NCBI GenBank assembly: GCA_029243595.1
Contig: JAQWRQ010000011.1
Coordinates: forward strand, 1-64,000
From: Gammaproteobacteria bacterium
GTDB taxonomy: Bacteria > Pseudomonadota > Gammaproteobacteria > PS1 > Pseudothioglobaceae
DNA: 64,000 nucleotides
Direction of reading: 5' to 3'
The first letter of the stretch is position 1. Each line of letters begins with the position of its first letter. Positions 1 through 64,000 of the stretch are shown piece after piece. The notes under the pieces are model-generated. The model was given only the letters and a program-made list of their open reading frames with translations. It had not been told where the DNA came from and did not search any database. Made by a program: the position numbers and the translations under genes.

Positions 1-1946
1 TAATGGCTAAGCCAGATGGTTCAATTATTGAAACACCAATTACCTCAAACTTCCGTGAAGGTTTGAATAACATGCAGTACTTTATTTCAACACACGGTGC
101 ACGTAAAGGTCTAGCTGATACCGCACTTAAAACAGCAAACTCGGGTTACTTAACACGTCGTTTGGTGGATGTTGGACAAGATCTAGTGGTTAATGAAGTC
201 GATTGTGGTACTGAAAACGGACTCATCAAGAAGGCTACGATTGAAGGCGGTAACATTGTACAAACACTCGGTGCTGCGGTATTAGGCCGTGTGATGGCTG
301 AAGATGTGTTAATTCCAGATTCAACTGAAGTGTTATTATCTAAAGGTCATTTAGTAACTTTAGAAGATTCAGACAAGATTAATGAATTAGGTGTTGAATC
401 AATTAAAGCGCGTTCTACTATTACTTGTGACACTGGCTATGGCGTTTGTGCTTCTTGTTATGGTAATGACATGGCACGTGGCCATCAGATTGGCGTTGGT
501 GAAGCAGTTGGTGTTATTGCAGCACAGTCTATCGGTGAGCCGGGTACACAGTTAACCATGCGTACGTTCCACATTGGTGGTGCAGCTTCTGCATCAACAG
601 CAGTGAGTAGTATTAACATTAATACTGATGGTATTGCCCATTTAGAAGGCATGAAGTCAATTACAAATGCTAATGGCGATTTGGTGGTGATTTCTCGTTC
701 ATCTGAAGTGACCATTCGTAATGTTAAAGGCCAAGAAGTTGAGCGTTATAAGATTCCTTATGGTGCGATTGTTCATGTTCAAGATGGCGGCACTGTTAAG
801 GCAAAAGACAAGATTGCAGACTGGGATCCGCATACGCACCCAATTATTTCTGAGCAGTCAGGTCGTGTGGTTTTTGTTGATTTTGTTGAAGGTGTTACGG
901 TTAACAAAAAAACAGATCCACTAACAGGTCTAACCTTCTTCGAAATGATTGATGAAGCAGAAAGATCAGCAGCAGCTAAAGGCTTGAAACCATTGATTAA
1001 GATGGTTGATGAGAAAGATTCAGAGATGGTGTTATCAACACACTACCTACCTTCAACAGTGAAGATCAATCTAGAAGACAATCAAGTCATCACCGCAGGT
1101 GAAGTCTTGGCTAAGATTCCAAAAGACCAGTCTAAGACCAGTGATATTACTGGTGGTTTGCCACGTGTTGCTGACTTATTTGAAGCACGTAAAGCTAAAG
1201 ACCATTCAATCCTTGCAGAAGCAACGGGTGTGATTAGTTTTGGTAATCCTACTAAATCTAAAGATCGTTTGATCATTACTTCACAAGAAGGTGAAGCTAC
1301 AGAAATGATGATTCATAAATGGCGTCAAATTAACGTCTTTGATGGTGAGTCTGTTGTTAAAGGTGATGTGGTTTCAGATGGTCCTTCTAATCCGCATGAT
1401 ATCTTGCGTTTACTAGGTGTTGAGGCTTTAGCTAACTACGTGGTTAGAGAAGTTCAAAATGTTTACCGCCTACAAGGTGTAAATATCTCTGATAAACATA
1501 TCGAAGTGATTGTGAAGCAAATGCTACGTAAAGTTGAAGTGCTTGATGCAGGTGATTCGTCACTCGTTAACGGTGAAATAGCTGAGAATGTACGTGTTAT
1601 TGATATCAACAAACAATTAGCAGCACAAGGCAAAGACCTTGTGTCTTGCCAAAGATTGTTGATGGGTATTACTAAGGCATCACTATCAACAGAATCGTTT
1701 ATCTCTGCAGCGTCGTTCCAAGAGACAACGCGTGTGTTAACCGAAGCCTCAACCACAGGCCGTGTTGATACACTGAGAGGCTTAAAAGAAAACGTGATTG
1801 TGGGTCGTTTAATTCCAGCAGGTACGGGTTTTGCACATCACCAAGAGCGTCGTGCAAAGCGTGCCGAAGGCATGATGCAAAGCGCTGATGCAGAAGCAGC
1901 ACTTTCAGAGCAGTTAAGTGAAGCAGAAGAGGCGACTGAAGAGTAA
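1..1946 (+). CDS. rpoC: RNA polymerase beta' subunit, C-terminal part (5' truncated by window edge)
   Basis: This is the C-terminal half of the catalytic beta' subunit of RNA polymerase. The frame is open to the left edge, so the apparent ATG at 3 is an internal Met; about 647 residues of a roughly 1400-residue protein are visible. The bridge helix is recognisable at residues 20-56 ([20 protein letters not shown]). It is followed by the second zinc site, made of Cys in CGTENG and three more in [13 protein letters not shown] near residues 140-150. The trigger loop ([20 protein letters not shown]) lies near residue 165. The C-terminus is a short acidic tail. rpoB should lie just upstream, outside the window. 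A strong intrinsic terminator follows directly, so this is the end of the rpoBC transcript. Identity is certain. Confidence 0.98.
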
Positions 1947-1967
1947 CGTTAGGCTTTACTAATAAAT

Positions 1968-2005
1968 AAAAAAACCGCAGTCAATTATGGCTGCGGTTTT
2001 TTTTT
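1968..2005 (+). terminator. Intrinsic terminator after rpoC
   Basis: The arms AAAACCGCAG (1971-1980) and CTGCGGTTTT (1991-2000) form a perfect 10-bp stem with a 10-nt loop. A run of nine T follows (1997-2005). It lies 20 nt after the rpoC stop codon and is a textbook Rho-independent terminator. Confidence 0.95.
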
Positions 2006-2042
2006 CGCCTGCGATTAAGACACGTGCCATATCAACAACGCT

Positions 2043-2051
2043 TGGTATAAA
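2043..2051 (+). promoter_or_regulatory. Extended -10 promoter element of trpE (leaderless configuration)
   Basis: TGGTATAAA is an extended -10 element (TGnTATAAA). Its last base is 9 nt before the A of the trpE ATG at 2060, and there is no Shine-Dalgarno sequence in between. A start site 6-8 nt after the -10 would fall at about 2058, giving an essentially leaderless mRNA. No clear -35 box is seen, which is usual for extended -10 promoters. Confidence 0.5.
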
Positions 2052-2059
2052 ATGCGATT

Positions 2060-3514
2060 ATGAATAAAGCAAGCTTCGATCAACATGTAACGGATGGATA
2101 TAACCATATCCCAGTATATAAAGCCGTTGCCATTGATACAGATACCGCATTAGGTCTATATTTAAAATTAGCCAACAACCATTACTCGTATTTATTTGAG
2201 TCAGTTCAAGGTGGTGAAAAATGGGGTCGTTATTCAATGATTGGCCTACATGCACAAACCGTTATCAAGGTATTTAACCATGAAGTTCGTATTGAGCAAG
2301 AAGGCGAACTACTAAAATCAACCGAAGAAAAAGACCCACTCGTCTGGATTGAACAATATCTAAACCAATATAAAGTACCAGAATTAGAAGCCTTGCCAGA
2401 CTTTAATGGTGGTTTGGTGGGTTACTTTGGTTATGAAATTATTCGCTATATTGAGCCAAGACTCTCAAACATCGATAAGCCTGATGAACTCGGCGTGGCT
2501 GATATTTTGTTAATGGTGTCGAACGATTTGGTTGTATTTGATAATCTACTTAATCAAGCTTTTGTAATTACCCATATCGATCCAAGTAAGCAAAGCTATG
2601 AGGATGCCCTTATCCGTTTAGATGAGATATCCAAACAAATTGACCAACCATTAAAGCCGTCTGACTATCAATCTGACCAAATTACTGAACAAGATTTTAT
2701 CTCAAGCTTTGGCGAGGAAAACTACAAAGACACTGTTAAAAAAATTCAAGAATACATTGTTGCAGGTGATGTGATGCAGGTCGTGCCTTCGCAACGCCTT
2801 AGTTGCAAATTTAGTGCGCCACCGGTTGAGCTATACCGCCAATTAAGGCGTCTTAATCCATCTCCTTATATGTATTACCTTAACTTGGGAGATACGGCCA
2901 TTGTCGGCTCATCGCCAGAGATTTTAACTCGTGTAGATGGTGACAGACGTGCAACTGTTCGCCCTATAGCCGGCACACGCTCTCGTGGTGTCAACGAAAA
3001 AGAAGACTTAGCATTGGAGAAAGATTTACTAGCTGACGAGAAAGAAATCGCCGAACATTTAATGTTAATTGATTTAGGTCGTAATGATTTGGGCCGTATT
3101 GCCAAAACTGGCACAGTTAATTTGACGGATAAAATGTTTGTTGAGCGCTATTCGCATGTAATGCATATTGTTTCAAACGTTGAGTGTGAGCTTCAAGATG
3201 ACATGAGTGCCATGGATGTATTAAAGGCAACCTTCCCAGCAGGAACGCTGAGTGGCGCACCAAAAGTGCGAGCAATGGAAATCATTAATGAAGTCGAGCC
3301 ACTTAAGCGTAATATTTATTCAGGTGCGATTGGTTACTTGTCATGGCATGGTTGTATGGACATGGCCATTGCTATACGCACCGCAGTGGTAAAGGATGAA
3401 ACCCTTTATATACAGGCAGGTGCAGGTATTGTCTATGATTCAGTGCCACAATCAGAATGGGATGAAACCATGCACAAAGCACGTGCTTTGATTAAAGCTG
3501 CCGAGCAGGTTTAA
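2060..3514 (+). CDS. trpE: Anthranilate synthase component I
   Basis: TrpE converts chorismate to anthranilate, the first step of tryptophan synthesis, using ammonia from a TrpG partner. The 484-residue length is normal for the family. The N-terminal domain carries the tryptophan-binding segment (LFESVQGGEKWGRYSMIG, residues 45-62). The chorismate-binding half contains PSPYMYYL, the IAGTRSRG motif near residue 303, LGRNDLGRIA and AGTLSGAPKVRAMEII. VVPSQRL and the long N-terminal domain favour TrpE over PabB. It is isolated: no trpG follows and the sox genes begin 140 bp downstream. No trp leader peptide or attenuator is visible between the rpoC terminator and the start, which lacks a ribosome-binding site. 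Inference: glutamine amidotransferase activity must come from a trpG elsewhere. Confidence 0.95.
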   Translation: MNKASFDQHVTDGYNHIPVYKAVAIDTDTALGLYLKLANNHYSYLFESVQGGEKWGRYSMIGLHAQTVIKVFNHEVRIEQEGELLKSTEEKDPLVWIEQYLNQYKVPELEALPDFNGGLVGYFGYEIIRYIEPRLSNIDKPDELGVADILLMVSNDLVVFDNLLNQAFVITHIDPSKQSYEDALIRLDEISKQIDQPLKPSDYQSDQITEQDFISSFGEENYKDTVKKIQEYIVAGDVMQVVPSQRLSCKFSAPPVELYRQLRRLNPSPYMYYLNLGDTAIVGSSPEILTRVDGDRRATVRPIAGTRSRGVNEKEDLALEKDLLADEKEIAEHLMLIDLGRNDLGRIAKTGTVNLTDKMFVERYSHVMHIVSNVECELQDDMSAMDVLKATFPAGTLSGAPKVRAMEIINEVEPLKRNIYSGAIGYLSWHGCMDMAIAIRTAVVKDETLYIQAGAGIVYDSVPQSEWDETMHKARALIKAAEQV

Positions 3515-3557
3515 GGTTGTAATACTAAAGAAACTATATTAGATTTTCATAAAAGTC

Positions 3558-3585
3558 TTGCATTTGTATTTTTAATGGTTATGAT
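3558..3585 (+). promoter_or_regulatory. Candidate sigma-70 promoter of the sox operon
   Basis: TTGCAT (3558-3563) and TATGAT (3580-3585) are separated by 16 bp, a good match to the housekeeping consensus (4/6 and 5/6). It lies 70 bp upstream of soxX and is the best promoter-like pair in the trpE-soxX gap. The predicted transcript would begin near 3592 and contain the palindrome at 3606-3623. Confidence 0.55.
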
Positions 3586-3605
3586 AGGGGTTTTGGTAAG
3601 GTAGT

Positions 3606-3633
3606 AACTCCTTGCAAGGGGTTATATTTTTTT
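3606..3633 (+). promoter_or_regulatory. 18-bp palindrome with T-run in the sox leader (operator or terminator-like hairpin)
   Basis: AACTCCTTGCAAGGGGTT (3606-3623) is a near-perfect inverted repeat, with one T/G position off. It is followed by ATATTTTTTT. As DNA it could be an operator just downstream of the candidate sox promoter. As RNA it folds into a 6-bp hairpin with a U-tract, so it could terminate trpE transcripts or act as an attenuator in the sox leader. The sequence alone does not decide between these. Confidence 0.5.
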
Positions 3634-3655
3634 ATATATAAAAGAGGAGAGAAAC

Positions 3656-4003
3656 ATGAAGAAAACTATTTCTTCTATCTCAGCAGTTGTAACATTGGCG
3701 ACATTATTCATGATGCCAACACAAGCAGGTGCTAAAGAGATGACGGACGAAGAGGTTACTTTCGGTCGTAAAGCAGGTAACTGCTTAGCATGTCATATGA
3801 TTCCAGGCGGTAACTTGCCAGGCAATATTGGCCCACCACTACTTGCGATGAAAGCAAGATATCCAGATAAGGCAACACTAAAAGCGCAAATCAGTGACGC
3901 TACGGTTAGAAATCCAGATTCAATCATGCCTCCTTTTGGTAAGCATGGCATCTTGACAGACAAGCAGCTTGATCAGGTTACAAATTACATTTATTCTAAA
4001 TAA
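3656..4003 (+). CDS. soxX: Thiosulfate-oxidation c-type cytochrome SoxX
   Basis: SoxX is the small mono-haem subunit of the periplasmic SoxXA cytochrome, which joins thiosulfate to the Cys of the SoxYZ carrier. The 115-residue precursor begins with a signal peptide (KKTISSISAVVTLATLFMM, cleavage near QAGA/K). It has one haem motif, C43-L-A-C46-H47, and a likely distal Met91 in SIMPPFG. A strong ribosome-binding site (GAGGAG) lies 8 nt before the ATG. It is the first gene of a compact soxX-Y-Z-A-K operon; soxA, encoding its partner, is fourth. The small size and MPPFG motif are typical of SoxX. Confidence 0.93.
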   Translation: MKKTISSISAVVTLATLFMMPTQAGAKEMTDEEVTFGRKAGNCLACHMIPGGNLPGNIGPPLLAMKARYPDKATLKAQISDATVRNPDSIMPPFGKHGILTDKQLDQVTNYIYSK

Positions 4004-4013
4004 GGAGAAGACG

Positions 4014-4457
4014 ATGAAAAGAAGATTATTTTTAAAAAGCGCAATGGCAGGTTCTGCAGTTGCAACAGCAGTAGGCGCAGGCTTACTAACACCATCAATG
4101 GCATTTGCTAACTCAGCAGACTTTAAAGCTAAATCAGACGCAGCAGGCGCTTCAGCAGCTGGCGCAGGTAAAGGTTCTTTTAAGTTTAAAGCCCCTAAGA
4201 TTGCTGAAAACGGTGCAGTAGTGCCAATGACAGTAGATGCTTCTAAAATGGAAGGCGTAACTAACGTTTCTTTCTACGTTACTGCAAACGGTACACCATT
4301 AGCAGCTTCGTTTAATTTGTCTGGTGCTCAAGGTTATGTTTCTACTCGTATTAAGATGGGTAAAACTTCCAATGTAGACGCATTAGTTACTGCAGGCGGC
4401 GCGACAACTAAAGTATCGCAAGAAGTGAAAGTAACAATTGGCGGCTGTGGCGGTTAA
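4014..4457 (+). CDS. soxY: Thiosulfate-oxidation carrier protein SoxY
   Basis: SoxY is the covalent substrate carrier of the Sox system: thiosulfate and its oxidised forms ride on the C-terminal Cys. The 147-residue precursor starts with a twin-arginine signal (MKRRLFLKSAMAG), so it is exported folded by Tat, probably together with SoxZ, which has no signal. The last residues, GGCGG, are the swinging-arm motif with Cys145. The ATG at 4014 is chosen because AAGGAGAAG lies 6-7 nt upstream and the Tat signal begins there. The frame is open further upstream but only overlaps soxX. Spacing to soxX is 10 nt. Confidence 0.95.
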   Translation: MKRRLFLKSAMAGSAVATAVGAGLLTPSMAFANSADFKAKSDAAGASAAGAGKGSFKFKAPKIAENGAVVPMTVDASKMEGVTNVSFYVTANGTPLAASFNLSGAQGYVSTRIKMGKTSNVDALVTAGGATTKVSQEVKVTIGGCGG

Positions 4458-4505
4458 TAATTAATTAATTAATAAATTAAATAAAAAATTAAAGGAGAAT
4501 TAAAA

Positions 4506-4808
4506 ATGGCAAAGATCAAATTAAAGCCTAAAGCTAGAAAAGGTGTTATCGGTATCAAGTGTTTAATTAAACACCCAATGGAAACTGGTTTACGTAAGAA
4601 AAAAGGCAAATTAGTACCTGCTAACCACATTGTGCACATGGTTGTATCTCACAACGGCACTACAATAGTTGATGCAGATATTGGTAGCTCTGTTTCTAAA
4701 GACCCATACTTTAAATTCAACGTTGCTGGCGCTAAAGGCGACACAATCGAACTTAAGTACAAAGACAGCAAGGGCAAAACAGGTTCTGCGACTGCGAAGT
4801 CTAAGTAA
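4506..4808 (+). CDS. soxZ: Thiosulfate-oxidation protein SoxZ
   Basis: SoxZ forms the SoxYZ heterodimer that carries sulfur intermediates. The 100-residue protein has no signal peptide, as usual for SoxZ, and should be co-exported with Tat-dependent SoxY. It is a basic beta-sandwich protein with the family pattern IKCLIKHPMETGLRKK near residues 20-35 and VPANHIVHMV near 38-47. AAGGAGA lies 7-8 nt before the ATG. The soxY-soxZ gap contains an AT-only repeat of TTAA/ATTA units (4456-4482). Confidence 0.94.
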   Translation: MAKIKLKPKARKGVIGIKCLIKHPMETGLRKKKGKLVPANHIVHMVVSHNGTTIVDADIGSSVSKDPYFKFNVAGAKGDTIELKYKDSKGKTGSATAKSK

Positions 4809-4832
4809 CTTTATATAATTGAGGAGAGATCA

Positions 4833-5654
4833 ATGAAAAAACTAATAACTGCAGTAGTCAGTATAGGTTTAATGGCTGGCGCTACATCTGCAATTGCAGA
4901 TATGGAAGCTGACCGTAAAGCCTTTGTTGGCCACTTTAAGTCCATTCAACCAAGCGTTGAGTTTGCAGACTACACTAATGGTGTTTATGCTTACGATGAA
5001 GGCTCTAGAGGTCAGTTTGAAGAGATTCTAGACGGCATCCCACCGTATGAAGAAGCGGTGGAAAAAGGCGCAGCAGAATTTGAAAAGTTTGGTTTAGCCA
5101 AATGTGCGGCACTTGCAGATCCTGCAGCGGCGCGTGTAAAGCACCCATACTATGATGATGCAGCTGGTACAGTAGTAACACTAGAAGGTACAATCCGTAA
5201 GTGTTATAACGAACAAACTGGCAAGAAGATGGGCCCGATGAAAGGTAAAGTTGCCCGCATTAGTGCTTGGATTTCTGATCAAGCAGCTGGTGAAAAGGTC
5301 AACGTAAAGGTTGAGTCTGATGGTGCAAAAGCAGCTTACGCAAGAGGTAAGGCTACTTTCTATGCTAAGCGTGGTCAGTTCAATATGTCATGTGCAGATT
5401 GTCACGTATACAACGCTGGTAAGAAAGCCAGAGCTGATATCTTGTCACCTGCATTAGGCCACACAACACACGTGCCAATGTATCGTGCAAAGTGGGGTAG
5501 TTTAGGTACATTACATCGTCGTTATGGTGGCTGTTACAAAAACATGCGTGCTAAGCCTTTAATGGCTCAAAGCCCAGAGTATCGTGATATGGAGTTCTTC
5601 CATCAAGCGATGAGCAATGGCCTTGAGATTACTGACGCTCGTTACAGAAAATAG
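4833..5654 (+). CDS. soxA: Thiosulfate-oxidation cytochrome SoxA, mono-haem type
   Basis: SoxA is the catalytic subunit of SoxXA. The 273-residue precursor has a Sec signal (KKLITAVVSIGLMAGATSAIA). Only one haem motif is present, C187-A-D-C190-H191. The active-site haem ligand is expected to be C234 in RRYGGCYKN, which in this family is a cysteine persulfide. The first haem site of di-haem SoxA proteins is absent. Instead C91 and C124 stand 33 residues apart, close to the disulfide that replaces this haem in the mono-haem Starkeya type. That pairing is inferred from spacing. GAGGAGAG precedes the ATG. The stop codon overlaps the ribosome-binding site of the next gene. Confidence 0.94.
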   Translation: MKKLITAVVSIGLMAGATSAIADMEADRKAFVGHFKSIQPSVEFADYTNGVYAYDEGSRGQFEEILDGIPPYEEAVEKGAAEFEKFGLAKCAALADPAAARVKHPYYDDAAGTVVTLEGTIRKCYNEQTGKKMGPMKGKVARISAWISDQAAGEKVNVKVESDGAKAAYARGKATFYAKRGQFNMSCADCHVYNAGKKARADILSPALGHTTHVPMYRAKWGSLGTLHRRYGGCYKNMRAKPLMAQSPEYRDMEFFHQAMSNGLEITDARYRK

Positions 5655-5660
5655 GAGAGT

Positions 5661-5984
5661 ATGATGAAAAAATTACTACTAACAACCTTAACTGTATTTG
5701 CCTTTTCAGCACAAGCTGATTATTTAGGTAGCTCACATAACTGGAACGACGGCTCATCTGATCCGTTTAAAGCGGCACTTGCTGCTGCTGAGTCTGGTTA
5801 TGCTGCAAACCTAAAAGCTCACATGGCTTGGCGTGATACAGGCAAGATGATCAAAGAAGCTAAAAAACTACAGGCATCAGGCAATACTGCTAGTGCACTA
5901 GCTTTAGCTAATAAAGCTCACACACAAACAGTAAATGCGGCAGAGCAAACTGTTGGTGCGAGTTCAGCTGGTCCTAGATTCTAG
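5661..5984 (+). CDS. soxK: SoxXA-binding protein, SoxK/SAXB-like
   Basis: This 107-residue secreted protein has a signal peptide (MKKLLLTTLTVFAFSAQA) and a short helical mature part. It carries the pattern AWRDTGKMIKEAKKLQASGN, then ALALANKAHTQTVNAAEQ. WRDT followed by an alanine-rich helical hairpin matches my recollection of the SoxXA-binding proteins (SoxK, SAXB) that enhance SoxXA activity in Chlorobium and Allochromatium. Position supports this: it follows soxA by 6 nt and is the last gene before the operon terminator. AGGAGAG overlaps the soxA stop codon. Two consecutive ATG codons (5661 and 5664) are possible starts; the first has the better spacing. The assignment rests on the motif and on context. 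Confidence 0.75.
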   Translation: MMKKLLLTTLTVFAFSAQADYLGSSHNWNDGSSDPFKAALAAAESGYAANLKAHMAWRDTGKMIKEAKKLQASGNTASALALANKAHTQTVNAAEQTVGASSAGPRF

Positions 5985-6002
5985 TAATCTAAACAGTTAA
6001 AT

Positions 6003-6033
6003 AAAAAATACCCCTTTATTGGGGTATTTTTTT
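6003..6033 (+). terminator. Intrinsic terminator of the sox operon
   Basis: The arms AAAAAATACCCC (6003-6014) and GGGGTATTTTTT (6021-6032) pair over 12 bp around a 6-nt loop and run into T residues. It lies 18 nt after the soxK-like stop codon and closes the soxX-Y-Z-A-K unit. Confidence 0.93.
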
Positions 6034-6470
6034 GTCTGTGTTTTCTAGGATTGAAAAAAACAAAAGCAATAATAAAGCAAACAAAAGAACGCATTACAGA
6101 GGAATGAATGAGAAATAAAAAGTAATTCATGCGGATCTTCCTTGTGACCCAATGGCGACTTACAAAAGTGAATGGATTGATTGGAATGTGTTTTTTTGTA
6201 AAAATATTGACTAATAGGCCACTGTATTAAAAATTTTTGATAAACACTTAAACTTTACTTGTTTTTTTATAAAAAACTCTGAAAATCCCTAAAACACCTT
6301 ATGTTTTAGTCGTTATATAACGGTTTTTAAAAGTGTTTATTGTTTTAAGGTGGGTATTTCATTATTTGCTATATTTTTAAAGTATAAAAAGATACATAAG
6401 TTACTTATATCTTGTCATAATTGTCAGTTAAATCATTGCACTAAGTAAATAAAAAGGGGAGAGTGGGTAT
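6034..6470. other. 437-bp AT-rich intergenic region with nested inverted repeats (6240-6340)
   Basis: No convincing open reading frame or tRNA is seen. Two inverted repeats and a palindrome are nested. ATAAACACTT (6240-6249) pairs perfectly with AAGTGTTTAT (6331-6340). Inside these, CTAAAACA (6289-6296) pairs with TGTTTTAG (6302-6309) over a 5-nt loop. Next comes the 12-bp palindrome CGTTATATAACG (6311-6322). Together they could draw a branched RNA of about 100 nt, or be a set of protein-binding sites upstream of psiE. A TATAAA box is at 6383-6388 without a well-spaced -35. The strong ribosome-binding site of the next gene (GGGGAGAG) is at 6457-6464. Confidence 0.45.
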
Positions 6471-6902
6471 ATGTTTAGCGAAACTGTAAAAAATAAAATC
6501 GATCAAGCGGGTGACTTCTTGATTGAGGCATTTCATTTGGTGGGTTTATTTGTAATCGGCGGTACGGTAGTTTGGTCGGCAGTTAGTGAGTATCTACTGA
6601 TCATGCAGCACGAATCAGGCTTCGCTTCTCTTAAAGATATTCTATTAATGTTTATTTATCTAGAACTAGGTGCGATGATTGGTATCTATTTTAAAACTCA
6701 TCGCTTACCGGTGATTTTCTTAATCTTTATTGCCATTACTGCTATCACACGATTTATGGTGATCGACATGAAATCTCTAGTCGCTAATGACAGTTTTAAT
6801 TTGATTATTATGGTTACTTCTATTTTAATTTTAACTATTTCAGCAGGTGTTTTAAGATTTACTGAAAAAAAGTATGACACTTCAAATGAGTGTTGCACTT
6901 AA
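6471..6902 (+). CDS. psiE: PsiE-family (phosphate-starvation-inducible E) membrane protein
   Basis: This 143-residue inner-membrane protein has four predicted hydrophobic segments (about residues 20-45, 58-76, 80-97 and 105-127). The central stretch YLELGAMIGIYFKTHRLP, followed by VIFLIFIAITAITRF, is the hallmark of the PsiE family (named from Escherichia coli PsiE, a phosphate-starvation gene of unknown mechanism). A short Cys-rich tail (NECCT) ends the protein. The ribosome-binding site is strong (GGGGAGAG). It is separated by 22 nt from the methionine-rich gene downstream and shares a nearly identical ribosome-binding site with it, so the two form a two-gene operon ending at the terminator at 7412. 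No Pho box is recognised upstream. Confidence 0.8.
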   Translation: MFSETVKNKIDQAGDFLIEAFHLVGLFVIGGTVVWSAVSEYLLIMQHESGFASLKDILLMFIYLELGAMIGIYFKTHRLPVIFLIFIAITAITRFMVIDMKSLVANDSFNLIIMVTSILILTISAGVLRFTEKKYDTSNECCT

Positions 6903-6924
6903 ATAACACAAGGGGAGAGGTAAA

Positions 6925-7392
6925 GTGAATACGGCAATTAAGGTTGGGGCGTTATTGATTGGTGGTTACGCCGCTTATGGTATGGGGTCTTTTATGTATA
7001 CCATGGGCGATGACATGACCAACATGACCAAGTCAGTTGGACAAATGACTCAAGACGTTCACTCTATGGCAAAAAATATGAACGGCATGGCGCTTAATAT
7101 GATGCAAATGGCGCAAAGCATGGTAGATGGTCAAAAGAAAATGGGTGACGATTTTGCCAATGTTGCCAGAGATATGAATATCATGACTCGTTCAATGGTG
7201 TCGATGGGTAGAGATATGAATGGTTTAGGTGCGCAGATTTCAGGCATGAATGTTAATATTAAAGAAATGAACGGCTCAATGTCGCGCATGAGTGGCGACA
7301 TGTCAACCATGAATAATTCGATGTCGGGTATGCGTTACGACATCAACAAATTCACCAAGCCTGAAAATATCATGATGCCTTGGATGCGTTAA
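6925..7392 (+). CDS. Methionine-rich membrane-anchored coiled-coil protein of unknown function
   Basis: I do not recognise a named family. The 155-residue product starts at GTG 6925 behind GGGGAGAGG. Residues 5-20 (IKVGALLIGGYAAYG) form one hydrophobic N-terminal anchor. The rest is a long amphipathic helix in which 31 of 155 residues are Met. Core positions follow a 4-3 heptad rhythm: 20, 24, 27, 31, 34, 38(V), 41, 45(V), 48, 52, 55, 59, 62, 66, 73. After a phase change they continue 77(F), 80(V), 84, 87, 91, 94, 98, 101(L), 105(I), 108, 112(I), 115, 119, 122, 126, 129, 133, 136, 140(I), 143(F). About 26 of the Met residues therefore sit in the hydrophobic seam. There are no Cys and only one His. 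It is co-transcribed with psiE. Possible roles are a flexible Met-zipper scaffold, a metal-binding protein or an oxidant sink; none is shown by sequence. Confidence 0.8.
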   Translation: MNTAIKVGALLIGGYAAYGMGSFMYTMGDDMTNMTKSVGQMTQDVHSMAKNMNGMALNMMQMAQSMVDGQKKMGDDFANVARDMNIMTRSMVSMGRDMNGLGAQISGMNVNIKEMNGSMSRMSGDMSTMNNSMSGMRYDINKFTKPENIMMPWMR

Positions 7393-7411
7393 CACTAATC
7401 TAATTTATTTT

Positions 7412-7436
7412 AAACCGCCCTTTGAGGCGGTTTTTT
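7412..7436 (+). terminator. Intrinsic terminator after the psiE / Met-rich operon
   Basis: AAACCGCC (7412-7419) pairs with GGCGGTTT (7426-7433) over a 6-nt loop and runs into T6. It lies 20 nt after the Met-rich gene. Confidence 0.92.
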
Positions 7437-7551
7437 ATTACCCTAAGGTTTTTATTTTTTTAAATTTAAAAATATAAATAATCCATTATTTTCCAGTTGT
7501 AAAATAAAGCATAAATCATGCGATTATTTTTATTTTTTTTAACCTTGTTGA

Positions 7552-10500
7552 ATGCCAAATACTGAGTTCGTCCACCTTCATTGTCATAGCGAGTATTCTG
7601 TTGAGAATAGTTTAATTCGCATACCAAAATTGGTAGAAAAAGCCAAAGAACTTGGTATGAGCTCTATTGCACTGACTGATAATGCTAATTTATTTGCAGC
7701 AGTTAAGCTTTATAAAGAAGCCAAAGGGGCTGGTATTAAGCCAGTTTTTGGCGCCGAACTTATTCTCAAGGGTGAAGAGAAAAATACTTCTTTGTTGCTT
7801 TTGTGTCAAAACCATGAAGGTTATTTAAATTTATCTGAGCTGATTTCTTTGTCTTATCTGCATGGGCAAACCATTGATGGTGTGAGCATTACTGCTGAGC
7901 AATTACAAGCGCACCATCAAGGTTTGATACTTATTGCATTACCAGTGCGTAGCGATGTGGCACAACACTTAATTAATAATCAAATTACCGAAGCAACTCA
8001 ACAAGCACAAGCTTGGCAAGTTGTGTTTGGGGATCGATTTTATTTAGGTGTGCAGCGTACTGGCAGAGTTTATGATGAGCGTCATTTACACCTTTGTATT
8101 GAACTTGGGTTAACGCTTGATATTCCTTTGGTAGCAACTAATGATGTGGAGTTCTTACAAAAGCAAGATTTTGATGCGCACGAGGCCAGAATCTGTATTT
8201 CTCAAGGCGGTTTGTTGGATGATGCGCGCCGTGAGAAGCACTACCATGCTGAGCAGTATTTAAAATCTGGCGAAGAAATGAGCACTCTGTTTTCCGATTT
8301 GCCTGAGCTCATTATTAATAGTGCTGAAATCGCCAAACGTTGCAATGTTCATTTTGAATTATACAAAAAGAACTATTTGCCAGATTTTCCAATTCCAGAA
8401 GGGTTGAATATTGCACAGTTTTTGACTCAAGAATCACAAGCGGGTTTGGATAACCGTCTGCAAGGGTTGGAGGTCGATCGACAAGTTTATGATGATCGTT
8501 TGGCATTTGAATTGTCTGTGATTATTCAAATGGATTTTCCAGGGTATTTTTTAATCGTGGCTGACTTTATCAGCTGGTCAAGAGACAACGGTATACCGGT
8601 TGGTCCTGGCCGTGGTTCTGGTGCGGGCTCTTTGGTGGCTTATGTATTGGGAATTACCAATGTTGACCCAATCAAACACGAGTTATTATTTGAGCGTTTT
8701 CTAAACCCTGAGCGTGTGTCGATGCCAGATTTTGATATTGATTTTTGTACCGATCGTCGTGATGAGGTAATTGAATACGTTTCTAAGAAATACGGCGCTG
8801 AAAAAGTATCACAGATTATTACTTACGGTACCATGGCGGCTAAAGGTGTTGTGCGTGACGTAGGACGTGTTTTAGGCCATCCTTACGGTTTTAGTGACCG
8901 GATATCTAAGTCTATCCCTAACGACCTTAAAATCAACCTCTCTCGAGCGTTAGGCTATTTTAAAGAAGGGGAGTCGCAAGAAAATAAAGATAAGTGGTAT
9001 TCTGAAGAGTTAAAAGGTCGATATGACTCTGAAGAGAGTGTTACCACCTTGATTGACTTGTCACTAGAATTAGAAGGACTAGTGCGTAATGTCGGTACTC
9101 ACGCTGGTGGCGTGTTGATTGCACCAAGTAAAATTAGTGATTTTTGCCCAATTTACAAAGGCCCTAACGAATCAGATGGTGTGGTTTCACAATTTGACAT
9201 GAAAGATGTTGAGGCCATGGGTTTGGTGAAGTTTGATTTTTTGGGCTTGTCCAACCTTACCGTTATTGATAAAACTGTTAAGCTTGTTTTTGCCAAAGGC
9301 TTGAGTGATGATCTGATTGATTTAGACGCACTATCTTTGGATGACAAGGGTGTGTACGAGTTACTTCAGCGCTGTGACACCACGGGTATTTTCCAGCTTG
9401 AATCAGAGGGTATGCGTGGCTATTTGAAAAAACTTCAGGCCGATTCATTTGAAGATATTGTCGCAATGCTAGCCTTGTATCGACCAGGCCCACTTGGTGC
9501 TGGTATGGTTGATGACTATATTGGCGTGAAGCATGGCACACAAAAAGTGAAGTACCCACACCCAATGTTAGAAGAGATTCTTAAGCCAACCAATGGCGTA
9601 TTTTTGTACCAAGAGCAAGTAATGAAATCTGCCCAGGTAATGGCAGGCTACTCGCTCGGTGGTGCTGATTTGCTACGCCGCGCAATGGGTAAAAAAATCG
9701 CTGCAGAAATGGATGCACAGCGTGATGTATTTGTTAAAGGTGCAGCTGAGCACGATATCGATGTAGAAAAAGCCAATGAAATTTTTGATTTGATTGACAA
9801 GTTCTCAGGTTACGGATTTAACAAATCACATTCAGTGGCCTATGCTTATGTTTCTTACCAAACCGCCTGGTTAAAGGCGCATTATCCTGCTGCCTTTATG
9901 GCATCGGTACTTTCAGGCATGATGGATGATACCGATCGAATTGCCTTTACCGTGAATGAAGTGCAAAACATGGGTTTGACGGTTGATGGCCCGAGTGTTA
10001 ATGAGTCTTACCATGAGTTTAGCATTCGAGATGAAAAAACTATTACTTATGGCTTGGGTGCAATCAAAGGTGTGGGTGAGGCGTTGGTAGTGGTATTGGT
10101 GGCTGAGCGAGAAGCAAATGGAAACTACAAAGATTTGTTTGATTTTTGTACGCGTATTGAGCGCAAGTCTTTAAACAAACGCGCCGTTGAAGCGTTGATT
10201 TATAGTGGCGCTTTGGATGGCTTTGGTATCGATCGTGCCAGTTTAATCAAGACCTATCCAAGTGCAATGAAGCAGGCAGAGCAACGGCAAACCGACCAAT
10301 CAAGTGGCCAGAGTGGCTTGTTTGCAAATGAGCAGGTGCATAAAGAATACGAGGCACATTATCTGCCGAGCTCAAGCTTTTCTTTTAGAGAGACTTTACA
10401 GTTTGAAAAAATGGTAATGGGTTATTATTTTTATAATCATCCGACCGATGAGTATAAATCCGATTTAAAGCATATTTCTGCTACCTTGCCTTCTGCCTTG

Positions 10501-11010
10501 GTATTTAGGAATAACAAAGAGGCCCGAATATTAGCATTGATTTCAGAGCTGCGTTATCGCTCAACTAGAAGTGGCAAGCAAATGGCAAATATTATGCTTG
10601 AGGATGGTGGTACATTGCTAAATGCGGTTATTTTTCCAAAAGTAATGGAATCAGTCAGTGATCAGTTAGTAGCTGATAGCGTTGTTGTTGCTTCTGGAAA
10701 AATTAATAAAGATTATCGAGATGAGTGGCAGTTGATGATAGACAAGGTAGAGGCTGTTGATACGGTTAAAGAAAAATACGCCAGAAGTTTTGAGGTGTTA
10801 CTTAATCAAAAACATCAAAGATTGTTTGAGCAGCTTTCAGTGCTATTAAAACAAAACCAAGGCCGGTGCCCTGTGAAGTTTCAATATCAAGTGGACAGTA
10901 CTCAAGGCAGTATCATTGCTCAAGATTATTTTGTAAAACCAACCCAGCAGTTGGTAGATGCAGTTGATGCGTTGTTAGGTGATCGCGTGAGTAAGATTAA
11001 TTACACCTAA
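7552..11010 (+). CDS. dnaE: DNA polymerase III alpha subunit
   Basis: This is the replicative DNA polymerase catalytic subunit, 1152 residues (E. coli 1160). It has an N-terminal PHP domain (HLHCHSEYS, residues 8-16). The polymerase active site is recognisable at GPGRGSG near residue 351 and at the acidic pair in PDFDIDF near 392. The third catalytic Asp is in VKFDFLGL near 561. SEGMRGYLKKL and GYGFNKSHSVAYA follow. The C-terminal part has the OB-fold and clamp-binding regions. The ATG at 7552 lacks a ribosome-binding site and an AT-only palindrome (7457-7472) lies upstream. The 3' end overlaps comEC on the other strand by 4 bp (CTAA serves both stops) and no terminator is visible. Confidence 0.97.
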   Translation: MPNTEFVHLHCHSEYSVENSLIRIPKLVEKAKELGMSSIALTDNANLFAAVKLYKEAKGAGIKPVFGAELILKGEEKNTSLLLLCQNHEGYLNLSELISLSYLHGQTIDGVSITAEQLQAHHQGLILIALPVRSDVAQHLINNQITEATQQAQAWQVVFGDRFYLGVQRTGRVYDERHLHLCIELGLTLDIPLVATNDVEFLQKQDFDAHEARICISQGGLLDDARREKHYHAEQYLKSGEEMSTLFSDLPELIINSAEIAKRCNVHFELYKKNYLPDFPIPEGLNIAQFLTQESQAGLDNRLQGLEVDRQVYDDRLAFELSVIIQMDFPGYFLIVADFISWSRDNGIPVGPGRGSGAGSLVAYVLGITNVDPIKHELLFERFLNPERVSMPDFDIDFCTDRRDEVIEYVSKKYGAEKVSQIITYGTMAAKGVVRDVGRVLGHPYGFSDRISKSIPNDLKINLSRALGYFKEGESQENKDKWYSEELKGRYDSEESVTTLIDLSLELEGLVRNVGTHAGGVLIAPSKISDFCPIYKGPNESDGVVSQFDMKDVEAMGLVKFDFLGLSNLTVIDKTVKLVFAKGLSDDLIDLDALSLDDKGVYELLQRCDTTGIFQLESEGMRGYLKKLQADSFEDIVAMLALYRPGPLGAGMVDDYIGVKHGTQKVKYPHPMLEEILKPTNGVFLYQEQVMKSAQVMAGYSLGGADLLRRAMGKKIAAEMDAQRDVFVKGAAEHDIDVEKANEIFDLIDKFSGYGFNKSHSVAYAYVSYQTAWLKAHYPAAFMASVLSGMMDDTDRIAFTVNEVQNMGLTVDGPSVNESYHEFSIRDEKTITYGLGAIKGVGEALVVVLVAEREANGNYKDLFDFCTRIERKSLNKRAVEALIYSGALDGFGIDRASLIKTYPSAMKQAEQRQTDQSSGQSGLFANEQVHKEYEAHYLPSSSFSFRETLQFEKMVMGYYFYNHPTDEYKSDLKHISATLPSALVFRNNKEARILALISELRYRSTRSGKQMANIMLEDGGTLLNAVIFPKVMESVSDQLVADSVVVASGKINKDYRDEWQLMIDKVEAVDTVKEKYARSFEVLLNQKHQRLFEQLSVLLKQNQGRCPVKFQYQVDSTQGSIIAQDYFVKPTQQLVDAVDALLGDRVSKINYT

Positions 11011-13307
11011 AGGCCTGAGCATTGTCGCATGTAGTAACGCGCATGATCTTTTCTGTATTCATTGATACGAATTTCGTCTCCCAACTCAACAACTATTTGA
11101 CCCGCACAGTTGCTGTTAATCAGCCGAATGTTGTTGGTTTTGTATCGATCAACTATTTGTTGAGCAGGGTGATTAAATCGATTCTTAAATCCACTTGAGA
11201 CTACAACAGTTGAAGGAGAGACTGCATCAAGAAAGACCTGTGTTGATGAGGTTTTACTACCATGGTGCGGGGATATTAAAATGTCGCTATTCAGTTTTTC
11301 TTTTTGATATTTAATTAATTGTTTTTCAGCTTTTTTCTCGATATCGGCACTCAGTAACACTGAGAACTTATCAGTAGAAACTTTTAAAACACAAGAGGCG
11401 TTGTTACCCTTTAGGCGGGTATTCTTGGTGGGGCTCAACATTTCAAACAACACACCGTCCCAACGCCACTGCTGCCCGGCATAGCAGTGAGAAGATTGCT
11501 GGGTGATTTTATCTGGTGTTGAAGTAATTATTTCCCCAGCCTCAAATGTTTTCAATATATCAATCAAGCCACCGATATGGTCATTGTCTGCATGCGAAAT
11601 AATAACTTTATCCAAGGTGTTAATTTGCTTGGCTTGAAGATAAGGAATGATGACGCTTTCCCCTAAATTAAACCCAGAAGGGTAGCGAGCGCCAGCATCA
11701 AATAACAAGGTGTGGTTTTGTGTTTGCACCACTTGAGACAGTCCTTGTCCCACATCAAGAATGGTGATTAGCGCAGTATTTTTTGGTATTTTTTCATGAG
11801 GGGTAAACAGCATTAAACTCAGTATGAGTACTGATAAAGCGCGTAATTTTAAGGATTTTGGGGAAAGTGCAATAAATACAGCCAAGATGAATAAAATTAA
11901 ATCCAGAGTTTGTGTTTGAGTGTAATGCCATTGATTAAATTCAAACTGTTGTAACAAGGCTAAAAAATAACCTAGCCCAGTCAAAGCCTGGTTGGCCACC
12001 ATAAAGCTTAATTCGGCCGGATAAGACAAACCAATAAGCATCAATAGTGCACCAATTAAAGACAGTGGCGTGATAATAAAACTAAAGATAGGAATTGCAA
12101 TTAGATTGGCAATAGGTGAAAGCAAAGATCCGGAAGAAAAAAACCAAGCAATTAAAGGCAAAGTAGCCACACTGATAAGCAGCTGTATGTAGAGTAGTCG
12201 AAACAACCAAGACTTATCTTGATGTTGTTTGACACCATAAATGATAACCCCAACCACATAGAATGACAACCAAAAACCAACACTAAAAATGCTTAGTGGA
12301 TTATTAGCCAGTACCAAAATAAGTGCCAAACCATAAAGCTGCCAAACATTATGATGGCGTCGTAGAATCAAACTGATAAAAACCACGCTAGCCATAATAA
12401 AGGCGCGACCTGTCGGAATAGAAAAGCCAGCAATCAGCGCATATAAAAAAGCCGAAATCAAACCGAAGTAGGCGCCTAACACTTGAGATGGCATTCGCTT
12501 ACAGCAACGTGGACAACGACGCCATAAAAATTGTGCCAATAGGAATACAAACCCAGAAATCAAACCAATGTGGAGCCCAGATATGACGCTTAAATGTGTG
12601 GTGTTGGTGGCTTTAAATAGCATCCAGTGTGTATCTTTGATAAAAGATCGGTCACCAATAATTAGAGCGTTAATCACACCGCCAAAATCTAAGGATTGTA
12701 AAAACGGCTGTAGTGAATAGCGAAGTTTTTGTCTAAATCGATCAATCGAATTTACTCGGTTAACCTCACTCAGCTGATTAGACTCTGAGGTTCTGACATA
12801 ACCAGTTGCGTCAATCTGTTTGTAAAACAACCATTTTTCGTAATCAAATCCGCCCAAATTTTGGTAGCCGTTGTTACGTTTAAGTTTGAGTTGCAATTGC
12901 CAGGCATCACCTGTTTGTAAATCGGGGTGGTTTTTGCCATACCAAGAGAGCTTGACTCGAGCTTTAAAGGGAGAATTAACAGAAAAAATAAATTTGGTTT
13001 TATCGGCAGAAGATTCAGGCAAATCGGCAACAATTCCAGTCACGAGTATCGGTTGGTTAAGGTAAATATCCTCTACATGAGTGCTAAAGTTTTGAGTGGA
13101 AAACCAGCCCATCCAGGCAAAACCCAGTAAAAAAATCAAACCATTGATTGCCAGCGTTTTTTTGCGTCTAAACAGTACTGAAATCGCTAAAAAACTACAT
13201 AAAATTACCAGCCACTCACTACTTGATATTTCAAGTGTATTTTTGAATGAAAATATGCTGATACCAAGTAGAAAATTTAGGGCGTAAATCAGCATAAAAA
13301 TTGACAA
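11007..13307 (-). CDS. comEC: ComEC/Rec2 DNA-uptake channel protein
   Basis: ComEC is the inner-membrane channel through which one strand of transforming DNA enters the cytoplasm. The 766-residue protein has an N-terminal membrane part with an OB-like periplasmic domain. A central Competence domain with many transmembrane helices follows (DTHWMLFKATNTTHLSVISG and what follows, from about 205). The C-terminal metallo-beta-lactamase domain contains ILDVGQGLSQVVQ, SHADNDHIGG near residue 568 and SPHHGSKTSS. The length is normal and no frameshift is seen, so competence may be functional. It stands 333 bp downstream of coaBC on the same strand and meets dnaE tail to tail. Confidence 0.93.
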   Translation of the reverse strand: MSIFMLIYALNFLLGISIFSFKNTLEISSSEWLVILCSFLAISVLFRRKKTLAINGLIFLLGFAWMGWFSTQNFSTHVEDIYLNQPILVTGIVADLPESSADKTKFIFSVNSPFKARVKLSWYGKNHPDLQTGDAWQLQLKLKRNNGYQNLGGFDYEKWLFYKQIDATGYVRTSESNQLSEVNRVNSIDRFRQKLRYSLQPFLQSLDFGGVINALIIGDRSFIKDTHWMLFKATNTTHLSVISGLHIGLISGFVFLLAQFLWRRCPRCCKRMPSQVLGAYFGLISAFLYALIAGFSIPTGRAFIMASVVFISLILRRHHNVWQLYGLALILVLANNPLSIFSVGFWLSFYVVGVIIYGVKQHQDKSWLFRLLYIQLLISVATLPLIAWFFSSGSLLSPIANLIAIPIFSFIITPLSLIGALLMLIGLSYPAELSFMVANQALTGLGYFLALLQQFEFNQWHYTQTQTLDLILFILAVFIALSPKSLKLRALSVLILSLMLFTPHEKIPKNTALITILDVGQGLSQVVQTQNHTLLFDAGARYPSGFNLGESVIIPYLQAKQINTLDKVIISHADNDHIGGLIDILKTFEAGEIITSTPDKITQQSSHCYAGQQWRWDGVLFEMLSPTKNTRLKGNNASCVLKVSTDKFSVLLSADIEKKAEKQLIKYQKEKLNSDILISPHHGSKTSSTQVFLDAVSPSTVVVSSGFKNRFNHPAQQIVDRYKTNNIRLINSNCAGQIVVELGDEIRINEYRKDHARYYMRQCSGL

Positions 13308-13328
13308 TAAAATGGAAAGGCGATTAGA

Positions 13329-13394
13329 TTAAATAATTACTATTTTATGATAGTCTAATATTTCGTGAAACACTTGATTTGATACGTGGAACAT
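13329..13394 (-). CDS. Possible 21-residue leader peptide upstream of comEC
   Basis: A short frame (Met-Phe-His-Val-Ser-Asn ... Ile-Val-Ile-Ile, 21 residues, stop TAA) starts 10 nt after GGAGG, a good ribosome-binding site and the best in this gap. It ends 21 nt before the comEC start. The two CGTGRAACA motifs lie inside it and encode a repeated Phe-His on the minus strand. It could be a translated leader, or the GGAGG may be coincidental. I know of no homologue. Confidence 0.25.
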   Translation of the reverse strand: MFHVSNQVFHEILDYHKIVII

Positions 13395-13578
13395 AAATAG
13401 TTATCCTCCACAGTGTGGTCAAAGTAATAAATTAGTGTTTTCTAATATTATCATTTTGCGTAATTTTATATAAGTAACTGATTTTAAAGTAAAAATAATA
13501 AGTGTTTAGTTTTTATTCAAAACCATAGAAAACCTTAATATATCGGTGTTTTTCATGGATTTTGGTAAGATATTAACA

Positions 13579-13606
13579 GAGTTATCCACAGTTTTGTGAG
13601 TAACTC
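13579..13606. promoter_or_regulatory. DnaA-box inverted repeat
   Basis: TTATCCACA (13582-13590) is a perfect consensus DnaA box. It lies in a dyad whose arms GAGTTATCCACA (13579-13590) and TGTGAGTAACTC (13595-13606) match at 10 of 12 positions around GTTT. The second arm is a degenerate box. The same sequence could fold as an RNA hairpin 35 nt after the coaBC stop codon, which is an alternative explanation. Confidence 0.5.
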
Positions 13607-13640
13607 TATTGAGTGTTGATTTAACAAGGTTTTTCGTTGT

Positions 13641-14834
13641 TTATAAAATTTTTTTACTGATAATTTCAATGATTTTTCGACCCAGCTTTTGTTTGCTATT
13701 TTTTGTCAGTTTTATATTGCTTTTTTGATCGATATAAACCACTTCATTTTCGTCACTTTTAAAGCCTAAATCGGTATTTGAGACGTCATTTAGAATAATG
13801 GCATCACAACCTTTATTATCAAGCTTGTTTTGGGCGTTTTTAAGTAAGTTTTGTGTCTCTGCAGCAAAACCAATGCAAATAGGTTTTTTGTCTAATTTAC
13901 AAACCTCTTTTAAAATATCTTTGGTTGGGGTGAGTTCTATTGTTAATGTTTGACTAGACTTTTTTATTTTGTGATTTTCAGGGTTTTTTATCGAATAATC
14001 ACTCACCGCTGCGCAAGCAATAAAAATATCTTGGCCGTTGATATTTTCCATCACCGATTGATACATTTTTTCAGCAGTTGTGGCTGAAATTATTTCTGCT
14101 TTTTGATTAAGTTCAACGCTAACATTGCCAGCTACAAGTGTGACTTGCGCACCAGCTTCAATACAAGCATCTGCAAGTGCAGACCCCATCTTGCCGCTGG
14201 AATGGTTAGAAAGATATCTAACTGGGTCAATTGCTTCAATGGTGGCGCCTAAGGTGATTAATACTTTTTTACTACTCAGTTTAGTAGATTGAAATATTAG
14301 CCCCACTTGCTTGGCGATTTTATCTGGCTCAGGTAGTCGTCCTTCGCCAATATCACCACAGGCTTGTACCCCATGCTCAGGGTTAATGATTTGAATATCG
14401 CGCTGTACAAGTGTCTCTAAATTAGCCTGAACACTGTTAGAAGCGTATATTTGTTGGTTCATTGCCGGTGCAACTAAGGTTGGGCAGTCGCTGGCTAAAA
14501 TCACGCTACTAAGCAAATCACAAGCTTTACCTGCTGCTATATTTGCAATTGTATTGGCACTAGCTGGTGCGATTAATAATGCATCTGCCCATTTGGCTAA
14601 TTCAATATGCCCCATGGATAATTCAGCTTGCTTATCCCATAAATTGTCATGAACTTTGTTCTTAGAAGTGGCTTGTAAAGATAGTTCAGTAATAAATTGT
14701 GCACCACCTTGGGTTAAGATAACGCGAACTTCGGCGCCTAAATCTTGTAAACGCCGCACAATATCAGGCGCCTTATAAGCGGCAATTGAACCACTAACGC
14801 CAAGCACAATATGTTTGTTAGTTAAATGACTCAT
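13641..14834 (-). CDS. coaBC: Bifunctional phosphopantothenoylcysteine decarboxylase / phosphopantothenate-cysteine ligase
   Basis: CoaBC carries out two consecutive steps of coenzyme A synthesis. The 397-residue protein has the N-terminal flavoprotein decarboxylase CoaC (GSIAAYKAPDIVRRL, residues 15-29; the active-site variant PAMNQQIY; ACGDIGEGRLPEP). The C-terminal CTP-dependent ligase CoaB is marked by GATIEAIDPVRYLSNHSSGK (near 196-215), IACAAVSDY and GFAAET. The length is standard. Its start overlaps the end of ribD by 4 bp, so the two vitamin genes are translationally coupled. Confidence 0.95.
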   Translation of the reverse strand: MSHLTNKHIVLGVSGSIAAYKAPDIVRRLQDLGAEVRVILTQGGAQFITELSLQATSKNKVHDNLWDKQAELSMGHIELAKWADALLIAPASANTIANIAAGKACDLLSSVILASDCPTLVAPAMNQQIYASNSVQANLETLVQRDIQIINPEHGVQACGDIGEGRLPEPDKIAKQVGLIFQSTKLSSKKVLITLGATIEAIDPVRYLSNHSSGKMGSALADACIEAGAQVTLVAGNVSVELNQKAEIISATTAEKMYQSVMENINGQDIFIACAAVSDYSIKNPENHKIKKSSQTLTIELTPTKDILKEVCKLDKKPICIGFAAETQNLLKNAQNKLDNKGCDAIILNDVSNTDLGFKSDENEVVYIDQKSNIKLTKNSKQKLGRKIIEIISKKIL

Positions 14835-15880
14835 GTTTTTATATTGGCAGTTATACGGATATCGTTGCCCACCATTCTAATGTCACTAAGGTTGAGTTGA
14901 ATTTTATTTTCCATAGTGTCAAGTGCTAAGGTTGCCATTGAGTTGGCATTACTGCCCATCAGCAATGGTGCGGTATAAATGACAAGCTCATCGACTAATT
15001 TTGCCTTAATCATAGCGCCAATCAAATTTGGCCCTGCTTCAAGTAAAACAGAATTAATACCTTGTTCTCCTAGCTGCTTAAGTGCATTAGCTAGATCGAT
15101 TTTTCCATTTTCAAGTATTTTGCTATTGTCAGGGTTAAGCAATAGGGTTGGCGCATCGTTTGAAAAAATATTAAATGTTTGATCTGTGATTTGTTGTTGG
15201 CTGTCAATCACCACTCGTAAGGGTGTTACAGTAGACGCATCAAGTCGCACAGTCAATAAGGGGTTGTCAGATAAAACAGTACCGGACCCAGTGATGATGG
15301 CTTGATTTTTAGCGCGTAAATGCTGTACGTCTGTTCTAGCAGCTTCACCTGTAATCCACTTACTTTCACCAGAAGCCATGGAGGTTTTACCATCAAGACT
15401 CATGGCGATTTTGCAAGTAACAAAAGGCAACCCTGTTTGCATGCGTTTAATAAAGCCACGATTAAGGGTTAAGGCCTCGGTTTCCAATAGGCCAACACTG
15501 ACTTTAATATTGGCTTCTTTTAACATAGCAAGGCCTTGGCCACTTACTAATGGATTTGGGTCTAGTGTGGCGATAATCACACGTTTGACGTCTGCATTAA
15601 TAATGGCTTGCGCACAAGGCGGTGTTTTCCCTTGATGTGAGCAGGGCTCTAAAGTCACATAAAGTGTGGCACCATTAGCCTGATGGTTGATTTGTTCTAA
15701 AGCGTTAATTTCTGCATGTGCTTCACCAAAGGTTTGGTGGTAGCCTTTGGCTATGATTTTATCGTCTTTAACCACCACGCAACCCACCATAGGATTGGCC
15801 TTAACGCCATCTCTGCCTTGACCAGCAAGTTTGAGTGCAAGCGACATATAATGTGAGTCATTTTTTGAAAAAGTTACCAC
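14831..15880 (-). CDS. ribD: Riboflavin biosynthesis deaminase/reductase
   Basis: RibD catalyses the second and third steps of riboflavin synthesis: deamination and then reduction of the pyrimidine intermediate. The 349 residues include the zinc deaminase domain (HAEINALEQI near 54-63, PCSHQGKTPPC near 78-88). The reductase domain follows (KIAMSLDGKTSMASGESKWI near 158-177). The chosen start is GTG at 15880, which places the domain at the usual distance from the N-terminus. An ATG 11 codons later is an alternative. No FMN riboswitch is visible in the 69-bp gap to recA. No ribosome-binding site is evident. Confidence 0.94.
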   Translation of the reverse strand: MVTFSKNDSHYMSLALKLAGQGRDGVKANPMVGCVVVKDDKIIAKGYHQTFGEAHAEINALEQINHQANGATLYVTLEPCSHQGKTPPCAQAIINADVKRVIIATLDPNPLVSGQGLAMLKEANIKVSVGLLETEALTLNRGFIKRMQTGLPFVTCKIAMSLDGKTSMASGESKWITGEAARTDVQHLRAKNQAIITGSGTVLSDNPLLTVRLDASTVTPLRVVIDSQQQITDQTFNIFSNDAPTLLLNPDNSKILENGKIDLANALKQLGEQGINSVLLEAGPNLIGAMIKAKLVDELVIYTAPLLMGSNANSMATLALDTMENKIQLNLSDIRMVGNDIRITANIKT

Positions 15881-15891
15881 GATATTTCGGA

Positions 15892-15897
15892 TATAAT
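15892..15897 (+). promoter_or_regulatory. -10 element for recA
   Basis: A perfect TATAAT lies 52 nt before the recA start. No well-spaced -35 is evident (TTGAAA at 15865-15870 is 21 bp away). No LexA box (CTGT-N8-ACAG) is found anywhere in the ribD-recA gap. Confidence 0.45.
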
Positions 15898-15949
15898 TGC
15901 TTAAATTTTTTTAAATAAAGTTAACCTTATTTTACCCAGGAGAAACAAC

Positions 15950-16957
15950 GTGGATGAGAAGAAAAAACAAGCCCTAAAAGCAGCACTTGCACAGATTGAT
16001 AAGCAGTTTGGCAAAGGCTCAGTTATGTATTTGGGCGATGAACAAGCTCAGGCAGATATCGAAGCGGTTTCTACAGGTAGTTTAAGTTTGGACATTGCGT
16101 TGGGTATTGGTGGCTTGCCACGTGGTCGTGTGATTGAGATTTACGGCCCTGAGTCCTCAGGTAAGACAACCTTAACCTTGCATGTGATTGCTGAAATGCA
16201 GAAATTAGGCGGTACAGCTGCATTCATCGATGCTGAGCATGCGCTTGATCCACAGTACGCTAGACGACTAGGCGTTAATACAGATGACTTATTAATCTCA
16301 CAGCCAGATACTGGTGAGCAAGCCTTAGAAATTACCGATATGCTGGTGCGTTCGGGCGGAGTAGATATTGTGGTGATAGACTCGGTGGCAGCACTGACAC
16401 CAAAAGCAGAAATTGAAGGTGAAATGGGTGCTTCACACATGGGCCTACAAGCCAGATTAATGTCACAAGCATTGAGAAAATTAACCTCAAACATCAAAAA
16501 AACCAACACCATGGTGATCTTTATTAACCAATTACGTATGAAAATTGGCGTTATGTTCGGCAATCCTGAAACGACAACAGGCGGTAATGCGCTGAAATTC
16601 TATGCTTCAGTACGTTTGGATATTCGTCGTATTGGTGCAATCAAGAAGGGTGATGAAATCCTAGGTAACGAGACACGTGTTAAAGTATTGAAAAATAAAG
16701 TCGCCCCTCCGTTTAAGCAAGCTGAATTCCAAATTTTATACAACCAAGGTATTTCACGTGAAAGTGAAATTATTGATTTGGGTGTTACTCATGGTTTTGT
16801 TGAAAAAGCAGGTGCTTGGTATAGTGTTGAAGGTGAGCGTATTGGCCAAGGTAAAGACAATGCCAGAGAGTATTTAAAAAATAACCCTGAATTAAGTCAA
16901 AAAATTGAAGCACAAGTTCGTGACAAAATCATGAGTGACGGTGACGACGCCGAGTAA
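15950..16957 (+). CDS. recA: Recombinase A
   Basis: RecA drives homologous recombination and, with LexA, the SOS response. The 335-residue protein has the Walker A motif GPESSGKT (residues 66-73), VVIDSVAAL near 140, and the L1/L2 DNA-binding loops ([20 protein letters not shown]; the region of [16 protein letters not shown]). The start is GTG at 15950 behind AGGAG. No ATG is near and the N-terminus aligns with [12 protein letters not shown]. recX overlaps the 3' end. An intact recA argues against the strongly reduced vesicomyid symbionts, at least one of which is reported to lack it. Confidence 0.98.
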
Positions 16958-17372
16958 AGAAAAATGTTATGCAACTGCGATGCAGATGCTGGCTAGACGC
17001 GAACATTCTGTTTTTGAACTTACACAAAAGTTAACCACCAAAGAATTCAATAGCACTGATATTGAACGAGCAGTTGATTTATTGATTAAGCAAAATTACC
17101 AGAGCGATGAACGCTTTGCGAGTGAATTTATCCAAATGCGTTTTAATCAAGGCAAAGGACCCATCAAAATATCGGTTGATCTTAAGCAGCGTGGTATTAA
17201 TCATTTTGATTTATCGATGTATGATTTTTACACTCTGGCCCAACAAATTAGAGCAACTAAATTTGGAGATGAAATCCCTGATGATTATAAAGAGCAAGCT
17301 AAACAAAAGCGATTTTTACAATCCAGAGGTTTTGATTTTGAACAGATCAACCAAGCATTCAGTCATGAATAA
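16935..17372 (+). CDS. recX: RecA regulator RecX
   Basis: RecX caps RecA filaments and limits their growth. The 145-residue product has the three-helix repeat pattern of the family: [20 protein letters not shown] (residues 13-32), [20 protein letters not shown] (48-67) and [15 protein letters not shown] (73-87). The frame overlaps the recA 3' end by 23 bp. Two in-frame GTG codons (16935 and 16941) are possible starts; the exact one is uncertain. No own ribosome-binding site is seen, so translation is probably coupled to recA. Confidence 0.88.
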
Positions 17373-17725
17373 AATGCTGACCATGCGTTCTCCACTTTAC
17401 ATTAAGTACCCTAATGGCGAAACACGTGTGATTGAGGAAATTTTCCAACATTCAAAAGGTGTTTTATATTTTGAATTGTTCTGGGAAAAAGACCCTGAAT
17501 ACAGTATTCATCTAATTGAAGGAGAGATTACAGGCGACGGTCCATGGCGAGTAGGCGAGTGTAGTTTCCATGTGCTTGGATGCAACCATACTCACCCACA
17601 AATGTGTGAAATGCATTCATTTTGGCAACAAGAGCTCTTGCAAAGGCCTGAGCAATTTAGAGCTAATGATGTGGTGGAAATCGCCTTAGAAAAAGGCGCG
17701 ATTTTGCCTGAAAACTACCCTGTTA

Positions 17726-17745
<20 letters not shown>
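17365..17745 (+). CDS. Conserved-looking protein of unknown function with a Cys/His cluster
   Basis: I do not recognise this protein. It is placed by overlap: ATG 17365 overlaps the recX stop, and its 3' end overlaps the following ABC transporter gene by about 17-20 bp, so it is a real operon member. It has 126 residues with no signal peptide or membrane segment. The N-terminal half looks like beta strands (SPLYIKYPNGETRVIEEIF, HLIEGEITGDGPWRVGECSF). Residues 66-84 carry C66, C73, H75, H77, C81 and H84 (LGCNHTHPQMCEMH), a plausible metal-binding loop. Later Met codons at 17374 and 17383 are possible starts. Its position next to an Atm1-type exporter hints at a role in metal or Fe-S handling, but this is inference only. 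Confidence 0.75.
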
Positions 17746-20984
<3,239 letters not shown>

Positions 20985-20995
<11 letters not shown>

Positions 20996-22823
20996 TTTGT
21001 TTTTTAAAATAGATATCTAGTACTTCTCTAGCAAGTGGTGCCGCTTTGGAGCTACCACTACCTGCATTTTCCACAATTACCGAGATGGCAATTTTGGGAT
21101 TTTCAACTGGTGCAAATCCGGTAAACAGTGCGTGATCTCTAAGACGTTCATCTAGATTGGCAGCAATGTATTGCTCTTCAGCATCCAGACCAAACACTTG
21201 CGCTGTACCAGTCTTGCCTGCTAAGGTATAGGTTAGCCCTTTATTTAGCTTTCTAGCAGTGCCTTTGGGAGCATAAACAGTTTGCTTCATACCCTCAATA
21301 ACCTCTTCCCAGTTGTGAATATTTTTGATGGGTATTTGTCGGTGAGTACCTTTATCAACTTCTTCAATCACTTGATTAGATGATTGAATATTCTTAAGTA
21401 TTTTTGGCTGGTAGATTACACCTTTGTTCGCTAAAGCTGCTGTAGCAACCGCAAGTTGCAAAGGGCTACTAGTCATAAAGCCTTGTCCAATACCAGCAAT
21501 GAGTGTCTCTCCTCGATACCAAGGCTCATCTCTGTTGATTTTTTTCCAAGATTTTGAAGGCAAAATACCGCCACGTTCCCCCGGGATATCGACACCTGTT
21601 TTTTCACCAAAGCTAAAGTGTTTTAAATTGTCATGCAATGCATCGATACCCATTTTATTGGCTAAGTCATAAAAGAACACATCACAAGATTGAGCGATTG
21701 AAGCCTTAACATTAACTACACCATGACCACTACGTTTCCAGTCGTTAAACTTGCGTTTTACGTTAGGAAGTTTGTAATAACCGGGGCAAAACGTTTTACT
21801 ATGACTGGTAATGGTATTACCCTCAAGCCCTGCTAAGGCAACCATAGGCTTAACAGTGGAGCCCGGCGGATACAGGCCTTGAATGGCGCGATTGAGTTGT
21901 GGGATGTCTTTAGAGGTTTGTAGTAGTTTATAGTTGGCGTGAGAAATACCGTTAACAAACCAATTAGGGTTATAAATTGGAGTACTTACCATGGTAAGTA
22001 CTTCGCCATTAGTTACATCAACTACAACAATTGACCCGCGCTTACCTTCAAGTAATGACTCTGCTTTTTTCTGCATGTCTAAATCAATACTTAAGTACAA
22101 GTCCTTCCCGTTTTCTGCTGCTTGAAGAATTTGTGTGTCAATCACACGGCCAGTGACATTTCTCTCAATTTGTTTTTTGCCGCTTTTCCCGTGTAACAGA
22201 ATTTCATATTGTTTTTCAATACCAGTTTTCCCAACAAAAGAGGTGCCGAGATAATTTTGCTTATCATAAAAGGATTTATCTTTTTTATTCATTCTAGAAA
22301 CATAGCCAGCTACGTGAACACTAGAGCCGTTGTGAGGATAGATTCGATGAAAGTAGGGCTCTATATCCACGCCGATAAATTTATTACTAACTAGGAATTC
22401 GGCCACCTGTTGTTCACCAAGGTTATGTTTAAGCGGAATATTGTGGAATTTTTTGAAACGTTTTTTGTTTTTGTAAAATAGTTTAATATCCTCTTCATCG
22501 ATAAAACCTGATTGCTTTAGTGATTGTAGCATTTTGGCAATATTTTTGGTTTTTTCTGGGGTAAGCGTGAGCTTGTATGAGAGTTGATTAGTGGCAATAA
22601 CTCTTCCATCTCGGTCAAATATTTTTCCACGAGTGGGGGTAATAGGTAAAGTACGCATTTGATTACCCAATGCCTCTTCTGCATAATAATCGTGATTACT
22701 AATTTGTAAGTTATAAAGTCTAAGAATTAGCACCGATGTAATAACCAGAATAAACAAGAAGGCCATTAACACTCTGCTTGAGAAAATTTTATTTTCTAGT
22801 GCAATGTTACTAATCTTTTCCAT
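20985..22823 (-). CDS. mrdA: Penicillin-binding protein 2 (elongation transpeptidase)
   Basis: PBP2 cross-links peptidoglycan during cell elongation. The 612-residue protein has one N-terminal membrane anchor (VLMAFLFILVITSVLIL) and a pedestal domain. In the transpeptidase domain the nucleophile is in PPGSTVKPM (Ser near 322), the second motif is SCD (near 378), and KTGTAQ is near 535. It is the last gene of mreB-mreC-mreD-mrdA. The usual partner rodA/mrdB does not follow; the next gene is convergent. Confidence 0.95.
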
Positions 22824-22833
22824 GAGTGTATTT

Positions 22834-23304
22834 TTATTGGTGTTTGCACTTTGACAGTGCTAACTTGACCAAAGGCCAAAATAACGCACCTGTTAAAGGT
22901 GCAAATAATAAATAATAACTAAAATTAAATCCTTGGATTAAAGTGTGTACCAATAAGAAAAAACCTAGATAAATACTTGATGCAACAAAAACATAAACTT
23001 GCTGTGTGCTCAAATTAGAAACAAAGAAAGACTGCTTAACATTTACAATAAAGGCACTGCTTAAGATCAATGCTAAAGCATTTTGCCCCAAGATATCACC
23101 TTGCAATATATCGAGTAATACACCCAATAATAAGGCCAAGAAAAATTGAGCTTTGGCTGGAAAATAAGTTAACCAGTAAATAAAAAACAACAACAACCAA
23201 AAAGGTGAAGCTTCTAATACGGTTTGAGACAAAGGCAATGCACTAACAATAAGCGCAAAAAAAGTGATTTTTGTTAAAAAGATATAAGGTCGTTGAGTTT
23301 TCAT
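22834..23304 (-). CDS. mreD: Rod shape-determining protein MreD
   Basis: MreD is a small inner-membrane protein of the elongasome. The 156 residues contain about five hydrophobic segments. The family pattern FWLLLFFIYWLTYFPAKAQFFLALLLG, seen in parts at residues 34-60, and the conserved GVLLDILQGDILGQNAL support the assignment. It lies 2 nt after mreC and 10 nt before mrdA, in the usual order. Confidence 0.9.
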   Translation of the reverse strand: MKTQRPYIFLTKITFFALIVSALPLSQTVLEASPFWLLLFFIYWLTYFPAKAQFFLALLLGVLLDILQGDILGQNALALILSSAFIVNVKQSFFVSNLSTQQVYVFVASSIYLGFFLLVHTLIQGFNFSYYLLFAPLTGALFWPLVKLALSKCKHQ

Positions 23305-23306
23305 TG

Positions 23307-24104
23307 TTAATCACTCCCCTCAATAAGAACAAATTCTAACTGCTCGGTTGTTTGTATAGGTGTAAGTTCAATATGTAGAAATGGATCGTCAGTGTGCTGC
23401 TCTACATGCGTAACCTTGCCCACAGGATAACCACCTGGAAATTTTAATCCAATGGCACTGGTTAGAAAAACATCTCCCAAAGCTATATCAAAATCAGGCT
23501 CAATAAAATTCACCACCAGCTTCTCTTGATTTGATGCAACACCTTTGCTAACGCCACGAATACCATTACGTTGGTTTTTGATTGGTACATATTGCGTTGG
23601 GTCAGTAATCATTAGTACCGTTGCATACAAAGGCGTTATTTGTGTTATTTGTCCAATAACACCTTTAGGGCCTAGCACTACTTGACCGATTACGAGTTCG
23701 TCATTACTACCTTTGTTAATAATAATTTGTTTTTTAAGTCGAGATAGGCTGACAGAGTTAACACGCCCTAATATAAGTTTTTGATCACTAATTTGATAAC
23801 TTGCACCTAATAATTGCTTGAGTTTTTGATTTTCTAATAGTAGGGCGTTATGTGTTTGTAAATTTACTTTTAATCGCATTACTTCGCCACTAAGGTACTT
23901 ATTTTGATTGAGTAAGGCTTGTTTTGAGGTGCCCTGTTCGTTAACCCAAATGTAGAGTTGAGAGGGCAGGTTAACCACTAAATAAATTGGTGAAATAAGC
24001 TTTGCAATAGACTGCTTAACACTGTCTAAGTAAGAGAACTTATAATCTGAAAGAATCAGAAAAATTGCAATAAAAATAGGTGTAAAAAGTTTAAGAAACT
24101 GCAT
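23307..24104 (-). CDS. mreC: Rod shape-determining protein MreC
   Basis: MreC is a periplasmic scaffold that links MreB to the transpeptidase. The 265-residue protein has an N-terminal membrane anchor (FTPIFIAIFLILSDY), a coiled-coil stretch (about 65-100) and two beta-barrel domains. Typical motifs are VLGPKGVIGQITQITP and VFLTSAIGLKFPGGYPVGKV. It stands 35 nt after mreB. A weak start context is seen; the ATG at 24104 fits the family N-terminus. Confidence 0.93.
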   Translation of the reverse strand: MQFLKLFTPIFIAIFLILSDYKFSYLDSVKQSIAKLISPIYLVVNLPSQLYIWVNEQGTSKQALLNQNKYLSGEVMRLKVNLQTHNALLLENQKLKQLLGASYQISDQKLILGRVNSVSLSRLKKQIIINKGSNDELVIGQVVLGPKGVIGQITQITPLYATVLMITDPTQYVPIKNQRNGIRGVSKGVASNQEKLVVNFIEPDFDIALGDVFLTSAIGLKFPGGYPVGKVTHVEQHTDDPFLHIELTPIQTTEQLEFVLIEGSD

Positions 24105-24139
24105 AGCTGATATGCCTCAATACACCGGTTTTTGTAAAA

Positions 24140-25171
24140 TTATTCTGCAGCTAGGAATCCCATGCTGTGCTTGCTAATCATATCAAGTGCCACACCACCA
24201 CCGCGTGCAACACAAGTCAGCGGATCATCAGCAATACGTACTGGTAAATTGGTTTCTTGGTTGATGAGCTTATCTAACCCTTCTAAAAGGGCACCACCAC
24301 CAGTTAATACTAAGCCATTTTCTGCAATATCAGAGCTCAATTCTGGCGGTGTTTGCTCTAATGCTGTTCTAACTGCGCCAACAATTGATGCTAAAGGCTC
24401 TTGTAATGATTCTCTAATTTCTGTATTAGTTACCTCAAAGCTAACTGGGATGCCTTTGGCAACATCACGACCTCTAAATTCTATTTTTTTAACAGCGCTA
24501 GTTTTAAAGGCAGAACCTACTTCTTCTTTAATTTGTTCAGCCGTGGCTTCACCGATAATAATGCCGTGCTCACGTCGCACAAATCTTACAATATTGTCAT
24601 CAAACACATCGCCACCAACACGTAGTGAGTCAGAATAAACAATGCCATTAAGTGACATAATGGCAATCTCTGTTGTACCACCGCCAATATCAATCACCAT
24701 GGCGCCTGAGGCTTCTTCGATTGCCATACCAGCGCCGAGCGCTGCCGCCATTGGTTCTTCAATTAGATACACATCACGTGCACCAGCACCAACTGCACTC
24801 TCTTTGATGGCACGACGCTCAACTTGAGTTGCACCACAAGGAACGCAAATGAGCACTTTAGGACTTGGAGAAAAAAATCCTGATTTAAGGACTTTGCGAA
24901 TGAAGTGTTGTAGCATTTTTTCAGTAACTTTAAAGTCAGCAATCACGCCGTCTTTCATTGGGCGGATTGCCTCAATCGTTCCAGGTGTTCTGCCCAGCAT
25001 GTTTTTGGCATCTTGACCCACAGCAATAACAGTTGATTCTAGTGAACCTCGATCGTTACGAATGGCCACAACAGAGGGTTCGTTTAATACGACAGCACCA
25101 TCCATGTGAATCAGTGTATTTGCAGTGCCTAAGTCAATTGATAGACTTTGACCTTTAAAAAAATCAAACAT
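24140..25171 (-). CDS. mreB: Rod shape-determining actin homologue MreB
   Basis: MreB forms membrane-bound actin-like filaments that guide lateral wall synthesis. The 343-residue protein starts with [20 protein letters not shown] (phosphate loop 1, including the amphipathic N-terminus). It contains [17 protein letters not shown] (phosphate loop 2, near 159-175) and [15 protein letters not shown] (adenosine motif). It is the first gene of the minus-strand shape operon and is divergent from fumarase, with a 91-bp AT-rich gap between them. Confidence 0.97.
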
Positions 25172-25262
25172 AAAAAATCCCGGTTAAATATTGGTTAAAA
25201 TAATAATATATCATACTATAAACATTCAATAAAAATTGGGCAATATTTAAAGCATAAATAAG

Positions 25263-26762
25263 ATGAAAATCAAGCAACAACATGTGATTGAAAGCGTTTG
25301 CAATGCCTTGCAATATATTTCTTATTATCACGCACCAGATTTTATTCAGGCCATGGCAAATGCGTATGAAGAAGAAACGCATCAGTCTGCTAAAAACGCC
25401 ATTGCACAAATTTTAATCAATTCTAAAATGGCTGCTTTGGGTCAACGCCCTATGTGTCAAGACACGGGTATTGTTAATGTATTTGTTGAAGTGGGTATGG
25501 ATGTTACTTGGGAGGCGGAATTATCTTTGGAAGATATGATTAACGAAGGAGTTAGACAGGCCTACACTAACCCAGATAATCCGTTACGTGCCTCTATTGT
25601 TAAAGATCCGTTATTTTCTAGAATCAATACTAAAGACAATACGCCGGCAGTCATTCATATGAAAGTGCTGAAGGGTAGTACACTGAACTTTATCGTTGCA
25701 GCCAAGGGCTGTGGTTCTGAAAATAAAGCCAAATTTGCCGTGTTGCAACCCGATGATAATGTCACTGATTGGGTATTAAGAACCATTCCAACCATGGGGG
25801 CGGGCTGGTGTCCACCAGGGATTATTGGTGTTGGTGTTGGTGGTACAGCTGAAAAAGCCATGCTCATGGCCAAACAAAGCTTAATGGACCCAATTGATAT
25901 CACCCAAATTAGTAAAAAATCTAATCCGACTAATATTGAAAAATTACGTTTGGACTTATTTAGCAAGATTAATGATTTGGGTATCGGTGCACAAGGTTTG
26001 GGTGGTTTAACCACAGTGCTTGATGTCAAAATTAAAGATTATCCAACCCATGCCGCCTCTCAACCAGTTGCCATGATTCCAAATTGTGCGGCCACACGTC
26101 ACCTACATTTTTCAATAGATGGCTCAGGTGTAGCAGAATTACCAGATGTGGATATGAGTGTTTATCCTGATCTGGAAATGGATTATTCAAAGTATAAAAA
26201 AGTTGACTTAAACACCTTAACGCGCAGCCAAATGGGTGAATGGAATATTGGTGACACTCTGTTGCTCACGGGTACTATTATTACTGGGCGTGATGCAGCG
26301 CATAAGCGCCTTAAGCAAATGCTTGATAATGGCGAAGGCCTACCTAAAGGTGTAGATTTTGATAATAAATTTATTTATTATGTCGGTCCAGTTGATGCGG
26401 TGGGTGATGAAGTGATTGGCCCTGCAGGGCCGACTACAGCTACGCGTATGGATTGTTTTTCTGACATGATGCTAGAGAAAACAGGCATTCTAGGTATGAT
26501 TGGCAAGGCTGAGCGCGGTCAAGCCACTACGCAAAGTATCAAGAAACACAAAGCCAGTTATTTAATTGCAGTAGGTGGTGCGGCATATCTTATTTCAAAG
26601 TCAATCAAAAAAGCCAAAAAAATAGCCTTTGAAGACATGGGTATGGAAGCTATTTACGAGTTAGAAGTTAAAGATATGCCAGTAACCGTTGCTGTAGATA
26701 GCGAAGGTCATAATATTCATAGTATTTTTCAAAACATTCAAGTCGTCCCGACTAAAGTATAA
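25263..26762 (+). CDS. fumA: Class I (iron-sulfur) fumarate hydratase
   Basis: This TCA-cycle enzyme reversibly hydrates fumarate to malate with a labile [4Fe-4S] cluster. The 499-residue protein fuses the alpha and beta parts of the class I family. Three Cys match the known cluster spacing: CQDTG (near 66), WCPPG (near 183) and NCAATRH (near 274). The beta part has GTIITGRDAAHKR and GPTTATRMD. It is oxygen-sensitive in characterised homologues. It is divergent from mreB; no ribosome-binding site is apparent. Its stop codon lies inside the -10 box of rnpB, so the two genes are packed without a spacer. The gene symbol is by family; paralogues are named fumA or fumB. Confidence 0.93.
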   Translation: MKIKQQHVIESVCNALQYISYYHAPDFIQAMANAYEEETHQSAKNAIAQILINSKMAALGQRPMCQDTGIVNVFVEVGMDVTWEAELSLEDMINEGVRQAYTNPDNPLRASIVKDPLFSRINTKDNTPAVIHMKVLKGSTLNFIVAAKGCGSENKAKFAVLQPDDNVTDWVLRTIPTMGAGWCPPGIIGVGVGGTAEKAMLMAKQSLMDPIDITQISKKSNPTNIEKLRLDLFSKINDLGIGAQGLGGLTTVLDVKIKDYPTHAASQPVAMIPNCAATRHLHFSIDGSGVAELPDVDMSVYPDLEMDYSKYKKVDLNTLTRSQMGEWNIGDTLLLTGTIITGRDAAHKRLKQMLDNGEGLPKGVDFDNKFIYYVGPVDAVGDEVIGPAGPTTATRMDCFSDMMLEKTGILGMIGKAERGQATTQSIKKHKASYLIAVGGAAYLISKSIKKAKKIAFEDMGMEAIYELEVKDMPVTVAVDSEGHNIHSIFQNIQVVPTKV

Positions 26763-26763
26763 T
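26758..26763 (+). promoter_or_regulatory. -10 box of rnpB overlapping the fumarase stop codon
   Basis: A perfect TATAAT spans the end of the fumarase gene; its TAA is the stop codon. The mature RNase P RNA begins 8 nt later at 26771, exactly where transcription from this box should start. The -35 (CATTCA at 26735-26740) is weak and lies within coding sequence. A GC-rich discriminator (CACCC) follows the -10. Confidence 0.6.
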
Positions 26764-26770
26764 CACCCTT

Positions 26771-27113
26771 GAAGTTGGTCGGATGGTCGCTGGAAGGTTT
26801 GCCTTTCAGAGGAAAGTCCGGGCTCCATAGAGTAAAGTGCTAGCTAACAGCTAGGTATGGTGACATAATGGAAAGTGCTGCAGAAATTTAAACCGCCTAT
26901 TTCGATAGGTAAGGGTGAGAAGGTGCGGTAAGAGCGCACCGCGCGTTTGGTGACAACCGTGGCAAGGTAAACCCCACTTGGAGCAAGCTCAAATAGGCTA
27001 CCATTGATGCGGCTCGCATAAGGTAGCGGGTAGAGTGCTAAAGCGTTTTGGCAACAATGCGCGTAGATGAATGACTATCTATTACAGAACCCGGCTTACA
27101 GACCGACTTCACT
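26771..27113 (+). ncRNA. rnpB: RNase P RNA (bacterial class A)
   Basis: This is the catalytic RNA that trims tRNA 5' leaders. The conserved core is present: GAGGAAAGTCCGGGCTCC (26809-26826), GTGCGGTAAGAGCGCACC (26923-26940), AGATGAATGACT (27065-27076) and ACAGAACCCGGCTTA (27084-27098). The ends GAAGTTGGTC (26771-26780) and GACCGACTTC (27101-27110) pair to form helix P1. Length is about 343 nt, similar to the E. coli RNA (377 nt). A T7 run (27113-27119) directly after P1 should end transcription. The mature 3' end is set by P1 plus a few bases, so it is uncertain by 2-3 nt. Confidence 0.96.
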
Positions 27114-27119
27114 TTTTTT
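27113..27119 (+). terminator. T-run ending rnpB
   Basis: Seven T residues follow the P1 helix of RNase P RNA directly, so the P1 stem probably serves as part of the terminator. No separate hairpin is seen before the next gene. Confidence 0.5.
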
Positions 27120-27267
27120 GCTACGTCTTTTTGCTTTTCTGCTGCGTTATTTTCTGCACTCAATCAGTCAAATAGTTTGCCTATATTCTTTCAATCGTTT
27201 AAAAATGCCTTGCATAAAAGCAAAATACTTGTAAAAACTATAATATGTTTTGTTGTAGAATAAAGGC

Positions 27268-27537
27268 ATGAGGTTAATCCAACAACTACTTATTGTTATT
27301 TTGTTGAGTGTATCAGCTAGTGTTTATGCTGATAAAGAGATACTTTTTACTGATAAAAATATAACTATTTACACCGATAACACGGTGATTTATGCTGATG
27401 GTAGTGCGCCAGTATTTAAACCTTCAAGCACTTGGGTGGAGGAAGATTTTTTTACTCAGCAAGAAAAGTATTGTGAAGTAGATACTAAATATATTGATAA
27501 GCTTCAGAAAACCTTAAATACCAAAGCCCAGAAATAA
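27268..27537 (+). CDS. Small secreted protein of unknown function
   Basis: I do not recognise a family. The 89-residue product has a clear signal peptide (MRLIQQLLIVILLSVSASVYA, cleavage before DKEI), then a short strand-rich segment (ILFTDKNITIYTDNTVIYADG) and one Cys. It lies alone between rnpB and prmC; its stop is 2 nt from the convergent prmC stop. There is no convincing ribosome-binding site. TAGAAT (27256-27261) ends 7 nt before the ATG, which suggests a leaderless message. TATAAT at 27239-27244 is another possible -10. Confidence 0.65.
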   Translation: MRLIQQLLIVILLSVSASVYADKEILFTDKNITIYTDNTVIYADGSAPVFKPSSTWVEEDFFTQQEKYCEVDTKYIDKLQKTLNTKAQK

Positions 27538-27539
27538 AT

Positions 27540-28325
27540 TCATTTGATTTGTGCAAGAATCGCACGATCATTACTATTGTAATCTTTAAAAGTTTGAATA
27601 TTAATAAAACTTTTTTCTAGTAATTTAACAATTCTGTCTTGTTGATTATGACCGTGCTCTAGTAGTAAAAAACCATTTTTTTGAAGGTAATTTGGCGCAT
27701 TATCAATAATGATGCGTATATCATCCAGACCATCTTTTCCAGCAGTGAGTGCTGTTATTGGCTCATAAGTTAAATCATCTAAGTAAGCATCACCCTCTTC
27801 AATATAGGGTGGGTTAGAGACGATTAAATCAAAAGCTTGATCGGTCACAGCCCCAAACCAACTGCCTTGAGTAAAATTAATGTTAGTCGTTGCGTTGATT
27901 TTAGCCACACTGAGTGCCGCTTGAGAAAAGTCTGTTGCACTAACTTTCCAACGCGGATTTATATCGGCCAAAGTGATGGCAATGATACCGCTACCGGTAC
28001 CTAAATCTAATACTTGGTATTTTTGATTTTTATTGAGTAAATCAAGCGTGATATCGATTAACAACTCAGTTTCTGGGCGAGGGATTAGTGTGTCTTTTGT
28101 GACTTTAAAATCAAGATGGTAGAAACCTTTTTTACCACTAAGATAGGCAAAGGGTACGCCTTGTTCGCGTTGTTGAATAAAGTTTTCGAGTTGTTGTTGT
28201 TGTTTATCACCTAAAGTGTAATCATTTTGCGCATAAAGCTCAGTATTGGATTTTCCCAACACCAAAGACAAAAGTGGCGCAATATCACATGCGCCACTAT
28301 TTAAATAATCTTGAACTGTCTTCAA
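27540..28325 (-). CDS. prmC: Release factor glutamine methyltransferase
   Basis: PrmC methylates the GGQ glutamine of peptide release factors 1 and 2. The 261-residue protein has an N-terminal helical domain and a Rossmann methyltransferase domain with LDLGTGSGIIAITLA (near 110-124). The catalytic NPPY motif is in LIVSNPPYIEEGDAY (near 172). It usually follows prfA; here it follows a periplasmic rhodanese gene by 3 nt, so it may share a transcript with clpB, rnfE and the rhodanese. Confidence 0.94.
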   Translation of the reverse strand: MKTVQDYLNSGACDIAPLLSLVLGKSNTELYAQNDYTLGDKQQQQLENFIQQREQGVPFAYLSGKKGFYHLDFKVTKDTLIPRPETELLIDITLDLLNKNQKYQVLDLGTGSGIIAITLADINPRWKVSATDFSQAALSVAKINATTNINFTQGSWFGAVTDQAFDLIVSNPPYIEEGDAYLDDLTYEPITALTAGKDGLDDIRIIIDNAPNYLQKNGFLLLEHGHNQQDRIVKLLEKSFINIQTFKDYNSNDRAILAQIK

Positions 28326-28328
28326 GGC

Positions 28329-28955
28329 TTATAAATTAACTGTTGTTAACCCTAAAGATTTCCAAGAATTCATACCACCGCGGTAGTACTTAAGTTTTGC
28401 AGCAGGGTAGCCATACTTAAGCAGCGCACTAATTGCTGCTGGTGTTTGACCACACCAAACGCCATTACAATACATAACTAAAGTTTTAGCGTATGAAAAA
28501 TCATAAACATCGTCCACCTGGACACCTAGCTGATCTTCCATGATTTCTAACGCCTTTTCTTTGTTTTTAAATCTTGTATACGGAATATTGACTGCTGTTG
28601 GAATGCCACCTGAAATCACTGGCCAGTTAGGTGTGCGTGTATCAATCACTAAAATTGTGTCGTCACCAGCGGATTTTTGTTTGACATATTCGATGACATC
28701 AAGTTCACCAACTGTTTCAACAGCGTGTGGTGCAAATGGATGCATTTTTTGAATTTTCCCACGCGTGGTTTTTACATAAAAACTCGAGATTTCGTTGTCT
28801 CGATCTTGGTCTCTTTGTAGTTTGACTGTTTCACCTTGGTGAGTAATGTCAATTGATACAACACCGGGTGAAATAAACACCTCTTTGGTTACTTCGCCTT
28901 CAGCGTTAACACCAAGTGCCATTAAACTGGTTAATAATAAAATTAGTTTTTTCAT
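28329..28955 (-). CDS. Periplasmic rhodanese-domain protein
   Basis: The 208-residue protein has a signal peptide (KKLILLLTSLMALGVNA). An N-terminal beta-rich segment (about 22-75) precedes a rhodanese domain with VIDTRTPNWPVISGGIPTAV. The active-site loop is MYCNGVWCGQTP (Cys near 164), followed by YRGGMNSW. Rhodaneses move sulfane sulfur through a Cys persulfide. A second Cys four residues after the catalytic one (CNGVWC) could form a disulfide with it. In a sulfur oxidiser a role in periplasmic sulfur transfer is plausible. It stands 17 nt after rnfE behind AGGAAAG. Confidence 0.85.
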   Translation of the reverse strand: MKKLILLLTSLMALGVNAEGEVTKEVFISPGVVSIDITHQGETVKLQRDQDRDNEISSFYVKTTRGKIQKMHPFAPHAVETVGELDVIEYVKQKSAGDDTILVIDTRTPNWPVISGGIPTAVNIPYTRFKNKEKALEIMEDQLGVQVDDVYDFSYAKTLVMYCNGVWCGQTPAAISALLKYGYPAAKLKYYRGGMNSWKSLGLTTVNL

Positions 28956-28972
28956 AGTTTCTTTCCTCTTAT

Positions 28973-29608
28973 TTAAGTTTTTTTCAAATCAATGAAATTT
29001 TTTACAGCAACAATCAGCCCTAAACCGATAAACGCCCCCGGTGGTAAAATTGCCAATAAAGTACCTTGGTAATCATCAAACACCGTAACGCTTAGTGTAT
29101 CACCCAAGCTACCGAGTAGCAAGCTAGATTGATCAAACAACGTGCCGGCACCAATTAATTCACGCATTGCACCCAGTAGAATTAACACCAACGAAAAGCC
29201 AATGCCCATCATTAGGCCGTCGAGTGCTGATTTACCCCAAGTATTTTTGCTGGCATAAGCTTCTGCTCTTCCTAGAATGGCACAATTGGTTACAATCAGT
29301 GGTACAAAAATACCCAGTATTAAATACAAATCATAAAAATAAGATTGCATTAATAGCTCAACCATCGTAACAAAAGAAGCAATTAATAAAACAAAGATAG
29401 GGATACGCACTTCCTTTGAAATATGGTTACGAAAAATAGAGACTGTTGTGTTTGAGGCAACTAAAACAAAAGTTGTGGCAATGCCTAGGCCAATCGCATT
29501 GACAATATTATTAGTGACCGCCAAAAGAGGGCACAAGCCAAGCAGTGCGACCAATGCTTGGTTGTTATTCCATAATCCGCTTTTTACAATTTTAATGTAA
29601 TCTTCCAT
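28973..29608 (-). CDS. rnfE: Electron transport complex subunit RnfE
   Basis: RnfE is one of the membrane subunits of the ion-pumping Rnf (Rsx) complex, which exchanges electrons between NADH and ferredoxin. The 211-residue protein has about six hydrophobic segments. Family motifs are [20 protein letters not shown] (12-31), [18 protein letters not shown] (near 105-122) and [11 protein letters not shown]. Cys26 and Cys108 lie in conserved membrane motifs. No other rnf gene is nearby, which is unusual since rnfABCDGE normally form one operon. A -10 box overlaps a small hairpin just upstream. Confidence 0.9.
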
Positions 29609-29611
29609 AAG

Positions 29612-29628
29612 GCTTGATTATATCAAGC
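29612..29628 (-). promoter_or_regulatory. -10 box within a hairpin directly upstream of rnfE
   Basis: On the minus strand TATAAT (29622 to 29617) ends 9 nt before the rnfE ATG, in a 7-bp inverted repeat (GCTTGAT / ATCAAGC, 29612-29628). There is no ribosome-binding site. A start about 7 nt after the -10 would give a nearly leaderless rnfE message. No good -35 is seen. Confidence 0.4.
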
Positions 29629-29655
29629 TATACAGAAGATAGGGGCTTAGTGCTT

Positions 29656-32214
29656 TTAAGAAAAAGCTATCTCGTTATTGACGACATCAGCATTGATAGT
29701 TGACCCAGGCAAAAACTCTCCAGCAAGTATTTTTTGAGAAAGTGGATTCTCTAAAATCTGCTGAATAGTTCTTTTGAGTGGTCTGGCGCCAAATACAGGA
29801 TCATAGCCCCTATCGACAATCAGAGTCATTACCTGATCACTGAGTGATAACTTAAGGTCTAAATCAGCAAGGCGAGACTGTAATATTTTGATTTGAATCT
29901 TAGCAATGCCGGCAATTTGATCTTTACCCAAACTATTAAAGGTGACAATTTCATCAATACGATTAACAAACTCTGGCCTAAAGTGCTCACTAACAAGTTT
30001 AATTAACTCTGCACTCATGTCCTTTCCTGGGTTTTCTTGGATTAGGTGAGAACCTAAATTCGAGGTCATGACAATCACCGTGTTTTTAAAGTCAACCGTA
30101 CGACCTTGTCCATCAGTCAGACGTCCATCATCCAATACCTGTAAGAGGACATTAAAGACATCAGGGTGCGCTTTTTCAACCTCATCAAGTAGAATTATAG
30201 AATATGGCTTGCGTCGTACCGCTTCGGTTAATACACCGCCTTGCTCATAGCCTACATAACCCGGAGGTGCGCCAATCAAACGAGAAACTGAGTGTTTTTC
30301 CATAAATTCACTCATATCGACACGCACTATTGCTTGTTCGGTATCAAATAAGAAATCTGCCAACGCTTTAGTTAGTTCGGTTTTACCCACACCGGTAGGG
30401 CCCATAAATAAGAAGGAACCATCAGGGCGATTAGGATCAGACAAACCTGCACGTGAACGACGCACAGCATCAGAGATCACCTTAACAGCTTTGTCTTGAC
30501 CAACTAGGCGCTTATGAATAATCCCCTCCATTTTCAAGAGTTTGTCTTTTTCACCTTCCATCATTTTGTCAACTGGAATACCAGTCCATCTTGCGACAAT
30601 ATGAGCAATTTCATCTTCAGTAACTTTGTTACGAAGCAGGGTCATATCTTGCCCATCATCAGATTCAGACTGGATGATTTTGGCTTCAAGTTCAGGAATT
30701 TTTCCATATTGAAGTTCACTCATTTTTGCCAAATCATTATTACGATGTGCCAATTCAAAATCAGCTTTAGCTTGTTCTAACTCTTCTTTTAAATGTTGTG
30801 CGCCTTGCACCACAGATTTTTCTTTTTTCCAGATTTCTTCAAAATCGCTGTATTCTTTTTCAAGCTTATCAATGGTTTTTTCTAATTCTTTAAAACGCTC
30901 TTTGCTCGATTTGTCTTTTTCTTTCTTTAGCGCCATGCGTTCAATTTTTAGCTGTACCAATTTACGGTCAAGTTTATCCATTGATTCAGGTTTTGAATCA
31001 ATCTCCATGCGAATTTGTGACGCAGCTTCATCAATCAAATCAATGGCTTTATCGGGTAATTGTCTATCGGTGATGTAGCGTGTTGAATAAGTAACCGCGG
31101 CAATAATTGCAGGATCAGTAATTTCTACACCATGATGAACTTCGTACTTCTCCTTTAGTCCACGCAAGATCGCAATCGTATCTTCTTGGGTGGGTTCGTC
31201 AACTAGTACTTTTTGAAAACGACGCTCCATGGCAGAGTCTTTTTCAATATGCTCACGATATTCATTTAACGTAGTTGCGCCCATGCAATGCAAATCACCA
31301 CGTGCCAGTGCTGGTTTAAGCATGTTTCCAGCATCCATAGACCCTTCACCTTTTCCTGCGCCCATCATTGTATGTAATTCATCGATAAACAATATTACTT
31401 GACCATTTTCTGCTTCAAGATCATTTAGTACGGCTTTCATTCTTTCTTCAAATTCGCCTTTATATTTTGCACCTGCAACTAGTGCTGCCATATCTAAAGA
31501 GAGTAAGCGCTTGCCTTTAATGCCCTCTGGTACTTCATTATTGATAATGCGTTGCGCTAAACCTTCAGCAATCGCAGTTTTACCAACACCTGGCTCACCA
31601 ATAAGTACTGGATTATTTTTAGTACGACGTTGTAATACTTGAATGGCACGACGAATTTCACCATCACGACCAATAACAGGGTCTAGCTTTCCATCAATTG
31701 CCAGTTGAGTTAAATCTTGTGTGTATTTGTTTAGTGCGTCTCTTTGTGTCTCTGCATTTTGATCATTCACGCTTTGTCCTCCTCTAAGGGTATCAATTGC
31801 AGCACTTAAGTCTTGTTGGTTAGCGCCACAATCTTTTAAAATTTTACTAGCGGTATCATTACTTTGAATCACAGCCAGTAGAAACAATTCGGTTGATAAG
31901 TAGCTGTCATTTTTATCATTCGCCAGCTTATCAACTTGGTTTAATAATCGTAATAAATTTTGTGAAATATTAACATCACCATTAGGGCTTGTTACTTTTG
32001 CCAAGCCGTCAATCGCTTGATCGAATTGTAGTTTAAGCTTGGCTAAATCCACACTAGTTTGAGATAGTAAGTTTCTAACGCTACTTTCACCATTCTCACT
32101 CATGGTTTTTAAAACATGAATCGGCTCAATTACACTGTTATTTTTTGCGATTGCAATAGATTGAGCAGAACTTAGATCCTGTTGAAATTGTGAAGTTAAT
32201 TTATTAATATCCAT
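29656..32214 (-). CDS. clpB: ClpB protein disaggregase
   Basis: ClpB is a hexameric AAA+ chaperone that, with DnaK, rescues aggregated proteins. The 852 residues show an N-domain with Clp repeats (1-150) and the first ATPase with [13 protein letters not shown] (near 204). A long coiled-coil middle domain follows (about 410-525, KEEL-, KKEK- and [11 protein letters not shown]-type heptads). The second ATPase has [14 protein letters not shown] (near 604) and [19 protein letters not shown]. The length matches the family (857 in E. coli). A sigma-32-like promoter lies upstream, consistent with heat-shock control. Confidence 0.97.
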
Positions 32215-32250
32215 AATTTACTTTACGTTTTTTTTATTAAGTTAATCTCT

Positions 32251-32278
32251 ATTTATGGGATGATTACTACTTTTCAAG
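32251..32278 (-). promoter_or_regulatory. Sigma-32 (heat shock) type promoter of clpB
   Basis: On the minus strand CTTGAAA (32278 to 32272) and TCCCATAAAT (32260 to 32251) are separated as in groE/dnaK-type promoters: CTTGAA, 12 nt, then a CCCCATnT-like box with one mismatch. Transcription would start near 32247, 33 nt before the clpB ATG. Confidence 0.6.
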
Positions 32279-32295
32279 TGCATAAATAAAATATT

Positions 32296-32748
32296 ATGTT
32301 AAATTTAGTATTGTTCGAACCAGAGATTCCAAATAACACCGGTAGCTTAATTCGACTCTCGGCAAATATGGGCGCAAACCTGCATTTAATTAAACCTTTC
32401 GGTTTTGAGATTACAGATAAACGCCTTAGACGTGCAGGGTTAGACTATAAAGAGCTAGCAAAAGTAACTGAATATGAAAATTTTGAAGATTATTTAACCA
32501 AAGTTAAACCTGATCGATTGTTTGCAGTAAGCTCGAAAGTAAAAACAAGCTATACAGATATTGAATACCAAAGCGGTGATTCATTTTTATTTGGCCCTGA
32601 AACACGAGGCTTGCCACAAGAAATTTTGGATCAATATCCAGGAATAACACTACCTATGCAGGCAGGATCACGCAGTTTGAACCTTTCTAATTGTGTGTCG
32701 ATTGTGGCCTATGAGGCCTGGCGTCAGCTTAGTTTCGTTAAATTGTAA
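32296..32748 (+). CDS. trmL: tRNA (cytidine/uridine-34-2'-O)-methyltransferase
   Basis: TrmL (YibK) is a SPOUT-class enzyme that 2'-O-methylates the wobble base of leucine tRNAs. The 150-residue protein has the minimal SPOUT fold: LFEPEIPNNTGSLIRL (5-20), FLFGPETRGLPQEIL and the trefoil-knot end SRSLNLSNCVSIVAYEAWRQ. The size matches single-domain YibK. It is divergent from clpB; its 3' end overlaps fmt on the other strand by 25 bp. Confidence 0.94.
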   Translation: MLNLVLFEPEIPNNTGSLIRLSANMGANLHLIKPFGFEITDKRLRRAGLDYKELAKVTEYENFEDYLTKVKPDRLFAVSSKVKTSYTDIEYQSGDSFLFGPETRGLPQEILDQYPGITLPMQAGSRSLNLSNCVSIVAYEAWRQLSFVKL

Positions 32749-33653
32749 GCATTGGTAAAATCTTTAATATCAACTACTTTTTTGCCAGCTAATTGAAGCT
32801 GCTCTAAACTCAATACGCCATCACCAGTTGCTACATGGCAAACACCTTTGGTACATTCAATTACTTCACCTGGCTTTTCGTCATAGGCAAGGCCTATGAC
32901 ACAAGCAGATAAAATACGTAAAACCTTATTATCGAACTTGTTGCTTGTTGCATTGGCCTGAGCAATGGGGTAGGGGTTAAAAGCTCTGATTTGTTGGCTG
33001 ATTTCAACTGCAGATTTTGACCAATCTATCCAAGCCTCATCTTTACTAAGTTTTTTGGCGTAAGTTGCACCAGCTTCATTTTGAGTAGTTGGTGATAAAT
33101 CATCAATATCACCTAATGCTTCAACAATAGCTTGCGCACCTAAAATCGAAAGCTTGTCGTGTAAGCTTTGTGCAGTGTCATCGTCTGATATATCACAAGT
33201 TTTTTCTAATAGGGTGTCGCCTGTATCTAAGCCTTCGTTCATTTGCATAATACCAACACCGGTTTGTGTGTCACCCGCCAAGATTGCCCTCTGAATTGGG
33301 GCTGCACCACGCCAACGTGGTAAAAGTGACGCATGGATATTAAGGCATCCATACTTGGGTGTTTCTAATACGATTTTAGGCAAGAGTTGTCCGTAGGCTA
33401 CTACCACCATAACATCTGCATTAAGACTGGCCAGGGTTTGTTGGGCTGACTCGTCTTTTAAGCTCTCAGGTTGAAAGACTTCTAGATTATATTCAAGTGC
33501 TTTTTCTTTTACTGGGCAAGCAGTGAGTACACGACCACGACCTTTTGGGCGGTCGGGTTGGCAGTAAACACCTTTAATTTCATGGCCAGCAGTAATTAAA
33601 GCCTCTAACACGCCAACCGAAAAATCAGGCGTGCCTGCAAATATGATCTTCAT
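32724..33653 (-). CDS. fmt: Methionyl-tRNA formyltransferase
   Basis: Fmt formylates initiator Met-tRNA. The 309-residue protein has IIFAGTPDFSVGVLEALI at the N-terminus. The active-site segment is CLNIHASLLPRWRGAAPIQR (near 107-126), followed by GDTQTGVGIMQMNEGLDTGD. A C-terminal OB domain completes it. Its usual partner def is absent; instead the start codon shares one base with the argH stop codon (TAATG). Confidence 0.96.
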   Translation of the reverse strand: MKIIFAGTPDFSVGVLEALITAGHEIKGVYCQPDRPKGRGRVLTACPVKEKALEYNLEVFQPESLKDESAQQTLASLNADVMVVVAYGQLLPKIVLETPKYGCLNIHASLLPRWRGAAPIQRAILAGDTQTGVGIMQMNEGLDTGDTLLEKTCDISDDDTAQSLHDKLSILGAQAIVEALGDIDDLSPTTQNEAGATYAKKLSKDEAWIDWSKSAVEISQQIRAFNPYPIAQANATSNKFDNKVLRILSACVIGLAYDEKPGEVIECTKGVCHVATGDGVLSLEQLQLAGKKVVDIKDFTNAYNLTKLS

Positions 33654-35038
33654 TATTTGAGTATTTTTCGTGCTACCTTAATGGCTTGTTTGACTTGATT
33701 GGGCGCCGTACCACCCAAGTGGTCACGCGCAGCCAGCGAGCCTTCTAACGAAAGCACATCAAATACATCGTTTTCAATACGATCATCAAAAGTTTGCAAT
33801 TCTTCCAGGCTTAACTCACTAAGATCTTTTTGGTGTTCAATACCATAAGAAACTGATTGACCTACTACCTCATGTGCATCACGGAATGGCAAGCCTTTTT
33901 TAACCAGATAATCGGCCAAATCAGTTGCAGTGGTATAACCTTTTTTGGTTGAGTTATACATGTTGTCGCGCTTAGTTTCAATGGTTGGTACCATATCGGC
34001 AAACACGCGTAAGCAAGCCTTAAGCGTGTCAACTGTATCAAACAGCGGTTCTTTATCTTCTTGGTTGTCTTTGTTGTAAGCAAGTGGCTGCGCTTTCATA
34101 ATGGTTAATAATGAAGTCAGGTTGCCATACACACGGCCGGTTTTGCCACGTACTAATTCTGGCACGTCGGGGTTTTTCTTTTGCGGCATGATAGACGAAC
34201 CTGTGCAGAAGCTGTCTGGCAGTTCAATAAAATCAAACTGTGCACTTGACCATAAAATTAGCTCTTCTGAAAAACGCGATAAGTGCATCATAGTAATACT
34301 GGCCGCCGATAAGAACTCAATAGCAAAATCTCGATCACTTACACCATCAAGCGAGTTGGTGCAAATACGCTCAAAACCTAATAGTTCAGCCGTACGCTCA
34401 CGATTAATCGGATAAGTTGTGCCTGCTAATGCAGCGCTACCCAGTGGCATTGTATTAACACGCTTTTGAGCATCAACTAGACGTTCAGCGTCACGTGATA
34501 GCATTTCAAAGTACGCCATCATGTGATGTCCAAAGCTAATGGGTTGTGCAGCTTGTAAGTGAGTAAAGCCTGGCAAAATTGTACCAGCTTCTTTTTCAGC
34601 TAAGTCAAGTAATGCTGATTGCAAACGTTTGATTTCATCGGCAACCAAATCGATTTGATCACGTAAATAAAGGCGAATATCAGTAGCTACTTGGTCATTA
34701 CGTGAGCGACCGGTGTGAAGTTTTTTGCCCGCATCACCACAAATAGCAGTTAGCCGTGATTCAATATTCATGTGCACATCTTCAAGTGTGACTGACCACT
34801 CAAACTCATCCGATTCAATTTCACCTAAGATTTGATTAAGTCCTTTAATGACTTGGTCTTTTTCTTCTACCGTGAGAATGCCAACTTCGCTGAGCATAGT
34901 GGCGTGTGCAATTGAGCCTTGGATATCGTACGGTGCTAAAATTTTGTCAAAAAACACTGAAGCGCCAAAAATCTTTACAAACTCATCAGTTGGCTCGTTG
35001 AAACGTCCACCCCAAGATTGGTTAGTTTTTGTTGTCAT
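33653..35038 (-). CDS. argH: Argininosuccinate lyase
   Basis: ArgH splits argininosuccinate into arginine and fumarate, the last step of arginine synthesis. The 461-residue protein has [17 protein letters not shown] at the N-terminus, [13 protein letters not shown] near 107-119 and the superfamily signature [12 protein letters not shown] near 282-293. Its start overlaps the stop of the SoxW-like gene by 4 bp (ATGA) and its end overlaps fmt by 1 bp. Confidence 0.97.
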
Positions 35039-35514
35039 AAGGTTGCACCCATTCGTTTATGTAATTTTTTGGTTGATTTTTCAATCACTTCGTCTAGATC
35101 AGTCCAATATAGTTCTTCACTAGGGACACCTGTAATTTTACCCAGGGTTGAGCCGTAATTGTCAACTAGCACTACTGTTGGAAAAAAGTTAATGGCACGT
35201 GTAAAGGCAAATTCGTTGTGAGAAACCTCTTCGTTATAAAAATTGTTGATTTCATCAAAACTACTGGCGTCAATATGACGAATAATAATTTTGTCATTGT
35301 ATTCATCCATCTGTGCCATAGGGCTTAAAACATCTTCTTTGATTTTTTTACAATATTCACAGTCAGGGATAGAAAACATTATTAAAATAGGAATCTTTTG
35401 TTTCCAAACTTTTTGGGAATCCATTAGAAAGTCTTTTGCAACTGGCAGGGTGAGTTCTTCAGCAATACTGACGTTTGTAAAAAGCAATAAAAATAATAAA
35501 CCATATCGAATCAT
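35035..35514 (-). CDS. Periplasmic thioredoxin-fold protein (SoxW-like)
   Basis: The 159-residue protein has a signal peptide ([18 protein letters not shown], cleavage before EELT) and a thioredoxin fold. The redox motif is C-E-Y-C in [16 protein letters not shown], near residues 52-55. A cis-Pro follows in [12 protein letters not shown]. It resembles the periplasmic SoxW and DsbE-like thioredoxins that keep Sox proteins reduced. It is the first gene of a trio with argH and fmt and is divergent from hemC with only 22 bp between the starts. Its partner is unknown; the SoxW link is inference. Confidence 0.8.
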
Positions 35515-35536
35515 TTGCCTTATTTTAATACAAAGT

Positions 35537-36451
35537 ATGAATAAAACTTTAAGAATTGCAACACGTAAAAGCCCTCTAGCACTCTGGCAAGCAGAGCATG
35601 TTAAAGCAAGGCTAGAGCACCATCACCCCGGCCTAAAGGTTGAGCTGGTTAAAATGACCACAAAAGGGGATCAAATACTAAACTCGCCCTTGTCAAAAAT
35701 TGGCGGTAAAGGCTTGTTCATCAAAGAGTTAGAGCAAGGTATGCTGGCAGGAGATGCAGACATTGCTGTTCATTCTATGAAAGACGTGCCGTACGAAGTG
35801 CCAGCAGGTTTTGAGCTTGGTGCAATCCTCAAGCGTGAAAATCCATTCGATGCATTTGTCTCAAACAACTTTAACAGTATTGATGATTTACCTCAAGGTG
35901 CGAAAGTTGGTACTTGCTCAATGCGCCGCATTGTCCAATTAAAAGATAGACGCCCTGATTTAGAAATATTGGATTTACGTGGCAATGTAAACACACGACT
36001 CAAAAAACTCGATGATGGTGAGTTTGATGCCATTATTTTGGCCTGTGCTGGCCTTATTCGCCTCGAATTCGAAGATCGAATCAAACAACAAATATCCGCT
36101 GAACAATCATTACCAGCAGTTGGCCAGGGCGCAGTTGGTATTGAAATTCGTGAGAACGACCAAGAGATCCTAGATCTAATTGCGCCATTGGTTGACGCCG
36201 AAACAACCTATAGAGTAAATGCTGAGCGCGCTATGAATGCACAACTTGAAGGTGGATGCTCGGTGCCAATTGCCGGATATTCTACGATTGATGGCGATCA
36301 AATTACCTTAACAGGTTTAGTGGGTAATGTAGAATCTGGCGTTATTTTGAAAGAACGTGTTAGTGGGCATATTAATGAAGCAGAGCAATTGGGTGTCGCT
36401 TTAGCCGACCAGCTAATTTCATTAGGTGCTAAGGATATTTTAAAAGGGTAG
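35537..36451 (+). CDS. hemC: Porphobilinogen deaminase (hydroxymethylbilane synthase)
   Basis: HemC joins four porphobilinogen units to hydroxymethylbilane in haem synthesis, important for a cytochrome-rich sulfur oxidiser. The 304-residue protein begins [20 protein letters not shown]. It has the active-site Asp region [11 protein letters not shown] and the dipyrromethane-cofactor Cys241 in [14 protein letters not shown] 35537 is chosen because the domain starts there; the frame is open further upstream but only antisense to the thioredoxin gene. There is no ribosome-binding site. TTTAAT (35524-35529) ends 8 nt before the ATG, another leaderless configuration. Confidence 0.96.
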
Positions 36452-36453
36452 TG

Positions 36454-36744
36454 ATGCCAGAGCCGATTAACCAACAAGCTTTAAAACAGCTAAAAAACTG
36501 GGTAATTCTTGATGAAAAACTACACCGGGTTTTTATCTTGGATGATTTTATTCAAGCGATTGGTTTTATGACACAAGTGTCGATTGTAGCTGAGAAAATG
36601 AATCATCACCCCGAATGGTCTAATGTTTACAAAACCGTTACGGTTGATTTGACCACTCATAGTGAAGGCTGTATAACCCAATTAGATGCTGAATTAGCAG
36701 TAAGTATGGATGATATTTTTAATAAAATTAATCACAAAGGATAG
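36454..36744 (+). CDS. phhB: Pterin-4a-carbinolamine dehydratase
   Basis: This 96-residue PCD/DCoH-fold protein dehydrates 4a-hydroxytetrahydropterin, or acts in pterin metabolism. The signature EKMNHHPEWSNVYKTVTV, with a following His-Ser (TTHSEG) and Asp (LDAELA), is complete. ATG 36454 is preferred over GTG 36451, which overlaps the hemC stop codon. No aromatic amino-acid hydroxylase is nearby, so a molybdopterin-related or moonlighting role is possible. Confidence 0.92.
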   Translation: MPEPINQQALKQLKNWVILDEKLHRVFILDDFIQAIGFMTQVSIVAEKMNHHPEWSNVYKTVTVDLTTHSEGCITQLDAELAVSMDDIFNKINHKG

Positions 36745-36750
36745 TTAATT

Positions 36751-37407
36751 ATGTTGAGATCAATCGAAAAAAACTTTTTTAAAATCGTGCAACGTCTAGG
36801 ATTGCTATTTGCAATGCTTGCATTTGTTGCGGTTATTTTTCTAGGTGTTACTAGTTATCAAAAAATCAACATTGAAGCGAACGATCAAATCGACACACCG
36901 GTGATTAGCTTTGCAGACTATCAAAATCCTATTAGCGCTCAAGAGGCAAAAATCAGTGCAGATCTAAAAGAAAACGACACTTTTAATAAAGAATTTGATA
37001 CGCAAGTGGCAGATATTGTAGCAGCACTAGAGACGATGCCAGACACCTCGATAGATAAAACAGATTTAGCACAAAAAGTTAAAATTTTAGTCAAAATTAA
37101 ATCAAATGGTTATCCGCAAAATTTACAACTGGCTTATGCAAAATCTTTGGCTAAGCTTACCAAGCAAATGGTTATTGTAGGTGGTGAAAAAACCAACGTT
37201 GATGAGTTTGTTAAATGGCATGAGCAAGAATTTGCCAAGCAAGTTAACACACAAACGCAAAACAACTTCTTGAGTATGGGTTCACTAAAAGCAGAAAAAG
37301 CCACTGGCTATGCTATGTTAAGCGCTGCCGCAGCCGCTTTAGGGATTTTTATTATGTTTGTAATGATGCTAGTTATGTTACGAATTGAACGCAATACCCG
37401 ACAGTAA
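36751..37407 (+). CDS. Membrane protein of unknown function with two terminal transmembrane segments
   Basis: I do not recognise a family. The 218-residue protein has a hydrophobic segment at residues 16-35 (LGLLFAMLAFVAVIFLGV) and another at about 188-210 (AMLSAAAAALGIFIMFVMML). A polar region of about 150 residues with helical character lies between them (DTPVISFADYQNPISAQEAK; VKWHEQEFAKQVNTQTQNN). It has no Cys and no obvious catalytic motif. It follows phhB by 6 nt and precedes an alcohol dehydrogenase-like gene by 5 nt, so it is part of the hemC-phhB run. The hairpin topology would place the middle domain in the periplasm, by inference. Confidence 0.75.
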   Translation: MLRSIEKNFFKIVQRLGLLFAMLAFVAVIFLGVTSYQKINIEANDQIDTPVISFADYQNPISAQEAKISADLKENDTFNKEFDTQVADIVAALETMPDTSIDKTDLAQKVKILVKIKSNGYPQNLQLAYAKSLAKLTKQMVIVGGEKTNVDEFVKWHEQEFAKQVNTQTQNNFLSMGSLKAEKATGYAMLSAAAAALGIFIMFVMMLVMLRIERNTRQ

Positions 37408-37412
37408 TTTAT

Positions 37413-38396
37413 ATGCAAGCAATCGGATTTAACGGTACTGAATTTGTTGAGTTTGAAAAAGAAATAGATTCACCATTAGCGTACGACCTTTTGATTGAAA
37501 TTCGTGCGATTTCAATCAACCCGATTGACACCAAAATCAAACAAACCGTTACTAATACACAAACCTTGCCAACTATTTTAGGCTTTGATGCCTGCGGCAT
37601 TGTGCGTTCAGTAGGCGATAAAGTCTCGTTGTTTAAAGTAGGTGACGAGGTTTTCTATGCTGGAGACATGACCCGAGACGGCTCTAATGCCACCCACCAA
37701 TTGGTGGATGAGCGCATTGTTGGTCGTAAGCCAACTTCGCTCGATTATGATCAAGCGGCAGCTTTACCACTCACCAGTATTACCGCCTGGGAATCGTTAT
37801 TCGACCGTTTAAAAATCACACCAGCAGACAAAGACAAAACCTTATTGCTAATTGGTGCTGCAGGTGGAGTTGGTTCAATGGCGATTCAATTTGCCAAACA
37901 AGTCATTGGCATCAATGTTATTGCCACAGCTTCTCGTGCAGAATCTAAAGATTGGTGCAAAAAAATGGGCGCTAATGTGGTGATAGATCATCACAATCTT
38001 GTAAAGCAGTTTAAAGATAATACTATTACCGCCCCAGACTTTATCCTTTGTATGGGTGATCCAGACGAGTATTTCGAAACCATGGCTGAGTTGATTGCAC
38101 CCCAAGGCAGTATTTGCTTATTAGCCAATGCAAGTAAAGACTACAACATTAATTTACTTAAAGCTAAAAGCATTACTCTGGTTTGGGAGATGATGTTTAC
38201 CCGATCTATGTTCACAACAGATGATCTTATTAAACAGCACGAATTGCTAAACAAAATGGCAGATTTAGTCGATAGTGGCAAAGTTAAAACAACATTAACT
38301 CAAAAACTAACGCCAATCAATTTAGCAAATATTGTTAAAGCACATACAATGATTGAAACAGGTGCCATGATTGGTAAGCTAGTGATTACTCACTAA
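37413..38396 (+). CDS. Zinc-type alcohol dehydrogenase-like / quinone oxidoreductase (MDR family)
   Basis: The 327-residue protein belongs to the medium-chain dehydrogenase/reductase superfamily. It has the N-terminal GroES-like domain (AISINPIDTKIK near 31-42, ILGFDACGIVRSVGD near 50-64) and the nucleotide-binding LLIGAAGGVGSMAIQFAKQ near 147-165. The structural and catalytic zinc Cys clusters are absent, so it is closer to NADPH-quinone reductases and zinc-independent family members. Substrate cannot be predicted. The 3' end overlaps ftsY by 11 bp. Confidence 0.85.
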   Translation: MQAIGFNGTEFVEFEKEIDSPLAYDLLIEIRAISINPIDTKIKQTVTNTQTLPTILGFDACGIVRSVGDKVSLFKVGDEVFYAGDMTRDGSNATHQLVDERIVGRKPTSLDYDQAAALPLTSITAWESLFDRLKITPADKDKTLLLIGAAGGVGSMAIQFAKQVIGINVIATASRAESKDWCKKMGANVVIDHHNLVKQFKDNTITAPDFILCMGDPDEYFETMAELIAPQGSICLLANASKDYNINLLKAKSITLVWEMMFTRSMFTTDDLIKQHELLNKMADLVDSGKVKTTLTQKLTPINLANIVKAHTMIETGAMIGKLVITH

Positions 38397-39333
38397 ACAA
38401 AGCGTTAACAAACTCGTTAGCTTTAAAAGGCTTGAGATCATTAATACCTTCACCCACACCAATATAACGAATCGGTAAATTAAGTTCGTTCGATACCGCA
38501 AACAACACACCACCTTTTGCAGTACCATCAAGCTTGGTAATACTGACACCACTTAAATCAATAGACTTATTAAATTCAATCGCCTGATTAATCGCATTTT
38601 GCCCAGAGCCACCATCAATTACCAGCATGGTTTCATGTGGCGCATTTTCGTTGTGTTTTTTGAGTACGCGTTTGATTTTTTCCAGCTCTTGCATGAGGTT
38701 GCCTTGCGTGTGCAACCTGCCAGCAGTGTCGGCAATAAGGATATCAATATTTTTTGCACGTGCTGATTCATACGCATCATAAATAACGGATGCCGCATCA
38801 GCACCTGTGTCTTGTGCTACGACGGGTATTTCGTTGCGCTCACCCCAAACTTTAAGCTGCTCAACAGCCGCTGCACGGAATGTATCGCCTGCAGCCAGCA
38901 TGACCGACTTGCCATGGTTTTGGAATGATTTGGCCAGCTTGCCAATGGTGGTGGTTTTTCCAGCGCCGTTAATACCCACCACTAAAATCACAAAGGTTTC
39001 GTTAATATCTGTATTGAGTTGGTTGTCTTCAATCAGTAATTTTGTTAACTCATCTTTTAAAAACTCATACAAACTATCTGAGTCTTTAAGTATTTTTCGT
39101 GAGGCATTTTTGCGCACGCTTTCTAGTACTTTATCAGTAGTATTAATGCCAATGTCAGCAGTGATTAGTAAGGTTTCTAGCTCATCAAGCAGATCGTCAT
39201 TAATCTCTTTTTTGCCTAGTAGTAACGCAGATAGGCCCGAGCCAAGTTTTTGTCTTGACTTGACTAAGCGCTCTTTTAATGAAGCAGGCTTTTCTTCTGC
39301 TTGAGATTTATCTTTTTTAAAAAAATTAAACAA
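38386..39333 (-). CDS. ftsY: Signal recognition particle receptor FtsY
   Basis: FtsY docks ribosome-SRP complexes at the inner membrane. The 315-residue protein has a very short acidic N-terminal A region, about 20 residues against nearly 200 in E. coli, followed by the N domain. The G domain has GINGAGKTTTIGKLA (near 121-135), DTFRAAAVEQL and DTAGRLH, and ends in ITKLDGTAKGG and YIGVGE. It stands alone, divergent from an M16 peptidase gene; ftsE and ftsX are not adjacent. Confidence 0.96.
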   Translation of the reverse strand: MFNFFKKDKSQAEEKPASLKERLVKSRQKLGSGLSALLLGKKEINDDLLDELETLLITADIGINTTDKVLESVRKNASRKILKDSDSLYEFLKDELTKLLIEDNQLNTDINETFVILVVGINGAGKTTTIGKLAKSFQNHGKSVMLAAGDTFRAAAVEQLKVWGERNEIPVVAQDTGADAASVIYDAYESARAKNIDILIADTAGRLHTQGNLMQELEKIKRVLKKHNENAPHETMLVIDGGSGQNAINQAIEFNKSIDLSGVSITKLDGTAKGGVLFAVSNELNLPIRYIGVGEGINDLKPFKANEFVNALFSE

Positions 39334-39344
39334 AGGCTTGTGGC

Positions 39345-39350
39345 TATAAT
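39345..39350 (+). promoter_or_regulatory. -10 box of the M16 peptidase operon (leaderless configuration)
   Basis: TATAAT ends 10 nt before the ATG at 39360 and there is no ribosome-binding site between. Transcription would start about 3 nt before the start codon. No clear -35 is seen. Confidence 0.45.
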
Positions 39351-39359
39351 GATTGAAAT

Positions 39360-40685
39360 ATGAAATCGTTAATTTTACTATTCTTTGGTTTGTCCCAATC
39401 TTTATTTGCTAATTCACTTGATTTGGCTAAACAAGGTGTGACTCAAGCCACATTGGACAACGGTTTAAAAATTGTTGTAAAAACCGATAGACGAGCACCC
39501 GTCTTTATTTCTCAGCTTTGGTACAAAGTTGGTGCTAGTGATGAATCTCGCCCTACAACCGGCGTTTCCCATATGTTAGAGCACATGATGTTTAAGGGTA
39601 CGCACGTTTATAAAACAGGTGAGTTTTCACAAATTATTGCCAGAAATGGCGGCGATGAAAATGCCTTTACTTCAAAAGACTTTACCGCTTATTACCAAAA
39701 AATGCATAAGTCAAAGCTTGAGCTAGCCATCAAAATGGAAGCTGATCGCATGCGCAACCTAACCTTTTCGAACCAAGAGCTAACTAAAGAACGACAAGTG
39801 GTGATTGAAGAGCGCCGCATGCGTGTAGAAGACAAACCCAATTCAAAAGTTTATGAAAACCTACGCTTGATATCCTTTGATAAAAAAGGTGCATATCACT
39901 CGCCGGTGATTGGTTTTCAGGCAGATATTGAGACTTACAGCTTAAATGACCTTAGAGTTTGGTATGAAAAATACTACGCACCAAACAACGCCACATTGGT
40001 GGTGGTGGGCGATGTAGATGCAGCTGAAGTTATTCAATTAGCAAAACAATTTTTTGGTGATTATGCTTTTAATCCAAACATCAAGCCTTCAGATCGAAGT
40101 GCAATCACACTCCAAGGCAATTCTAAAAAGTTAAAACTTAAAGCCGAGCTGCCTTTTTATGTGTTGTCATTCCCTGTGCCTAGCCTCAGTACTGTTGATA
40201 ATGACAAAACCGCCTACACTTTAGAAATGCTGGCTTACGTGCTCGATAATGGGTTATCTAAGTCACTGATTAGAAACCAGCAAATTGCATCCAGTATCGG
40301 CGTAGGTTATCGCCTATATGACAAATACGATACGTTGTTTACACTGAGCTTTATCCCAGCCAATGGCGTGAGTAACGACACAGTACTCAAAGCCATCAAA
40401 GCTCAAGTGACAGAGTTAATCAACAATCCCAACTTTATTCAAGGCGAGTTGTCTCGCACCAAAGCACAGCTTGAGGCTGATTTTGTATTTGAGCAAGATC
40501 AAATATCCACACAATCTTATTACCTAGGCATGCTTTCAACCGTAGGTTTGGGTGTTGATAAAATGTTTACTTATGTAGACAATATGAACAGTATTAAGGC
40601 GTCTGAAGTTTCGGAAATTGCCAAACAGTACCTCAACTTTAACGATGCCAATTCAGTCGAGCTGATTCCACAGGGGATTAAATGA
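39360..40685 (+). CDS. M16 family zinc metallopeptidase, catalytic partner
   Basis: The 441-residue precursor has a signal peptide (KSLILLFFGLSQSLFA) and the inverted zinc motif H71-M-L-E-H75 in GVSHMLEHMMFKG. The downstream glutamate ligand lies in the Glu-rich helix RQVVIEERRMRVED. It is a periplasmic pitrilysin-type peptidase of the bacterial paired kind. Its stop overlaps the start of the partner gene by 4 bp. Substrates of such pairs are generally unknown. Confidence 0.92.
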   Translation: MKSLILLFFGLSQSLFANSLDLAKQGVTQATLDNGLKIVVKTDRRAPVFISQLWYKVGASDESRPTTGVSHMLEHMMFKGTHVYKTGEFSQIIARNGGDENAFTSKDFTAYYQKMHKSKLELAIKMEADRMRNLTFSNQELTKERQVVIEERRMRVEDKPNSKVYENLRLISFDKKGAYHSPVIGFQADIETYSLNDLRVWYEKYYAPNNATLVVVGDVDAAEVIQLAKQFFGDYAFNPNIKPSDRSAITLQGNSKKLKLKAELPFYVLSFPVPSLSTVDNDKTAYTLEMLAYVLDNGLSKSLIRNQQIASSIGVGYRLYDKYDTLFTLSFIPANGVSNDTVLKAIKAQVTELINNPNFIQGELSRTKAQLEADFVFEQDQISTQSYYLGMLSTVGLGVDKMFTYVDNMNSIKASEVSEIAKQYLNFNDANSVELIPQGIK

Positions 40686-41971
40686 GAGTCTTAGTCTTAT
40701 TATTGATATTAACGAATAGCGCCCAAGCCAAGCTTGATATCCAACATTGGACAACCCCTGAGGGCGCCAAAGTATTTTTTGCACAAACTAAAGGCCTACC
40801 AATATTAGATATTCAGCTCAATTTTGATGCCGCCGCTTCTAGAGATGGCGATCAATTTGGCTTGGCATCACTCACCAGTTCACTACTTGGTACAGCTACT
40901 CAATATCACAATGAAGAGCAAATCATCAACACCTTTGAATCGGTCGGTGCTCAGTTCTCCAACAGCTCACTTAAAGATATGTCGATTGTGTCACTACGTA
41001 CATTAACGCGACAACCGATCTTAAAAAAATCACTCGATATTTTTACTGAAGTTATCACCCAGCCGAGTTTTGAACAAAAATACCTCACACGTGAAAAACG
41101 CCAGACTTTACGCGCTATTGAAGCAGCCAAGCAATCACCAGCCAGTGTAGCGTCACTGGCTTTTGATAAGGCAGTGTTTGCCAATCATCCTTATGCGCAT
41201 GCAAAAATAGGCACACAAAAAACCATTGAAAAAATCTCAATCAAAGACTTAAAGCAGCATTATCAGCAATTTTACGTAGCCAAAAATTTGACCATTGCTT
41301 TGGTGGGTGACATCAGTAGGGCGCAAGCCAAGCAAGTTGCTAGGCAAATTTCTCATGGTTTGAACGTTGGGAAAAAAGCTAAAATTAACCCAAAAATTTC
41401 ACCACTCAAGCAAGCTAAAAAAATCCATATAGAGTTTCCATCAAAACAAACGCATGTACTAATTGGGCAAACCGGTATCAATCGCTCACACCCTGATTAT
41501 TATCCTTTGTACTTAGGTAATCATATCTTTGGCGGTAGCGGACTTACCTCTATCCTCAGCGACGAGATTCGTGAGAAAAAAGGCCTTGCGTATTCAGCCT
41601 ATAGTTACTTTAGCAAGATGCGCTCAAACGGTGTTTTTATGATGCGTTTGCAAACTAAAAACGATCAAGCTGTTGAAGCAAAAAATATCGCAATAGAAAC
41701 ACTCAAAAATTTCAGAAATAATGCGATTGACGCCCAAAAATTGCAAGATGGCAAGGATAATATCATCGGTGGCTTCGCCCTAGAGACCGCTAGCAATGCC
41801 AATATCCTCACCTATCTATCCATTATTGGTTTTTACGACCTGCCACTGGATTATTTAAGCAGTTTTACCGATAAAATCAAGGATATTAGCGCCACAGACA
41901 TCCAAAAATCTTACACGCGGCTGATTGACATGGATAAACTCATTATTTTGAGTGTCGGCGAGCAAAAATAG
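40682..41971 (+). CDS. M16 family peptidase-like protein lacking the zinc motif
   Basis: The 429-residue precursor has a signal peptide (MRVLVLLLILTNSAQA) and the M16 fold. At the position of HxxEH it reads FGLASLTSSLLG, so the zinc ligands are missing and it is probably the non-catalytic half of a heterodimer with the preceding gene. The C-terminal half retains IGQTGINRSHPDYYPLYLGN, LSDEIREKKGLAYSAYS and related M16 motifs. Active/inactive pairs of this sort are common in proteobacteria. Confidence 0.9.
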   Translation: MRVLVLLLILTNSAQAKLDIQHWTTPEGAKVFFAQTKGLPILDIQLNFDAAASRDGDQFGLASLTSSLLGTATQYHNEEQIINTFESVGAQFSNSSLKDMSIVSLRTLTRQPILKKSLDIFTEVITQPSFEQKYLTREKRQTLRAIEAAKQSPASVASLAFDKAVFANHPYAHAKIGTQKTIEKISIKDLKQHYQQFYVAKNLTIALVGDISRAQAKQVARQISHGLNVGKKAKINPKISPLKQAKKIHIEFPSKQTHVLIGQTGINRSHPDYYPLYLGNHIFGGSGLTSILSDEIREKKGLAYSAYSYFSKMRSNGVFMMRLQTKNDQAVEAKNIAIETLKNFRNNAIDAQKLQDGKDNIIGGFALETASNANILTYLSIIGFYDLPLDYLSSFTDKIKDISATDIQKSYTRLIDMDKLIILSVGEQK

Positions 41972-42039
41972 CCATTTCGATTATTTCCCAAATTTTAGCT
42001 ACACCCCGCAAGGGTTATTTCTTTTAAAAATTTAGACTC

Positions 42040-42045
42040 TATAAT
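42040..42045 (+). promoter_or_regulatory. -10 box upstream of the ABM-like gene
   Basis: TATAAT lies 39 nt before the ATG at 42085, with GGAG as ribosome-binding site at 42074-42077. The -35 is weak. Confidence 0.4.
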
Positions 42046-42084
42046 AGGTCTTTATAAATTATTAAATCACCATGGAGTTGTATT

Positions 42085-42498
42085 ATGTTTGCCCCAATTG
42101 AAGTGCCTTTTGGCTGTAAGATGTTGTTTAATGTTGTCGATCTTAAAGATGAATATACCATTGAAGATGTAGAGTTGTTACTCGGTGAGATGTGTAATGT
42201 CGTTAAGAATAATTACGGCGATGACAATGGTGGTTTTATTGGCGGCCAAGTCTTTAAAAATGATGGCTTTATTTCAGCAGAAGGTTCGGTTCAAGATTCA
42301 AGTAAAGTGGATAACAAGCGTGTAGATCAAAACGCAGGTGATTTGGTTATTGTGACTTATTGGCAATCGTTTGAACAGCATGAAGCCTCTCATGCCGATC
42401 AATTGTTTAATGATAAATTTTCTCAGTTAGCAACCTACTGCGATAACACTTATGAAGTGGGATACAGTATGTTGTGGCAGGGTACGCCAGAGCATTAA
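42085..42498 (+). CDS. Small alpha/beta protein, possibly ABM-like (dimeric ferredoxin-like barrel)
   Basis: I can only make a tentative assignment. The 137-residue cytosolic protein contains GGFIGGQVFKNDGFISAEGS, then DLVIVTYWQSFEQHEASHAD. The VxYWxSxExHxxSH pattern is typical of antibiotic-biosynthesis-monooxygenase (ABM) and related stress-response barrels. The two Cys in the N-terminal half (C11, C47) are not in a recognised motif. It has its own -10 box and ribosome-binding site and is followed 22 nt later by a gamma-glutamylcyclotransferase-like gene. Confidence 0.6.
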   Translation: MFAPIEVPFGCKMLFNVVDLKDEYTIEDVELLLGEMCNVVKNNYGDDNGGFIGGQVFKNDGFISAEGSVQDSSKVDNKRVDQNAGDLVIVTYWQSFEQHEASHADQLFNDKFSQLATYCDNTYEVGYSMLWQGTPEH

Positions 42499-42520
42499 TA
42501 AAAGACATTTAATACAAGAT

Positions 42521-42859
42521 ATGGAACAACTTTTTTCTTATGGTACATTGCAAAATGTAGAAGTACAGCTTGAAACATTTGGACGAGAGTTAACAGGCTC
42601 CAAAGATCAGCTATTGGGTTATCAACTTGAAATGGTTGAAATTCAAGATACCGGTGTGGTTGAATTGAGTGGTGAAAGTCATCACCCTATTGCGATGGCG
42701 ACTGGCAATGATACCGATCAAGTGGATGGCATGGTATTTGAGATTACTGCACAAGAATTAGCGCAATCAGACGAATATGAAGTTGATGACTATCAACGAG
42801 TATTGGGTAAATTGAAATCAGGCAAACAAGCCTGGGTGTATGTCAGTGCAGACAAATGA
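42521..42859 (+). CDS. Gamma-glutamylcyclotransferase / AIG2-like protein
   Basis: The 112-residue protein starts with the family hallmark LFSYGTLQN (residues 4-12), the substrate-binding loop of the GGCT/AIG2 fold. It continues with VDGMVFEIT and LAQSDEYEVDDYQRV, which match the second half. ATG 42521 is chosen because the YGTL motif must lie close to the N-terminus. The usual catalytic Glu could be in the DEYE segment. Its last 19 nt form half of a long palindrome. Confidence 0.85.
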   Translation: MEQLFSYGTLQNVEVQLETFGRELTGSKDQLLGYQLEMVEIQDTGVVELSGESHHPIAMATGNDTDQVDGMVFEITAQELAQSDEYEVDDYQRVLGKLKSGKQAWVYVSADK

Positions 42860-42875
42860 TTTGCCTGCACTGACA
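42841..42875. terminator. 35-bp near-perfect palindrome between convergent genes
   Basis: TGTCAGTGCAG (42841-42851) pairs perfectly with CTGCACTGACA (42865-42875). Inside, after one A/C mismatch, CAAAT (42853-42857) mirrors ATTTG (42859-42863). The whole forms an 11+4 bp stem with a 3-nt loop. It covers the end of the GGCT-like gene and lies 5 bp from the stop of the convergent SCP2-like gene. It may be a bidirectional terminator, but no T-run follows on either strand, so an RNA-stabilising stem or a protein site is equally possible. Confidence 0.55.
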
Positions 42876-42880
42876 ATGAA

Positions 42881-43333
42881 TTAATCTTGGATATTTTTAC
42901 CAATATTAATTAAGAAAGAAGCGAATGGGCCCATGTTGTTCATGGCTTCTCCCATCGGACCTTCGAAAGATAAACCGCCGAATGTCATGTGGTACATTGG
43001 GCCAGACTCGCCAGTACCCATTGACGCCCAATCTTCTGCTGTTGCTGTCATTTGGTAGTCGACATCTGCGTTTAGCTTAGCAGTTTTAGCACTATCAAAA
43101 GCTGCTGTTGCTTTACCATTATTATCAATGTGTAATTCTGCTGCTTTGTTTGAGCCTTTGACAATTACTTGTAGTACTTTGTAGCCTTTACCGCCATCGT
43201 TAAGTGCCCAGCCTGATTTAACTAACTCTGCAGGGGTTGATGATGCATTAAATGCGTCAGCAATATTTTGTGCATTGCCAGCGAATGCATTGATTGAAAA
43301 TAACGCAAAAAGCGTAATCATTAGTTTTTTCAT
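42881..43333 (-). CDS. Secreted SCP2-like (sterol-carrier fold) protein
   Basis: The 150-residue precursor has a signal peptide (KKLMITLFALFSINAFA). The mature part resembles a sterol-carrier-protein-2 domain: DVDYQMTATAEDWASM followed by MTFGGLSFEGPMGEAMNN, the usual lipid-binding strand-turn-helix end. The assignment is by pattern. GGAG lies before the ATG. It stands downstream of the 1230-residue oxidoreductase with a 60-bp gap. Confidence 0.6.
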   Translation of the reverse strand: MKKLMITLFALFSINAFAGNAQNIADAFNASSTPAELVKSGWALNDGGKGYKVLQVIVKGSNKAAELHIDNNGKATAAFDSAKTAKLNADVDYQMTATAEDWASMGTGESGPMYHMTFGGLSFEGPMGEAMNNMGPFASFLINIGKNIQD

Positions 43334-43393
43334 GGTGTATCTCCGTATGTTTAAATTCTTCTCAAGTTTTATGACTTTTTGTCAATGCTTATT

Positions 43394-46300
43394 TTAGAGC
43401 AAGACCTTCTCAATTGCTACAGAATTAATAAAGTCTTTCTGCCAGTTTTCGCCTAAGGTTTGTTCAGCCATAACTTCAACTGGATAGATTGGTTCAACAC
43501 CCGTAGATGCTTGATAACGTGATAAGCCTTGTCGACAAGCAGGGCAAGTGGTTAACATTTTTATACCTTTTTTGGCTTTTGGTGTGCCAATCAGTGCGGT
43601 TAAATCTTTTTGAATCTCGTTTTCTTTTTTAAACTTGACTTGTTTGGCAATGTCAGCACGCGCTACCGCAAAGGTGCCCGCTTCTCCACAACAACGATCA
43701 TTGTTAGTGACATCAGAACCCATAATTTGTGAAATTACATTGGCGGAATCTCCACTCTTAATCGGATCATGACAGGGTGCATGGTAAAGGTATTTTTCAC
43801 CGGTGCTATCAAGTTTGACATCGTTAGCCAGCAAGTATTCGTGAATATCGGTAAGTTGAGCGTCTTTAAAAATATCACCGAGCTCATAGGTCATCAACTG
43901 ATCAATACAAGTGCCACAAGAAGTTAGCACATGCTTGATGTCTAAGTAGTTGAGTGTATTGGCCATACGATGGAACAACACGCGATTATCGGTAGAAATC
44001 TCTTTACTTTTAACTTCATTGCCAGCACTGGCTTGTGGGTAGCCACAACACAAGTAACTAGGCGGTAGTACCACTTTAATCCCTTGATGATATAGTAGGG
44101 CAATAGTAGCTAGCCCAATTTGTGAATACAGACGTTCAGAGCCACAACCTGGAAAATAAAACACACTCGGCGAATCAGCGCTTGATTTGTCAGGATGCGC
44201 CAAAATCGGTATGGTGCCTGCATCATTAATGCTGAGTAAAGTGCGTAGTGGTGCCATGCCCGTATCGGTTGGTAATGGCTTGTCTAAAATTGTCACCAAC
44301 TCGGTTAAAGCGTTAGGGCTGCCAACGGTTTTATTAGGTTGTTTCTTTAAAAAAGGTTTAGCCAGTCTAGAGGCAAGGTGTTGAGCTTTGTAACTAAAGT
44401 CAATCAACAGTTTTTTAGTGAGGTTGATTTGCCAAGGCTTGCTCATGTTTAGATAGGCAATCGACATTTTAGCGGCAATATTGGTGTTGCGTTTATTTTG
44501 CTTAACCAAAATATTTTTCATTTTGATAGAGACATCACCAAAGTCAATATTGACCGGACATGGCTTTTCGCAACGATGGCAAATGGTGCAATGGTCAGCA
44601 ATATCATTAAATTCGTCAAAATGATCAATAGAAACCCCTCGACGGGTTTGCTCTTCGTAGAGGAAGGCTTCTGAAATTAAGTTAGTGCCAATAATTTTGT
44701 CACGTGGTGAATAGAGTAAATTAGCCTCAGGTACGTGTGTGGTGCACACGTCTTTACACTTGCCGCAACGCAAGCAAGATTTGACCATGTCGTTGATTTC
44801 ACCAATTTCACTACTTTCTAAAATGAGCGCTTCTTGCTCAACCAGTCGTAGTGATGGGGTAAAGGCGTTATCTAAGCCGCTACCCGGCATCAATTTACCT
44901 TTATTGAAATGGTTGTTTGGATCAATGTCGGCTTTATAGTTTGCAAATTCTTGTTTGAATTCATCAGACAGATATTGATATTTGGTTAAACCAATGCCAT
45001 GCTCACCGGAAATTACACCACCGAGCTGTTCGGCCAGAATCATAATTTCATCTACCACCTCTTCAGCTTGATGCAGCATTTGTGTGTTATGCGAATGCAC
45101 GGGAATATTGGTGTGCACGTTGCCATCGCCTGCGTGCATATGCGTTGCCACAAATAAGCGCACTTCGCGGTACTCAGTGTGAATTTCTTGTACTTTTTTA
45201 CGAATTTCAGTAAAGACATCACCCATCAGTAAATCATTCAAAGGTTGGGCAAATTCGTTGATATAAGAAATAACACGATCACCGGTTTGAATGGCTTTGA
45301 ATTTTGATGCTTGCGTCAGACTATTGAGTGCGTTTATCCATTCGGTATTAACTTCATCAAGCAAAGACAATGCACTGGTGATTTTTTCTTTAACAAGGCT
45401 AGAGTCTGGATCAATGTTTTGAAAATAATCTTTAACTGCATCTAATGTGGCTAATTTGTTTTCAATCGACAGTCGGATGTTTATGTGCTCAATACCCTGG
45501 CTATAATCACCAAGTTTGTCCAGTGGAATAACTACGTCTTCATTAATCTTAAAGGCGTTGGTGTGCGCAGCAATCGCTGCGGTATTGGCACGGTCTTTCC
45601 AAAAAGTTTGTCTTTTTGCAGGTAGCTTAGCGACAAAACATTCACCTTCTCGCTCTTGCGTTAGTTGGATAATTTTATCTACCTGATCGTCTAATGAAGA
45701 TTGATTGTTAGCACTGATATCAATCAAAAGTACCATTTTTGGTAGTTCTGAACGGCTGGCTTTAGTGGTGTAATTTACGGCTTTAATGTAGCGCGCATCA
45801 AGATGTTCCATGCCAACTAGATCAATATCTGCAGAGTTATCTACACTGTTTTTAACAGCAACAATGGCAGAGACTGCGTTGTCTAAATCATGGCCAAAGA
45901 ATTCAAGGCATAATGTGTTGATGTGCTCGAGTGGTTGGTGCAAGATAAACTCTGCAGAAGTAATAAAACCATCACAGCCTTCTTTTTGAATACCAGGTAA
46001 GCCATCTAAAAACTTGTTGGTAACGTCTTTTCCCAGACCGCTTTTGCGCATATTTGTGGCGCTAATGGTGAGTGTTTCGGTCCTAAGTAGGGTTTTTCCA
46101 TCGGTTTTTAAATGGTGGATTTTAAAACTGACTACATCCAGTAACTGTATTTTGTCTTGATTATGATCCAGACGTTTGACTTGTAGCCAGTTACCATCTG
46201 GCATCACCATTTTCCAAGAAAGTAAATTGTCAATGGTTGTACCCCAACGCAGGGCTTTTTTGCCACCGGCATTCATCGCAACATTACCACCAATGGTGCA

Positions 46301-47086
46301 AGCATCTTGTGAGGTTGGGTCAACTGCAAAAACTAAGCCACTTGCTGTGGCCGCCTCACTCACGCGCTTAGTAATAACGCCAGCACCTACATTGATTGAA
46401 TGAAGACCGTCTTGATTTTGAATCGGCTCAATAAAGCTGAGCTTCTCAGTATTAATGACTGCAGTTTGTGTATCTAGGGGGATTGCGCCACCAGTGTAGC
46501 CCGTACCACCGCCACGTGGAATAATGGTTAAACCTAGTTCAATACAGGTTTTGATAATATCGGCAATTTCTAACTCGGTATCTGGGGTGATAACTACCGC
46601 TGGATATTCAACACGCCAGTCAGTTGCATCGGTTGCATGTGAAGAGCGAGATAGAGCGTCAAAGCGAATATTGTTATTGTGCGTAACTATGAGCAGTGCT
46701 TTTTTAATTCGTTGTTTGTTATTTTTAAATTCACTTAGGCAGTGTTTAAAGCCATCAACTGCTTGATCGGCGCCATTGAGTAACTCAAGTACCTTTTCAT
46801 TGCCATCAGCACGAGATCTAATTTGGTTAAGACGTGAATAAAGCGCCTCAGTCAGCGCTCTCCAGCGACGTTTGTTTTTGATTAAGTCTTCTTGTAAGTA
46901 GGGGTTGCGGTTGACTGCCCACATGTCACCCAATACTTCAAATAGCATTCTCGCACTGCGACCCGTGTTGCGATTTTCACGCAATTGGTTGAGTAATTCC
47001 CATGATTCTTCACCTAAAAAACGACACACAACTTCCTTGTCAGAGAACGATGTGTAGTTGTAGGGAATTTCGCGGTATTTCTTCAA
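43394..47086 (-). CDS. Large FAD-linked oxidase / Fe-S oxidoreductase fusion (DUF3683, GlcD-GlcF type)
   Basis: The 1230-residue cytosolic protein has several parts. An N-terminal DUF3683-like segment (YREIPYNYTSFSDKEVV) comes first. A FAD-binding PCMH domain follows (IIPRGGGTGYTGGAIPLDT near 190-210, TIGGNVAMNAGGKKALRWGT near 264-283). The flavin C-terminal domain contains HMHAGDGNVHTNIPVHS and SGEHGIGLTKYQY. Two [4Fe-4S] motifs are CLRCGKCKDVC near 769 and CTICHRCEKPC near 828. A C-terminal pair of CCG motifs is at CCGYPQ near 1009 and CCGEAGTF near 1131. This is the layout of glycolate or D-lactate dehydrogenases with GlcD and GlcF fused. The substrate is probably a 2-hydroxyacid, but this is inferred. 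It is monocistronic and divergent from hemJ. Confidence 0.9.
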   Translation of the reverse strand: MKKYREIPYNYTSFSDKEVVCRFLGEESWELLNQLRENRNTGRSARMLFEVLGDMWAVNRNPYLQEDLIKNKRRWRALTEALYSRLNQIRSRADGNEKVLELLNGADQAVDGFKHCLSEFKNNKQRIKKALLIVTHNNNIRFDALSRSSHATDATDWRVEYPAVVITPDTELEIADIIKTCIELGLTIIPRGGGTGYTGGAIPLDTQTAVINTEKLSFIEPIQNQDGLHSINVGAGVITKRVSEAATASGLVFAVDPTSQDACTIGGNVAMNAGGKKALRWGTTIDNLLSWKMVMPDGNWLQVKRLDHNQDKIQLLDVVSFKIHHLKTDGKTLLRTETLTISATNMRKSGLGKDVTNKFLDGLPGIQKEGCDGFITSAEFILHQPLEHINTLCLEFFGHDLDNAVSAIVAVKNSVDNSADIDLVGMEHLDARYIKAVNYTTKASRSELPKMVLLIDISANNQSSLDDQVDKIIQLTQEREGECFVAKLPAKRQTFWKDRANTAAIAAHTNAFKINEDVVIPLDKLGDYSQGIEHINIRLSIENKLATLDAVKDYFQNIDPDSSLVKEKITSALSLLDEVNTEWINALNSLTQASKFKAIQTGDRVISYINEFAQPLNDLLMGDVFTEIRKKVQEIHTEYREVRLFVATHMHAGDGNVHTNIPVHSHNTQMLHQAEEVVDEIMILAEQLGGVISGEHGIGLTKYQYLSDEFKQEFANYKADIDPNNHFNKGKLMPGSGLDNAFTPSLRLVEQEALILESSEIGEINDMVKSCLRCGKCKDVCTTHVPEANLLYSPRDKIIGTNLISEAFLYEEQTRRGVSIDHFDEFNDIADHCTICHRCEKPCPVNIDFGDVSIKMKNILVKQNKRNTNIAAKMSIAYLNMSKPWQINLTKKLLIDFSYKAQHLASRLAKPFLKKQPNKTVGSPNALTELVTILDKPLPTDTGMAPLRTLLSINDAGTIPILAHPDKSSADSPSVFYFPGCGSERLYSQIGLATIALLYHQGIKVVLPPSYLCCGYPQASAGNEVKSKEISTDNRVLFHRMANTLNYLDIKHVLTSCGTCIDQLMTYELGDIFKDAQLTDIHEYLLANDVKLDSTGEKYLYHAPCHDPIKSGDSANVISQIMGSDVTNNDRCCGEAGTFAVARADIAKQVKFKKENEIQKDLTALIGTPKAKKGIKMLTTCPACRQGLSRYQASTGVEPIYPVEVMAEQTLGENWQKDFINSVAIEKVLL

Positions 47087-47123
47087 GTCTTTAAAGAGAG
47101 TGGTTAGTTTCGCTTTATTTTAC

Positions 47124-47129
47124 TATAAT
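47124..47129 (+). promoter_or_regulatory. -10 box of hemJ
   Basis: TATAAT is placed so that transcription would start near 47136, after the upstream ATG at 47132. This supports the later start codon at 47162, which has AGGA 6 nt before it. Confidence 0.5.
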
Positions 47130-47161
47130 GGTTGGCAACTGTATTTGTTGTTAGGAATTGT

Positions 47162-47584
47162 ATGTTGTGGATTAAAGCGTTTCATATTATTAGTGTTATT
47201 ACTTGGTTTGCTGCGTTGTTTTACTTGCCACGCCTATTTGTTTATCATGCGATGAGTGATGATAAAGTGAGTATTGAGCGCTTTAAAATTATGGAGCGAA
47301 AGCTGTATCGCGGCATTATGACACCGAGTATGATTATTGCAGTTGTATTAGGTACATGGATGGTGGTTGATGGTTGGGAGATGTACAAAACTCAATATTG
47401 GCTGCATGCTAAATTAGCGCTAGTATTGCCACTGATTGCTTATCATTTTTATTGTGGTCGATTATTGTATATTTTTAAGCAAGATAAAAACACCCGTTCT
47501 GATGTGTTTTATCGATGGTTTAACGAATTTCCTGTTTTAATTTTGGTGGCGATCGTTATTTTAGTGGTGGTTAAACCTTTTTAA
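47162..47584 (+). CDS. hemJ: Protoporphyrinogen IX oxidase HemJ
   Basis: HemJ oxidises protoporphyrinogen IX in haem synthesis. The 140-residue protein has four membrane segments and the conserved pattern IKAFHIISVITWFAALFYLPRL (residues 4-25, with the invariant His8). A conserved Lys is in YWLHAKLALVL, and EFPVLILVAIVIL closes it. ATG 47162 is chosen: it has a ribosome-binding site and gives the usual family length. An ATG 10 codons upstream lies before the predicted transcription start. The stop abuts the convergent clc stop with no gap. Confidence 0.92.
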   Translation: MLWIKAFHIISVITWFAALFYLPRLFVYHAMSDDKVSIERFKIMERKLYRGIMTPSMIIAVVLGTWMVVDGWEMYKTQYWLHAKLALVLPLIAYHFYCGRLLYIFKQDKNTRSDVFYRWFNEFPVLILVAIVILVVVKPF

Positions 47585-48856
47585 TTACTTACCAGTAAGC
47601 TTGATATAGCTATCAGCCAACGCCTCATAAATAGGCTGTGTAAATATTTGCTTAGAGATAAAGTTGGCAATAAAGGCAACAACCAAACCTGGAATGAGTA
47701 GGTGCAAACTAAGGGTCATTTCAAGAATCACAAAAACAGCTGTTAAAGGCGCTCTGACTACGGCGCTTAAGTAGGCGATCATTGCCATCACGATAATAAC
47801 TTGAGCATCTGTCTGTGTATAGAATCCAGCAGCCTCTGAGCCAATACCTGCACCAATTGAAATACTTGGCATAAACACACCACCTGGAATGGTGGAAGCA
47901 AAAGAGGTGAGGGTGGCGAAGTATTTCATCACGACAAAATCCAAACCTAAGGTTTTGTTGTTGAGTATTTGCAATACTTCATCGCGACCAGAGCCTGCGA
48001 TTTGACCTTGAGACAAGTAGTTAAAAACAGCGATAACCACCCCTAAAAATAAGGCAATAGTGATGACTCTAGCTCTGCTATGAGAGATAAATTTATTAAT
48101 AAGATATAAGGTTAATTTAGAAAACAACCCACCCAATACACCAGTAATAATAGCCAAAGGTACGAGTTGCCAGATTAAGGTTAAATCAAATGAGTGTGAA
48201 GATAGATCGGTTAAATAGGCACTATTGCCACGATAGATAACAGCAAACCAATACACCACAGCACTAACAATGGCGATTAATACTAACGCTTGTTTTTTTA
48301 GTTTTCTACCAATCTCTTCATAGGCAAATAATACGCCAGCAATTGGCGCATTAAAGGCCACAATAAGGCCGGCACTACCGCCAATAGCGATCAAAGCATG
48401 GATTAAAAACTTTCGATTAAGCTTTAGAAGGCGATTGAATCCATAAAAAATTGAACCACCAATGTGAATACTAGGGCCTTCAATACCGATAGGCGCACCA
48501 CCCAGCATGGCTAAAAAGATAAAGCCGATTTTGCCAAGCGCAATTCGAAATGAAAGTAGCTGCTCACGAATGCCTTTATTGCGAGAATCGGTTGCAGCAA
48601 TTAGTTGCGGAATGCCACTGCCTTGTACATAATGGCAGTAATATTTTGCAATATAGATAATCCCCACAAAAACAATCGGCGTAATAACAAGACTCAGGTA
48701 GGGGGCGGTACCGATTAAGCTCTTAAAACTGTGTTGCGCATAGTCACTCACCTCTAAAAATAAAGTGATGATAACCACTGAGGCAATACTGGCTAGCAAT
48801 AATGATGCGTAGGTTTTAATCTCATTAGGGAATTGATGAGAGAGGTATCGACGCAT
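47585..48856 (-). CDS. ClC-family chloride channel/antiporter
   Basis: The 423-residue membrane protein has the ClC selectivity motifs GSGIPQ (near 79-84), GIEGPSIHIGG (near 123, including the gating Glu) and GGVFMPSISIGAGIGS (near 322). The C-terminal cytoplasmic CBS domains are absent, as in bacterial ClcA. It is probably a chloride/proton exchanger because the gating Glu is present; the exact transport mode cannot be seen. The gene is 0 nt from cysM upstream and forms the end of hom-thrC-cysM-clc. Confidence 0.93.
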   Translation of the reverse strand: MRRYLSHQFPNEIKTYASLLLASIASVVIITLFLEVSDYAQHSFKSLIGTAPYLSLVITPIVFVGIIYIAKYYCHYVQGSGIPQLIAATDSRNKGIREQLLSFRIALGKIGFIFLAMLGGAPIGIEGPSIHIGGSIFYGFNRLLKLNRKFLIHALIAIGGSAGLIVAFNAPIAGVLFAYEEIGRKLKKQALVLIAIVSAVVYWFAVIYRGNSAYLTDLSSHSFDLTLIWQLVPLAIITGVLGGLFSKLTLYLINKFISHSRARVITIALFLGVVIAVFNYLSQGQIAGSGRDEVLQILNNKTLGLDFVVMKYFATLTSFASTIPGGVFMPSISIGAGIGSEAAGFYTQTDAQVIIVMAMIAYLSAVVRAPLTAVFVILEMTLSLHLLIPGLVVAFIANFISKQIFTQPIYEALADSYIKLTGK

Positions 48857-49762
48857 TTATGATTCGGCGGTAAACAACCCCGTTGAAAGGTAGCGATCCC
48901 CTCGATCGCATACAATGGTGACAATAGTAGCATTATTCACTTGTTGTGAAAGTTCAATTGCCGCTGATACTGCGCCACCAGAAGACACGCCTGCAAAGAC
49001 ACCTTCTTGGGTGGCTAAATCACGTGTGGCTTGCTCAGCAGAGAGTTGTGAAACGTCCATCATTGTATCGACTTTAGAGGCATCAAAAATCTTAGGTAGG
49101 TAGGCTTTTGGCCAGCGACGAATGCCAGCAATTTTCGCACCATCTTCGGGCTGTACGCCAATAATTTGAACATCAGTATTTTTAGCTTTTAAACTGCTAG
49201 AGACACCCATAATTGTGCCTGTGGTCCCCATGGCTGAGACAAAATGTGTGATTTCACCATTAGTATCTTGCCAAATTTCTTCGGCCGTGGTGTTTACATG
49301 GGCATTTGGATTATCCATATTGGCAAATTGATCAAGTTGTTTGCCTTTGCCGTCTTTTTCCATTTGCTCGGCTAGGTCTCGCGCACCTTCCATGCCTTGT
49401 TCTTCAGTAACTAAAATAAGTTCAGCACCATAAGCTGCCATTGCATCGCGTCTTTCTTGTGAAAGGTTGTCTGGCATGATTAAAACCATTGTATAACCTT
49501 TAATCGCTGCTACCATGGCTAATGCAATGCCAGTGTTACCGCTAGTTGCCTCAATTAAGGTGTCGCCGGATGTGATTTCATCACGAGCTTCCGCTTGGGT
49601 GATCATGTTAAAGGCTGCACGATCTTTGACTGAACCTGCCGGGTTGTTGCCCTCAAGTTTGAGTAAGATGGTGTTGGTCGGGTTAGGGTTTAATCGCTGC
49701 AAGCGAACCAATGGCGTATTGCCAATGGTTTGATCGATGGTTGGATAATTATTTTTATTCAT
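48857..49762 (-). CDS. cysM: Cysteine synthase B (O-acetylserine / thiosulfate sulfhydrylase)
   Basis: CysM makes cysteine, or S-sulfocysteine from thiosulfate, by a PLP-dependent beta-replacement. The protein is 301 residues from ATG 49762. The PLP Lys is in GSVKDRAAFN (near 41-45); the substrate loop is EATSGNTGIALA and the phosphate loop GTTGTIMG. The motif DRGDRYLSTGLF near the C-terminus favours CysM over CysK. A TTG seven codons upstream would extend the frame with a repeat of MNKN, but it lies inside a hairpin and is not preferred. Use of thiosulfate would fit a Sox-type organism. Confidence 0.9.
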   Translation of the reverse strand: MNKNNYPTIDQTIGNTPLVRLQRLNPNPTNTILLKLEGNNPAGSVKDRAAFNMITQAEARDEITSGDTLIEATSGNTGIALAMVAAIKGYTMVLIMPDNLSQERRDAMAAYGAELILVTEEQGMEGARDLAEQMEKDGKGKQLDQFANMDNPNAHVNTTAEEIWQDTNGEITHFVSAMGTTGTIMGVSSSLKAKNTDVQIIGVQPEDGAKIAGIRRWPKAYLPKIFDASKVDTMMDVSQLSAEQATRDLATQEGVFAGVSSGGAVSAAIELSQQVNNATIVTIVCDRGDRYLSTGLFTAES

Positions 49763-49770
49763 AGTTTGTT

Positions 49771-49798
49771 TATTTTTATTCAAATCTGAATAAAAATA
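49771..49798. repeat. AT-only hairpin between thrC and cysM
   Basis: TTTTTATTCA (49773-49782) and TGAATAAAAA (49787-49796) pair perfectly around AATC. Two more A/T pairs extend this to a 12-bp stem (49771-49798). It lies between the thrC stop (49808) and the cysM ATG (49762), without a downstream T-run on the minus strand. Confidence 0.6.
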
Positions 49799-49807
49799 TT
49801 ATCCAGA

Positions 49808-50872
49808 TTACATGTTGCTTAGAATAGCGTCTCGCACCTCATCCATTACTGGATTGATGTTAATCATCTCGTCACTACACTGCGAGATCGCAGTATCAGG
49901 GTCTTTTAAGCCGTGACCGGTTAGTGTGCAGACGATTTTAGAGCCTTCAGGAATTTTCCCATTCTTAATGTCACGCATTGCGCCGGCAAGCGATGTGGCA
50001 GAAGCCGGCTCACAGAAAATACCTTCTTTTTCAGTCAGTAGTTTTTGTGCTGCTAGAATTTCTTCATCGGTTAGTGAGTCAAACCAGCCGTTTGATTCTT
50101 TTTCGACCTCGTGTGCTAAATCCCAGCTTTGAGGGTGACCAATGCGAATTGCTGTGGCAATGGTTTCTGGGTCGTCAATCATTTCACCTTTAATAAATGG
50201 TGCGGCACCTGCTGCTTGGTAACCTACCATTGTTGGTGTGGTGTTGGCTTTACCATCTTTATGATATTCTTTATAACCCATCCAATGTGCTGAGATATTA
50301 CCTGCATTACCCACTGGCAAGCAGTGGTAGTCTGGCGCATCACCAAGCTCTTCAATAATTTCAAAAGAAGCAGTTTTCTGACCTTGTAAACGGAATGGAT
50401 TAATTGAATTTACAATCGATACTGGCGCATGATCAGCCACTTCTTTAACTAAGCGCATGCCGTCATCAAAGTTACCTTTGATTTGAATAATGACTGCACC
50501 ATGAATCATCGCTTGAGCCAGTTTACCCAAAGCAATTTTTCCTTCAGGAATTAAAACAAAAGCCTTAATGCCGGCGCGCGCTGCATAAGCTGCAGCTGAA
50601 GCAGAAGTGTTGCCTGTTGAAGCGCAAATAATCGCTTTAGAGCCTGATTCTACTGCTTTAGTCACCGCCATGGTCATGCCACGATCTTTGAATGATCCGG
50701 TCGGATTTAAACCTTCGTATTTAACATAGATATCAACATCTTTACCTAGGGTTGTAGGAATATTCTCTAAACGAATTAGAGGTGTATTGCCTTCACCTAG
50801 GCTGATTAGTTTGGTTGAATCATCAACAGGCAGTCTGTCTTTGTAATTTTCAATTAGGCCAGTGTATCTCAT
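49808..50872 (-). CDS. thrC: Threonine synthase
   Basis: ThrC converts O-phosphohomoserine to threonine with PLP. The 354-residue protein is of the short class. It has SLGEGNTPLIRLENI (near 25-39), the PLP Lys in NPTGSFKDRGMTMAV (near 60) and ASTGNTSASAAAYAARAG. VGNAGNISAHWMGYKEYH follows. It stands 22 nt after hom and before cysM, so threonine and cysteine genes share a transcript. Confidence 0.96.
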   Translation of the reverse strand: MRYTGLIENYKDRLPVDDSTKLISLGEGNTPLIRLENIPTTLGKDVDIYVKYEGLNPTGSFKDRGMTMAVTKAVESGSKAIICASTGNTSASAAAYAARAGIKAFVLIPEGKIALGKLAQAMIHGAVIIQIKGNFDDGMRLVKEVADHAPVSIVNSINPFRLQGQKTASFEIIEELGDAPDYHCLPVGNAGNISAHWMGYKEYHKDGKANTTPTMVGYQAAGAAPFIKGEMIDDPETIATAIRIGHPQSWDLAHEVEKESNGWFDSLTDEEILAAQKLLTEKEGIFCEPASATSLAGAMRDIKNGKIPEGSKIVCTLTGHGLKDPDTAISQCSDEMININPVMDEVRDAILSNM

Positions 50873-50894
50873 AGTGTTTTATTAATCCTTAATA

Positions 50895-52172
50895 TTAATC
50901 TAGTGTTTCTACATGAATGATTTTAACAGTTTCTTGGATAAAATCATTTTTTTGAATTTCATTCACTGCCGCGTTTATCTCACCTGTTTTAACTTGGTTA
51001 GTAATAATTGCAATATGAGCATTATTTTGTGCGTCAATTTGTTTTTGAACAACTGCCTCTACACTGATATTGTGGCTGGCAAAAATTGCGGTAATATCAG
51101 CCAATACACCTGGCTTATCAGTCGCTAGCAAGCGTAAGTAAAAAATACTTTCAATCTCATCAACTGCTTGATGAGGCATTACTTCAAAAGATTGCCAGCC
51201 AAGAATATCGTCACTTACTGTACCTTTGATAATATCAACTAAATCTGCAATTACTGCACTGGCAGTGGCTTCATCACCCGCACCTGCGCCATAGTAAAGG
51301 GTTGGACCTACTGCATTGCCTTTAACCAATACAGCATTCATCACACCATCAACATTGGCCAATAGGCGTGTTTTTGGAATGAGTGTTGGGTGTACACGCA
51401 TTTGAATGCTGCCATTTGTTTGTTTGGCAATACCTAAGTGTTTAATTGAATATCCAAGCTCAGTAGCAAAGGTAACATCTTCGCCTTCGATTTTACTAAT
51501 GCCTTCGGTAGAAACTTTGTCAAACTGTAGTTCACAACCAAATGCAATAGAAGCTAGGATAGCTAATTTATGTGCTGCATCTATGCCTTCGACATCAAAA
51601 GTTGGGTCAGCTTCAGCGTAACCAAGCGCTTGCGCCTCTTTAAGAACATCGGCAAAATCTCTGCCTTTGTCACGCATTTCAGTCAGAATAAAGTTACCAG
51701 TACCATTAATGATGCCGGCTACCATTTCAACCTTATTGGCACTTAAGCCTTGCTCTAATGATTTTAAAATTGGGATACCGCCCGCAACTGCGGCTTCGAA
51801 TAACAAATGAACTTTGTTGTCTTTTGCGAGTGCTAATAGCTCATTGCCATGAGTTGCGATCAGCGCTTTATTAGCAGTAATAACATGCTTTCCGTTGATA
51901 ATCGCAGCTTCAACCAGTTCTTTGGCTAAACCTGTGCCACCCATTAACTCTAAAACAACATCGATATCAGCGTTGTTTACAATCGAAAAAGGGTCTTGAG
52001 TTAGCTCAAGATTATCAGTTGGGCAAATGCGTGATTGGTTAATGTCTCTAACAGCTGCATGCGTGACTTTAATGCTCGCACCACCACGGCGAGAAATCTC
52101 ATTTTGATTTTTGTTAAGAACGTTTACAACGCCACCACCAACGGTGCCTAAGCCTAGTATTCCAATATTCAC
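50895..52172 (-). CDS. hom: Homoserine dehydrogenase
   Basis: Hom reduces aspartate semialdehyde to homoserine. The 425-residue monofunctional protein has the NAD(P) loop GILGLGTVGGGVVNVL (4-19), TANKALIATHG, and the substrate segment GTGNFILTEM with GYAEADPTFDVEGIDAAHKL. The C-terminal ACT domain (LLATDKPGVLADITAIFASHN near 347-367) should give feedback by threonine. An extended -10 promoter lies upstream. Confidence 0.96.
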   Translation of the reverse strand: MNIGILGLGTVGGGVVNVLNKNQNEISRRGGASIKVTHAAVRDINQSRICPTDNLELTQDPFSIVNNADIDVVLELMGGTGLAKELVEAAIINGKHVITANKALIATHGNELLALAKDNKVHLLFEAAVAGGIPILKSLEQGLSANKVEMVAGIINGTGNFILTEMRDKGRDFADVLKEAQALGYAEADPTFDVEGIDAAHKLAILASIAFGCELQFDKVSTEGISKIEGEDVTFATELGYSIKHLGIAKQTNGSIQMRVHPTLIPKTRLLANVDGVMNAVLVKGNAVGPTLYYGAGAGDEATASAVIADLVDIIKGTVSDDILGWQSFEVMPHQAVDEIESIFYLRLLATDKPGVLADITAIFASHNISVEAVVQKQIDAQNNAHIAIITNQVKTGEINAAVNEIQKNDFIQETVKIIHVETLD

Positions 52173-52209
52173 GCGTGTTAAATCCTGTCTATGAATGATA
52201 AAGGTTTAA

Positions 52210-52218
52210 ATTATACCA
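52210..52218 (-). promoter_or_regulatory. Extended -10 promoter of hom-thrC-cysM-clc
   Basis: On the minus strand TGGTATAAT (52218 to 52210) is a perfect extended -10 (TGnTATAAT). It lies 37 nt before the hom ATG, in the 91-bp gap after rppH. No -35 of note is seen, as expected for this promoter class. Confidence 0.6.
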
Positions 52219-52263
52219 ATAGGGTCTTGATATAAGGTGGCTTATCTACCTATTTATAAGACT

Positions 52264-52803
52264 TTATTGGTTGAGTGTAATGGCCACACATTTGAGTGGG
52301 CGAGAGTACTGTGATGGGATTTTGTGTTGGTTGTTAAACAGCACTGGGGCTAAAGATTTAAGCATGTCTTCATAAATCATTTTTTTAAACTCAATCACTT
52401 CTTCGATTGGATGCCAGTAATCTACCCATTCCCAGTCATCAAATTCGATATCTGAGTGAGTGTCAAGCTTGATATTGCTTTCATCACTAGTGAGTTTTAG
52501 TAAAAACCAAACTTGCTTTTGCCCAACACAAATTGGCTTTTGTTTGCGCCTGATGTGATAGTCGGGTAGGTCGTAACGCAGCCATTTTGGGGTTTTTGCT
52601 ATTACCTCAACATGCTCTGGAGAAAGGCCTATTTCTTCATCAAGCTCTCGAAACAAAGCCTCAATTTCACTCTCGCCTTTGTCAATACCACCTTGTGGTA
52701 ACTGCCAAGCTTCTTGTTGATAACGTTTGGCTAAGAGGATTTGTTGTTTGTCATTAGTAATGACGATACCAACATTGGCTCTGTAGCCTTCAGAGTCTAT
52801 CAT
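52264..52803 (-). CDS. rppH: RNA pyrophosphohydrolase
   Basis: RppH removes pyrophosphate from the 5' end of mRNAs and starts their decay. The 179-residue Nudix protein has the full Nudix box at residues 38-60 (G38, E44, R52-E53, E56-E57, G59) preceded by WQLPQGG. The N-terminus MIDSEGYRANVGIVI is characteristic of RppH. It follows a Bax-inhibitor-1 family gene by 20 nt; the usual neighbour ptsP is not present. Confidence 0.95.
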   Translation of the reverse strand: MIDSEGYRANVGIVITNDKQQILLAKRYQQEAWQLPQGGIDKGESEIEALFRELDEEIGLSPEHVEVIAKTPKWLRYDLPDYHIRRKQKPICVGQKQVWFLLKLTSDESNIKLDTHSDIEFDDWEWVDYWHPIEEVIEFKKMIYEDMLKSLAPVLFNNQHKIPSQYSRPLKCVAITLNQ

Positions 52804-52823
52804 GTTATTGAATTTTTACCGAT

Positions 52824-53492
52824 CTAGTCGTCACCAGAAAACGCACCTAGGATGTGTAAAAGGCTTGTAAACATATTGTGTAATGCCAGATACAAGCCAA
52901 CCGTAGCTACGATGTAGTTAGTTTCGCCACCATTAATGATAGATGACATTTGACTCAACATGTAAGCACCCATAATCAACACAACTGCGAATGACATAAA
53001 TAGGCTAAAACCTGATGATTCAATAAAGAAGAAGTTAATAATTGATAAAACAATAATGCCAATCATGGCAAAAAAGATCATGCCATTTAAAAAGCTAAAG
53101 TCTTTTTTAGTATTTTGTGCGTAGAAACTAATGGCAAAAAATGAAACACCTGTACCGGTTAAGGCTTGAAATACTAAGTCTGCACCATTTGGCATGGCTA
53201 AGTAATGAGTCAGCATAGGACCAATTGAATAACCAAGTAAGCCAGCAATAGCAAAAGCGGTTAATATGCCATTGTTACTGTTTTGCGTTTTAGGAAGAAC
53301 AAACCAAATAACTGCAATGGCAGCGATTGAGCTGATTATCGCTGAGCCAAAACCAGCGCCTGAAGCAATCGAAAACCATGAGGCTAAGCCACCAAACACC
53401 AGTGTGTAAGATAGTAGTTTCATGGTATCTGATAAAACTTTGTTTTTAACTTTGATGTTGCCAATGGCAGTTGTTGTTGAAAATGTGCTCAT
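52824..53492 (-). CDS. Bax inhibitor-1 / YccA family membrane protein
   Basis: The 222-residue protein has seven predicted membrane segments after a short polar N-terminus. The family core pattern is present: LSYTLVFGGLASWFSIASG, NGADLVFQALTGTGVSFFAI and a YLALHNMFTSLLHILGAFSGDD end. Bacterial BI-1 proteins (YccA, YbhL, YetJ) are linked to FtsH control or pH-sensitive calcium leak; the acidic end may matter. It starts behind AGGA and is divergent from murD. Confidence 0.88.
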   Translation of the reverse strand: MSTFSTTTAIGNIKVKNKVLSDTMKLLSYTLVFGGLASWFSIASGAGFGSAIISSIAAIAVIWFVLPKTQNSNNGILTAFAIAGLLGYSIGPMLTHYLAMPNGADLVFQALTGTGVSFFAISFYAQNTKKDFSFLNGMIFFAMIGIIVLSIINFFFIESSGFSLFMSFAVVLIMGAYMLSQMSSIINGGETNYIVATVGLYLALHNMFTSLLHILGAFSGDD

Positions 53493-53556
53493 GATTTATT
53501 CCTATAAATTAAAAGTGTAAAATACTACTATTTTATACCGAAAATTAAATAAAAGC

Positions 53557-54855
53557 ATGAAACTGGTTTTAGGTCTTGGTGATACGGGTTTATCGATTGC
53601 TCGCTTCTTGTCGAAGCAAAATATTGCTTACAGGATAGCTGATAGTCGGTCCCAACCCCCGTCTTTGCCTGATTATTTGGCAGAATCTCTCAGTTCAGAG
53701 CTTGTATTAGGTGATTGGTCGCAAGATTTATTAATCGATATTGATGAAGTTTTTATCAGCCCTGGTATTGCACAAACACAAGCGATTGTTGTGTGGGCGA
53801 GAGAAAAAGGTATACCAGTTATTAGTGATATTGAGTTATTTTCACGCTATGCTACAGCACCAATTATTGGCATTACTGGCTCAAATGGCAAATCAACGGT
53901 TACTCAGTTATTAGGTGAAATGATTGCTAATGAAGGTAAGAAAGTAACAATTGGTGGCAATATTGGCAAACCCGCACTTGAGTGTTTGAGTGACGATGTT
54001 GAGTATTATGTCTTGGAGCTTTCTAGTTATCAGCTGGATTACACGCAGAATTTAAATTTGTTGACAGGGGTGGTGCTTAATATCACTCCAGATCATCTTG
54101 ATCGATACGGTAGTTTTTCAGAATATACCGATTCAAAACTTAGTTTGTATAAGCACTGCCAACATTTGGTAGTAAATATTGATGAATCACTAATCCCTCA
54201 AAAAAAATCAGCCAAGCATTTTGGTGTAAATATGCCAAAGCAGCCCACTGATTTTGGCACAGTCACTTGCCACGGTAGTTGTTACTTTTTAAAGGGTGAT
54301 GACGTGTTATTGTATGTGGGTGATATGCAACTCATTGGTGATCACAATGTCACTAATGTATTGGCAGCACTTGCTTTAGGTGATCAAATTGGGCTGAATG
54401 CAGATTTGATGGTTGAGAGTATTAAGGCTTTTAAAGGGCTTGAACACCGCCTTGAATGGGTAACAAAAAAACAAGGCGTTGATTATTACAACGATTCAAA
54501 AGCCACCAACGTTGTTTCTACCATTAAAGCTTTGAATGCACTCATTTATCGACATGAAAATATTGTACTTATTGCCGGCGGTATTGCTAAACAAGAAGAT
54601 TACTCGACTTTATTTGAATTGATTGACAAAGATGTGGTTGGCGTAGTGTTGATTGGGCAAAGCGCACAAACGCTTGGCGAAGGTATTGAGAAATCAATAG
54701 TGAGTTATGCTGATTCAATGGATGAAGCAGTTAGCTTGGCGGCTAATATGTTAAATGACGGCGTGGTGTTGCTATCGCCAGCTTGTGCGAGTTTTGATAT
54801 GTTTGATAATTTTGAAGTGCGAGGTGATGCGTTCAAGAAGGCTATTCTTGGATAA
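53557..54855 (+). CDS. murD: UDP-N-acetylmuramoylalanine-D-glutamate ligase
   Basis: MurD adds D-glutamate to UDP-MurNAc-L-Ala. The 432-residue ligase has the ATP loop GITGSNGKSTVTQLL (near 107-121), LELSSYQLDY, LDRYGSFSEYTDSKLSLY and YYNDSKATN near the C-terminal domain. It stands outside any dcw cluster, alone between the BI-1 gene and miaA. The ATG at 53557 has no ribosome-binding site. The 3' end overlaps miaA by 14 bp. Confidence 0.96.
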   Translation: MKLVLGLGDTGLSIARFLSKQNIAYRIADSRSQPPSLPDYLAESLSSELVLGDWSQDLLIDIDEVFISPGIAQTQAIVVWAREKGIPVISDIELFSRYATAPIIGITGSNGKSTVTQLLGEMIANEGKKVTIGGNIGKPALECLSDDVEYYVLELSSYQLDYTQNLNLLTGVVLNITPDHLDRYGSFSEYTDSKLSLYKHCQHLVVNIDESLIPQKKSAKHFGVNMPKQPTDFGTVTCHGSCYFLKGDDVLLYVGDMQLIGDHNVTNVLAALALGDQIGLNADLMVESIKAFKGLEHRLEWVTKKQGVDYYNDSKATNVVSTIKALNALIYRHENIVLIAGGIAKQEDYSTLFELIDKDVVGVVLIGQSAQTLGEGIEKSIVSYADSMDEAVSLAANMLNDGVVLLSPACASFDMFDNFEVRGDAFKKAILG

Positions 54856-55759
54856 AGCTCATCGCAGCTTCAACATCGCTTTTTTCTAAAAACAATGCAT
54901 TTTCTTCACCATTTAACCAAGTGCTTTGGCGTTTACACAGTTGGCGTGTGGCGATAATAGCCAGCTCAATCATGGTGTCTTGATCAATATCTCCATTTAG
55001 GTGTTGCCAAGCTTGTCGATACCCTACACAACGAATAGAGGGTAAGTCCTCATGTAGATTTGGATTTTGTTTGAGCTGTTCAACTTCGGCCAAAAATCCA
55101 TCATCTATCATTGATAAAAAACGTTTTTCAATTCGTTGGTGTAGTTCATTACGTGACGGCATAAGGATGATTTTTTTAATAGGAAAGTTCAGCCCTTGTT
55201 GTTTATTACCTTGTAAGTCGCTTAGAGTTTTCCCACTAATATCAAACACTTCTAACGCACGTGTAACGCGCTGAGCATCATTTGGGTGAATGCGTTCAGC
55301 TGCCTTTGGGTCGATTTTCTTTAAGTCGTCATGCAGTGTGGCGCTGCCTTTTTCTTTTAACAGCTGGTTAAATTTCTCTCTTGACTCGGTGGTTGACTTT
55401 GGCAAACGAGATAAACCATATTCAAGTGCATGAAAGTAAAACGAGGTGCCACCCACTAAGATTGGGGTTTCATCATTATCAAAAGCCAGTTGTATTTGTG
55501 CTTTGGCATCTTTGGCGAAATCATGGGCTGAATAAGATTCTTCCGGTTCGCAAATGTCAATTAAATGATGAGGGTATTTTTCTAAAGTTTTGCTGTCTGG
55601 TTTGGCAGAACCGATATTCATACCTTTGTAAATGAGTGCAGAGTCTACACTGATTAACCGTGCTTTAAATTTGTGACTAAGTTCGATAGCCAAATCAGTT
55701 TTTCCTGAGGTGGTAGGGCCCATTAAAAATACAACGGTCTTGTCTATTGATTGTGTCAT
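54842..55759 (-). CDS. miaA: tRNA dimethylallyltransferase
   Basis: MiaA adds an isopentenyl group to A37 of tRNAs reading UNN codons. The 305-residue protein has GPTTSGKTDLAIELS (near 14-28), SVDSALIYKGMNIGSAKP, DICEPEESYSAHDF and VGGTSFYFHAL. The C-terminal part has SIRCVGYRQAWQHL. mutL and hfq, its usual companions, are absent here. Confidence 0.95.
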   Translation of the reverse strand: MTQSIDKTVVFLMGPTTSGKTDLAIELSHKFKARLISVDSALIYKGMNIGSAKPDSKTLEKYPHHLIDICEPEESYSAHDFAKDAKAQIQLAFDNDETPILVGGTSFYFHALEYGLSRLPKSTTESREKFNQLLKEKGSATLHDDLKKIDPKAAERIHPNDAQRVTRALEVFDISGKTLSDLQGNKQQGLNFPIKKIILMPSRNELHQRIEKRFLSMIDDGFLAEVEQLKQNPNLHEDLPSIRCVGYRQAWQHLNGDIDQDTMIELAIIATRQLCKRQSTWLNGEENALFLEKSDVEAAMSFIQE

Positions 55760-55801
55760 AAAGGCTTTAAATTACTAAGCATTAAGAGATATAACCTATA
55801 T

Positions 55802-55807
55802 TATAAT
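55802..55807 (+). promoter_or_regulatory. -10 box for the ferredoxin reductase-bolA-mltD run
   Basis: TATAAT lies 33 nt before the ATG at 55840, with no good -35 at the right distance. It is the only good -10 on the plus strand in the gap between miaA and the reductase gene. Confidence 0.4.
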
Positions 55808-55839
55808 GACGGCTACTTAAATTTATTAGATATAAATGC

Positions 55840-56850
55840 ATGTTTACAATTGAAAATCAAGCGACTGGAAAGTTTTTTAGAACCGATGGCAATAGTCCTA
55901 TTTTGGATGATGCACTAATCCATGGGTTGAATTTTCCTTACGGTTGTCAAAAAGGTTTTTGTGGTAAATGTAAAGCTACTATTACCGAAGGCGAGGTTGA
56001 TTACGAAGGCGATATACCGAATGGCATTACCCCAGAAGAAGTGGCCGATGGTATGGCGTTATTGTGCCAGTGTAGAGCTATATCTGATGTGTCACTTGTG
56101 GTGGATGAGTTAGACAGTGTAGCTGATATTGAAGTGAGAAACCTACCGTGTAAGGTAGAAAGCATCAATCGTTTGAATCATGACGTTACTCAAATATTTT
56201 TAAAGATTCCCGGTTCTGAGTCATTGCAATATTTAGCAGGTCAATATATTGATTTAATTCATCCTAATTTTGAACCACGTGCTTTTTCAATTGCCAACGC
56301 GCCAACAAACTCAAGTTTGATTGAATTACACGTACGTCAAATAGAAAATGGAAAATTTACTAATTTTGTTTTCAATGGGTTGGAAGAAAAATCGTTACTT
56401 CGAATTGAAGGTCCAAAGGGTGATTTCTTCTTTAGAGAAGACAGTAAAAAACCAGTTATTTTAGTAGCAGGTGGTACGGGATTAGGGCCTATTAAGTCAA
56501 TTGTTGAGCATGCAATTGCCACTAAGTTAAATCGTAAAATCTACCTATATTGGGGTGTGAGAGACGAAGTTGATCTATACATGGACTTGCCAAAACAGTG
56601 GGCGGCTGAATATGATAATATTCATTTTGTCCCAGTTTTATCCGAACCTAATGATGCGTGGCAAGGTAGGACAGGATTTGTGCATGAGAGTGTTTTAAAA
56701 GATTTTGATGACCTTACTGGTTATGAAATTTATGCCTGCGGACCGCCAGAGATGGTTAAGTCGGCTGCCAATACTTTTGTAGATCAAGGTATGATTAAAG
56801 ATAACTTCTTTTCTGATGCCTTTGTGTTTGCCTTTACTGGAAAAAAATAA
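55840..56850 (+). CDS. NAD(P)H-flavin reductase with N-terminal 2Fe-2S ferredoxin domain
   Basis: The 336-residue protein has a plant-type ferredoxin domain with ligands C36, C41, C44 (YGCQKGFCGKCKATI) and C76 (LLCQCRAI). A FAD domain with RAFSIANAP (near 147) and an NAD(P) domain with VAGGTGLGPIKSIVEHA and IYACGPPEMVKSAANTF follow. This is the layout of CDP-6-deoxy-delta-3,4-glucoseen reductases and oxygenase reductases. Its electron acceptor is unknown. bolA overlaps its stop codon by one base, hinting at a link to Fe-S or thiol redox. Confidence 0.88.
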   Translation: MFTIENQATGKFFRTDGNSPILDDALIHGLNFPYGCQKGFCGKCKATITEGEVDYEGDIPNGITPEEVADGMALLCQCRAISDVSLVVDELDSVADIEVRNLPCKVESINRLNHDVTQIFLKIPGSESLQYLAGQYIDLIHPNFEPRAFSIANAPTNSSLIELHVRQIENGKFTNFVFNGLEEKSLLRIEGPKGDFFFREDSKKPVILVAGGTGLGPIKSIVEHAIATKLNRKIYLYWGVRDEVDLYMDLPKQWAAEYDNIHFVPVLSEPNDAWQGRTGFVHESVLKDFDDLTGYEIYACGPPEMVKSAANTFVDQGMIKDNFFSDAFVFAFTGKK

Positions 56851-57158
56851 TGAATGACATGCAACAGCATTTAACCGAACAGTTAGAAACTTCACTCAAT
56901 CCAATACATTTGGAAGTGATTAATGAATCGGGCAATCATTCCGGCTCTGCAACAGAGTCACATTTTAAATTGATCGTAGTGAGTCATTATTTTTCTGACC
57001 TTAGGTTAATTGATCGTCACCGTTTTATCAATCAACTTTTTAAAGAAGAGCTTGGTCATATTCATGCATTGGCAATGCACACTTACACCCCAGATGAATG
57101 GGCTATGAAAGGTGGCGCACCGGCTTCCCCCCAATGTTCAAGTAAAACAAAACACTAA
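56850..57158 (+). CDS. bolA: BolA family protein
   Basis: The 102-residue protein has the BolA fold: LHLEVINESGNHSG-type motif at residues 19-31, SHFKLIVVSHYFSDLRLIDRHRFINQ-type segment near 37-62 and HIHALAMHTYTPDEW near 70-84. BolA proteins act with monothiol glutaredoxins in Fe-S handling; the His residues (H71, H73, H78) are candidates for the shared cluster. The start codon overlaps the reductase stop by one base. Confidence 0.93.
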   Translation: MNDMQQHLTEQLETSLNPIHLEVINESGNHSGSATESHFKLIVVSHYFSDLRLIDRHRFINQLFKEELGHIHALAMHTYTPDEWAMKGGAPASPQCSSKTKH

Positions 57159-57160
57159 CT

Positions 57161-58735
57161 TTGTTTAAACGATTTTTATATTTATCTTTTTTATTTTTAG
57201 GCGCTTGTGCTTCACAAGGTGATATAAATGCTTCGCAAAACATCGATAGTAAGCATACTTTAAAGACAAACCTTAGTCCAGCTGCAATTGTTAAGCCTAA
57301 CCCCGTTGTTGTTGAAAAAGATTTGTGGCAATATATTTCTAACCGTCACACACTTAAAGCAAGAAGCCAGAAAGATTTATTTTGGCATATTGACTGGTTT
57401 AAGAAAAATCCTGATTATCTGACACGTGTTACCAAGCGTGCTAAGCCTTATTTGTATTTAGTAACCGAAGAAGTAGAAAAAGCGGGTTTGCCGATAGAGA
57501 TTGCTCTATTGCCTATTGTTGAATCGGCTTATTATCCGTTTTCTTATTCACATGGTACTGCTTCTGGTCTTTGGCAGTTTATCCCTTCTACTGGCAAGCT
57601 TTATGGCTTAAAAGAAGATTGGTGGTATGACGGTCGACGTGATGTTTTAGCATCAACCAAGGCAGCAGTTAAGTATCTAAAAAATCTGACCAAGCTTTTC
57701 AAAGGTGATTATTTACTGGCTATTGCTGCTTATAATTCTGGCCCAGGTCGCGTACAAAAAGCAGTACGTAAAAATAAACGACTGGGTAAAAAAGATGATT
57801 TTTGGCATTTAGATTTACCAGCTGAAACCAGAGGTTATGTGCCTAGATTGTTAGCAGTTGCTGAGTTGATTAAGCACCCCGAAAAATACGGACAAACCAT
57901 TACACCAGTGAGTAATGCTGCACAATTGAGAGTGGTAAAGCTAGACTCTCAGTTTGATCTGGCCATGATTTCACAGTGGGCTGACCTTAGTCTGGATGAG
58001 ATTTATTCACTCAATCCTGGGCTTAAGCGCTGGGCTACACCAAGTAACCCACCTTATAAACTTCTATTGCCAATTAACAACATTGATACATTTGAAAAAA
58101 ATCTGAGCGCACAGCCAAAGAGTGCACGAGTTAGATGGCTACGCCATAAGGTGAAATCGGGCGAGAGTTTAAGTTATTTGGCTAATAAGTATAAGACTAC
58201 TTTGAGTCAAATTAAAAGCGCGAATAGTCTTAAAGATAATTTAATTAAAGTCGGTGATCATCTAATTATGCCTGTTGCACAGCGTGGTGAAAATGACTAT
58301 ACACTTTCTGAAAATGAGCGAGAAAAACGACGATTAAACGCCAAGAAAACAGGGGTTAAAGTTGTACATACGGTCGCTAGTGGTGATAGTTTGTGGAAAA
58401 TCGCCAAACTATACAAGGTTCAAATTGACAGCCTAGTTAAATGGAATCATATTACTCGATCTAAGCCTTTGGCACTTGGAAAACAATTGGTGATTTGGCA
58501 AGCAAAGCCCGCCAAAGAAAAAGACCTATCCAAAGTCACCAATGTTGGGATTGATATCAACCGAAAGGTTACTTATCGCGTTAAAAAAGGCGATAATTTA
58601 TCAAAAATTGCCAATAAGTTCAATGTTAGTGTTGCTAATCTGAGGTTGTGGAATAAATTAGACAGTAAAAAACCACTACAGCCAGGGCAAAAACTAAAAA
58701 TTGTTGTCAATGTTATTAACTCTAAAATGAAGTAA
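57161..58735 (+). CDS. mltD: Membrane-bound lytic murein transglycosylase D (lipoprotein, three LysM domains)
   Basis: MltD cleaves peptidoglycan glycan strands. The 524-residue protein starts at TTG 57161 (no ATG is available) with a lipoprotein signal ending in FLGAC (lipid Cys15). The transglycosylase domain has the catalytic Glu in PIVESAYYPFSYS (near 113-125), GLWQFIPSTG and AAYNSGPGRVQ. Three LysM domains follow at about 327-371, 399-446 and 469-516. It is 2 nt after bolA and 4 nt before a membrane protein gene. Confidence 0.94.
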   Translation: MFKRFLYLSFLFLGACASQGDINASQNIDSKHTLKTNLSPAAIVKPNPVVVEKDLWQYISNRHTLKARSQKDLFWHIDWFKKNPDYLTRVTKRAKPYLYLVTEEVEKAGLPIEIALLPIVESAYYPFSYSHGTASGLWQFIPSTGKLYGLKEDWWYDGRRDVLASTKAAVKYLKNLTKLFKGDYLLAIAAYNSGPGRVQKAVRKNKRLGKKDDFWHLDLPAETRGYVPRLLAVAELIKHPEKYGQTITPVSNAAQLRVVKLDSQFDLAMISQWADLSLDEIYSLNPGLKRWATPSNPPYKLLLPINNIDTFEKNLSAQPKSARVRWLRHKVKSGESLSYLANKYKTTLSQIKSANSLKDNLIKVGDHLIMPVAQRGENDYTLSENEREKRRLNAKKTGVKVVHTVASGDSLWKIAKLYKVQIDSLVKWNHITRSKPLALGKQLVIWQAKPAKEKDLSKVTNVGIDINRKVTYRVKKGDNLSKIANKFNVSVANLRLWNKLDSKKPLQPGQKLKIVVNVINSKMK

Positions 58736-58739
58736 AAAT

Positions 58740-59441
58740 ATGAATTCACTTCCCATTAATAAAATATTTCTAGCAGGCTTTGCTTTTGCGCTGACACATT
58801 GGAAAAAAATCATTGAAATTTCTATTCTACCGGTACTGATTTCTTCGCCATTCTTAATGGTCGTACCAGAGTTGTTAGGGCTAATGGAGCAGGTATTTAA
58901 TGGCGGCAAGTTAATAGAGGTTGTTTTGCCAGAAAATATGATGGCTTATTTACTCTTGTTTTTTTATGGTTACATTACTTTGTCGATCAATATGTATCGT
59001 TTAGTGGTACTGGGTGAACAATCAGTCAATGGTTTAATGCCGGTTATAAAGATAAATAAAATTGTTCGATTTGTCGGTTTGACATTATTCGTGGGCTTGG
59101 TAACGGTAATACCAGTGATGATTACTGGTATGCCATTCTTACAGTTGGTTGTGTATTTTTTAATTATTCCAATTACGCTTAATTTTGTTGGCATTGCTAT
59201 TGATCAGCCTTCTAAATATAAGTGGAATTTATCGTTTACAACGCATGCAAACTTATTTTTCTTGCAAGCTATTTTGCCGGCTTTGGTTGCTATGTTATTC
59301 GCCGCATTGGCAAATATTATTGGGTTAGGGTCAACTTTAGAATGGGTTGTTAAAGTTGTTGTGTTTTATTGGACATTGGTGACATTAGCTCTGTGCTATC
59401 AGCTGATTAATGTAGCTAATAACTCAGAGAAAACCCCTTAG
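58740..59441 (+). CDS. Polytopic membrane protein of unknown function
   Basis: I do not recognise a family. The 233-residue protein has about six hydrophobic segments (for example ISILPVLISSPFLMVV, MMAYLLLFFYGYITL, FVGLTLFVGLVTVIPVMI, FLQLVVYFLIIPITL). There is no signal peptide, no Cys cluster and no catalytic motif. It follows mltD by 4 nt and its 3' end overlaps ftsQ by 26 bp, the longest convergent overlap here. The general look is of a small uncharacterised multi-pass inner-membrane protein. Confidence 0.75.
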   Translation: MNSLPINKIFLAGFAFALTHWKKIIEISILPVLISSPFLMVVPELLGLMEQVFNGGKLIEVVLPENMMAYLLLFFYGYITLSINMYRLVVLGEQSVNGLMPVIKINKIVRFVGLTLFVGLVTVIPVMITGMPFLQLVVYFLIIPITLNFVGIAIDQPSKYKWNLSFTTHANLFFLQAILPALVAMLFAALANIIGLGSTLEWVVKVVVFYWTLVTLALCYQLINVANNSEKTP

Positions 59442-60171
59442 GATAGCGCATATCAAACGTAACCTGCTTAACCTTTTTTGAAGGTTTTATCTTGGTGTAA
59501 GCTTTTATAAAGCGCTCTAATCTCTGCTCTTGTTGTTGATAGCCTAGAATCACTTTAACATTGGGTTTAAAAGTAAGTTGATCAATATTCGTTCGAGAAA
59601 AAGTGGTAATAACCATGTCTCCAGATAAAATTTGGTAGTCTTGGTGGTCTGTGTAGAGTTTAATAATCTTTGCTTGGTTTGCTTCTGACCGTGCCAGGAC
59701 AGCGTCTGATGGAATGATTGTCTTTGGAATAAACAATTCACCTGTAGTTGATATGTAACCTGCACAGCCAGTCTTATTTTTGGTGCTGCAATTGATGTTT
59801 TCCCAACGCATGGCAATATCTTGAGGTTCAATATCTATTTGAATTGAATTCCAAAATAGGCGCTCAACATGCGCAGCACCTACCCAAGGCTCAGTCTCTA
59901 AAACTTGTTTTATTTCGTGTAAATTTAGCTGGTATTTGTCTTGAATAAGGGGTTGTATTTTATCTGCCAAGATTGCTTGGTCAATTGGTAGGGATCCATC
60001 AATCTCCCAACTCACTTGTGCTTTTAAAAATTCAGTAGGTTCAGATTCTAAAATACGCCAAACAATAAAAGCCAACATAGCAAAAAAAGGCAGTGCTTTT
60101 GCAACTGGTAAGAAAAATTGCTTTATTGATTTTTTACGTTTGTTATAGCGAGGGTTATTTTTTTTAATCAT
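59416..60171 (-). CDS. ftsQ: Cell division protein FtsQ
   Basis: FtsQ bridges early and late divisome proteins. The 251-residue protein has a short basic cytoplasmic tail (NNPRYNKRKKSIKQ), one membrane segment (ALPFFAMLAFIVWRI) and a POTRA domain (WEIDGSLPIDQAILADKI, VLETEPWVGAAHVERLFW). A beta domain ends in VTFDMRYPKGFSLS. It follows ddl by an 8-bp overlap. ftsA and ftsZ, which normally follow, are absent; the operon ends here against a convergent gene. Confidence 0.93.
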   Translation of the reverse strand: MIKKNNPRYNKRKKSIKQFFLPVAKALPFFAMLAFIVWRILESEPTEFLKAQVSWEIDGSLPIDQAILADKIQPLIQDKYQLNLHEIKQVLETEPWVGAAHVERLFWNSIQIDIEPQDIAMRWENINCSTKNKTGCAGYISTTGELFIPKTIIPSDAVLARSEANQAKIIKLYTDHQDYQILSGDMVITTFSRTNIDQLTFKPNVKVILGYQQQEQRLERFIKAYTKIKPSKKVKQVTFDMRYPKGFSLSY

Positions 60172-61042
60172 TGAGAATTGCTATTATTAATTCGTCAAAA
60201 CTAAGCCCTGATGCTTTGGCAGCCATTGGCACTAAAGAATGAGATGTCATACCGGGTACAGTGTTGATTTCTAATAAATAGGGCGTATTGTATTTATCAA
60301 GGATAAAGTCAACTCGACCCCAAGTCTTGGCATTCATAATATTAAAAGCATTTAGTGCGATGGACTGCAATTTTTTTTCGATCTCATCTGAGAGTTTGCA
60401 TGGGCATAAATACTGGGTTTCATCTGAATGATATTTAGACTCATAATCATAAAATCCATGGCCTGCTTTTATTTGAATAACAGGTAATGTTTCTTTATTT
60501 AGAATTGTAACGGTATATTCACCCCCTTCAATCCATTGCTCAATCAATGCTTGACTGTCGTATTGCCAGGCTAATGCAAGCGCTTTGTTTAATTCGTTAG
60601 CATCGCTTACCTTGCTGATGCCAATACTAGAGCCTTCTAAAATTGGCTTTACAGCCCAAGGCAGTGGAAAGTCAATAATTGGAGTGTCTTCGCCAATTAT
60701 TGCCAAAACAGAGGGTGCTAAAGGTAGATTGTGCTGCCCCCATATGGTTTTTGTTGTGGCTTTGTTCATGCATTGTTCGGAAGCACTTGAATTAGTACCT
60801 GTATAAGCAATATTACGATCTTCAAGCTGTTGTTGGATATAGCCATCCTCACCGCCACGACCATGTAAAACAATAAAAGCTTTGTCAAATTTCTTTGACC
60901 AAAGCTCGTCAAGGTTATCACCTTCCCAATCAAACTTAAAACACTCAATGTTTTGCTTTTTTAAAGCGTCATAGACTGCTTTTCCACTATTTAAAGAGAC
61001 TTCTCGTTCAGCTGAATTACCCCCCATTAATACCGCAATCAT
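60164..61042 (-). CDS. ddl: D-alanine-D-alanine ligase
   Basis: Ddl makes the D-Ala-D-Ala dipeptide of peptidoglycan. The 292-residue protein has IAVLMGGNSAEREVSLNSG (2-20), VLHGRGGEDG (near 58-67), an ATP-grasp domain with AVKPILEGSSIGISKV and GRVDFILD, and LLEINTVPGMTSHSL near the end. It is part of murC-murB-ddl-ftsQ, with 4-bp and 8-bp overlaps to murB and ftsQ. Confidence 0.95.
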   Translation of the reverse strand: MIAVLMGGNSAEREVSLNSGKAVYDALKKQNIECFKFDWEGDNLDELWSKKFDKAFIVLHGRGGEDGYIQQQLEDRNIAYTGTNSSASEQCMNKATTKTIWGQHNLPLAPSVLAIIGEDTPIIDFPLPWAVKPILEGSSIGISKVSDANELNKALALAWQYDSQALIEQWIEGGEYTVTILNKETLPVIQIKAGHGFYDYESKYHSDETQYLCPCKLSDEIEKKLQSIALNAFNIMNAKTWGRVDFILDKYNTPYLLEINTVPGMTSHSLVPMAAKASGLSFDELIIAILND

Positions 61043-61872
61043 ATAATTTTCACTTCTGTTTTTAAGTCAATATCAAGCTTAGATTTTACGGTTTGTTGAA
61101 TGTGTTTAATTAGGTTTTCAATGTCAGTGGCTGTTGCATTGTCTTGATTGATAATAAAGTTAGCGTGTTTGTCGGAAACACAAGCGCTGCCGATGCAAAA
61201 CCCTTTAAGACCACAGTCTTCAATCAATCGTGCAGCGTGATAATTGCCTGAATTTTTAAAGACACTACCGCAACTGGCTTGGCCAATTGGCTGAGAGGTG
61301 TTGCGTTTTTTTAACAAAGCCTTGATGTCTTGTTGTTTGTCAATTTGGTTAAAATTAAAGCTTGCGGCAATGAAATACTCATTCTTATTATTAGCAGTTA
61401 CTTGTCGATAAGTAATTTTAAAATCTGTCGTGTTTCTCTTAAATATGACGCCTGCAGTATTAATGACAGTGACAGAATCAACAAACTGCCAAATTTCACT
61501 ACCAAATGCGCCTGCGTTCATTGCTAATGCACCACCAACACTACCTGGAATAGCGCTCAAAAACTCAGCGCCATGTAGGCCTTTAGATTCACATAATCGA
61601 GAGAGTTTTGCTAGTGTAGTACCTGCTTCTGTATAAATATTATTACCACTTATATTGAGCGCATTAAGGTGTTTTAGTTTAATAACAACACCATTAAACC
61701 CCTGGTCACGCACCAGTAAATTACTACCCAAACCCAGCATTAAAATAGGTTCTTGATTATTTTTTAAAAATTCAGATAATTCACCCAGTGTATTAGGGGT
61801 GAAAAAATCTTTTGCTTGGCCACCTGCTCTCAATGAGCAGTGTTTACTCATCGATTCGTTATGAATCAACAT
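61039..61872 (-). CDS. murB: UDP-N-acetylenolpyruvoylglucosamine reductase
   Basis: MurB reduces the enolpyruvyl group to lactate, forming UDP-MurNAc, with FAD. The 277-residue protein has SLRAGGQAKDFFTP (13-26), LGLGSNLLVRD, LSAIPGSVGGALAMNAGAFG (near 104-123) and a catalytic Ser in ASCGSVFKNSGN. It lacks the long C-terminal insert of E. coli MurB and has the shorter type II layout. Its start overlaps murC by 14 bp. Confidence 0.94.
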   Translation of the reverse strand: MLIHNESMSKHCSLRAGGQAKDFFTPNTLGELSEFLKNNQEPILMLGLGSNLLVRDQGFNGVVIKLKHLNALNISGNNIYTEAGTTLAKLSRLCESKGLHGAEFLSAIPGSVGGALAMNAGAFGSEIWQFVDSVTVINTAGVIFKRNTTDFKITYRQVTANNKNEYFIAASFNFNQIDKQQDIKALLKKRNTSQPIGQASCGSVFKNSGNYHAARLIEDCGLKGFCIGSACVSDKHANFIINQDNATATDIENLIKHIQQTVKSKLDIDLKTEVKII

Positions 61873-63274
61873 ATTGAGTGGTTAGTAGCTCGACTAAAGT
61901 ATGGATATCGCCAGCACCTAAGGTTAAAACAACATCATCTTCTTTAATAACATTTGGCAGGATATCTAAAACCTCAAGCGTATTTTTAACCACAATTGGG
62001 TCAAGCGCTGAACGTTGACGAATGCTACTGGCTAACACGCTAGAATTAATATGTGCAATTGGTTGTTCACTGGCAGGGTAGATGTCTAATAAGACCAGTA
62101 CATCTGCCTGAGAAAGGGCCTGAGAAAAATCATCAAACAAATCACGTGTTCGCGTGTATCGATGTGGCTGAAAAACCACGATTAAGCGTTTGTCTTTATA
62201 GGTATTTTGTAGGCTTTCAAATACAGCTTTAATTTCATTAGGATGGTGACCGTAGTCATCAAATAATACCACCTGTTGGTTGTTGATTTTTAAAAAACCA
62301 TGGTAATCAAGTCGTCTTGCTACACCTGAGAAATCTTTTAATGCGGCTTGAATGGTTTCAATCTTAATATCTAATTCACAAGCGATACCAATGGCGGCTA
62401 AAGTATTAAGAATGTTATGTTTCCCGATCAGGTTGAGCTCAACTGGGAATGAACAGTCGTATTTTTTGCACACTACTTCAAAATGCATTTGCCTTTCTTG
62501 TTGCGTGATGTTGGTCGCCTGCACATCAACGCCTTGACTAAATCCGTAGGTCACTAAAGGTCGGTGAATATCGTTAATAATGTCTTGCACACCTGTATCA
62601 TCCGCACACAATACACAGGCGCCATAAAAGGGCAGGTTGGAGGTGAAGCTGACAAAGGCATCGGTTAATTTTTGATAATCATTATCATAAGTTGCCATAT
62701 GATCTTGATCAATATTAGTGATGACACTAAGCATTGGCTGCAGGTGTAAAAAAGAAGCATCAGACTCATCTGCTTCAGCAATCAAGTAGTCGCTTTCACC
62801 CAGTTTTGCATTGATACCACTTGAATTTAAAATACCGCCAATAATGTAAGTAGGGTCAAGTTTTGCAATATTAAGTATGTGAGTAATCAGACTGGTAACT
62901 GTGGTCTTTCCATGAGTACCAGCTACTGCAATACCAAATCTAAAGCGCATAATATCGGCCAACATCTCGGCCCTAGGAACGGTAGGAATATTAAGCTCAT
63001 GTGCTTTGATTAGCTCTGGGTTGGTTTGATCAATTGCACTAGAAACCACGACAGTTTGTGCATCAACAACATGATCAGCATGATGATCTTGGTTTATTTT
63101 ACAGCCCAGTTTTTGCAACCTTTTGGTGACTGCATTAGAGTTAATGTCTGAGCCAGAAACTTGATAACCAAGGTTGTGTAGCACCTCGGCAATTCCGCTC
63201 ATTCCAGAGCCACCAATACCAATAAAATGAATATGTTGAATTCTAGAATTAGAAGCAGAACGGAAGTTATTCAC
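61859..63274 (-). CDS. murC: UDP-N-acetylmuramate-L-alanine ligase
   Basis: MurC adds L-Ala, the first residue of the peptidoglycan peptide. The 471-residue ligase has IHFIGIGGSGMSGIAEVL (14-31), AGTHGKTTVTSLITHI (near 119-134), EADESDASFLHLQP and the central ITNIDQDHMATY. DDYGHHPNEIKAVFES precedes the C-terminal domain. Upstream is ispF with a 4-bp overlap, not the usual ftsW and murG. Confidence 0.96.
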   Translation of the reverse strand: MNNFRSASNSRIQHIHFIGIGGSGMSGIAEVLHNLGYQVSGSDINSNAVTKRLQKLGCKINQDHHADHVVDAQTVVVSSAIDQTNPELIKAHELNIPTVPRAEMLADIMRFRFGIAVAGTHGKTTVTSLITHILNIAKLDPTYIIGGILNSSGINAKLGESDYLIAEADESDASFLHLQPMLSVITNIDQDHMATYDNDYQKLTDAFVSFTSNLPFYGACVLCADDTGVQDIINDIHRPLVTYGFSQGVDVQATNITQQERQMHFEVVCKKYDCSFPVELNLIGKHNILNTLAAIGIACELDIKIETIQAALKDFSGVARRLDYHGFLKINNQQVVLFDDYGHHPNEIKAVFESLQNTYKDKRLIVVFQPHRYTRTRDLFDDFSQALSQADVLVLLDIYPASEQPIAHINSSVLASSIRQRSALDPIVVKNTLEVLDILPNVIKEDDVVLTLGAGDIHTLVELLTTQYVDS

Positions 63275-63747
63275 GATTTTGAAACAGTGATAATACTAAA
63301 GACCTGAATACCTTCACCCTTGCCAAATGCAGTTAAACCTTCGCCGGTTGTAGCGGTGATACCAACATTAGCGATGTTAGTGTTCATTAAATGAGCAATA
63401 TTGGATTTAAGCGCTTCTATTTTTGGTGAAATTTTTGGCACCAGGCATTCGATTGAAATGGCAATATGCTCGATATGCCAGCCATTAAGATCACCCAACG
63501 CTAACTTTAAGTATTCGGCGCTATCGATAATTCCTTGTTGGCAGAGCGCATCAGCTTTAGCACCGAGAATATTTTGCCCGGTGATTGAAGAAATAGCATT
63601 AGTGAGAGAGTGTAGAATAACGTCAGCATCACTATTGCCACGTAGGCCTTGAGGGTGGTCAAATTCAACGCCACCCAAAATAAGCAACTTGTCATTGACA
63701 CTGTCAAATGCATGTGAATCTTGCCCAAGTCCGGATTTAATGTTCAT
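63271..63747 (-). CDS. ispF: 2-C-methyl-D-erythritol 2,4-cyclodiphosphate synthase
   Basis: IspF closes the cyclic diphosphate in the MEP pathway of isoprenoid synthesis. The 158-residue trimeric enzyme has the metal ligands D10 and H12 in GLGQDSHAF, a third His in DVILHSLTNAI (near 45) and GVEFDHPQGL. It ends with the family signature TTGEGLTAFGKGEGIQ. It abuts ispD with no gap and overlaps murC by 4 bp. Confidence 0.96.
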   Translation of the reverse strand: MNIKSGLGQDSHAFDSVNDKLLILGGVEFDHPQGLRGNSDADVILHSLTNAISSITGQNILGAKADALCQQGIIDSAEYLKLALGDLNGWHIEHIAISIECLVPKISPKIEALKSNIAHLMNTNIANVGITATTGEGLTAFGKGEGIQVFSIITVSKS

Positions 63748-64000
63748 TTAATTATTTGATTCTAAATAAAAGTTAGCCAAATCTAAATCTTCTGCTGTGG
63801 TGATTTTTAGGTTGCTTTTACTGCCTTCAATCAATACAGAGTTAAGCCCTAAAGCCTCAATACTGCTAGCCTCATCAGTAATATTTAAACCATTTTTTAC
63901 AATGTTATCTAAGGCTTTTGATAATACACCAAATCGATACATTTGGGGTGTTTGCGCTTGCCAAAGATTAGACCTGTCTAAGGTAGATTCAACTTGGATG
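63748..64000 (-). CDS. ispD: 2-C-methyl-D-erythritol 4-phosphate cytidylyltransferase, C-terminal part (cut by window edge)
   Basis: The frame continues past the right edge, so only about 84 C-terminal residues are seen. The segment DRSNLWQAQTPQMYRFGVL carries the family motif around TPQ, and later residues include TDEASSIEALG and LKITTAEDLDLA, which match the end of IspD. It catalyses CTP-dependent activation of methylerythritol phosphate, two steps before IspF. The order ispD-ispF is common in gammaproteobacteria. Confidence 0.92.
   Translation of the reverse strand, partial: IQVESTLDRSNLWQAQTPQMYRFGVLSKALDNIVKNGLNITDEASSIEALGLNSVLIEGSKSNLKITTAEDLDLANFYLESNN

Follow-up and report, generated by a model that had tools for sequence, protein, structure and literature searches.

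The window, by which we mean the whole 64,000-nt stretch of DNA analysed, carries a gene for a methionine-rich protein (the Met gene, its product the Met rod). As in the rest of the window's own genus, this gene adjoins a psiE-family gene and lies downstream of a sox operon. The locus comprises the following features:

3656 to 5984, + strand: sox operon
3656 to 4003, + strand: soxX
stop at 4457, + strand: soxY
4506 to 4808, + strand: soxZ
4833 to 5654, + strand: soxA
5661 to 5984, + strand: gene for a SoxAX-binding-protein-like product (below the curated cut-off, E = 2e-12)
6003 to 6032, + strand: terminator-like hairpin 3′ of the sox operon
6471 to 6902, + strand: psiE-family gene, 143 aa (PF06146, E = 3.4e-19), ending 22 nt before the Met gene
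6912 to 6917, + strand: RBS-like sequence GGGGAG, read from the sequence, 7 nt 5′ of the GTG
6925 to 7392, + strand: Met gene, 155 aa, GTG start, with orthologues
6937 to 6993, + strand: predicted membrane helix, about residues 5–23, N-in/C-out from the charge bias of 83 family members
6982 to 7143, + strand: Met heptad segment 1, residues 20–73, Met at 13 of 16 core positions
7153 to 7353, + strand: Met heptad segment 2, residues 77–143, Met at 13 of 20 core positions
7339 to 7389, + strand: conserved C-terminal tail DINKFTKPENIMMPWMR, residues 139–155
7412 to 7433, + strand: terminator-like hairpin 3′ of the Met gene

No terminator-like site was found between psiE and the Met gene, and the hairpins at 6003–6032 and 7412–7433 flank the pair, which probably forms a co-transcribed two-gene unit apart from the sox operon. 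Methionine makes up 0.20 of the Met ORF (31 of 155 residues, as the initial annotation had counted), compared with a window mean of 0.031 and a runner-up value of 0.061 (58 ORFs of at least 100 aa). The protein contains no Cys and a single His (His46, in HSM), and its C-terminal residue is Arg. An antisense gene over the same interval is ruled out by several stops in the reverse frame. We also rejected a phage or plasmid source, since a PHROGs search gave coiled-coil noise only and no plasmid match was found.

Met recurs with a periodicity of 3.52 residues (spectral power 24.0, against a maximum of about 12 over 5000 same-residue shuffles). Exactly 26 of the 31 Met, the number first estimated, occupy a and d positions of one continuous helix, and the two core registers described earlier, at residues 20–73 and 77–143, are separated by a single stutter from 73 to 77. 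The ten core positions without Met carry V, V, G, F, V, L, I, I, I and F, and the five non-core Met are residues 1, 60, 150, 151 and 154. Hydrophobic residues are almost confined to the core of the helix, and the protein shows the continuous hydrophobic a/d heptads of a coiled coil. An AlphaFold2 monomer model built from 6 sequences predicts one long helix from residue 3 to 144, at moderate confidence (mean pLDDT 69, pTM 0.27), and the single N-terminal membrane anchor proposed at the outset corresponds to a real hydrophobic segment.

The Met gene is present in Thioglobaceae (the SUP05/Thioglobus/Ruthturnera group) and in several unrelated gammaproteobacterial families. In the core alignment of 14 homologues (39–85% identity), the 26 core-Met columns hold 364 cells, of which 349 are Met, 11 Ile, 2 Thr, 1 Leu and 1 Val; substitution by polar residues is thus limited to the 2 Thr cells, with 13 cells taken by I, L or V, and the seam is not freely replaced. 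Nine distant members share with the window protein 94% of its core Met, 87% of the remaining core residues and 27% of the helix residues outside the core. V38, V45 and G69 are invariant in the 14-sequence alignment. The distance from M20 to M73 is 54 residues in 14/14 sequences, while M20 to D139 spans 120, 127 or 134 residues, segment 2 being exactly 7 or 14 residues longer in some relatives, which means that indels in the rod come as whole heptads. Together with the retention of Met, these indels are strong evidence for a coiled coil of fixed register and for selection on Met itself. To judge from the alignment, the Met side chain is probably the object of selection, with 96% of core Met retained against 27% identity on the surface. 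A Met core so strictly conserved is unexpected for a natural coiled coil.

The core group belongs to a wider family of Met-rich rods. The two profiles are joined by hhalign (99.5%, E = 2.3e-22), a score that coiled-coil composition may inflate, and the shared tail is specific. Wider members, mostly 160–320 aa, have the same plan as the core group, in which a cytoplasmic N-terminus is predicted to lead into a single membrane helix, followed in the periplasm by about 120 helical residues and a Pro-containing tail such as RPMSFINRFMPW; the window protein likewise has a membrane helix, a helix of about 120 residues and a C-terminal D[IV]N..P tail. Members also occur outside the class Gammaproteobacteria, and the window's genome encodes two more, on contig C27 and in an aroB-gatC locus on C51. 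The order aroB-(Met-rich rod)-gatC-gatA is kept across Thioglobaceae genera (L114, L013-L029). The ParA-type members (L120/L139, L121, L126, L129/L140, L133, L062/L143), which come from at least two classes, have a gene for a ParA-like ATPase immediately upstream, and one of them (L143) also adjoins a dynamin-like GTPase gene. Together, such genes could form a system by which sulfur globules are positioned in the periplasm.

Across 83 family members, the 15 residues that precede the membrane helix contain 3.0 Lys/Arg and the 20 that follow it contain 1.4, and the net charge changes from +1.2 to −0.7. This bias indicates an N-in/C-out orientation, by which the rod should be periplasmic. The cytoplasmic N-terminal part ranges in size from next to nothing to far more than 100 residues, and 120.4 ± 9.7 residues separate the membrane helix from the tail. 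At 1.5 Å per residue, about 120 helical residues extend for about 18 nm, which is close to the depth of the Gram-negative periplasm, suggesting that the rod span matches the compartment that it would cross.

No curated family covers the Met ORF: the best Pfam match, DUF1664, reaches 21.6 bits (cut-off 34.6) and the best NCBIfam match, IcmG/DotF, 24.1 bits (cut-off 200). Weak Pfam and NCBIfam matches to Arfaptin, Fib_alpha, DotF and SMC, all below cut-offs, were discarded as coiled-coil noise, PF17228 (sulphur globule protein) is absent among the Pfam matches, and a search of solved structures returned generic coiled-coil matches only. Two envelope proteins that gave weak profile matches are nevertheless comparable in form. 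Lpp (Braun lipoprotein; PF04728, E = 0.12, below cut-off) is a periplasmic coiled coil, but is about 56 aa long, carries a lipid anchor and is linked to peptidoglycan through its C-terminal Lys, whereas the Met rod has a membrane helix and a Met core and lacks both the lipobox Cys and the C-terminal Lys. The coiled-coil tube of MmpL5 is also a long coiled coil outside the inner membrane, but it is part of an RND transporter, and the Met rod has no transporter domain.

The genomic context of the family points to sulfur. In a class sample of 369 gammaproteobacterial genomes, SoxY, common in the sample as a whole (190/369), was found in 42 of 44 family-positive genomes and 148 of 325 others (Fisher p = 2e-11, OR 25, with kinship ignored). 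PsiE, taken as a comparison marker, is more weakly associated (29/44 against 115/325; p = 2e-4, OR 3.5). Within Thioglobaceae, fccB occurs in 8/13 carriers and 6/70 other genomes (p = 7e-5). Four loci (L034, L036, L037, L110) carry nap-(soxYZ)-Met-DUF302-like-fccAB clusters with napGHAB/napF. In other genomes the Met gene follows a multihaem cytochrome gene, fccA and fccB, in that order (G168), or lies near sat/apr, soxY and a multihaem cytochrome gene (G253), and a family gene is found downstream of a rhodanese gene (G137). In three lineages (G323, G452, G119), sulphur globule protein genes (PF17228, above cut-off) occur in the vicinity of family genes; the family genes concerned are of the wider family, apart from a tail remnant in G323, in the order sgp-psiE-(Met)-napDAGH...-fccA-like cytochrome. 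The aroB-gatC paralogues and the members in G280 and G050 have no obvious sulfur gene nearby. Neither fccB nor NapA was found in the window's genome (assembly 93% complete), yet the Met gene is kept, which rules out flavocytochrome c and Nap as obligatory partners and leaves Sox. The neighbouring sox operon, noted at the outset, has proved a more general clue than psiE.

To our knowledge, how sulfur oxidisers hold, move and remobilise periplasmic zero-valent sulfur is poorly understood. The anatomy of the Met rod is well supported by its sequence, from which oligomerisation and a periplasmic location may also be predicted; its genomic context lends moderate support to participation in sulfur metabolism. 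We tentatively propose, with a probability of roughly 0.42, that the protein is an inner-membrane-anchored, periplasm-crossing, homo-oligomeric coiled coil with a mostly Met core that serves periplasmic sulfur oxidation, most likely by contacting zero-valent sulfur or its globules. Anchored in the inner membrane, the rod would span the periplasm with its conserved tail at the far end and would serve the Sox and flavocytochrome c machinery. It may contact or hold zero-valent sulfur, as S8, polysulfide or a globule surface, and sulfur might even be held within the rod core; alternatively, the rod could act as a tether at the inner membrane for globules or for enzymes that oxidise sulfur. Cultured Ca. 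Thioglobus autotrophicus has sulfur globules between the inner and outer membranes and four putative sgp genes (PMC6509183). Encoded beside fccAB, sox and, in relatives, sulfur-globule genes, the rod family is a candidate component for sulfur handling.

A rather unlikely alternative is that the coiled coil acts as a general envelope strut that sets the spacing or stiffness of the periplasm, with Met providing packing plasticity and the need arising from globules that deform the envelope rather than from sulfur binding. The near-constant rod length across the wider family, the whole-heptad indels, the broad paralogues without sulfur neighbours and the ParA-like and dynamin-like genes adjoining the ParA-type subfamily are all consistent with such a function. 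A purely mechanical core should however let Met drift to Leu, Ile or Val, whereas 96% of the cells are Met and specific V, I and G positions are fixed.

That the thioether seam itself binds sulfur is speculative, but coiled coils with S8-binding cavities are known. The coiled-coil stalk of tetrabrachion (RHCC) binds S8 in hydrophobic cavities (PMC9698212) and, like the Met rod, is membrane-anchored, but it is a right-handed coil lined by Leu and Ile from the archaeal S-layer of Staphylothermus marinus, with no sequence relation shown. It is improbable that the bore of an oligomeric rod is lined by the Met seam and binds S8 or polysulfane, or conducts it from the face of the inner membrane to periplasmic globules or the outer membrane and back; were this true, many sulfur oxidisers would possess a sulfur-handling nanotube.

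The seam might instead act as a sacrificial redox sink or sensor whose Met would be oxidised by reactive species of oxygen, chlorine or sulfur and then repaired, as proposed for MrpX. MrpX/BcrX are MXKDX repeat peptides encoded with MsrPQ (PMC4623255, PMC8315932) and resemble the Met rod in being Met-rich and probably periplasmic; high Met in such a protein, in organisms of oxic-sulfidic interfaces, fits this role, as does the one MsrB gene in the window's genome. In a search of 57 genomes, outside whose detection unknown periplasmic Msr types lie, MsrP was however missing from the window's genome (G000) and from 11/11 Thioglobaceae carriers, while it was present in 9/25 relatives without the Met gene, and MsrPQ-type Met cycling was accordingly rejected. 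The initial interpretation is upheld in part: the long amphipathic helix with a Met seam behind one anchor stands, since neither of the outcomes named in advance as refuting it, free polar replacement of core Met or a model other than a long helix, was observed, and reversible Met oxidation by the known periplasmic system is not supported. Unlike MrpX/BcrX, the Met rod is a heptad-bound helix, and a sink would need neither a strict heptad register, nor fixed V, G and I positions, nor whole-heptad indels; core Met should also be less exposed than surface Met. We consider this role quite improbable.

The link to psiE drawn at first holds in part. The two genes are adjacent and probably co-transcribed in the window, their adjacency recurs in two unrelated families (G230/L100 and G323/L138), and PsiE is present in 29 of the 44 family-positive genomes, as would be expected if the Met rod formed a complex with the PsiE-family membrane protein, as its partner or regulator, and the two served the envelope in some way that has nothing to do with sulfur. 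We find this hardly probable: psiE lies elsewhere in other Thioglobaceae genera that carry the Met gene, which excludes PsiE as an obligatory partner in general, it is decayed in G024, and its association is weaker than that of SoxY (OR 3.5 vs 25). At L138:7449-8458, a sulphur globule protein gene lies just upstream of psiE, near the family-member remnant.

Equally doubtful is a soft-metal chelator that would bind Cu(I) or Ag(I) through MxxM/MxxxM ladders in the manner of SilE, a periplasmic, Met-rich protein with spaced Met and HXXM silver sites (PMC10080550): the i,i+3/i,i+4 Met ladders could in principle coordinate Cu(I), but the HxxM motif is absent from the Met rod, which has no Cys and its sole His in HSM, none of the copies examined showed a neighbouring gene recognised as a copper or silver gene, and metal sites do not obviously require fixed V, G and I core positions.

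Some further observations concern the surroundings and fate of family genes. Two genes from the second Met-rich paralogue, both in the window's genome and in a close relative, lies a gene for a secreted protein that is rich in Met, Gln and Gly and belongs to no family (L113:3989-4462, − strand; L144:4341-4811, + strand). A Gly/Gln-rich secreted protein encoded near the C27 paralogue was rejected as a sulfur-globule protein for want of a PF17228 match. DUF302-like genes seem recurrent beside family members (L110:9022-9492, L147:5243-5713, L056:2086-2481), the first scoring just under the Pfam cut-off. Finally, the Met gene is decaying through internal stops and fragmentation in several Thioglobaceae genomes (L111, L112, L038, L020), some of them single-contig assemblies of 1.2–1.5 Mb; decay is seen in G427 and G428, where the pieces in G427 lie inside a nap-fcc cluster of the kind described above.
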